Source: a virus. Taken from it: a stretch of DNA of 29,096 bases. The translations under genes and the position numbers were made by a program. Below the pieces are notes generated by a model. That model did no database searches, was not told where the DNA came from, and worked only from the letters and a program-made list of their open reading frames with translations. The stretch is taken from IMG/VR virus record IMGVR_UViG_3300017783_000142, positions 1 through 29,096 of that record; one strand, 5' to 3'. Each line of letters starts with the position of its first letter. Positions within the stretch are counted from its first letter, which is position 1. Below are positions 1 through 29,096 of this stretch, piece after piece.

Positions 1-1
1 G

Positions 2-505
2 AAGATGAAGAATATTCCTTTACTTGCTGTTAATCATACTTATCAAGAGATTGGATTATTCCCTAAAGCTATTGTATCAGGCGGAACTGGTATATATTAC
101 TCAGCGGATAATATCTGGATTATTGGTCGTCAACAACAGAAACAAGGCACAGAAATTAAAGGATATAACTTTGTAATCAATGTTGAGAAGTCAAGGTTCG
201 TTAAAGAAAAGTCCAAGATTCCAGTAAGTGTTACATGGGACGGCGGTATTTCAGAATACGGCGGATTACTTGATGTAGCCATGGCTGGTGGATATGTAGT
301 AAAACCTACAATGGGTTGGTACGCAAGAGTTGATCATGCTACTGGAGAGATTGTAGAACCAAAGGTGCGTGAGAAGAATACACAAAGTAAAGAATTTTGG
401 GATCCTATTTTAAATGAAACTGACTTTAAGAAATTTGTTAAAGCACATTATCAAATCGGCCATAAACCAATGCTCGATGTTGAAATTAATATTGAGGAAG
501 AATAA
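2..505 (+). CDS. uvsX: UvsX RecA-like recombinase, C-terminal part (5' truncated)
   Basis: The reading frame is open from the window edge, so only the C-terminal ~167 residues are present; the ATG at 5 is internal. From memory of T4 UvsX, the NIPLLAVNHTY segment, the GGTG-x-YSAD stretch, the NVEKSR-x-VKEKSK stretch and the DGGI-x-x-Y-GLLD stretch align in order with the second half of the RecA core. UvsX coats single-stranded DNA and catalyses strand exchange for recombination-dependent replication and repair. The Walker A part of the ATPase lies upstream, outside the window. It is followed by two small genes and gp41, the uvsX-40-41 order of T4. The stop overlaps the next start (TAATG). Confidence 0.93.
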   Translation, partial: KMKNIPLLAVNHTYQEIGLFPKAIVSGGTGIYYSADNIWIIGRQQQKQGTEIKGYNFVINVEKSRFVKEKSKIPVSVTWDGGISEYGGLLDVAMAGGYVVKPTMGWYARVDHATGEIVEPKVREKNTQSKEFWDPILNETDFKKFVKAHYQIGHKPMLDVEINIEEE

Positions 506-900
506 TGCAGCAACCAAATCTATTTAGAAGATTCACAATGTGGATTGTTGATAGTTGGCGTGCTGTAATGGATATAAGATATAATCCGTTAAAGTATGTT
601 CCAGATCCAAGTTTACAAGCATATTTTATGTTAGTATTATTTGTTATGTGGAGTGCCTTCTTTGGTATGATTGCAGTATTTTATATGGGTATTATTGACT
701 ATAGTATAGTGACAAGTATATTTGTGCACATGGCCATACTAATACCTATTATAATTACTAATGCAATCTTTGTAGACGCCGAACGTGACGGCCATGGTTG
801 GGTACAAGAATGGAGAAATGAGCAATCTAAATATAAACTATTCCTAAGTAGAACATCTAAAGGTGTTAGAATACTTTGGAATTTGGATAAGGAGGCATAA
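505..900 (+). CDS. Small membrane protein in the gene 40 position
   Basis: 131 residues. Two hydrophobic segments are visible at roughly residues 41-65 (YFMLVLFVMWSAFFGMIAVF core) and 68-90 (SIVTSIFVHMAILIPIIIT core), followed by a charged tail with DAERDGHGWVQEW. It is probably a double-spanning inner-membrane protein with both ends on the same side. The start overlaps the uvsX stop and the stop overlaps the next start, so it is translationally coupled. In T4 the gene between uvsX and 41 is 40, a membrane-associated head-vertex protein; position and membrane nature agree, but I cannot show homology. Function unknown. Confidence 0.8.
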   Translation: MQQPNLFRRFTMWIVDSWRAVMDIRYNPLKYVPDPSLQAYFMLVLFVMWSAFFGMIAVFYMGIIDYSIVTSIFVHMAILIPIIITNAIFVDAERDGHGWVQEWRNEQSKYKLFLSRTSKGVRILWNLDKEA

Positions 901-1241
901 TGCAGCATTATATAGACGAATCAGATTATACATTTGTAGAGAATGATTCAGAAGAATTTTGGGGCATAAAACTAAGAAATGGTTCCCCTTACGCAGGTGT
1001 TATAGTAGTATATGGCACGGTTTCTATTAAAGAATCCGAAGAACTTGATATTGCAACTCTTTCGTTCTCTTATAATATCCAAGACGCTGGAGATTATAAC
1101 GTAGACGAGTTAGAAGGATCCGAGGAGTTTAAAAACTATTTAGGAGATTTGTTGCAAAGTATAATTAATGATAATGTAAAGGAAAAGAATGGACATAACA
1201 AATCAATTACCAACTCACATACTGAATCACCTTCTCAATAA
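900..1241 (+). CDS. Conserved hypothetical protein between uvsX and helicase
   Basis: 113 residues, acidic, no membrane segment. It starts at a TAATG overlap with the gene before it and has a strong Shine-Dalgarno AAGGAGG at 890-896. The first ~95 residues look folded (alternating beta-type segments GVIVVYGTVS and IATLSFSYNI). The last ~18 residues, rich in N, S and T, are encoded where the helicase gene overlaps this one by 53 bases in another frame, so the tail is probably unstructured and shaped by that overlap. No function recognised. Confidence 0.8.
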   Translation: MQHYIDESDYTFVENDSEEFWGIKLRNGSPYAGVIVVYGTVSIKESEELDIATLSFSYNIQDAGDYNVDELEGSEEFKNYLGDLLQSIINDNVKEKNGHNKSITNSHTESPSQ

Positions 1242-2586
1242 TGAGGACTATTGTAGACGGGTAATACCATACCTGCAAAAAGAGTATTTTGAGGGGACAC
1301 ATAAGACAGTCTTTGATCTTATTGTAAAGTTTGTTGCTAAACATAATAAATTACCTAGTGGTAGAATTCTCGACCTAGAATTAAGAAAGATTCAAGCCCC
1401 CGATGATATACTAAACAATGCTGCTAAATTAATCAATGAGATAAAAGAAAAGTCAGAAGTTGATACTGATTACCTAATTATAGAATCAGAGAAATGGTGC
1501 CGAGATCGGGCAGTATATAATGCTATCATGAATTCAATTCAGATTATTGATGGTAAAGATTCAGAAAAGACTGAAGGTGCTATACCAGAGATTCTATCTG
1601 AGGCCCTTGGAGTTTCATTCGACCAGGCTATCGGTCATGATTACATAGATAATTCAGAAGCACGTTATGAGTTCTATAATAGAACAGAAGAAAGAATACC
1701 ATTTGATATGGATTACTTTAATAAAATTACTAAAGGTGGGTTACCCAATAAAACACTCAACATTTGTCTAGCAGGTACAGGTGTGGGTAAATCTTTATTT
1801 ATGTGTCATTGTGCAGCATCTGTGCTAGAACAGGGTAAGAATGTTCTTTATATAACCATGGAAATGGCAGAAGAAAGAATAGCAGAACGTATTGATGCCA
1901 ATCTTATGGACTTACCAATTCAACAGCTAGAAAAATTACCGAAGAATGTATTCGATACTAAGATTCAAAAGATAGCACAAGCATCAATTGGTAAACTAAT
2001 TATTAAAGAATACCCTACTGGATCTGCTCATACTGGACATTTTAGGGCATTACTTAATGAACTGAAACTCAAAAAGAACTTTAGTCCGGATATGATTTAT
2101 ATTGATTATTTAAATATTTGTGCATCAAGCCGTATGAAAGGCATGGGCGGAAGTATAAATAGTTACACCTACATCAAAGCCATAGCAGAAGAAATGCGTG
2201 GTCTTGCTGTAGAGTTTAATGTACCGATAGTTTCGGCGACACAGACCACTAGGTCAGGATTCAGTAATACTGATGTCGGACTAGAGGATACATCGGAATC
2301 ATTTGGATTACCTGCAACGGCTGATCTTATGTTTGCTCTTATATCTACAGAGGAACTAGAAGAATTAGGCCAATTAATGGTTAAACAATTGAAAAACCGA
2401 TATAATGATCCAACGACATACAAGAGATTTGTTATTGGTGTGGATCGTTCCCGCATGAAATTATATGATGTAGAGGAATCTGCCCAAACCGATCTTATAG
2501 GTGACGGCAGTTCTATCCCCGATAAACCAATTGCAACGTGGGGAGATAGAGAAAATAAAGACACGTTTGCAGATTTTAATATATAG
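1189..2586 (+). CDS. 41: Replicative DNA helicase, gp41/DnaB-type
   Basis: 465 residues, about the size of T4 gp41. It unwinds the fork 5' to 3' as a hexamer with the gp61 primase. An N-terminal DnaB-like domain (about 1-150) includes ILNHLLNNEDY and EYFEG, which match the T4 pattern. The RecA-type ATPase has Walker A AGTGVGKS at 195-202, the LYITMEMAEE-RIDAN region at 220-238 and Walker B MIYIDYLN at 302-309. The KQLKNRY segment near 396-402 also matches T4. The ATG at 1189 is preferred because the N-terminal T4-like residues would otherwise be lost and AAAGGAAAAG sits just upstream. It overlaps the preceding gene by 53 bases, an unusually long overlap here. Confidence 0.96.
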   Translation: MDITNQLPTHILNHLLNNEDYCRRVIPYLQKEYFEGTHKTVFDLIVKFVAKHNKLPSGRILDLELRKIQAPDDILNNAAKLINEIKEKSEVDTDYLIIESEKWCRDRAVYNAIMNSIQIIDGKDSEKTEGAIPEILSEALGVSFDQAIGHDYIDNSEARYEFYNRTEERIPFDMDYFNKITKGGLPNKTLNICLAGTGVGKSLFMCHCAASVLEQGKNVLYITMEMAEERIAERIDANLMDLPIQQLEKLPKNVFDTKIQKIAQASIGKLIIKEYPTGSAHTGHFRALLNELKLKKNFSPDMIYIDYLNICASSRMKGMGGSINSYTYIKAIAEEMRGLAVEFNVPIVSATQTTRSGFSNTDVGLEDTSESFGLPATADLMFALISTEELEELGQLMVKQLKNRYNDPTTYKRFVIGVDRSRMKLYDVEESAQTDLIGDGSSIPDKPIATWGDRENKDTFADFNI

Positions 2587-2595
2587 GAGAAATAT

Positions 2596-2778
2596 ATGAA
2601 TATGTTACTTAACGCAAAAGATTGGGTCATGGACCGAGTAGGAGAAAGAACATCTATTGATGGACTTGGACTTATCGTAGCCTGTGGTTCAGTTATTTTA
2701 TTTGGCGGCCTTGCAAAACTACTCGCATGGGTAGGACTAGCTTGGGGTGTTTATACATTAGTGAAGAAAGAAGGCTAA
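2596..2778 (+). CDS. Small single-pass or hairpin membrane protein
   Basis: 60 residues. A charged start (KDWVMDRVGERTS) is followed by a long hydrophobic stretch (about residues 22-56, including GLIVACGSVILFGG and LLAWVGLAWGVYTLV) and a KKEG tail. The length and central glycines suggest one long or two short membrane helices. The start has AGGAGA at 2586-2591. Small proteins of this kind beside the helicase gene are common in marine T4-like phages as far as I recall, but no function is known to me. Confidence 0.75.
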   Translation: MNMLLNAKDWVMDRVGERTSIDGLGLIVACGSVILFGGLAKLLAWVGLAWGVYTLVKKEG

Positions 2779-2785
2779 ATAATTA

Positions 2786-3445
2786 ATGTTTAAGGTGAAA
2801 CTTATATCATATAGTCAACCGCCTGCAGATAGTGAACTTTCAGAAGACCTACTGCAGATGGTTGCATATTGCGCCAGAGTCTCTAATCCTGGCAATCAAA
2901 GCAATGAAAAAACGGCTGAGAAGCTTGTAAAATATCTAATCAAACATAAGCACTGGTCACCTTTAGAAATGGTCAGTGCTTGCCTAGAAATAGAAACCAC
3001 CAGGGATATCGGTAGACAGATTCTACGCCACAGGTCTTTTTCTTTCCAAGAATTTTCACAAAGGTATGCAGATCCTACACAGGATATGGAGTTTATTACC
3101 CGTGAGGCTCGCTTACAGGACACAAAGAATAGACAGAATAGTATAGAAATACCTTTAGAAGACTCTATTAATTATGTATGGGAGTCCTATCAAGAAGTTG
3201 TTATCGAAAGATGTAAGCAAGCATATGAATGGGCAGTACAGGCAGGAATTGCAAAAGAACAAGCAAGAGCTGTATTACCTGAAGGACTTACAATGTCCCG
3301 TATGTATGTTAATGGTACTCTCCGTTCGTGGATTCATTATATTCAACTTCGAGCCGAGAATGGCACTCAGAAGGAGCACATAGAAATTGCAAAAGCAGTG
3401 GGTGATATTATATATCAAATATTCCCACTAGATGACGTAATTTAA
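2786..3445 (+). CDS. thyX: Flavin-dependent thymidylate synthase ThyX
   Basis: 219 residues, usual for ThyX. It methylates dUMP to dTMP using methylenetetrahydrofolate, NADPH and FAD, supplying thymidine for phage DNA. The diagnostic ThyX motif RHR-x7-S is at residues 81-91 (RHRSFSFQEFS), followed by QRY. Downstream are EQARAVLPEG and NGTLRSWIHYIQLR, which fit the conserved C-terminal half that binds dUMP. T4 itself uses the unrelated Td enzyme; ThyX is the usual replacement in marine relatives. It lies 7 bases after the small membrane protein gene, so it is probably in the helicase operon, with the tRNA gene directly downstream. Confidence 0.97.
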   Translation: MFKVKLISYSQPPADSELSEDLLQMVAYCARVSNPGNQSNEKTAEKLVKYLIKHKHWSPLEMVSACLEIETTRDIGRQILRHRSFSFQEFSQRYADPTQDMEFITREARLQDTKNRQNSIEIPLEDSINYVWESYQEVVIERCKQAYEWAVQAGIAKEQARAVLPEGLTMSRMYVNGTLRSWIHYIQLRAENGTQKEHIEIAKAVGDIIYQIFPLDDVI

Positions 3446-3456
3446 ATACAGTTTAT

Positions 3457-3533
3457 GCGCCCGTAGCTCAATAGGATAGAGCAACGGCCTTCTAAGCCGT
3501 AGGTTAGAGGTTCGATTCCTCTCGGGTGCGCCA
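3457..3533 (+). tRNA. tRNA-Arg (anticodon UCU)
   Basis: A full cloverleaf can be drawn. The acceptor GCGCCCG pairs with CGGGTGC (one G-T) before discriminator G, and the CCA end is encoded. The anticodon stem ACGGC/GCCGT (3484-3488/3496-3500) encloses loop CTTCTAA with anticodon TCT at 3491-3493. The T arm carries GGTTCGATTCC. It reads AGA, an arginine codon used heavily in the genes around it and often rare in hosts, so it likely supports late phage translation. It is the only tRNA I could find in the window. Confidence 0.97.
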
Positions 3534-3556
3534 ATTTACAACAAGAGGAAAGTAAA

Positions 3557-3766
3557 ATGAGATACGTTGACTATAACTTTGAAATCAATGATGATGGATT
3601 AAAATTATCAGACAAAGGGCCACCCGATAAATGGGAACAAGTTGATATAGATAGGACTTCATTAGAAGTAGGAGATACATTTGTATTGGAACTAGATGAA
3701 GATAACTGTATGTTCTTTAAACGACAACCACCTTATCAAAAAGAGTTTAATTTTTATGGAGATTAG
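3557..3766 (+). CDS. Small acidic hypothetical protein
   Basis: 69 residues, acidic, no membrane segment. It begins MRYVDYNFEINDDG and ends FNFYGD, and the centre (VGDTFVLELDEDNCMFFKR) suggests a small beta-rich fold. It has a good Shine-Dalgarno (AGAGGAAAG, 3544-3552) 24 bases after the tRNA. The following gene overlaps it by 11 bases. Function not recognised. Confidence 0.65.
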   Translation: MRYVDYNFEINDDGLKLSDKGPPDKWEQVDIDRTSLEVGDTFVLELDEDNCMFFKRQPPYQKEFNFYGD

Positions 3767-3938
3767 TGCAACAATACCAGTTCAGTATAACAAGCCGAAT
3801 ATAGAGTATCAACAGACTACAGTAAGAGCTGTTATAAAGGTGTCTAATGATACTCAAATGGAGACAGTATATACCTATGATAAGTACGGCCGTTTGTTAG
3901 ATACGGTTGTGCGGAAACATGATATTGGATCAGTGTAA
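3756..3938 (+). CDS. Small hypothetical protein
   Basis: 60 residues from the ATG at 3756 (MEISATIPVQYNKP). An upstream in-frame ATG at 3696 would add 20 residues lying wholly inside the preceding gene in another frame, so the shorter start is preferred, although its ribosome binding site is weak (AAGAG at 3740-3744). The protein has a repeated beta-type pattern (TVRAVIKVSN, METVYTYDKYGRLLDTV). It closes the gene group before the promoter at 3967. Function unknown. Confidence 0.55.
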   Translation: MEISATIPVQYNKPNIEYQQTTVRAVIKVSNDTQMETVYTYDKYGRLLDTVVRKHDIGSV

Positions 3939-3966
3939 AATAAACGATATTTTTTTAAAAAAAGTG

Positions 3967-3995
3967 TTGACAAATGGTTTCAGCCGTAGTATAAT
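3967..3995 (+). promoter_or_regulatory. Sigma70-type promoter (early/middle)
   Basis: A perfect -35 TTGACA (3967-3972), a 17-base spacer and a perfect -10 TATAAT (3990-3995), followed by ATACC. It is one of six promoters in the window with the same spacing and the same ATA after the -10. Transcription would start near 4002, just upstream of AAGGAG (4014-4019) and the gene at 4027. Host RNA polymerase should use it without phage factors. Confidence 0.9.
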
Positions 3996-4026
3996 ATACC
4001 TATATTAAATGATAAGGAGTTATAAT

Positions 4027-4368
4027 ATGAAAGAATATATGGATGAATTAATTACCAATACCAACGAACTACTACAGATTATGCAAGATCAACTTCATAA
4101 TCAGTTTGAACATGCTCGTGGAGATGTATACAGCTTTGAAGTAGGTAGAAATTACTTAAAACTACTAAGGACTCAGGAGAATGGCTCTGCCTCGGTTGTA
4201 GGTTTTATCGTCAAGAAAGCGCCAAAGTATATCGATAACAAGACCAATCAACCTTTTCAAGTTGGCGATATGTTAATGGCTGCAGGTTGGAGTAAACCTG
4301 CCACGAACTTTGCAAGAGGTAATGTATTAACTGGTTATAGTAATGTCAGATGGACAGGGATTGGTTAA
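4027..4368 (+). CDS. Conserved hypothetical phage protein
   Basis: 113 residues. The ATG at 4027 is chosen over 4009 because AAGGAG lies at 4014-4019, inside the longer version. The N-terminal third is helical (MDELITNTNELLQIMQDQL); then comes a domain with VYSFEVGRNYLKLLR and GFIVKK, and a C-terminal part with FQVGDMLMAAGW and NFARGNVLTGY. The 'GD-M-x-A-x-W ... P-A-x-NFARGNV' pattern recurs in small marine phage proteins in my memory, but no activity is known. It is the first gene behind the promoter at 3967. Confidence 0.75.
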   Translation: MKEYMDELITNTNELLQIMQDQLHNQFEHARGDVYSFEVGRNYLKLLRTQENGSASVVGFIVKKAPKYIDNKTNQPFQVGDMLMAAGWSKPATNFARGNVLTGYSNVRWTGIG

Positions 4369-4369
4369 G

Positions 4370-4537
4370 ATGCAAACAAAAGAATTAATAAATACACTTG
4401 TCGAGCTGACTATTTCAGAGGACTATGTAAGAAGTGAAGTCGGAGCACCAACACTAGAAGAAGAACAGCTGTGTTGTTGCGGTGAAGAACTAGAATCCTG
4501 TCCAGATTCCTACGTCCACATGACGTCAGGAGTCTAA
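4370..4537 (+). CDS. Possible small cysteine-rich protein
   Basis: 55 residues from the ATG at 4370, directly after the stop of the gene before it. An earlier in-frame ATG at 4343 would overlap that gene. It contains a CCCGEELESC cluster (about residues 25-34) that could bind a metal. The last ~12 codons lie inside a strong hairpin (4504-4535), so coding and RNA structure overlap, and there is no clear Shine-Dalgarno. It could be a real small gene or a chance frame leading into the RNA element. Confidence 0.4.
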   Translation: MQTKELINTLVELTISEDYVRSEVGAPTLEEEQLCCCGEELESCPDSYVHMTSGV

Positions 4538-4694
4538 GGCAGTCGTCACCTATCGGACGAAATAAAGCGAGAGGGGGTAGTGGCCGAACACTCATACGGA
4601 AATGAAGAAGTCCGTACAATGAGGGAAGAGTCCGGGGTCAGGGTGGTTACCTGTACCCCTCCAAATAACCTAAACTAGGAAAGGCCCCGGACTC
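4502..4694 (+). ncRNA. Candidate structured RNA, G+C-rich and hairpin-dense
   Basis: This stretch stands out: 60 of the 120 bases at 4561-4680 are G or C in an otherwise AT-rich genome, and no good frame crosses it. Hairpins I can draw: AGATTCCT+ACGTC (4504-4516) with GACGT (4522-4526) and AGGAGTCT (4528-4535), one G-T and one bulged C; TCGTC/GACGA (4543-4547/4556-4560); CTCAT+ACGGA (4591-4600) with TCCGT (4611-4615) and ATGAG (4619-4623); and a perfect 10-bp closing stem GAGTCCGGGG/CCCCGGACTC (4628-4637/4685-4694). Inside the last are CAGG/CCTG (4639-4642/4650-4653) and CCTA/TAGG (4669-4672/4676-4679). GGGGT (4634-4638) could instead pair with ACCCC (4655-4659), giving a switch. It may be a separate RNA or a leader of the gene at 4716. 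I do not recognise a known family. Confidence 0.6.
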
Positions 4695-4715
4695 AACTTA
4701 TTTTATGGAGTTATT

Positions 4716-5027
4716 ATGAATAATTATCTAGGTTCTCTGCGTTATGATCCGTCTGGCAGAAAAAGAAAGAACGTGCCAGGTCTTAAAAAGAAACGTAAAC
4801 TTAAACCACAATTCGCCGAATTTAAACCAGAGAAAAGTCTCGCGCAGATTAAAATAGAAGAATTTAATGCAAAATATCCATCTTACACAGGTGGTAGTAA
4901 GTATGAACCAGCTGAAGACCAGTCATGGAAAACAGAGGCCTCAAAGAACTTTACTGTTGCTCCTGCATACAATAAAGGTGCTTATCAAGTAATACCATCG
5001 ACTGATGTAAAACACATAGGAAAATAA
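4716..5027 (+). CDS. Basic hypothetical protein downstream of the RNA element
   Basis: 103 residues. The first third is very basic (PSGRKRKNVPGLKKKRKLKP), which suggests nucleic-acid binding. The rest is polar with YPSYTGG, EDQSWK and a C-terminal YQVIPSTDVKHIGK, and looks largely extended. GGAG (4707-4710) precedes the ATG at 4716. It begins 22 bases after the closing stem of the structured RNA, so the RNA may control it. No known domain recognised. Confidence 0.75.
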   Translation: MNNYLGSLRYDPSGRKRKNVPGLKKKRKLKPQFAEFKPEKSLAQIKIEEFNAKYPSYTGGSKYEPAEDQSWKTEASKNFTVAPAYNKGAYQVIPSTDVKHIGK

Positions 5028-5028
5028 A

Positions 5029-5175
5029 ATGGCATTTAAAGTAACAGCAAAAGAAAAAAACACCCATAAACTTGTTGCAGAATATATCTTCGACTCACTA
5101 AAAGAAGCTACTAAATTTCATGCAGCTATGGTGGGTAAAGGATACTTTACAGTTCTTTCAAGGCTAGAAGTATAA
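5029..5175 (+). CDS. Very small basic hypothetical protein
   Basis: 48 residues, starting 1 base after the stop of the preceding gene and overlapping the next start (TAATG). The product begins MAFKVTAKEKNTHK, carries a helix-like FDSLKEATKFHAAM and ends FTVLSRLEV. No Shine-Dalgarno of note, so translation would be coupled to the upstream gene. Its support is the seamless fit between neighbours. Function unknown. Confidence 0.6.
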   Translation: MAFKVTAKEKNTHKLVAEYIFDSLKEATKFHAAMVGKGYFTVLSRLEV

Positions 5176-5339
5176 TGGAAATAATTATAATACTTGCTAT
5201 ATGCATTATTGGTGTTGGTTATACATCATATAAAATTGGTGTTAGAGAAGGCGCTGAAAAGATGCTGGACAAATTACAAGAAGGAAAGATTATATTTATT
5301 GATGATTCCGGCCAGATTACTCCAAGGTTTACAAAATAG
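5175..5339 (+). CDS. Small N-terminally membrane-anchored protein
   Basis: 54 residues. Residues 2-18 (EIIIILAICIIGVGYTS) form one membrane helix, followed by a polar tail with REGAEKMLDKLQEGKIIFIDD. It overlaps the previous stop by one base and ends before the late promoter at 5361. No function recognised; it probably sits in the inner membrane with a short soluble tail. Confidence 0.65.
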   Translation: MEIIIILAICIIGVGYTSYKIGVREGAEKMLDKLQEGKIIFIDDSGQITPRFTK

Positions 5340-5360
5340 TAAATTTGGGTTTTAAACCTT

Positions 5361-5368
5361 TATAAATA
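5361..5368 (+). promoter_or_regulatory. T4-type late promoter
   Basis: TATAAATA, the T4 late -10 consensus recognised by gp55 with gp33 and the sliding clamp, lies in the 64-base gap between two genes. There is no -35 box, as expected of late promoters. It would drive the long block of head-associated genes starting at 5404. The same octamer also occurs inside genes here, so the intergenic position is part of the support. Confidence 0.75.
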
Positions 5369-5403
5369 GATATACTAATGCACAGTATTTATAGAGGTTA
5401 CGA

Positions 5404-6687
5404 ATGCAACTATTACCAATTAATGTAGAAAGTAGATCAGATTCTATACGGATGCTTAATGAAGTCCGTGCACTAAAGAAACTCGGTTCTGCTTTTACTA
5501 GAAAAATAAAAGCTGTTTGGTCTACACTTAAACGAGCTATTGTCAAAGTCTTCAAAACAAAAGTTAAGAAAGCGAAACTATTTGATACGGTTGAAATTAC
5601 AATACCGGGTCAAATTAAGGAAGATATTATGAACGATATGAAAGTGTTAAAGGAAGAATCAGGCGCGATCGGAGCAATCAAAGGAAACTATAACGAAGCA
5701 TTAGTATGTCAATTCCTCTTTGACCATCGAGGCGAAGAAGTTGATATATCATCTAATTATGAAAAATACCGTTCTGGTATAGCAAAGACAGTAAACGATT
5801 GGGATAAGAAATTAAAAGCTGCCGATGCAAAGACATATTCTAAAAATATAGGAATTATTAGAAAGGGTAGTGCCGATATGGCCAACTATCTTATCTCTGC
5901 TGCAGTGAGCGAAAAGGCTACTATTGTTGGCGCATATTTAGATAATCTCGCATTCCAAGACGGAATTGATTTTAAAGCGGATATTAGAATTGCTGTTATG
6001 AAAGAAGGCAAAGAAATCCTTGATGGATACTCTCTTAAACTATATTCTAATAAGACAGTAGGTCTTGCAAATACTACATCAAGAGGTCTTTGCGGACACC
6101 TTGCTGGCCCTAAAGCAGAAGCAGAGTATGATAAGGTAGTAGCAAAAGACAGTAAGTTAGAGGAGTTAATTACAGAAGCTAAAAAGTGGAATGCAATTAA
6201 ACAAGACTTAAAGAAACACCTCAAAGGTGATGCAGCTGCTACGAATAGACTTAAAACTCTAAGAGGGTTGTCTGATTCAGAGATAGAAAATTTAAAATTA
6301 AGTGAAGTAGATGCAGAAAGAAAAGCTGCTAGAAAACCTATTAATCCTAGATTGGCCCAAATAGTATATGGTATTATAAAAGAATATGAAGGTACTGATG
6401 TATTAGGGGAAAGAGTGCTTGATATTCTAGGGTTTAATGATAAAGAAACTAAGATGTTAATGGCTATTACTACTGAAAAGAAAAGTCAAATTATAGCACA
6501 TCACCCTGACTTGGATTTAAGTAAAATTAAAATAGAAGATCCTAAAGGCAGAGTATCAATTAATATTCTGGGACCAACAGGTAAAAGAATAGTATCATTT
6601 AATATGAAAGAAGGCGAACAGAAGAAAGTTAGTGGATCCGTTTCTTTTGCAGGAATTGAACCAGAGGAGTATGACGACTACTTATGA
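5404..6687 (+). CDS. Late protein with PD-(D/E)XK-like residue pattern, unknown function
   Basis: 427 residues, first gene after the late promoter, with AGAGG at 5393-5397. The N-terminal ~60 residues are basic (KKLGSAFTRKIKAVW). The middle holds a conserved-looking core: GNYNEALVCQFL (E98), DFKADIRIAV (D193) and DGYSLKLYS (S210-x-K212). Glu in a first helix followed by D and then S/E-x-K is the arrangement of PD-(D/E)XK nuclease folds, with the usual E replaced by S. The C-terminal third includes LGFNDKETKMLMA and ends FAGIEPEEYDDYL. It overlaps the next gene by ATGA. It may be a virion protein with a nuclease-like fold; activity cannot be claimed. Confidence 0.8.
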   Translation: MQLLPINVESRSDSIRMLNEVRALKKLGSAFTRKIKAVWSTLKRAIVKVFKTKVKKAKLFDTVEITIPGQIKEDIMNDMKVLKEESGAIGAIKGNYNEALVCQFLFDHRGEEVDISSNYEKYRSGIAKTVNDWDKKLKAADAKTYSKNIGIIRKGSADMANYLISAAVSEKATIVGAYLDNLAFQDGIDFKADIRIAVMKEGKEILDGYSLKLYSNKTVGLANTTSRGLCGHLAGPKAEAEYDKVVAKDSKLEELITEAKKWNAIKQDLKKHLKGDAAATNRLKTLRGLSDSEIENLKLSEVDAERKAARKPINPRLAQIVYGIIKEYEGTDVLGERVLDILGFNDKETKMLMAITTEKKSQIIAHHPDLDLSKIKIEDPKGRVSINILGPTGKRIVSFNMKEGEQKKVSGSVSFAGIEPEEYDDYL

Positions 6688-7925
6688 AGACATTAAATAG
6701 TTATCTATATGAGGCCGCTGGCAAAAACACACACATGACTCACATTGAAGATTTGATTCTTGATGGTGGAGTTAAGGGGGCACGCCAAGCAATATTAGCG
6801 CTAAGAAGTTTGCGTGATATGTTAAGTGGTAATTCTAAAAAGTCTGTAGATATTACCGTTAAATGGGACGGTGCCCCCGCCGTATTTGCTGGTGAAGATC
6901 CAAGAGATGGTTCATTCTTTGTTGCTAAGAAAGGTATCTTTAATGCCAATCCAAAGATTTATAAGTCACATGAAGATATTGAAGCAGATACTTCTGGCGA
7001 TCTCACTAAGAAATTAATACTAGCATTCGATGAATTACAGAAGTTAGGTATTAAGGGAGTTATTCAAGGTGACTTCATGTTCGATAATTCTGATTTAAAA
7101 AAGGAGACAATTAATGGAAAGTCTTTTCTTGTTTTTCATCCTAATACCATTGCTTACACTGTCCCTGCTGACTCTGCACTTGCTAAAGAAATTAGAGCGG
7201 CTAAGATAGGTATTGTATGGCATACTATTTACAATGGTTCTACATTTGAAACTATGCAAGCTGAGTTTGGTAGAGAGATAGTACCAAAGTTAAAGAAAAC
7301 AAAGAGTGTTTGGATGGTAGACGCAACATTGCCCGATCTTTCAGGTACTGCAACTCTTACTGCAAAAGAAACTGAGGCAGTAACAAAGAATTTATCAGAA
7401 GCAGGTAAACTATTTAAACAAATAGCATCATCGGTACTAAAAGAGATAGAACAAAACAAAGAACTAAACACGATTATTAATGTTTATAATAATAGAAAAG
7501 TAAGAGACGGACAAAGAATAACTAATCCTAAATCTCATGCAACAGGGTTAGTAATGTTTGTCAACGATAGATATGCAAAAGAAATAGATAAAAGGTCTTC
7601 TGATAAAGGTAAACAAACACAAACTACTAAAAGAGACGAATTATTAAAGTTTTTCTCTAAAGGAAACATTAAAAATCTACAAAAAATATTCGAAATGCAA
7701 AATTTTGTAGTGGATAGTAAATTAATTATTATAAATAAACTAAACAAACTTTCTAATATTGGGACGTTTGTGAAGACTAAATCCGGATTTAGAGTAACCA
7801 ACCCTGAAGGTTTTGTTGCCATAGATCGCATGGAAGGTGGCGCTGTTAAATTAGTTGATAGAATGGAATTTTCTGCCAACAACTTTAGCAAAGATATTAT
7901 AAAAGGTTGGGATAACCCTAACTGA
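6684..7925 (+). CDS. Ligase-like adenylyltransferase, candidate head-packaged protein
   Basis: 413 residues. The motifs follow the order of ATP-dependent DNA and RNA ligases: motif I KWDG with the nucleotide-accepting Lys at 60; GVIQGDFMF (125-133) in place of motif III; KIGIVWHTIY (174-183) like motif IIIa; EGFVAI (375-380) like motif IV; VKLVDRMEF (388-396) like motif V. In motif III the usual Glu is Asp130. The region between IIIa and IV is long and lysine-rich. The N-terminus MKTLNSYLYE-AA matches the T4 internal-protein targeting peptide with a possible protease cut after residue 10. I recall cyanophage homologues as a DUF family (possibly DUF6267). It could be an RNA or DNA end-joining enzyme delivered with the genome. 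The ligase-like fold is inferred from motifs only. Confidence 0.75.
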   Translation: MKTLNSYLYEAAGKNTHMTHIEDLILDGGVKGARQAILALRSLRDMLSGNSKKSVDITVKWDGAPAVFAGEDPRDGSFFVAKKGIFNANPKIYKSHEDIEADTSGDLTKKLILAFDELQKLGIKGVIQGDFMFDNSDLKKETINGKSFLVFHPNTIAYTVPADSALAKEIRAAKIGIVWHTIYNGSTFETMQAEFGREIVPKLKKTKSVWMVDATLPDLSGTATLTAKETEAVTKNLSEAGKLFKQIASSVLKEIEQNKELNTIINVYNNRKVRDGQRITNPKSHATGLVMFVNDRYAKEIDKRSSDKGKQTQTTKRDELLKFFSKGNIKNLQKIFEMQNFVVDSKLIIINKLNKLSNIGTFVKTKSGFRVTNPEGFVAIDRMEGGAVKLVDRMEFSANNFSKDIIKGWDNPN

Positions 7926-7948
7926 TTAATGGGATAACCGAGGATAAG

Positions 7949-8320
7949 ATGCAATCATTTAAAGAGTATAGTGATGCCCAAGAGGCATTAACGATGCAGC
8001 AGAGGCAAAAAAGGAAGGCCTCCTTTAGAAAAAACAAAGCTAAAATTATGATAGCCCGAAAGAAAGCGGCTAAAAAATTAGCATCTCCTGAAAAATTGAA
8101 GCAACGAGCAAATGTTGCAGCACGTAAATTAATTATGAAAAAAATCCTAAAGAATAAAGACAAATCTGACCTATCTTTTTCTGCACGTGCAGACTTAGAG
8201 AAGAAAGTCAGTAAGAAAGCTGGGGCTATAAAAAGAATAGCTAAGAAACTTCTGCCATCAATTAAGAAAGCAGATAGAGCTAAATTAAAGAAGAACGCTA
8301 ACAAAACTCCAGGACAATAA
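7949..8320 (+). CDS. Very basic Lys/Arg/Ala-rich probable head protein
   Basis: 123 residues, with a large positive charge (long runs such as RQKRKASFRKNKAKIMIARK). It opens MQSFKEYSDAQEA, similar to the internal-protein targeting peptide of its neighbours. Later segments DLEKKVSKKAGAIK and IAKKLLPSIKKADRAKLKK look helical. I recall this layout in many marine T4-like phages, often listed as virion protein. The charge would suit DNA packing or DNA-bound entry with the genome. It lies between the ligase-like gene and the nucleotidyltransferase gene, 1 base from the latter. Confidence 0.75.
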   Translation: MQSFKEYSDAQEALTMQQRQKRKASFRKNKAKIMIARKKAAKKLASPEKLKQRANVAARKLIMKKILKNKDKSDLSFSARADLEKKVSKKAGAIKRIAKKLLPSIKKADRAKLKKNANKTPGQ

Positions 8321-8321
8321 T

Positions 8322-9674
8322 ATGAAACCAGTGATAAGTTTTAATCAATATTTAAAAGAAGAAAAAGGTGAAATTACTTTTGTCTTTGGTAGATTTAATC
8401 CACCTACAGTGGGCCATGAAAAACTATTTGATAAACTAAAGAAAGAATCCAGTGGCTCATATAGAATCTACGGTTCTAAATCACAAGACCCTAAAAAGAA
8501 TCCTCTTAACTTTAAACAAAAAGTTAAATTCCTGCGTAAGATGTTTCCTAAACATGCAAGATCTGTCATGGCTGATAGTGATGTAAGACACGTTATGGAT
8601 ATTGCTGTCAAGTTATACGACCAAGGATATACAACAGTAAATATGGTTGCAGGTTCCGATAGAGTAAAAGAATTTGAAGTACTACTTAACAAGTATAATG
8701 GTGTTAAGGCTCGTCATGGTTTCTATGAATTCAAAGATGATATAAAAGTAATTTCAGCAGGAGAAAGAGATCCAGATGCAGAGGGAGTGACAGGGATGTC
8801 CGCTTCTAAAATGAGAGCAGCTGCAGCAGAGGGGGATCAGAGAAGTTTTGCAAAAGGTGTACCGAGTGGTTATGATTCTAAAGAACTATTTACTACCGTA
8901 CGAAAAGCAATGGGTATCAAAGAATCTCCAAAGTTTAGAGAACACGTAGAACTACCTAAAGTATCAGAAACACGCGAAGAATATATAGAAGGTAATCTAT
9001 TTTCCGAAGGCGATACCGTTGCATTAAAAGAAACAAATGATGTGGGTACTATTCTAGTATGTGGTACTAATTATCTAGTAGTAGAATTTGGTCAATGGAA
9101 GAAAAGAGTTTGGTTAGACCAAGTTGAACTTATAGAAAAGTGTGGCGCTGGTGAAGAAGGGACAGACAAGTTAGTAAAGACATATAAGAAAGGTATCCCT
9201 GGCCAAACAGAAGAAAAAGAAAAGAAGAAAAGAACTAAAGCATATCACACAGGGTTAAAGAAATCCACATCAGATAAAAGACAAGCACATTTTAATAAAG
9301 GCGCAAAAATGGATGATGATAATCCAGCGGCCTATAAACCTGCACCCGGCGATGCAACTGCCAAAACAAAACCATCGAAACACACTAAGAAATATGACAA
9401 AATGTTTGGAGAATCTTTACTGACATTTGAAGACTTTAATATTGATGAAGGTAGTGCAGATGCTGGTTTAAAGAAGAAAGCAGATAAGTCAGGTATGCCT
9501 TTAGGTATCTTAAAACAAGTTTATAAAAGAGGTGTTGCCGCATGGCGTACCGGCCATAGACCAGGCACTACTCCACAACAATGGGGATTTGCTAGAGTTA
9601 ATTCATTTGTAACTAAATCATCAGGAACATGGGGTAAGGCAGACAAAGACCTTGCTGCCAAAGTTAGAGGGTAA
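8322..9674 (+). CDS. Nucleotidyltransferase fused to KOW-like and DUF5824-like modules
   Basis: 450 residues in three parts. Residues 17-200 form an HxGH-type nucleotidyltransferase of the NMN/cytidylyltransferase class: VFGRFNPPTVGH at 21-32 and GMSASKMR at 158-165, the latter in the place of the ISSTxxR motif. Residues 226-268 (GDTVALKETNDVGTILVCG) look like a small KOW/SH3-type barrel. Residues 378-450 (GILKQVYKRGVAAWRTGHR, PQQWGFARVNSF) match the DUF5824 module as I remember it. The N-terminus MKPVISFNQYLKE-E resembles a head-targeting peptide. Sites of the protease type lie between modules: YIE-G (221-224), FSE-G (227-230) and IDE-G (374-377). The last is preceded by LLTFEDFN, itself like a targeting peptide. 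It may be cut into separate virion proteins. Substrate unknown. Confidence 0.85.
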   Translation: MKPVISFNQYLKEEKGEITFVFGRFNPPTVGHEKLFDKLKKESSGSYRIYGSKSQDPKKNPLNFKQKVKFLRKMFPKHARSVMADSDVRHVMDIAVKLYDQGYTTVNMVAGSDRVKEFEVLLNKYNGVKARHGFYEFKDDIKVISAGERDPDAEGVTGMSASKMRAAAAEGDQRSFAKGVPSGYDSKELFTTVRKAMGIKESPKFREHVELPKVSETREEYIEGNLFSEGDTVALKETNDVGTILVCGTNYLVVEFGQWKKRVWLDQVELIEKCGAGEEGTDKLVKTYKKGIPGQTEEKEKKKRTKAYHTGLKKSTSDKRQAHFNKGAKMDDDNPAAYKPAPGDATAKTKPSKHTKKYDKMFGESLLTFEDFNIDEGSADAGLKKKADKSGMPLGILKQVYKRGVAAWRTGHRPGTTPQQWGFARVNSFVTKSSGTWGKADKDLAAKVRG

Positions 9675-9675
9675 T

Positions 9676-9933
9676 ATGAAAACATTCAGAGAAATAAGAG
9701 AAAGAGTTACTTATCCTAAGACAATGAAGGACATTGTTCGCAGGTATGGTAAGGAATTAAAACAGGCAGAAAGAACTGGTAACATAGATAAGTACTTGTC
9801 AAGAGCTGCTGAAGAGGCACTTAAACATTGGGTATTCAAAAATGAACCTTATGTTGGTGATGATCCAGATGATTTTGATGAGTGGTTAGATAATAATTTA
9901 GAAGATATTGTTAAAGGGAAGATTAAAGACTAA
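9676..9933 (+). CDS. Small hypothetical protein with MKTF start
   Basis: 85 residues. The ATG at 9676 is preferred over 9652 because AGAGGGT (9666-9672) sits just before it and the N-terminus then reads MKTFREIRERV, as in its neighbours. The rest is helical and charged, with TGNIDKYLSRAAEEALKHW and an acidic DDPDDFDEWLDN near the end. No hydrophobic-x-E cut site follows the MKTF peptide closely. It overlaps the next start by one base. Function unknown; head location inferred from the N-terminus and context. Confidence 0.75.
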   Translation: MKTFREIRERVTYPKTMKDIVRRYGKELKQAERTGNIDKYLSRAAEEALKHWVFKNEPYVGDDPDDFDEWLDNNLEDIVKGKIKD

Positions 9934-10172
9934 TGAAGACATTCAAGGAACAAGCAAATCTTGATGAAGCGCCATTGGTAATGAACGATACTGATATGGC
10001 TTCTGCTCTCTTCAAGGATATCAAAGACAAGATGATGAAAAATGCTAGGCAAAAGAATAGAGAAAAAAACTGGCCTCTGCTTCAACAACTTGCTGCCATG
10101 GCGGGTTATGGTATTACTAAGAAAGGCCAGTCAAAAGAAAAATCATTTAGGTATGACTTAAAGAAAAAATGA
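9933..10172 (+). CDS. Small basic protein with head-targeting-like start
   Basis: 79 residues. It begins MKTFKEQANLDE-APL, close to the T4 internal-protein leader (MKTYQEFIAE-A), with LDE as candidate cut site. The mature part would be basic and helical (FKDIKDKMMKNARQKNREKN, then WPLLQQLAAMAGYG) and end RYDLKKK. It overlaps both neighbours by 1 and 4 bases. This size and charge fit a small internal head protein. No known domain. Confidence 0.78.
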   Translation: MKTFKEQANLDEAPLVMNDTDMASALFKDIKDKMMKNARQKNREKNWPLLQQLAAMAGYGITKKGQSKEKSFRYDLKKK

Positions 10173-10585
10173 AAACATTTAAGGAATTTAATAATTTATC
10201 TGAACAAGAACTTAATGAAATATTAGGTTTTTATAAGAAAGTATATGGTGGTGCCGCTAAATTGGCTGTGAAAGGTGTCAAAGGGGCTGGTAAATTAGCC
10301 GCCAAAGGCGCCAAAGCTGGTGCAAAGGCAGCAATTAAAAAGGGTAAAGAAAAGTTTACGGATAAGGGTAAGTTGGCAGCTGCAGAAAAGAAAGCAAAGT
10401 CAATGGAAGATAAGAGAAAGACCCGAGAGAAATTAGAAGCGGCCCGAGAGAAAATTAAACAAGAAAAAGAAGCATTGAGAAAGAAAAAAGAAAGTATGCC
10501 ACCTAATACATTTAAGAAAATGAGACTTGCACTGAAAAAGAAAGTATCTAAAGTAAATGATGCTGAGGCAGATTTAAAGAAATGA
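10169..10585 (+). CDS. Lys/Ala-rich histone-like candidate internal head protein
   Basis: 138 residues. It begins MKTFKEFNNLSE-Q, with candidate cut site LSE at 10-12 and a second LNE at 15-17. Residues about 27-60 repeat K-G-A/V units (AVKGVKGAGKLAAKGAKAG), like the tails of histone H1. The rest (about 65-138) is a charged helix likely to form a coiled coil (KTREKLEAAREKIKQEKEAL). The composition points to DNA binding, and in this place probably to compaction or escort of packaged DNA. It is joined to its neighbours by 4-base overlaps. Confidence 0.78.
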   Translation: MKTFKEFNNLSEQELNEILGFYKKVYGGAAKLAVKGVKGAGKLAAKGAKAGAKAAIKKGKEKFTDKGKLAAAEKKAKSMEDKRKTREKLEAAREKIKQEKEALRKKKESMPPNTFKKMRLALKKKVSKVNDAEADLKK

Positions 10586-11256
10586 TATCACTGAAAGAAC
10601 ATTTTGATTTAATGGAAGGTGTTAATGATCCTTCTATTTTTAAAGCAGTATTTCTTGCAGGCGGCCCAGGTTCGGGTAAATCGTTTGTAGTTGGTAAAAC
10701 TGCTCTAAAAGCATTAGGGTTTAGATTAATTAACTCTGATGATGCTTTTGAAAAAGGATTAAAGAAAGCAGGCCTTACTACTGATCCAGATGATATAGCA
10801 TCTGCACAAGGACAGGCTGTAAGGGCTAGTGCTAAGACACTCACTGGTAAAATAATGGCCAGAGCTTTAGAAGGTAGAATGGGTATTGTTGTTGATGGTA
10901 CTGGTAAAGATTATAGCAAAATTAGAAACCAAGTTGATATGCTAAGAGCACTTGGATATGCGGTACATATGATTTTTGTTAATACTGATTTAGAAACGGC
11001 AATTAATAGAAATAATAACAGACCACGTTCTTTACCAGATGATATGGTAAGTAAAATGTGGAAAGATGTGCAAAAGAACATTGGTAAATTTCAAGGGCTT
11101 TTTAGAAATCGAATGATTGTTATAGATAATTCTATAGGGTCTGATATTGAACGGTCTTCTTTAGAAGCATATAAAGATATAAAAACCTGGGCTGCTAAGG
11201 CTCCAGAAAATTCCATTGCAGTTAAATGGATAAAAGGACAGAAAAATGGAAAATAA
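10582..11256 (+). CDS. P-loop kinase resembling T4 polynucleotide kinase, candidate head-packaged
   Basis: 224 residues. The Walker A is GGPGSGKS at 27-34. LINSDDAFE (49-57) lies where T4 PNK has its NRDD base, and GIVVDGTGKD (101-110) where T4 has a DTN segment. AINRNNNRPRSLPDDMVSKMW (144-164) resembles the T4 Arg-rich lid and following helix. Zeta-toxin-type kinases share this outline, so the substrate could be a nucleic acid end or a sugar nucleotide. It opens MISLKEHFDLME-G, a candidate targeting peptide with cut site LME at 10-12. It overlaps the preceding gene by 4 bases and the next by 11. The separate 3'-phosphatase at 27359 could be the missing half of a split PNK. Confidence 0.82.
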   Translation: MISLKEHFDLMEGVNDPSIFKAVFLAGGPGSGKSFVVGKTALKALGFRLINSDDAFEKGLKKAGLTTDPDDIASAQGQAVRASAKTLTGKIMARALEGRMGIVVDGTGKDYSKIRNQVDMLRALGYAVHMIFVNTDLETAINRNNNRPRSLPDDMVSKMWKDVQKNIGKFQGLFRNRMIVIDNSIGSDIERSSLEAYKDIKTWAAKAPENSIAVKWIKGQKNGK

Positions 11257-11689
11257 AGAAAGAGATAAGATAGTAAAGTCATTTAATACTAAATGGAAAT
11301 ACAGAAAAGATAAAGAGCAATACGGCATGGCTGATGCTTGGAAGATAATCTATTCTGAAAATGCAGAAGGTAAACTAGTAGGAGATTGCGAAGACTATGC
11401 ACTATCTATTCTTTGGAGACTTTCTGGAGAAAGTCATTTAAAAATGTGGTGGTTACTACTAACCCATCAAGCAGGTATCTGTTGTGTTGGACCAAGTAAG
11501 TGGAAGATGTCACATGCAGTATTAAGATATAAAGGTGAATGGGTAGATAACTGGACTAAGAAGTTTGGCCCTAAATCTGCTATAGAAAAGAATCATACTT
11601 TTCATATCTTTTACGGATATGGTTGGGCATATTTTACTGCTCTTAAAATGGTAATGAGTAAGGTAGTAAGAACTATAAAGGGATTATAA
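11246..11689 (+). CDS. Transglutaminase-like cysteine peptidase family protein
   Basis: 147 residues. The pattern GDCEDYA at 46-52 with Cys48, SHAVL with His90 and EWVDN with Asp101 is the Cys-His-Asp triad of bacterial transglutaminase-like cysteine proteinases (BTLCP type). The size is small for the family but includes the whole core. AAAGGAC at 11234-11240 precedes the ATG. It lacks the MKTF-type start of its neighbours. It may cut or cross-link a cell-wall or virion protein; the target is unknown. It overlaps the kinase gene by 11 bases and its stop overlaps the next start by one base. Confidence 0.72.
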   Translation: MENKERDKIVKSFNTKWKYRKDKEQYGMADAWKIIYSENAEGKLVGDCEDYALSILWRLSGESHLKMWWLLLTHQAGICCVGPSKWKMSHAVLRYKGEWVDNWTKKFGPKSAIEKNHTFHIFYGYGWAYFTALKMVMSKVVRTIKGL

Positions 11690-12057
11690 TGCATAGTTTT
11701 TTAGAACATATAGAAGAACGATTTGGGTTATATGAAGGCCAGCATGTGCCTTTAGAACAACCCATGATTGAAGCTACTAAAGACAAGGATGTTGAATTAA
11801 ACTCTCCTAAACGGGGTGGTAAGGCTAAATATTATGTATATGTAAAGAATGCAAAGGGGAATGTTATTAAGATTCAATTCGGTGATACTACTGGATTAAG
11901 TGCAAAAATTAATGATAGGGATGCTGCAAGAAACTTTGCAGCTAGACATCAATGTGCTACTAAGAATGACAAGACAAAAGCCGGATATTGGGCATGTCGT
12001 CTTCCTAAGTATGCAAAACAATTAGGATTAAAAGGTGGTGGATCTTACTTTTGGTAA
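11689..12057 (+). CDS. DUF5872-like protein with head-targeting-like start
   Basis: 122 residues. The leader MHSFLEHIEERFGLYE-G carries candidate cut site LYE at 14-16. After it, about residues 46-115 form a compact module: KYYVYVKNAKGNVIKIQFGD, then RNFAARHQC and TKAGYWACRLPKYAKQL. The order 'K-x-x-VYVK-x-x-G-x-V-x-K-x-x-FGD ... ARHxC ... KAxYWxC' is one I recall from many phage proteins (DUF5872). The two conserved cysteines and His could bind metal. Function unknown; head location inferred. Confidence 0.78.
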   Translation: MHSFLEHIEERFGLYEGQHVPLEQPMIEATKDKDVELNSPKRGGKAKYYVYVKNAKGNVIKIQFGDTTGLSAKINDRDAARNFAARHQCATKNDKTKAGYWACRLPKYAKQLGLKGGGSYFW

Positions 12058-12349
12058 ACCGTATTGGGAAGATGCTGATGTACGTCACTTCGACCCTAGT
12101 AAAGAGGACGCGGAGTTCGTTTGGCACCGTGACCATGAGGATCGGGAAATAGAAATTTTAGATGGTGAGGGTTGGCAATTTCAATTACAAGATTGCCTTC
12201 CATGGTTGTTAAAGAAAGGTATGGTCTTCGATATTAAGAAAGAAGAATTCCATAGATTAATAAAGGGGGTAACCCCATTAAAATGCAGGGTAATAAAACA
12301 TGGCAACAGCACAACAGCAGCGAGAAGAGCAGTCCGCGCGTTTAGATAG
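12035..12349 (+). CDS. Conserved hypothetical cupin-like phage protein (GTG start)
   Basis: 104 residues from GTG at 12035, or 103 from the adjacent GTG at 12038; AGGA at 12024-12027 could serve either. It overlaps the preceding gene by 23 bases and the following one by 50. The core WHRDHEDREIEILDGEGWQFQ, LPWLLKKGMVFDIKKEEFHRLI has the histidines and beta pattern of a small cupin-like barrel, and I recall it in other marine T4-like phages. The last ~17 residues lie under the next gene in another frame and are probably not conserved. Function unknown. Confidence 0.7.
   Translation: MVDLTFGKPYWEDADVRHFDPSKEDAEFVWHRDHEDREIEILDGEGWQFQLQDCLPWLLKKGMVFDIKKEEFHRLIKGVTPLKCRVIKHGNSTTAARRAVRAFR
12265..12276 (+). 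other. GNRA-capped hairpin inside a gene
   Basis: GGGG, loop GTAA, CCCC. The loop is a GNRA tetraloop in RNA, giving a small but stable hairpin in an AT-rich setting. It lies 24 bases before the start of the next gene (12300) and near the end of the conserved part of the host gene. It could slow ribosomes or shape access to the next start; this is inference only. Confidence 0.4.
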
Positions 12350-12599
12350 GATCGAACAAAAAATTGATCAAATGTCTGAAGCAATTATTGCATTGGCCCG
12401 TGCTGAAGAAAAAATAATCACCTTAACAGAATTTGGTAAACAACAGGGTGCCCAAATATTAGCTCTTATAAATAGAGTAGACAGGTTGGATGAATTAGTT
12501 CGTTCTAATGCTTCAACTGTGAATATAATTAATAAACTATTCTGGATAGTCATTGCTACAACAGCGACAGCTATTACAGGAATGCTTTTCATACAATAG
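12300..12599 (+). CDS. Coiled-coil protein with C-terminal membrane anchor
   Basis: 99 residues. Residues about 3-60 are heptad-like (RLDRIEQKIDQMSEAIIALAR, then RVDRLDELV), predicting a coiled coil. Residues about 76-98 (INKLFWIVIATTATAITGML) are a membrane helix near the C-terminus. It is thus tail-anchored, with the bulk on one side of the membrane. It overlaps the preceding gene by 50 bases and has no strong Shine-Dalgarno. It could be an inner-membrane factor in lysis or infection; there is no evidence for a holin role. Confidence 0.7.
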   Translation: MATAQQQREEQSARLDRIEQKIDQMSEAIIALARAEEKIITLTEFGKQQGAQILALINRVDRLDELVRSNASTVNIINKLFWIVIATTATAITGMLFIQ

Positions 12600-12610
12600 G
12601 AGAAATCAAA

Positions 12611-13516
12611 ATGAAAATCAATGATAAAGAAACTCTAAGCATTGCTGCAGCAGTTAGTGATGTACTAGAAGGTAAAGTAAAGAAAGAGGAAGCCAAATAT
12701 CCCCATGATATGTGGAGTCCTGAAGGTAAGAAGGCAGTAGCCAAAGATGAAGCAGAGCATAAAGCCCTAGCTAAGAAAGGTTACTCTCACGATAAACCAG
12801 AAGTAGACGAGGTTGCAGAACCTGTTGCTAAAGGTGAGAAAGAGTTTAAGGCTAAGCACACAGTTAAAAAGTCAGGAATGAAAGACGATGGCACTAACGT
12901 GAAAGAAGCCTATCACGGAAAAAAGAAAAAGGATGTTGAAGAAGTATTAGGATTCGATAAGGATAACAAACACGACGACGAGAAAGAAGACAAGAAAGAT
13001 GTCAAGAAAGAAGGTAATAAGTTTACCATGGCTCTTAATGCTGCTCGTAAGAACGGCGATGACACATTTGTTGTATCTGGTAAGAAGTACAAAGTCGAAG
13101 ACTATGATGATAAAGACGAAAAAGACAAAGAAGAAGTCGAAGAAGCCAAGTCTAAGTTTTCAAAATCTTTAGTTAAGAAAGCATCAGAACTTGCTCTTAA
13201 AATGGGTGGTAATATGACTGGAGCTGCAAAGAAAATTGAAAAGATGAAGAAAGGTCTTTCAGATGATCCTGAAGTAAAAGCGGCATTACAACTTGCCAAT
13301 GAAGAAGTAAATGAAGACGTAGTTGAAGAAGCTCATAAGATGAATGAAGCTGAAGATAATAAAGCTAAGTATAAAGCATTCTTTGATAAGGCTCTTAAAA
13401 AGTTTGGAGTTGATTCGCCTGCTGAATTAAAGGGTGAGAAGAAAAAGGAATTCTTTGACTATGTAGATAAGAACTACAATTCTGAAGATGAGCCGGGCAA
13501 AGACGGAGTTAAGTAA
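12611..13516 (+). CDS. Highly charged, probable prohead core or internal head protein
   Basis: 301 residues, dominated by K, E and D, with low-complexity stretches (KDNKHDDEKEDKKDVKKEG). Two modules stand out: KFTMALNAARKNGDDTFVVSGKKYKVEDY (about 138-166), and a C-terminal block KYKAFFDKALKKFGVDSPAELKG...FFDYVDKNYN (about 253-291), which I recall at the C-terminus of other marine phage proteins. The N-terminus ends in VLE-G (18-21), a possible protease site, though the MKTF peptide is missing. A core/scaffold or internal role fits the charge and neighbours. AGGAGAAA precedes the start. It overlaps the next gene by one base. Confidence 0.72.
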   Translation: MKINDKETLSIAAAVSDVLEGKVKKEEAKYPHDMWSPEGKKAVAKDEAEHKALAKKGYSHDKPEVDEVAEPVAKGEKEFKAKHTVKKSGMKDDGTNVKEAYHGKKKKDVEEVLGFDKDNKHDDEKEDKKDVKKEGNKFTMALNAARKNGDDTFVVSGKKYKVEDYDDKDEKDKEEVEEAKSKFSKSLVKKASELALKMGGNMTGAAKKIEKMKKGLSDDPEVKAALQLANEEVNEDVVEEAHKMNEAEDNKAKYKAFFDKALKKFGVDSPAELKGEKKKEFFDYVDKNYNSEDEPGKDGVK

Positions 13517-13881
13517 TGTTAACATTTAAAGCTTTTAGAAAAGAACTATCAGAAGGGGTAAAAGACCTTAAGAACTATAAAGATCGAGATAGAAAAGGCC
13601 ATGAAGCATATATGTTTATTCATGTAATTAAAGGTAATTCATCTAATAAATTTAACGATGACTTTGGATTTAACCAAAAAGAAATGGATATGATGGATAA
13701 ACTTATAGGTAAAATCAAAAATATGCATGTAGCAAGTTTTGATGGTGGAGATTCTGCTCCTGCATCCTTAGAGTTTTATGGTGACGTTGCATCTTTAGAT
13801 AAATTCTTAAAAGATAGAAATGTACAAAGTATAGTTAAGAAATATAAAGCTAAGGTTAATGGTCCTACTAAACTAAAATAG
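13516..13881 (+). CDS. Small protein with head-targeting-like start
   Basis: 121 residues. It begins MLTFKAFRKELSE-G, with candidate cut site LSE at 11-13 as in T4 internal proteins. The remaining ~108 residues look like one alpha/beta domain (AYMFIHVIKGNSSNKF, MHVASFDGGDSAPASLEFYG, LDKFLKDRNVQSIVKKY). No known family recognised. The start overlaps the previous stop (TAATG), and a late promoter follows 5 bases after its end. Confidence 0.78.
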   Translation: MLTFKAFRKELSEGVKDLKNYKDRDRKGHEAYMFIHVIKGNSSNKFNDDFGFNQKEMDMMDKLIGKIKNMHVASFDGGDSAPASLEFYGDVASLDKFLKDRNVQSIVKKYKAKVNGPTKLK

Positions 13882-13885
13882 CGAT

Positions 13886-13893
13886 TATAAATA
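13886..13893 (+). promoter_or_regulatory. Probable T4-type late promoter
   Basis: TATAAATA in the 17-base gap between genes. A start about 6 bases downstream would fall at or next to the ATG at 13899/13902, so the transcript would be leaderless or nearly so for the first gene but could serve those behind it. It has less support than the box at 5361. Confidence 0.55.
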
Positions 13894-13898
13894 ACTAT

Positions 13899-14270
13899 AT
13901 GATGAAAATATTTGATACCTTAAATAGGAAGAATTTTGAGCTCTATGCGGCACAGAATTATAATAATCCTGAATGTATAGACATAGGCGAATTTAAGGAG
14001 GACTTGGCTAGATTTAAATATCTTAAAAGGCTCCTTAGACGCTACGAAGTAAATGATGAATTACAAGAAAGATTGGTTTTAAATCATCTAATAGTATTAT
14101 ATAATGTGTTTGGTATTGAAGCAGCTAATAGAATGATCTGGTATAAAATAGAACCAGAACATTGGACATATATAAAACCATTTCTGGTATTTTTAAATTA
14201 TCTACCAGAAGATGAACAAGTAGGGGTTCCACTAGATCCATATATAGTGGAAGTACTAAGGAAAATTTAA
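13899..14270 (+). CDS. Conserved T4-like phage protein (DUF7207-like)
   Basis: 123 residues, all helical in appearance. The pattern FELYAAQNYNNPECIDIGEF, KYLKRLLRRYEVN, ERLVLNHLIVLYNVFG and IKPFLVFLNYLPE matches a small family I recall from many T4-like phages, found near late genes and of unknown role. Two ATGs in a row (13899, 13902) are possible starts and neither has a Shine-Dalgarno. It overlaps the next gene by one base. Confidence 0.75.
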   Translation: MMKIFDTLNRKNFELYAAQNYNNPECIDIGEFKEDLARFKYLKRLLRRYEVNDELQERLVLNHLIVLYNVFGIEAANRMIWYKIEPEHWTYIKPFLVFLNYLPEDEQVGVPLDPYIVEVLRKI

Positions 14271-14854
14271 TGGGTGTAGTATCACGTACAGCAGATTTAT
14301 TTTACGCCTTTAGGTTTCTAAAGTTGTTAGTAACGCCGTGGGATAAAACAGGTGCATACGAACAGGGCATTATTGATGAGAATGGTAAGAATCTCAAGAA
14401 GGCAAGAGACTTAACAACTGGCCAAGAAAAAGAAGTTTATACAGTATTTCATAGGTTAGTTTTTAATCTTAAAAGATTGTTGATGAAAGTACCATTCGGT
14501 AAAACAAAGTTAGCTTCTTATGCTGCAGCTTTGTTCTTAATTAAAGAAAATACTAATCTAACAGAAGATGAAATTAGGGAAGTATTAGACGAAGTTTTAA
14601 ACGACTTGGATGAATCACTTAATGAGAGTGTATTCTTTATTAAAGATGATGTAATTAATCCAGGTAGGTATAAATTAATTAATGAAATGGCTAGTAATAA
14701 AACAGGAGAGATAATTGCTTTCCCAGGCCAAGAAGTTATAGTAACACTTCATAGTAAACCAGTGGACTATATGTTTAACACTGGCATATATGAGGTAACA
14801 CATTCTCTAACCAATCAGAAATTATATATAAGTAGTGGAGACATAAAGAAATGA
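14270..14854 (+). CDS. Conserved marine phage virion-associated protein candidate
   Basis: 194 residues in two parts. Residues 1-110 form a helical module (DLFYAFRFLKLLVTPWDKTGAY, VFHRLVFNLKRLLMKVPFGKTKLASYAAALFLIKE) that I recall as strongly conserved in marine T4-like phages. Residues about 124-194 form a beta-rich tail (FFIKDDVINPGRYKL, GQEVIVTLHSKPVDYMFNTGIYEV). A LNE-S site at 121-124 separates them and could be a prohead protease cut. It overlaps both neighbours by 1 and 4 bases. Function unknown. Confidence 0.75.
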   Translation: MGVVSRTADLFYAFRFLKLLVTPWDKTGAYEQGIIDENGKNLKKARDLTTGQEKEVYTVFHRLVFNLKRLLMKVPFGKTKLASYAAALFLIKENTNLTEDEIREVLDEVLNDLDESLNESVFFIKDDVINPGRYKLINEMASNKTGEIIAFPGQEVIVTLHSKPVDYMFNTGIYEVTHSLTNQKLYISSGDIKK

Positions 14855-15591
14855 AAAAATTTAATGACATGTGGGAAGATGCCGCTGCCAACTCAGTAGG
14901 AGCTGGTGGTGTTGATATGCCTGCAGATGTCCAACAAGATAAAAAGAAAAAGAATAAATCGCCACAGTATGATGGGCGTACTAAAGAAGGCAGAAAGTTT
15001 GTTGAAAAGATGCTAGCTAGAAGAAAGGCTAGAGAAATTAATGCCTCTAAACAGAATATGGCATCAGTTGCCATGAAAGAAGAAAGTGTAGATGAAGACT
15101 TGAAAGAAAAGGCAGATCCTGATACAATTGCTATGATTAAAGCTAACCCAAAAATGAAAGATAAAGTACTTAAAAGTTTGAATCCAAGAGCGCGTAGAGA
15201 AGTAATAAAAGCACTTGGAGAAGAAAGTGTAGATGAAGAACTCGTAGGAGAGGCCATGACAGATAAAGAAAAGAAGAAAAGACTTGCAATGATTAAAAAA
15301 TCTGTTGAAAGAATCAATTCTAAAAATGCAGATAAAGCAAAGAAAGATGCTTTAAAGATGATGAAAGATTCAGGCATGTTTGACGAAACTGTAGAGGAAG
15401 CTAAAGCTAGACCGCCAAAGATTAAAGGGTTATCTCTATATGGATCTGAAATTAGTGGTCTAAAGCAAGGAATGAAAACATTTAGTGCTAAACCAGTAGT
15501 TAGTAAAGGAAAGTTAGGTTACAGAGTAATGGATGAATTCGGCGGTTTTGAAACTTTAGACTTAAAGGCATTCGCTAAGAAGTTCGGTTAA
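14851..15591 (+). CDS. Lys-rich probable head protein with internal repeat
   Basis: 246 residues. It begins MKKFNDMWEDAAANSVGAGG, then VDMPADV, a start shared by several marine phage virion proteins as I recall. A basic region (KKKKNKSPQYDGRTKEGRKF) is followed by two copies of EESVDE-D/E-L, encoded by an exact 20-base repeat, bracketing a helical domain (DPDTIAMIKANPKMKDKVL...REVIKALG). The C-terminal ~60 residues (GKLGYRVMDEFGGFETLDLKAFAKKFG) look folded. The repeats may mark protease sites between segments. It is the last of the head-like block before the lysis genes. Confidence 0.72.
   Translation: MKKFNDMWEDAAANSVGAGGVDMPADVQQDKKKKNKSPQYDGRTKEGRKFVEKMLARRKAREINASKQNMASVAMKEESVDEDLKEKADPDTIAMIKANPKMKDKVLKSLNPRARREVIKALGEESVDEELVGEAMTDKEKKKRLAMIKKSVERINSKNADKAKKDALKMMKDSGMFDETVEEAKARPPKIKGLSLYGSEISGLKQGMKTFSAKPVVSKGKLGYRVMDEFGGFETLDLKAFAKKFG
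15079..15239 (+). repeat. Two exact 20-base direct repeats inside one gene
   Basis: GAAGAAAGTGTAGATGAAGA occurs at 15079-15098 and 15220-15239, in the same frame, each giving E-E-S-V-D-E followed by D/E-L. The 121 bases between them encode a helical segment. Identity at base level, not only in protein, suggests a recent internal copy or selection for the repeated peptide. Confidence 0.9.
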
Positions 15592-15607
15592 TTATATAGG
15601 TTAGATT

Positions 15608-16000
15608 ATGACAAAAATATTGATGGGAATTATAGGAGCTATGGGACTTGCAGGTCTCATGTATTATAATTTATCTGTAGTACCTATGAAGAATAAACTG
15701 GAAGAACAATCCAAAGTAATTATAGCACAAGACCTAAGAGATCAAGAACAAAAGGCCACAATCGAGGCCATTCAAAATAATCTTGCAAAAACTTCACAAG
15801 AGTTAACAGGATTACAAGTCAGAAATCAAGCATACGAAACAGAAATGAATGAGTATATGGATATATTCAGGCGTCATAATCTGTCTAAATTGGCTAGCGC
15901 CAAACCTGGTATGATTGAGAAAAGAGCAAACACTAGAACAAAGGAGGCATTCGATGCGATTGAAGCAGATAGTCAGCGTATTAGCACTCTTAACGATTAG
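15608..16000 (+). CDS. Inner-membrane spanin (Rz-like)
   Basis: 130 residues. An N-terminal membrane helix (residues 3-22, KILMGIIGAMGLAGLMYYNL) is followed by a long coiled-coil periplasmic part (KLEEQSKVIIAQDLRDQEQK, then TSQELTGLQVRNQAYETEMN). This is the plan of the inner-membrane half of a two-part spanin that joins and fuses the two host membranes at lysis. The key support is the lipoprotein gene starting inside its 3' end, the Rz/Rz1 arrangement. The conserved tail RANTRTKEAFDAIE would lie near the outer membrane. Confidence 0.85.
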   Translation: MTKILMGIIGAMGLAGLMYYNLSVVPMKNKLEEQSKVIIAQDLRDQEQKATIEAIQNNLAKTSQELTGLQVRNQAYETEMNEYMDIFRRHNLSKLASAKPGMIEKRANTRTKEAFDAIEADSQRISTLND

Positions 16001-16454
16001 TGGTTGTAGTTTACTTCAACAGGCTCCAAGAGAAGTTGAAATAATAACTAAACCGGTTCAGATAGATATTGTACAGCCAGTAATGCCTAGAGCAATAGAC
16101 TTAAAAGAACCTAAATGGTATGTAGTTTCAGATACCAAGATAATTGAAAATTGTCTGAAAGATCCTGAAACTAAGAAATCAAACTGTAAATTAGGTAGAG
16201 AAGATTTGTATCCAGAAGGATATACTTATCTTGATAAATTTATAGATGATATAAAGAAAAACCATGGCGGAGATATTGTATTTGTTGCCATGACTGTTGA
16301 TGATTATGAGTTAATGTCTTATAATACTCAGGAAATTAAAAGATATATTAATCAGCTCGGTGAGGTGATAGTTTACTATAGGAATGTAACAATAAATGAT
16401 GAACAAGCTGAAGCAGTGGAAATTAAATTGGAGAAACAAAATGGCAAAGACTAG
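15954..16454 (+). CDS. Outer-membrane spanin lipoprotein (Rz1-like, large)
   Basis: 166 residues. The ATG at 15954 is clear: AAGGAGG lies at 15941-15947 and the product then opens with a lipoprotein signal MRLKQIVSVLALLTISGC, lipobox ISGC, acylated Cys18. A longer in-frame start at 15915 would spoil the signal. It begins 47 bases inside the inner spanin gene in another frame. Mature part: a Pro-containing stretch (VQIDIVQPVMPRAIDL), then a folded ~100-residue domain with YPEGYTYLDKFIDDIKKN. It is longer than the classic ~60-residue Rz1. Outer-membrane spanin acting at the last step of lysis. Confidence 0.85.
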   Translation: MRLKQIVSVLALLTISGCSLLQQAPREVEIITKPVQIDIVQPVMPRAIDLKEPKWYVVSDTKIIENCLKDPETKKSNCKLGREDLYPEGYTYLDKFIDDIKKNHGGDIVFVAMTVDDYELMSYNTQEIKRYINQLGEVIVYYRNVTINDEQAEAVEIKLEKQNGKD

Positions 16455-17199
16455 AATGAAAGAACAATTAACAGTAATGGAAAGAGCAGAGGTTGCAGCA
16501 AAACTTTCAGCAATTGCATATATGACTCCCAAATCTGCAGAAACAGCATGTAAGAAACTCGGATTTGTTTCAGGTAAGATTATTAGTAGAGATGGAGCAG
16601 AAGTACTAGTCGCAAAAGACAGAAATGATATGTGGTTTGCATTTAGAGGAACAGAACCTTCTAAATTAAATGATGTTATGGCTGATCTCAAAGTAATTAA
16701 GAATACAGCAAAAGCTGGTGGTAAAGTACATGGTGGATTCCAAGAAGAAGTAGATGATGTTTGGATGGACATTGTAAAAGAACTAGAACACAATGATCAA
16801 TTAAAAGTAAGAAAAGATGTTTATATGACTGGTCATAGTTTAGGTGCTGCCATGGCAACAATTAGTGCAACAAGGTACCAACCAGAAGAACTATTTACAT
16901 TCGGATCTCCAAGAGTTGGCGGAAAACATTTCATTAAAAATATTAAATCGCCGCATTACAGATTTATGAATAACAATGATATAGTATGTAGAATCCCACC
17001 TGCATGGTTGGGTTTCAGGCATCATGGAGAGATGATATACTTTAACAGATTCGGAGAGAAACAAACTAAACCAACATGGGCAGATATGTTCTATGGTATT
17101 TTTAACTCTTGGAAAAGATTTAAATTCTTTGATGGAGTAGTAGACCATGGAATGCCTAACTATGTTAAAGCTATTAAAAAGTTAGCAAAGGTGAAGTAA
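16441..17199 (+). CDS. Class 3 lipase-like alpha/beta hydrolase
   Basis: 252 residues from the ATG at 16441 (GGAG at 16430-16433; a start at 16396 would lie deeper in the spanin gene). It has the class 3 lipase outline: FRGTEPSKLNDVMADL (68-83), nucleophile elbow GHSLG with Ser133 (131-135), FGSPRVGG (154-161), NNNDIVCRIPP with Asp180 and DHGMPNYV with His236. The full Ser-Asp-His triad is thus present. There is no signal peptide. It overlaps the spanin gene by 14 bases, so it is made with the lysis proteins. It may hydrolyse host membrane phospholipids during lysis, or be carried in the virion; neither is shown. Confidence 0.88.
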   Translation: MAKTRMKEQLTVMERAEVAAKLSAIAYMTPKSAETACKKLGFVSGKIISRDGAEVLVAKDRNDMWFAFRGTEPSKLNDVMADLKVIKNTAKAGGKVHGGFQEEVDDVWMDIVKELEHNDQLKVRKDVYMTGHSLGAAMATISATRYQPEELFTFGSPRVGGKHFIKNIKSPHYRFMNNNDIVCRIPPAWLGFRHHGEMIYFNRFGEKQTKPTWADMFYGIFNSWKRFKFFDGVVDHGMPNYVKAIKKLAKVK

Positions 17200-17517
17200 G
17201 TGTATTTTTTACTTATACTTTCACTGAAGTCTATTCTAAGTTCTATTATAGGTTCTTCGTTTTATAATTGGTTCCAAGGCACAAAAGGTGGCATCTGGTT
17301 CCAAAAACAAGTAGATAGATTTATGCAACACTTCGCTGAGAAGTATGATTTAGAATTGGCTAAGAAAGATGCCAAATTTGTAAAGCAGTTCCCTTTAGTC
17401 GCCAAACGATTAGAAGAACTGGAAAGGATAGCACACCCTAAATGTGGACTAGATGGTTTTGATGATTATCCCAAATTGATAGATAGAATAGAAAAACTTG
17501 AAAAAAAAGTAAAATAG
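17200..17517 (+). CDS. Small membrane-anchored protein at end of lysis cassette
   Basis: 105 residues from GTG at 17200, directly after the lipase stop, with AAAGGTGA upstream. Residues 1-20 (YFLLILSLKSILSSIIGSSF) form a hydrophobic helix; the rest is soluble, with FQKQVDRFMQHFAEKYDLEL and a coiled-coil C-terminus (LIDRIEKLEKKVK). It is probably anchored in the inner membrane. Its position behind spanins and lipase makes a lysis role possible, including holin-like control, but one N-terminal helix alone does not show that. Confidence 0.68.
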   Translation: MYFLLILSLKSILSSIIGSSFYNWFQGTKGGIWFQKQVDRFMQHFAEKYDLELAKKDAKFVKQFPLVAKRLEELERIAHPKCGLDGFDDYPKLIDRIEKLEKKVK

Positions 17518-17520
17518 TTG

Positions 17521-17549
17521 TTTACAAACACTGAAAAATGTGTTATAAT
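17521..17549 (+). promoter_or_regulatory. Sigma70-type promoter for nrdA
   Basis: -35 TTTACA (17521-17526), 17-base spacer, -10 TATAAT (17544-17549), followed by ATATAC. Transcription would start near 17556, about 20 bases before the nrdA start. It belongs to the promoter family of this window and separates nucleotide metabolism from the lysis cassette. Confidence 0.88.
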
Positions 17550-17575
17550 ATATACTATTAAACACCGGAATAATA

Positions 17576-19888
17576 ATGGATGGGATGAACATAATGAAAA
17601 TAGATGTCACTAAACGAGATGGCACGAAACAAGAATTTGATTTAGAAAAAGTACACAAAGTACTTGATTGGGCATGTAAGGATATTACAGGGGTATCCAT
17701 ATCAGAAATAGAACTTAAAGCTAATATTCAGCTATATAATAATATACCAGCATATGACATACACGAACTTTTAATTAAGTCCGCTGCAGAACTTATATCT
17801 GAACATACTCCAAATTACCAATTTGTTGCCGCTAGGTTAATCAATTACAAACTCCGTAAAGAAGTTTATGGCGACTATGACCCATGGGCTCTAACCACTT
17901 TAATTAAAGAAAATATAAAAAGAAAAGTATACGATAAAGAAATTTTGGTTAATTATACTGAAGAAGAACTTAACCAATTGGACAAATATATTAAACATGA
18001 ACGCGATGACGCATTTACATATGCGGGTATGGAACAGTTTAGAGGTAAGTATTTAGTACAAGACCGTAAGAATAAAATCCATTACGAAACACCACAAGTA
18101 TTGTACATGATGGTTTCTGCTACTCTGTTTATGAACTACCCTAAAGAAACCCGTTTAAAATATGTAAAGGATTATTACGATGCAATTTCTCAGTTTTATA
18201 TTTCACTACCCACTCCGATTATGGCGGGAGTTCGTACGCCAACCAGACAGTTTTCAAGCTGCGTTCTTATCGAAAGTGGCGATAGTCTTGACTCTATTAA
18301 TTCTACTGCAAGTTCTATTGTAAAATATATCAGTAAAAAAGCAGGTATTGGTATTGGAGCAGGTTCAATTAGAGCCGAAGGTGCTAAAGTAGGTGATGGT
18401 TCCGTAGTTCATACTGGATTAATTCCATTCTTAAAATATTTCCAAGCGGCGGTAAAATCGTGTAGTCAAGGTGGGGTTCGTGGTGGAGCAGCAACTGTAT
18501 ATGTTCCTATATGGCATTATGAATTCGAGGACTTGGTTGTACTAAAGAATAATAAAGGTACAGAAGAAGGCAGAGTCAGACACATGGACTATGCATTCCA
18601 GTTTAATAAACTAATGTATGAAAGATTATTAACTAATGGTAATATTACTTTCTTTGATCCAAATGATGTCCCTGGCTTATATGAGGCTTTCTTTGCAGAT
18701 CAAGATAAATTTAAAACTCTTTATGAGAAGTATGAACGTAAGACATCTATTAGAAAGAAATCTATGCCAGCAGTAGAAGTATTTTCATCGTTCTTAACAG
18801 AAAGAAAAGATACTGGTAGAATATATTTAATGAATGTGGACCATGCTAATGACCATGGTGCATTCTTGCCTGATCAAGCCCCTATTCGTATGAGTAATCT
18901 ATGTTGTGAGATTGATTTACCAACTACACCTCTTAATTCACCCGATGATGCGGAAGGCGAAATTAGTCTATGTACGTTATCTGCAATTAATTGGGGTTTA
19001 ATAAATGAACCAAAAGATTTTGAAAAATACTGCGATCTTGCTGTCAGGTCTCTTGATGAATTACTTGACTATCAAGGATATCCAGTTCCAGCTGCTAAGA
19101 AAGGTACTCTCAACCGTAGACCTCTCGGAGTTGGTATAATAAATCTAGCCTACTTCTTGGCTAAAAGAGAGTTAAAATATGATGAATCTGCTTTTAAGAT
19201 AGTAGACGAATATGCTGAAGCATGGTCTTATTATCTTATTAAGGCATCTGCTATATTGGCGGAAGAAAAAGGCAAAATACCTTTAAATTATGAGACAAAA
19301 TATGGTGGCGGGGTTTTACCAATTGATACATATAAGAGTGCAGTAGATAATTTAATAGAGCATACTGAACGATTACCATGGGACGAGCTGAGAACTCAAC
19401 TTAAAGCTACTGGAATCCGTAACAGTACTCTAATGGCATTAATGCCAGCAGAAACATCTGCACAAATCTCTAATAGTACGAATGGAATAGAACCACCTCG
19501 TGCATTAGTTAGTTATAAACAATCTAAGGATGGTGTTATGGCACAGGTAGTACCTGGTTATCACCACCTAAAGAATAAGTATGACCTGCTCTGGGATCAA
19601 AAATCTCCAGACGGATACTTAAAGATATGTGCTATCTTACAGAAATATATTGACCAAGGAATATCGGTTAATACTTCTTATAATCCAGAACACTTTGAGG
19701 ATAATAAAATCCCTATGTCAGAAATGATTAAGGATACGGTTACTGCATATAAATTTGGATTGAAACAGCTCTATTACTTCAACACTAACGATGGTGCTGG
19801 AGAAATGACCGACGAGGCAACCCATCACAGTTATGAAGGTGAATCAGAAGTATATGATGACGATGATTGTGAAAGTTGTAAAATTTGA
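17576..19888 (+). CDS. nrdA: Class Ia ribonucleotide reductase, large subunit NrdA
   Basis: 770 residues. It reduces ribonucleotides to deoxyribonucleotides with NrdB. An ATP-cone-like N-terminus (VTKRDGTKQEFDLEKVHKVL) is present. Catalytic residues fall 4 positions after E. coli numbering: C229 (E. coli C225) in RQFSSCV, N441, C443 and E445 in SNLCCEI (N437, C439, E441), C466 in SLCTLSA (C462), and the C-terminal redox pair C765/C768 (CESC). From memory the sequence is nearer to E. coli NrdA than to T4 NrdA. GGA (17567-17569) supports the ATG at 17576, but ATGs at 17585 and 17594 are possible; the last gives an N-terminus of T4-like length. Confidence 0.97.
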   Translation: MDGMNIMKIDVTKRDGTKQEFDLEKVHKVLDWACKDITGVSISEIELKANIQLYNNIPAYDIHELLIKSAAELISEHTPNYQFVAARLINYKLRKEVYGDYDPWALTTLIKENIKRKVYDKEILVNYTEEELNQLDKYIKHERDDAFTYAGMEQFRGKYLVQDRKNKIHYETPQVLYMMVSATLFMNYPKETRLKYVKDYYDAISQFYISLPTPIMAGVRTPTRQFSSCVLIESGDSLDSINSTASSIVKYISKKAGIGIGAGSIRAEGAKVGDGSVVHTGLIPFLKYFQAAVKSCSQGGVRGGAATVYVPIWHYEFEDLVVLKNNKGTEEGRVRHMDYAFQFNKLMYERLLTNGNITFFDPNDVPGLYEAFFADQDKFKTLYEKYERKTSIRKKSMPAVEVFSSFLTERKDTGRIYLMNVDHANDHGAFLPDQAPIRMSNLCCEIDLPTTPLNSPDDAEGEISLCTLSAINWGLINEPKDFEKYCDLAVRSLDELLDYQGYPVPAAKKGTLNRRPLGVGIINLAYFLAKRELKYDESAFKIVDEYAEAWSYYLIKASAILAEEKGKIPLNYETKYGGGVLPIDTYKSAVDNLIEHTERLPWDELRTQLKATGIRNSTLMALMPAETSAQISNSTNGIEPPRALVSYKQSKDGVMAQVVPGYHHLKNKYDLLWDQKSPDGYLKICAILQKYIDQGISVNTSYNPEHFEDNKIPMSEMIKDTVTAYKFGLKQLYYFNTNDGAGEMTDEATHHSYEGESEVYDDDDCESCKI

Positions 19889-19908
19889 AAAAGAAAGAAC
19901 GAATACCT

Positions 19909-20061
19909 ATGAGTGGTGGCGATGAATGGGATGCTTTAAGTAAAAAGTCCCGTAAGTTTTACGGCTGGGGTAGGGGAACACTTAAAAAAATTAAACGAAG
20001 ATATAATAAACGATTTAGACAACAAGGAAAACTAAATAATGGCAGTATTGAAGAAGAATAA
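19909..20061 (+). CDS. Small basic protein between nrdA and nrdB
   Basis: 50 residues from ATG at 19909; a TTG at 19885, overlapping the nrdA stop, would add 8 residues. It reads MSGGDEWDALSKKSRKFYGW and continues with a very basic tail rich in K and R (KKIKRRYNKRFRQQGK). It overlaps nrdB by 23 bases. I recall 'GDE-x-DAL' proteins of this size in other marine phages, so it is likely real. The charge suggests RNA or DNA binding. Function unknown. Confidence 0.62.
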   Translation: MSGGDEWDALSKKSRKFYGWGRGTLKKIKRRYNKRFRQQGKLNNGSIEEE

Positions 20062-21112
20062 AAAATCACATCTAGAAAAGAATATGTTTTTAGATGAAGG
20101 TGTAGATATTCAAAGATATGATGAATTAAAATATCCACAATTAGATAAAATAACAGAGAAACAACTTGGATTCTTTTGGAGACCCGAAGAGGTAGATATT
20201 TCAAAAGATAAAAAAGATTTTGATTCTCTGACCGAACACGAAAAGCACATCTTTACATCTAACCTAAAACGACAAATCGTATTGGATAGTGTACAGGGCC
20301 GTGCTCCAAATCTTGCTTTCTTACCTATTGCTTCATTACCAGAAGTAGAAAACTGGATAGAGACTTGGTCATTCTTTGAAACTATTCATTCTAAAAGCTA
20401 TACACATATTATTCGTAATATATATCCATCTCCGGGTGCGGTATTCGATAGTATTTTAGATACTAAAGAAATTAGTAATTGTGCAGATTCTATTAGTTCA
20501 TATTATGATGACTTGGTAACCTCTAATAACGGCCCTACAAATAAGATGCAACACAAGAGAGCTGTTTGGATGGCAATGATGAGTGCTAATGCTCTAGAAG
20601 GAGTACGTTTCTATGTGTCATTCGCATGTTCTTGGGCATTTGCAGAACTTAAAAAAATGGAAGGTAATGCTAAGATTATTAAATTTATTGCACGAGACGA
20701 GAATATTCATCTGGCGTCTACCACTACCATGCTTAAACTTCTACAAAAAGAAGATAAAGATTATATAAAGATAGCTAAAGAAATGGAAGACGAATCCGTT
20801 AAGCTATACGTTGACGTAATTGAACAAGAGAAACAATGGGCACAATATCTATTTAAAGACGGTTCTATGATTGGATTAAACGCGAAGTTATTATCTGACT
20901 ATATAGAATGGATCGGTTGTAAAAGAATGAGAGCAATTGGTCTAACATGCCCATACACAGTATCACAAATGAATCCATTGCCATGGACAGAAAAATGGAT
21001 TGGTGGTGGTAATGTACAGGTCGCGCCACAAGAAACAGAAATTACATCTTATGTTACAGGTGGAGTTAAACAGGACGTAGATGAAGATACACTATCAGGA
21101 CTAAGTTTATAG
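20039..21112 (+). CDS. nrdB: Class Ia ribonucleotide reductase, small subunit NrdB
   Basis: 357 residues; it makes the tyrosyl radical used by NrdA. The di-iron ligands are D83 (LDSVQGR), E114 and H117 (FFETIHS), E187 (NALEGVRFYVSF), E221 and H224 (ARDENIHL). The radical tyrosine Y121 is in KSYTHIIRNI, and the C-terminal electron-path Tyr is in ETEITSYVTG. It is somewhat shorter than E. coli NrdB (376), mainly between residues 160 and 180. It overlaps the small basic gene before it by 23 bases and the next start by one base (TAGTG). Confidence 0.97.
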   Translation: MAVLKKNKKSHLEKNMFLDEGVDIQRYDELKYPQLDKITEKQLGFFWRPEEVDISKDKKDFDSLTEHEKHIFTSNLKRQIVLDSVQGRAPNLAFLPIASLPEVENWIETWSFFETIHSKSYTHIIRNIYPSPGAVFDSILDTKEISNCADSISSYYDDLVTSNNGPTNKMQHKRAVWMAMMSANALEGVRFYVSFACSWAFAELKKMEGNAKIIKFIARDENIHLASTTTMLKLLQKEDKDYIKIAKEMEDESVKLYVDVIEQEKQWAQYLFKDGSMIGLNAKLLSDYIEWIGCKRMRAIGLTCPYTVSQMNPLPWTEKWIGGGNVQVAPQETEITSYVTGGVKQDVDEDTLSGLSL

Positions 21113-21285
21113 TGGAAAAGAAAGTTCTGCAAGTAGTAAATTTAGCACCAAGTGAATCTTGGATAGAAAAATTAACAGAAATGCATCCAATGAGGCAAGT
21201 ATTCTGGGCCAGTATTATACAAATATGTGTATTCGGGTTTATGTTACTAGCCTTTTGGATAATTAATGGAGTAGTAAATTGGTAA
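21112..21285 (+). CDS. Small membrane protein between nrdB and glutaredoxin
   Basis: 57 residues from GTG at 21112, overlapping the nrdB stop. A soluble N-terminus (EKKVLQVVNLAPSESWIEKL) precedes one membrane helix at about residues 30-52 (QVFWASIIQICVFGFMLLAF, then WII). It ends seven bases into the glutaredoxin gene. Close fit with both neighbours suggests it is translated. Function unknown. Confidence 0.6.
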   Translation: MEKKVLQVVNLAPSESWIEKLTEMHPMRQVFWASIIQICVFGFMLLAFWIINGVVNW

Positions 21286-21509
21286 TAGAAATATACAGCA
21301 AAGACCAATGTCCTTTTTGTGACATGGCAGTACACAAAGCCCAAGCAATGATACAAGAAAGATCAGATATATCTTATAAGGTGTTTAAACTTGGAGTTGA
21401 TTTTGGCAGAGAAGAAATGCTAGAGAAATTTCCGACAGCTAGAACATTCCCTCAAATAGTGGTTGATGAACAGAATATAGGCGGGTGGCAAGAATTTCAA
21501 AAAATTTAA
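21279..21509 (+). CDS. nrdC: Glutaredoxin
   Basis: 76 residues from a TTG start at 21279 with GGAG at 21268-21271. The active site CPFC lies at residues 11-14, after the beta strand VIEIYSK. TFPQIVVDEQNIGGWQEF provides the cis-proline (TFP) and the GG of the glutathione-binding site. It would reduce the C-terminal cysteine pair of NrdA, as NrdC does in T4, and it directly follows nrdA and nrdB. No in-frame ATG exists near the start, so the TTG start is likely genuine. Confidence 0.9.
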   Translation: MVIEIYSKDQCPFCDMAVHKAQAMIQERSDISYKVFKLGVDFGREEMLEKFPTARTFPQIVVDEQNIGGWQEFQKI

Positions 21510-21526
21510 ACAATAAGGAGTTACTT

Positions 21527-21706
21527 ATGAAGTATGGTACTGCACCAACTCACTGGTATGTGCATGATTGTCAATTTTGTTATAAGAGATCCTTTATTCA
21601 TTTAGAAGACGAATGGGATACCGAAGATCGGTTCTGCCCTAACTGTGGAATATCAACCGAAGTTGATGATACATATAACTATGACAACGAAGAATACGAG
21701 GAGTAA
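21527..21706 (+). CDS. Small zinc-ribbon-like protein
   Basis: 59 residues. AAGGAG at 21513-21518 fixes the ATG at 21527 over 21485. Two CxxC pairs, CQFC (15-18) and CPNC (39-42), are spaced as in a zinc ribbon. The tail is acidic (EVDDTYNYDNEEYEE). It may bind nucleic acid or a protein partner. It overlaps the next gene by 26 bases. Confidence 0.72.
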   Translation: MKYGTAPTHWYVHDCQFCYKRSFIHLEDEWDTEDRFCPNCGISTEVDDTYNYDNEEYEE

Positions 21707-22133
21707 ACCCCCATGGCTCTATCAAGGAGTAGAATGGCAGCCGCCAAAAGAATTCAGTCACGAAGACGTGTACGGTTTTGTTTATTTGATAACGAACAAC
21801 AAGGACAATCGGAAGTACGTTGGAAAGAAATTCTTTTGGAGTCAAAAGACACTACCAATAACAAAGACTCGAAAACGGAGAAAGAAACTTAAGGTAGAGT
21901 CTGATTGGAGAATTTATTGGGGTTCTAATAAACATCTTGTTATAGATATTGAAGAACAGGGCCCTGAGAATTTTACTAGAGAGATACTCCATTTGTGTAA
22001 GACCAAAGGGGATTGCGCATATATGGAAGCAAAAGAACAGTTTGCTAGAGAAGTTTTACTAACAGAGGAATACTATAACGGCATCATTGCTTGTAAAATC
22101 GGTGGTCAAACAGTTAAAAATTTAATTAAATAA
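21681..22133 (+). CDS. GIY-YIG-like putative endonuclease
   Basis: 150 residues from ATG at 21681 (in-frame ATG at 21645 lies deeper in the preceding gene). YGFVYLITNNKDNRKYVGKK (about 31-50) corresponds to the two strands of GIY-YIG nucleases (V-Y and Y-V-G in place of GIY and YIG). A basic stretch KTRKRRKKLKVESDWRIYWG follows, then REILHLCKTKGDCAYMEAKEQF, where the last Glu residues could complete the site. Phage relatives of this kind are sometimes named Seg-like homing endonucleases; I cannot tell a free-standing homing enzyme from a resident phage nuclease. The start is uncertain. Confidence 0.68.
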   Translation: MTTKNTRSKPPWLYQGVEWQPPKEFSHEDVYGFVYLITNNKDNRKYVGKKFFWSQKTLPITKTRKRRKKLKVESDWRIYWGSNKHLVIDIEEQGPENFTREILHLCKTKGDCAYMEAKEQFAREVLLTEEYYNGIIACKIGGQTVKNLIK

Positions 22134-22136
22134 CCC

Positions 22137-22165
22137 TTTACTTTTGCCAAAAAGTGTAGTATAAT
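22137..22165 (+). promoter_or_regulatory. Sigma70-type promoter giving a near-leaderless mRNA
   Basis: -35 TTTACT (22137-22142), 17-base spacer, -10 TATAAT (22160-22165), followed by ATACC. The next start codon is at 22175, only 9 bases after the -10, so the transcript would have 0-3 leader bases. The -35 differs from TTGACA at two positions. Confidence 0.82.
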
Positions 22166-22174
22166 ATACCTATT

Positions 22175-22498
22175 ATGAACAATATAATACCATTTCCCAC
22201 CGAAAGGCGGCAAGAACAGATAGAGTCCGAAAGAAATTTCGCATATGAAAGTTATACAGAAGAGTGTACTGATACAGCTCAATTTGTTTTACTTATGATT
22301 GAGGATTATCTGTACGAAGAAGATTCTGCATTTGATGAAATGGAATTTAGGAATCCAGAGTTTGATGAATCACGAGATATGTATGTGATTATTAACTTAC
22401 TTTCCTCAATGTTTATGAGATATGGCGGTCTGGAACATTTCTTACATAAAGAAATGGATGACCTTTTTACTAAAATTGAAGCGAATAAAAAAATATGA
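22175..22498 (+). CDS. Acidic hypothetical protein, probably leaderless
   Basis: 107 residues, acidic, no membrane segment. It starts MNNIIPFPTERRQEQIE; the body is helical (AQFVLLMIEDYLYEEDSAF, MYVIINLLSSMFMRYGGLEH). No Shine-Dalgarno can exist because the promoter -10 ends 9 bases before the ATG, and the next in-frame ATG would remove a third of the protein. It overlaps rnh by ATGA. Function unknown. Confidence 0.72.
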   Translation: MNNIIPFPTERRQEQIESERNFAYESYTEECTDTAQFVLLMIEDYLYEEDSAFDEMEFRNPEFDESRDMYVIINLLSSMFMRYGGLEHFLHKEMDDLFTKIEANKKI

Positions 22499-23355
22499 TA
22501 TTAATTGACTATAGTCAGATCGCACTTTCAAACATTATAGTGCAAAAATTAAATGATGAAAATATGATTAGACATATGATTCTTAACAGTATCCGTATGT
22601 ATAATAAGAAGTACCGAAACGAATATGGCCAGATGGTAATTTGTGCTGACGGCATGAATACTTGGAGACGTGAATATTTCCCAGAGTATAAAGCTAATAG
22701 AAAGAAAAGCAGAGATGCTACTTCTCACATGGACTGGCCAGAAATCTTCCGTATTATAACATTGATTAGAGAAGAAATACAAGAGAACTTACCATATAAA
22801 GTATTACACATGGAAGGTTGTGAGGCTGATGATATTATTGGTGCACTTGCTATTCGTTCTCAAGATTTTGGTCAAGGTGAGCCTATAATGATTGTGTCTT
22901 CTGATAAAGATTTTATTCAACTACAAAAGTATAATAACGTAAAACAATTCTCACCAATTCAGAAGAAAGTAGTTACCGATAAGAACCCTAGAACATACTT
23001 ATTTAATCATATTATGAGAGGAGATGTTGGTGACGGTATACCTAATATACTATCTAAGGATGATACTTTAATAACCGAAGGTGCTAAACAAACACCTTTA
23101 AGACAAACAAGAATTGATGATTGGTTAGAGAGAAGTGATGATTTAAAATCTGCTATGCCAGAAGAAACTTACAGAAATTATCAAAGAAATAAGACATTAA
23201 TTGACCTTACTAAAATCCCAGAATCAATACAAGAATCAATTATAAATACTTATGATAACCAAAAACTACCAATGAGAATGAAAGTTTTGAATTATTTAAT
23301 TAAAAAAAGATGTAATAACCTGATTGAATGCGTGGAGGAATTTTATAATGCGTAG
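22495..23355 (+). CDS. rnh: RNase H, T4-type 5'-3' exonuclease (FEN family)
   Basis: 286 residues, slightly shorter than T4 Rnh (305). It removes RNA primers and short DNA flaps from lagging-strand fragments. The acidic metal sites of the FEN family are visible: MILIDYSQIAL (D5), CADGMNTWRREYFPEYKANR, EGCEADDIIG, VSSDKDFIQL and RGDVGDGIPN. The order and the IDYSQIALS start agree with T4 Rnh as I recall it. It overlaps the gene before by ATGA, and the next gene starts inside its last 8 bases. An internal TATAAATA near its end (23241-23248) could be a late promoter but lies in coding sequence. Confidence 0.94.
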   Translation: MILIDYSQIALSNIIVQKLNDENMIRHMILNSIRMYNKKYRNEYGQMVICADGMNTWRREYFPEYKANRKKSRDATSHMDWPEIFRIITLIREEIQENLPYKVLHMEGCEADDIIGALAIRSQDFGQGEPIMIVSSDKDFIQLQKYNNVKQFSPIQKKVVTDKNPRTYLFNHIMRGDVGDGIPNILSKDDTLITEGAKQTPLRQTRIDDWLERSDDLKSAMPEETYRNYQRNKTLIDLTKIPESIQESIINTYDNQKLPMRMKVLNYLIKKRCNNLIECVEEFYNA

Positions 23356-23773
23356 AAAATTAATATCCGAGGTCTTTGAAGAGGCCGCAAAATTAAACAC
23401 TAAAAAGGCTAAGATTCAATTCTTAAAACAAAACGATTCAGCGCCTCTAAGAGATATTATTAGAATCAACTTTGATGATGATATTGTATCACTATTACCT
23501 AAAGGTGCACCGCCATATAAAAAAGATGACGCTCCTGATGGGTATAATAATTCTACTTTATATAGCCAATTTAAAATGTTTAAACATTTCTTTAAAGGCC
23601 CAAAAAGTAATATTAACCAAGTTAAAAGAGAAACACTTTTTGTTGGTGTATTAGAAGCACTTCACAGTAGTGAAGCAGAATTGCTTATTCAAGCAAAAGA
23701 TAAAGATTTAAAGTATAAAGGAATCACTAAGAAATTAGTTATTGATGCATTCCCTAATTTAATTCGTAAATAA
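23348..23773 (+). CDS. DUF6433-like conserved phage protein
   Basis: 141 residues from ATG at 23348 (GGAGG at 23334-23338); the longer frame from 23324 lies in rnh. It begins MRRKLISEVFEEAAKLN and has NDSAPLRDIIRINFDDDIV, LLPKGAPPYKKDDAPDGY, FKGPKSNINQVKRETLFVG and LEALHSSEAELLIQAKDKDL. I recall this family directly after rnh in cyanophages (DUF6433). It is mostly helical with no known activity. The place after rnh suggests a link to replication or late transcription. Confidence 0.82.
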   Translation: MRRKLISEVFEEAAKLNTKKAKIQFLKQNDSAPLRDIIRINFDDDIVSLLPKGAPPYKKDDAPDGYNNSTLYSQFKMFKHFFKGPKSNINQVKRETLFVGVLEALHSSEAELLIQAKDKDLKYKGITKKLVIDAFPNLIRK

Positions 23774-23853
23774 TTTAAACTAATAACGGAGGATAGCCTA
23801 TAGACCAACCTTTATAATGATAGAATTTCAATTAACCAACATGGAGAAACATT

Positions 23854-24018
23854 ATGCATGTACAGATTGAGCGCCTAAAGAAAGATAAGAACGAGGCAAT
23901 ATACTATCAGAAGAAACTTAAACGCAAAGGAAAAGATGTTCTGGCATATAAAATGCAGAAAAAAATCGAATACCTAAATAAATATATCGAAGATATGGCG
24001 TTAGTTGCAGGAGGTTAA
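23854..24018 (+). CDS. Small basic coiled-coil protein
   Basis: 54 residues starting MHVQIERLKKDKNEAIYYQK, rich in Lys, forming one long helix likely to be a coiled coil, and ending EDMALVAGG. GGAG at 23843-23846 precedes the ATG. The 80 bases before it hold no gene; a TATAAT at 23813-23818 has no matching -35. Function unknown. Confidence 0.68.
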   Translation: MHVQIERLKKDKNEAIYYQKKLKRKGKDVLAYKMQKKIEYLNKYIEDMALVAGG

Positions 24019-24021
24019 ATA

Positions 24022-24055
24022 ACAGGGTATAAGGCCCTGTGGGTTCAGGGCCCTT
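24022..24055 (+). terminator. Pair of alternative hairpins, attenuator- or terminator-like
   Basis: Two stems share CCCTG (24035-24039). Stem 1: ACAGGG (24022-24027) with CCCTGT (24035-24040), loop of 7. Stem 2: AAGG+CCCTG (24031-24039) with CAGGG (24046-24050) and CCTT (24052-24055), one bulged C, loop of 6, followed by TACTTT. They cannot form together. The second is terminator-like but its T tract is interrupted. The next gene starts 6 bases later without a Shine-Dalgarno. Confidence 0.6.
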
Positions 24056-24061
24056 TACTTT

Positions 24062-24364
24062 ATGAAAAACCAACAAAAATTTACAAAAGAAGAAATAGAA
24101 AATTCTAAAAGAATTTATAAATCAGCCACACCAAAATATACCTTAGATTGGTATGTAAAATGGATCGCATCAGTATTCGTTTTGTGCGCAATGTCATTAC
24201 GAGGTATTGATGGGTTTCAGACGTGGGACTTAGGGTTCTCTATTATTGGTATTACACTGTGGTTGTGGGTATCAATAATGTGGAAAGATCGAGCATTAAT
24301 TGTGCTAAATGCAGCAGGATTACTGTTACTATTAAGGAATATATTTTCTACATTAAATGGTTGA
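24062..24364 (+). CDS. Multi-span membrane protein
   Basis: 100 residues. After a polar start (KFTKEEIENSKRIYKSA) come three hydrophobic stretches: about 31-46 (WYVKWIASVFVLCAMSL), 57-75 (GFSIIGITLWLWVSIMW) and 79-95 (ALIVLNAAGLLLLLRNI). No Shine-Dalgarno is visible; the hairpins at 24022-24055 lie directly upstream and may control it. I recall similar 'LDWYVKW' proteins in marine T4-like phages. Function unknown. A promoter begins inside its stop codon region. Confidence 0.7.
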   Translation: MKNQQKFTKEEIENSKRIYKSATPKYTLDWYVKWIASVFVLCAMSLRGIDGFQTWDLGFSIIGITLWLWVSIMWKDRALIVLNAAGLLLLLRNIFSTLNG

Positions 24365-24389
24365 CAAATTAAACTAACTGTGATATAAT
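24361..24389 (+). promoter_or_regulatory. Sigma70-type promoter giving a leaderless mRNA
   Basis: Perfect -35 TTGACA (24361-24366), 17-base spacer, perfect -10 TATAAT (24384-24389), followed by ATACATT. The start codon at 24397 lies 7 bases after the -10, so transcription would begin at or next to the A of ATG. The -35 box overlaps the last codons of the previous gene. Confidence 0.9.
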
Positions 24390-24396
24390 ATACATT

Positions 24397-24957
24397 ATGA
24401 ATATCTTTATACTACACAAAGACCCCATCAAAGCGGCACAAGACCAGTGTGATAAACACGTGGTTAAAATGATTGTCGAATCTGCACAAATGTTATCTAC
24501 AGTCCACAGAATGTTGGACGGACAACTAGAAACCAGACCATCTAAGTCAGGTAAAAGAATGGTAAAGTATTGGAAACTAGATGACACTCACAAAGAAAAT
24601 TTATATTACAAGACTGTGCATATGTATCATCCATGTACAGTATGGACTGCAGAATCATCATCCAATTACAGATGGCACTATGAACATTTTGTTGCACTCT
24701 GTAGAGAATATACATACAGATATGGTAAAACACATTCAACAGAAACCAAGTTAGGTTTAGAGTTAGGATTATTACCTAAAAATATGCCAATGGGAGATTA
24801 TACACCCTTTAAACTTGCCATGGGTTCGAATCCAGAATGTATGTTCGCTGACCCAGTAAAGTCATATCGTGCATTCTATCATACAAAACAGGAAAGATTT
24901 AAAATGGATTGGACAAAAAGAAACGTACCAGAGTGGTTTAATTATGCCAACGTATGA
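24397..24957 (+). CDS. Conserved phage protein with CDKHVVKM motif
   Basis: 186 residues. It opens MNIFILHKDPIKAAQDQCDK with HVVKMIVESAQMLSTVHR next, a pattern common in marine T4-like phages. Further conserved-looking parts are HPCTVWTAESSSNYRWHYEH, LCREYTYRYGKTH and the Cys/Pro-rich NPECMFADPVKSYRAFYHTK. The histidines, cysteine and tryptophans could form a catalytic or metal site. Relatives are sometimes labelled as DNA repair glycosylases, but I see no match with T4 DenV, so I leave it unnamed. Probably translated from a leaderless mRNA. Confidence 0.75.
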   Translation: MNIFILHKDPIKAAQDQCDKHVVKMIVESAQMLSTVHRMLDGQLETRPSKSGKRMVKYWKLDDTHKENLYYKTVHMYHPCTVWTAESSSNYRWHYEHFVALCREYTYRYGKTHSTETKLGLELGLLPKNMPMGDYTPFKLAMGSNPECMFADPVKSYRAFYHTKQERFKMDWTKRNVPEWFNYANV

Positions 24958-25183
24958 TTTTAAAAATTTAAAAACGGGAGAAGTAGAAACCAAATTTATG
25001 TCTATTGCTTCCATGGAAGAATATATCAAAGATCCTAATATTCAACAAGTAATGTCTGCACCTAAATTGGTAACTGGTACCCAAAGTGTACTATCTAAAG
25101 CAGGTGACGGATGGAAAGAAGTACAAGATAGAATTAAATCAGGATTACCACCAAGATATAGGGATAACATTAAAACAAAATGA
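24944..25183 (+). CDS. FmdB-like small protein without zinc cysteines
   Basis: 79 residues from ATG at 24944, overlapping the preceding gene by 14 bases (an upstream ATG at 24869 would lie inside it). MPTYDFKNLKTGEVETKFMS resembles the start of FmdB-type regulatory zinc ribbons, but no CxxC pair follows. SIASMEEYIKDPNIQQVMSAP and GDGWKEVQDRIKSGLPPRYR complete it. Such shortened proteins are frequent in marine phages as I recall. It overlaps phoH by 4 bases. Confidence 0.75.
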   Translation: MPTYDFKNLKTGEVETKFMSIASMEEYIKDPNIQQVMSAPKLVTGTQSVLSKAGDGWKEVQDRIKSGLPPRYRDNIKTK

Positions 25184-25872
25184 GTGCTCAAAAACCTGCC
25201 CGTTTAAGATTAGAACATCTTATTACATTAGACCCACTTACTAAATCACAAGAAGAAGTATTTGCCTCTTGGAAAGAAGGCTTTAATTTAGTGTTATCTG
25301 GTTCAGCTGGAACTGGTAAAACATATATTTCTACTTACTTGTCATTATTGGATATTTTAAATAAAGATAAACAAGAACAGAAATTAGTGATAGTAAGATC
25401 AGCCGTTCCAACTCGGGATATGGGATTCTTGCCAGGAACACTAGAAGAAAAAGAAGACGCTTATAAAGCACCTTACTATTCTATTCTAACTCAGTTATTT
25501 AAAGACAGTGATGCTTGGAAAAAGATAGAGCAAATGAAACAGATTGAGTTTCTAACAACTTCGTTTATACGAGGTATAACTCTTACTGATTGTATAGTAC
25601 TTATAGACGAATCACAGAACCTAACTTATCACGAATTGTGTTCAGTAATTACACGATTGGGTCATAACTGCAGAATTATATTATGTGGGGATTATTACCA
25701 ATCGGATTTTACTAAACACGGCGATAGAGAAGGGCTAGAAAAATTCACAAAAATTTTAGAGAATATGAAACTCTTTAATCACGTTGAATTTACATGGGAA
25801 GACATTGTCAGATCTGGTCTGGTAAGGGACTTCATAATGACAAAGGAAATGGTAGAAAATGGGAAACTTTAA
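25180..25872 (+). CDS. phoH: PhoH-like ATPase
   Basis: 230 residues, the usual core length. Walker A is GSAGTGKT at 41-48; Walker B CIVLIDESQN at 138-147; RSAVPTRDMGFLPGTLEEKED (73-93) and the CGDYYQSD sensor (about 168-175) are PhoH hallmarks. It is an RNA/DNA helicase-like ATPase of unsettled role, common in marine phages and sometimes linked to phosphate stress. It overlaps the exonuclease gene by 14 bases. Confidence 0.93.
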   Translation: MSAQKPARLRLEHLITLDPLTKSQEEVFASWKEGFNLVLSGSAGTGKTYISTYLSLLDILNKDKQEQKLVIVRSAVPTRDMGFLPGTLEEKEDAYKAPYYSILTQLFKDSDAWKKIEQMKQIEFLTTSFIRGITLTDCIVLIDESQNLTYHELCSVITRLGHNCRIILCGDYYQSDFTKHGDREGLEKFTKILENMKLFNHVEFTWEDIVRSGLVRDFIMTKEMVENGKL

Positions 25873-26551
25873 ACATGAAAAAATTAATTTGGGATATAGC
25901 GATCTTTCTGCAAAAACAGGCGCTACTGGTAGAACATACACCACTCCTGATGGTAATAATTATCCTTCTATTACAACAGTTCTCTCTATTTTAAGTAGAG
26001 AAGCTATCCAAGCGTGGAGAGCAAGAGTTGGTGAAGAAGAAGCAAATAAAGTATCAAGAATAGCTTCTGGACGAGGTACTGCAGTTCATGACTTATTAGA
26101 AAGATATGTTAACAATGATCCAGATTTTGCTAAAGGTGTAATGCCACATATATTACAATCTTTTAAAGATGTACAAGAACAATTAGACACAAGATTAACG
26201 AAGGTTTATTCACAAGAAGCTCCATTATATTCAAATCATTTAGGTTTGGCCGGCAGAGTGGATTGTGTAGGTGTATGGGATGGTAAAGATTCTATTGTGG
26301 ATTATAAAACATCTCGTAAACTAAAGAAGAAAGAATGGGTGAAAGGCTATTTCATGCAGTGTTGCGCATATGCAATAATGTGGGAAGAAAGAACTGGAAT
26401 GCCCATTACACAATTGGTCGTTTTAATAGCTGTAGATAATGAAGAACCACAGGTCTTTATAGAACATAGAGACAACTGGGTTAAACCATTACTTGATGTA
26501 ATAGAACAGTATACTACAGAACAAAAACGTAAACACATATTTGGAAACTAG
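25859..26551 (+). CDS. PD-(D/E)XK exonuclease (RecB/Cas4-like)
   Basis: 230 residues. The motifs are in order: SGRGTAVHDLLERY with His77, E120 (SQEAPLY), GLAGRVDCVGVW with Asp135, SIVDYKTS with D148 and K150, and Q168-x-x-x-Y172 (MQCCAYA). This His-Glu-Asp-(D)xK-QxxxY set is that of RecB-family nucleases and phage exonucleases. It probably degrades DNA ends in host DNA breakdown or recombination. The start has AAAGGAAATGG upstream and lies inside the end of phoH, so the two are coupled. Confidence 0.88.
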   Translation: MGNFKHEKINLGYSDLSAKTGATGRTYTTPDGNNYPSITTVLSILSREAIQAWRARVGEEEANKVSRIASGRGTAVHDLLERYVNNDPDFAKGVMPHILQSFKDVQEQLDTRLTKVYSQEAPLYSNHLGLAGRVDCVGVWDGKDSIVDYKTSRKLKKKEWVKGYFMQCCAYAIMWEERTGMPITQLVVLIAVDNEEPQVFIEHRDNWVKPLLDVIEQYTTEQKRKHIFGN

Positions 26552-26560
26552 GAGAATAAA

Positions 26561-27082
26561 ATGTTAACAGTAGGAGATGAATTCCCGGCATGTACTTTGC
26601 AGGGTGTCAACGAAAATAATGAATTCGTTGAAGTAAAAATTGAGAATGGATTTACGCCACATAAAAAAGATTGGAGTGTGGTTTATTTCTATCCAAAAGA
26701 TTTCACATTTATCTGCCCAACAGAAATTGCTGGGATGGATATGTTAGTGGAAGAGGCGAATGTTGTCGGTATCAGTGGTGATAACGAATTTTGTAAATTG
26801 GCGTGGAAACAGAATAATGAGTTAATCGGTAGTATTAATCATGTTCTAGCGGCAGATTGCGGATTAGGTCTATCACATAAACTTGGTATTGTTAACGAAG
26901 ACGAAGGTGTTTGTTACAGGGCAACATTTATATATGATAAAAAAATGGTCATTCAACACGTATCAGTAAATGCACTTGATACTGGAAGAAATGCCCATGA
27001 AGTATTAAGGACTTTACAAGCACTCAAGGCCGGTGGTCTTACTGGGTGTGAATGGAATCCTGGAGAGGAATTTGTAGTATGA
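26561..27082 (+). CDS. 2-Cys peroxiredoxin (AhpC/TSA family)
   Basis: 173 residues. The peroxidatic site PKDFTFICPTEI has Cys52, with Thr49 before it. The resolving Cys163 is in GGLTGCEWNPG near the C-terminus, as in typical 2-Cys enzymes. It would reduce hydrogen peroxide and alkyl hydroperoxides. AGGAGAAT lies just before the start. An auxiliary metabolic gene, perhaps protecting the infected cell or supporting thiol chemistry beside ribonucleotide reductase. Its stop overlaps the next start by ATGA. Confidence 0.93.
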   Translation: MLTVGDEFPACTLQGVNENNEFVEVKIENGFTPHKKDWSVVYFYPKDFTFICPTEIAGMDMLVEEANVVGISGDNEFCKLAWKQNNELIGSINHVLAADCGLGLSHKLGIVNEDEGVCYRATFIYDKKMVIQHVSVNALDTGRNAHEVLRTLQALKAGGLTGCEWNPGEEFVV

Positions 27083-27297
27083 GAAATGCAATGATAACTG
27101 CGCTTAAAAATCATTACCATGGCGAGATTGGTAAACACAAGATGAATGTTGAAGCATTCTTACAGAACCCAGTTGGTGTGGGTGAACACATTGATATTAT
27201 GGAGACAATATCTGCAGAAATCGGAAAGATTGCAGAATTTGAAGATAAGTTAATGATTTTAGAAACACACTTTATATCGGAAACAGTAAAAATTTAA
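27079..27297 (+). CDS. Small conserved helical phage protein
   Basis: 72 residues from ATG at 27079 (ATGA overlap with the peroxiredoxin stop); a start at 27052 would lie inside that gene. MRNAMITALKNHYHGEIGKH is followed by KMNVEAFLQNPVGVGEHIDI and a helical end (ETISAEIGKIAEFEDKLMIL). I recall this protein ('RxAMIxALKxH ... GVGEH-DI') as very common in marine T4-like phages, without known function. Confidence 0.8.
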   Translation: MRNAMITALKNHYHGEIGKHKMNVEAFLQNPVGVGEHIDIMETISAEIGKIAEFEDKLMILETHFISETVKI

Positions 27298-27307
27298 CAA
27301 AAAAGTG

Positions 27308-27336
27308 TTGACAAAGTGTATCTCCTAGTATATAAT
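27308..27336 (+). promoter_or_regulatory. Sigma70-type promoter
   Basis: Perfect -35 TTGACA (27308-27313), 17-base spacer, perfect -10 TATAAT (27331-27336), followed by ATACAT. Start near 27343; AAAGGAG (27345-27351) and the ATG at 27359 follow. It starts the end-processing genes. Confidence 0.92.
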
Positions 27337-27358
27337 ATACATATAAAGGAGATACATT

Positions 27359-27793
27359 ATGGACATTATATTTGACGTTGACGGGACTCTTATGGATATA
27401 GAACATAGGAGACATTTCGTGACACAAAGACCGAAGGATTTCGATGCCTTCAGAGCAGCCACTAAGGATGACACTCCTAAGCATGAGATATTCTCTATAG
27501 CCAAAGCTATGAAAGCAGCTGGCCATAGAATAATCATTTCATCTGGCAGAAACAAAGCGCAAATGGATATAACAGTAGAACAGATTTCTTCACAGGGTCT
27601 TTCGTTCGACGCTATATTTATGAGATCCAACAGTGATTTTAGACCTGACTTTGAAGTAAAAGAAGGTATGCTTATTAAGATGAAAGACCAAGGATTCGAC
27701 CCAATTATGGCATTTGATGACAGACAGCAAGTGGTAGATATGTGGAGAAGACAAGGTATTACTGTTATGCAAGTTGCAGAAGGTGATTTTTAG
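27359..27793 (+). CDS. PseT-like 3'-phosphatase (HAD family, no kinase domain)
   Basis: 144 residues. HAD motif I FDVDGT has nucleophile Asp6 and Asp8; IIISSGRN is motif II; MAFDDRQQVVDMWRRQGITV and QVAEGDF at the C-terminus match the end of T4 PseT as I remember it (DDR-x-QVV-x-MWRR). T4 PseT is a fused 5'-kinase and 3'-phosphatase that heals RNA and DNA ends for ligation. Only the phosphatase half is here; a PNK-like kinase is encoded separately at 10582. It acts in nucleic-acid repair, probably in the cytoplasm. Confidence 0.85.
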   Translation: MDIIFDVDGTLMDIEHRRHFVTQRPKDFDAFRAATKDDTPKHEIFSIAKAMKAAGHRIIISSGRNKAQMDITVEQISSQGLSFDAIFMRSNSDFRPDFEVKEGMLIKMKDQGFDPIMAFDDRQQVVDMWRRQGITVMQVAEGDF

Positions 27794-27815
27794 TAAAAAT
27801 AATTTAATAAAATGG

Positions 27816-27844
27816 TTGACAAAAGGGTATAACCGTAGTATAAT
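27816..27844 (+). promoter_or_regulatory. Sigma70-type promoter
   Basis: Perfect -35 TTGACA (27816-27821), 17-base spacer, perfect -10 TATAAT (27839-27844), followed by ATACCC. It shares CGTAG before the -10 with the promoter at 3967. Start near 27851, then AAGGAGA (27855-27861) and the ATG at 27866. Confidence 0.92.
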
Positions 27845-27865
27845 ATACCCATGATAAGGAGAAAT

Positions 27866-28444
27866 ATGAAAGATAATATAATATTAGTGGACTGCGATGG
27901 AGTACTATGCGATTGGGAATACGCATTTACTCAGTTCATGCATCACAAAGGATTCCCAACAGTAGATCCTACTGCGTATAACGTAGGTAAAAGATTTAAT
28001 TTCACAAGAGAACAAGGTCACAAATTCGTTGAAGAATTTAATGATTCTGCTGCTATTGGTTTTCTACCACCACTAAGAGATGCAGTGTACTACATGAAAA
28101 GACTTAATATGTTACATGGTTATAAATTCCATTGTATTACATCATTAAGTACCAACAGATATGCACAGAAATTAAGAGTTCAAAACCTCGAATTATTATT
28201 CGGTAAAGAATTATGGGAAGATTTTACTTTCCTACCATGTGGAGCGGATAAAGACGAAGAACTGGCTAAATTTAAAGATACAGGTTGCTTTTGGATAGAA
28301 GATAAACCAAAAAATGCTCAAGTCGGTCTTGATATGGGACTGGATTCATTACTTATTGCTCATGAACACAATGCTGAGGAAATAAACATTCCTAGGTATT
28401 GGAAGTGGAAACACATGTATAAACATATTATTGGAGAGATTTAA
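27866..28444 (+). CDS. HAD-family hydrolase, 5'-nucleotidase-like
   Basis: 192 residues from ATG at 27866, chosen because AAGGAGA precedes it; the ATG at 27851 lies upstream of that site. Motif I VDCDGVLCDW (Asp9, Asp11), motif II CITSLS, and CFWIEDKPKNA with the acidic pair of motif IV. The layout (DxDGVL-x-DW) fits 5'-deoxynucleotidases of the NT5C type. It could clear nucleotides or heal ends with the adjacent phosphatase and ligase. The substrate is not shown. Its stop overlaps the ligase start by one base. Confidence 0.82.
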   Translation: MKDNIILVDCDGVLCDWEYAFTQFMHHKGFPTVDPTAYNVGKRFNFTREQGHKFVEEFNDSAAIGFLPPLRDAVYYMKRLNMLHGYKFHCITSLSTNRYAQKLRVQNLELLFGKELWEDFTFLPCGADKDEELAKFKDTGCFWIEDKPKNAQVGLDMGLDSLLIAHEHNAEEINIPRYWKWKHMYKHIIGEI

Positions 28445-29096
28445 TGAAGCCTTGGGAAATAATTGAATTACTTAGGTCGGACAACAGTAAGTTATTTAAA
28501 CTAGATGTTCTAGCGAATAACATGGATAACGAAGAGTTTGTCGAAGGCCTTCAGTACGGGTTAACACCTTTAATTACCTATGGCACTAGAGATTTTTCGG
28601 AGTTAGTAGAAGAAAGAACTGTCGGAGATGCTCGTAATCAACTCTCCTCTTGGTATCACTTTAAACAGTTACTAGATAAATTAATTAATAGAGAATTAAC
28701 TGGTCATGCAGCAAGAGACGCAATAGCAGAATTAGAAGAAGGTTGCACTGCAGAACAATGGAACAATTGGTATAGGTGTATTCTTCTTAAAGATTTTAAG
28801 GCAGGATTCTCTGAGAGATCAGTAAATAAAGTAAAGAAAGGCACAATACCAGTCTTTGGTTGTATGCTAGCCAGGGATGGTGCAAAAGAAGAAAAGAAAC
28901 TTGTTGGTGATGTTATTATCGAAAACAAGTATGATGGTGTTAGGTGTATTGCTATTATACAAAATAACTCCGCTACTCTTTACAGTAGGAATGGTAAAGT
29001 ATTCCCTAACTTCCCTCATATAGAAGAAGCCTTAAGTAAACCAGAATTTAATAACATGGTATTTGATGGCGAAATTATGAGTGATAAATTTCAAGA
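28444..29096 (+). CDS. 30: ATP-dependent DNA ligase gp30 (3' end cut by window)
   Basis: The first 217 residues are present; the frame is open to the window end. Motif I is KYDGVR with the adenylated Lys162 (residues 162-167); motif III FDGEI is at 207-211. The N-terminal domain (about 1-150) with HFKQLLDKLINRELTGHAAR, WYRCILLKDFKAGFSERSVN and VFGCMLA matches T4-type ligase. It seals nicks during replication and repair. It starts at a TAATG overlap with the nucleotidase gene. Confidence 0.94.
   Translation, partial: MKPWEIIELLRSDNSKLFKLDVLANNMDNEEFVEGLQYGLTPLITYGTRDFSELVEERTVGDARNQLSSWYHFKQLLDKLINRELTGHAARDAIAELEEGCTAEQWNNWYRCILLKDFKAGFSERSVNKVKKGTIPVFGCMLARDGAKEEKKLVGDVIIENKYDGVRCIAIIQNNSATLYSRNGKVFPNFPHIEEALSKPEFNNMVFDGEIMSDKFQ

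Follow-up and report, generated by a model that had tools for sequence, protein, structure and literature searches.

Positions 4498-4694 of the window, which is the whole 29,096-nucleotide stretch of a 29-kb virus record analysed here, are shown by sequence comparison to encode a conserved structured RNA. Its core (about 75 nt, 4543-4616) is shown to be an accessory element that lies between many different co-directional gene pairs in related uncultured marine T4-type phages. The core matches no Rfam family and is probably a new small phage RNA. Among the genes of the window are those for a DnaB-like helicase, ThyX, tRNA-Arg(UCU) and several small proteins, and the nearest named relatives of the helicase belong to Kyanoviridae phages and other marine T4-type phages. 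The locus is organized as follows:

3457-3533: tRNA-Arg(UCU) gene
3967-3995, plus strand: sigma-70-like promoter, TTGACA-N17-TATAAT, recognized from sequence
4370-4537, plus strand: 55-aa gene, the upstream neighbour, ending CPDSYVHMTSGV; its last codons overlap the 5' hairpin of the RNA
4498-4694, plus strand: whole RNA, about 197 nt, with 15 full-length relatives
4498-4542, plus strand: 5' hairpin, stems 4498-4502/4538-4542, 4504-4511/4528-4535 and 4512-4516/4522-4526, with bulged C4527
4543-4574, plus strand: H-type pseudoknot, stem 1 4543-4547/4556-4560 and stem 2 4549-4555/4568-4574
4579-4592, plus strand: hairpin H3, AGUG/CACU, with the near-invariant loop NCCGAA; the stem varies and the loop is constant
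4595-4616, plus strand: hairpin H4, UACGGA/UCCGUA, with the conserved loop AAUGAAGAAG (AUGARRA in the family) and compensatory changes
4621-4694, plus strand: 3' module (module B), a nested pseudoknot confined to the window lineage
4716-5027, plus strand: 103-aa gene downstream of the RNA, with a weak match to PHROG 4593 and relatives that mostly lack the RNA

The gap of 178 bases between the 4370-4537 reading frame and the 4716-5027 gene is the longest among the selected genes of the first 9.7 kb. From its sequence, we infer that the promoter at 3967-3995 likely starts the transcript bearing the RNA, which lies approximately 500 nt downstream of it in the middle of the operon. The 55-aa gene has no match in Pfam or PHROG; homologous reading frames are present in L110, L112 and L119, and relatives occur across these phages. 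Its product contains several Cys residues and may bind zinc.

The original prediction described 4502-4694 as a G+C-rich, multi-hairpin candidate for a new phage RNA. At 4561-4680 the G+C content is indeed 50.0%, a level that just 0.5% of 120-base stretches attain, the value for the window being 35.1%. Among all 197-base stretches of the window, 4498-4694 ranks first in G+C. Folding of the 231-nt region yields -80.1 kcal/mol versus -63.1 +/- 4.8 kcal/mol for shuffled sequences (z -3.5; 1 of 200 shuffles as good), and the reverse strand of this region has a z of -1.3. In single-sequence energy folding, the core by itself gives a z of about 0; such folding misses its main features because these are pseudoknots. 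As judged from sequence, the core is established by its relatives and not by folding energies. The single-sequence minimum free energy structure was rejected as the true fold, since pseudoknots are left out of it and the relatives do not conserve its inner helix.

By collecting similar DNA upstream of relatives of the 103-aa gene, together with a pattern scan, 15 distinct full-length copies were placed in one alignment. The structure drawn by eye on this alignment has 63 pairs in 10 helices, three of which are pseudoknotted. These pairs are formed in 96.6% of the cells of the 15 relatives, and slid versions of the structure fall to 34-46%. The percentage paired is biased towards the structure, which was drawn from the same sequences. 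The compensatory changes are less affected: 12 pairs have changed on both sides, and none of 500 shuffles equals that number. The candidate RNA is thus borne out by its relatives, their covariation and the lack of an Rfam match. Its 3' end stands as predicted, and its start moves to 4498, outside the additional stem 4498-4502/4538-4542. The hairpin at 4504-4535 has 13 pairs (one U-G) and a single bulged C, as described, and the predicted 10-bp stem 4628-4637/4685-4694 has no mismatch; two further pairs bring it to 12, with one U-G among them. On the other hand, the suggestion that a GGGGU segment with two possible partners could act as a switch finds no support as a conserved feature, since the alternative pairing (RNAfold GGGUG/UACCC) is fully formed in only 2 of the 15 relatives.

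Protein coding, which had been set against the RNA reading in advance, reaches the first hairpin only, and the rest of the RNA is not overlapped. In the window and its closest kin, the 5' hairpin overlaps the last codons of the small gene; in the window, the final codons of a protein gene thus double as the first hairpin of an RNA. Three pairs of this hairpin carry compensatory changes among the 15 full-length relatives. The hairpin is also retained in relatives without the reading frame: L081 and L087 have a re-paired stem (AGAAGCC/GGCUUCU in L081), L092 and L093 a cUUCGg cap, and L004 and L097 a triloop cap. Because the hairpin persists where the gene is absent, the RNA pairing is under selection of its own. 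Relatives of the overlapping gene that lack the RNA also exist (L110 and L112).

The pseudoknot at the start of the core consists of stems of 5 bp and 7 bp, a one-base loop (A4548) and a 7-base loop (AAUAAAG, 4561-4567), with a single mismatch, A4552.G4571, in stem 2 of the window. In a loop-swap test free of hand alignment, in which the loop was found automatically along with the eight bases ending in the first GG of GGGG, a sequence's own loop/partner pairs had a mean of -6.6 kcal/mol versus -3.3 kcal/mol (sd 0.4) for swapped pairs. None of 20,000 permutations reached this value over the 21 distinct combinations, and the advantage of own over swapped combinations establishes the pseudoknot. 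Among 17 lineages, the core helices are paired in 93-100% of cells (99% for H4), and compensatory changes affect all 5 pairs of stem 1 and all 6 of H4, 4 of 6 in stem 2 and 2 of 4 in H3; the per-helix shuffle counts serve as supportive evidence because the segments were cut by hand. The H3 stem occurs as AGUG/CACU, GGUG/CACC, UAUG/CAUA and GAUG/CAUC around an unchanged loop.

Other readings of the core were considered and rejected. A leader peptide AUGAAAAAG in the H4 loop is contradicted by reading frames that differ beyond it and by L097, which lacks the AUG (by eye). A Rho-independent terminator at H4 does not fit either, since the U-runs begin some bases past the stem and several lineages lack them (by eye). 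As for a stop-codon readthrough pseudoknot, which would need one fixed frame open past the upstream stop, each of the three phases is represented, and several lineages close the frame within 0-2 codons.

In the 3' module, GAGGG (4621-4625) pairs with CCCUC (4657-4661) as a pseudoknot, the stem 4628-4639/4683-4694 comprises the 12 pairs mentioned above, and a short AGG/CCU hairpin is formed by 4640-4642/4650-4652. Furthermore, GGU (4645-4647) pairs with ACC (4668-4670), and this pairing changes to GGC/GCC in L011 and L099. Helices 7, 8 and 10 of the module show compensatory changes in 2, 2 and 1 pairs, respectively, among the 15 full-length relatives. The module is treated as a putative stabilizing 3' domain of the window lineage.

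At gathering cut-offs, Rfam 15 finds only the tRNA in the window; nothing relevant is found for 4300-4900 at E<=10, and the core-only relatives L119 and L085 have no match at E<=5. An earlier description of this RNA was not found in open-access full texts or Rfam, and one elsewhere is possible. The motif CGUCACC..GGACG..CCGAA presumably resembles the glutamine riboswitch, a candidate set aside in the absence of an Rfam match. The original prediction also mentioned the small stable RNAs that T4 makes from its tRNA region, with no match to them. Like T4 rnaC and rnaD, the RNA is small, belongs to a T4-type phage and is located close to a tRNA-Arg(UCU) gene. This gene is also found beside rnaC/rnaD in T4 and in the pelagiphage Mosig; the common anticodon UCU near small RNAs may be coincidental. 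In fact, a link to tRNA genes or to the T4 RNAs is not upheld. The core model scores at most 2.2 bits on rnaC/rnaD with filters off, which is background, with no match in the whole of T4; the RNA lies between many different genes; and rnaC ends in a T-arm-like hairpin (GGGUUCGAAUCCC) that is absent from the window RNA, the predicted folds being different. A similarity to rnaD noticed by eye (a UGAGUA loop) was discarded because of the same background score. GOLLD and ROOL are phage-encoded conserved RNAs without known function that are often near tRNA genes (PMC12286853); they are several times larger than the window RNA, which has no Rfam match.

The core was searched for with patterns on its near-invariant parts, which gave 43 distinct hits, 41 with the first stem; L330 and L336 lack this stem and are chance hits. 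In total, about 40 distinct sequences contain the core; they come from contigs of uncultured marine phages, which are metagenomic fragments. A covariance model of the core finds the family at E-values of 1e-5 to 1e-22 only at these loci, and nothing convincing in approximately 140 syntenic relatives without the RNA. The RNA is absent from 11 phage isolate records, including HTVC008M, Mosig, Melnitz-3, C48C1, S-CREM1, S-SRM01 and T4, which yield two weak matches inside coding genes, and pattern hits in bacterial genomes are chance hits by the core model. Its presence is sporadic: the 103-aa gene has over 580 relatives in viral contigs, and among the best 80 about ten carry the RNA; close ThyX relatives lack it (e.g., L110).

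In most lineages, a stop codon lies 5-10 nt ahead of the core, and 27-40 nt separate the H4 loop from the start of the next gene, the end of the RNA shortly preceding an A+U-rich stretch and a ribosome-binding site. The RNA is always on the coding strand of a co-directional gene pair. By BLAST clustering, the downstream genes fall into 9 groups and the upstream genes into several families. These counts are approximate; two of the 9 groups are doubtful singletons, namely L330 (a pattern hit without the pseudoknot) and L081 (a mis-called start but a genuine 4Fe-4S gene), and the small downstream proteins may hide remote kinship because the clustering used simple start-site rules. Among the downstream genes are members of the 103-aa family and of a 92-aa family, the CPDSYxHMTxGV gene, and genes for an HAD-like phosphatase, a 4Fe-4S protein and a cspA-like product, the HAD, cspA and 4Fe-4S genes being named by eye from motifs. 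The RNA lacks a terminator of its own, and a promoter dedicated to it is likewise missing in most lineages. A sigma-70-like promoter lies directly before the RNA in L085 and L200, and a promoter after the RNA separates it from the gene in L187 and L204.

Because the neighbours of the RNA are unrelated, its presence is sporadic and, in two lineages, a promoter follows it, gene-specific cis-regulation is unlikely and an RNA gene of its own is favoured. We tentatively infer that the element may be a small RNA gene, placed in the genome like a tRNA gene inside early operons, which would act in trans as a folded ligand; this is a plausible reading, short of a probable one. Phage tRNA genes likewise keep to one strand and sit tightly between genes, but these traits would suit a cis element as well. 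Transcription would take place within early operons or, in cases such as L085 and L200, from a promoter of the RNA itself, and the product would then be excised or remain as a stable fold. The NCCGAA and AUGARRA loops, together with the A-rich third loop of the pseudoknot, could form a surface to which a protein or RNA of phage or host would bind. In the window lineage, the core would have gained the 5' hairpin shared with the end of the protein gene, and the nested pseudoknot would lock and protect the 3' end.

In T-even phages, gp32 binds the pseudoknot of the gene 32 mRNA and represses or regulates gene 32, and a geometry of the 5/1/7/7 type is common for H-type pseudoknots. A cis translational operator of this kind, in which a phage protein would bind the pseudoknot and regulate the gene behind it, with several genes as one regulon, is a rather doubtful alternative. 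The T2 gene 32 leader pseudoknot (PMC3014915; PDB 2tpk), read directly as UGACC-A-GCUAUGA-GGUCA-UACAUCG-UCAUAGC with an H1 of 5 bp and an H2 of 7 bp (PMC5684407), shares with 4543-4574 the H-type geometry 5 bp-1 nt-7 bp-0-7 nt, and both belong to T4-type phages and lie upstream of a ribosome-binding site. However, the window RNA is not before gene 32, has two conserved hairpins after the pseudoknot, is followed by many unrelated genes and shows no noted sequence similarity to the T2 leader; the likeness is one of geometry, not of membership. The downstream groups seen encode mostly small proteins without known function, and gp32 was not recognized in any. The same downstream gene mostly occurs without the RNA, and the promoter in L187 and L204 intervenes between RNA and gene.

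It is improbable that the RNA is a cis antiterminator of the HK022 put kind, in which the nascent RNA would bind host RNA polymerase and allow readthrough of terminators in an early operon. The small fold of two hairpins plus a pseudoknot, its indifference to the genes that follow and its position directly after a promoter in L085 and L200 agree with such a role, and put RNAs are about 70 nt long, one of them located immediately at an early promoter and the other about 270 nt downstream of one (PMC9378689). The likeness to putL/putR is one of size and, in two lineages, of nearness to a promoter, and most copies here are inside operons, with the pseudoknot as the central feature. Moreover, the window copy is mid-operon, far behind its promoter, no downstream terminators are shown, and the L187/L204 copy precedes another promoter.

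HDV-like ribozymes have the helix order a-b-hairpin-a'-b' with a short pairing between the hairpin loop and the joining strand. Module B alone shares this nested double-pseudoknot order and the extra short pairing, yet a self-cleaving ribozyme that would free the RNA is very unlikely: the 15-copy alignment lacks an invariant active-site C in the strand before the last stem, there is no separate fourth helix, and no Rfam HDV family matches even at E<=10. Arbiol et al. reportedly described mobile regulatory cassettes in T4-type phages in 2010 (cited in PMC4177764), and a cassette boundary, with the repeats serving recombination between gene cassettes at the DNA level, would suit the scattered positions among cargo genes and the two copies, one complete and one reduced, that flank the cspA-like gene in L211, but it is highly improbable, as the stem sequences diverge freely and the compensatory changes and near-invariant loops indicate that RNA pairing is under selection, whereas homologous recombination has no need of such pairing.

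To return to the trans-acting RNA gene, the stems change freely but the surface they carry is near-invariant, which points to a specific target inside infected cells. The core could conceivably bind directly to the RNA polymerase of the host, or to a different central machine there, and reprogram it during early infection, as an RNA-only class of phage regulator in marine T4-type phages, although this is quite unlikely. Conserved phage small RNAs without known function are an old question, T4 RNAs C and D among them; since the core is small and sharply defined, with near-invariant loops and many natural variants, its binding partner can be fished for directly.

Some lineages vary the theme. 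In L081 and L087, a 4Fe-4S ferredoxin-like gene (about 3473-3892 in L081, reverse complement) replaces the 103-aa gene directly behind the RNA. The cspA-like cold-shock gene of L211 occupies 1157-1354 (reverse complement), and the second RNA copy there is without stem 1, for which an ordinary hairpin seems to substitute. In L184, L192 and L194, where the HAD gene lies downstream, the entire core seems to sit inside an additional closing stem, UUUCACCC/GGGUUGAAA or one of its variants.
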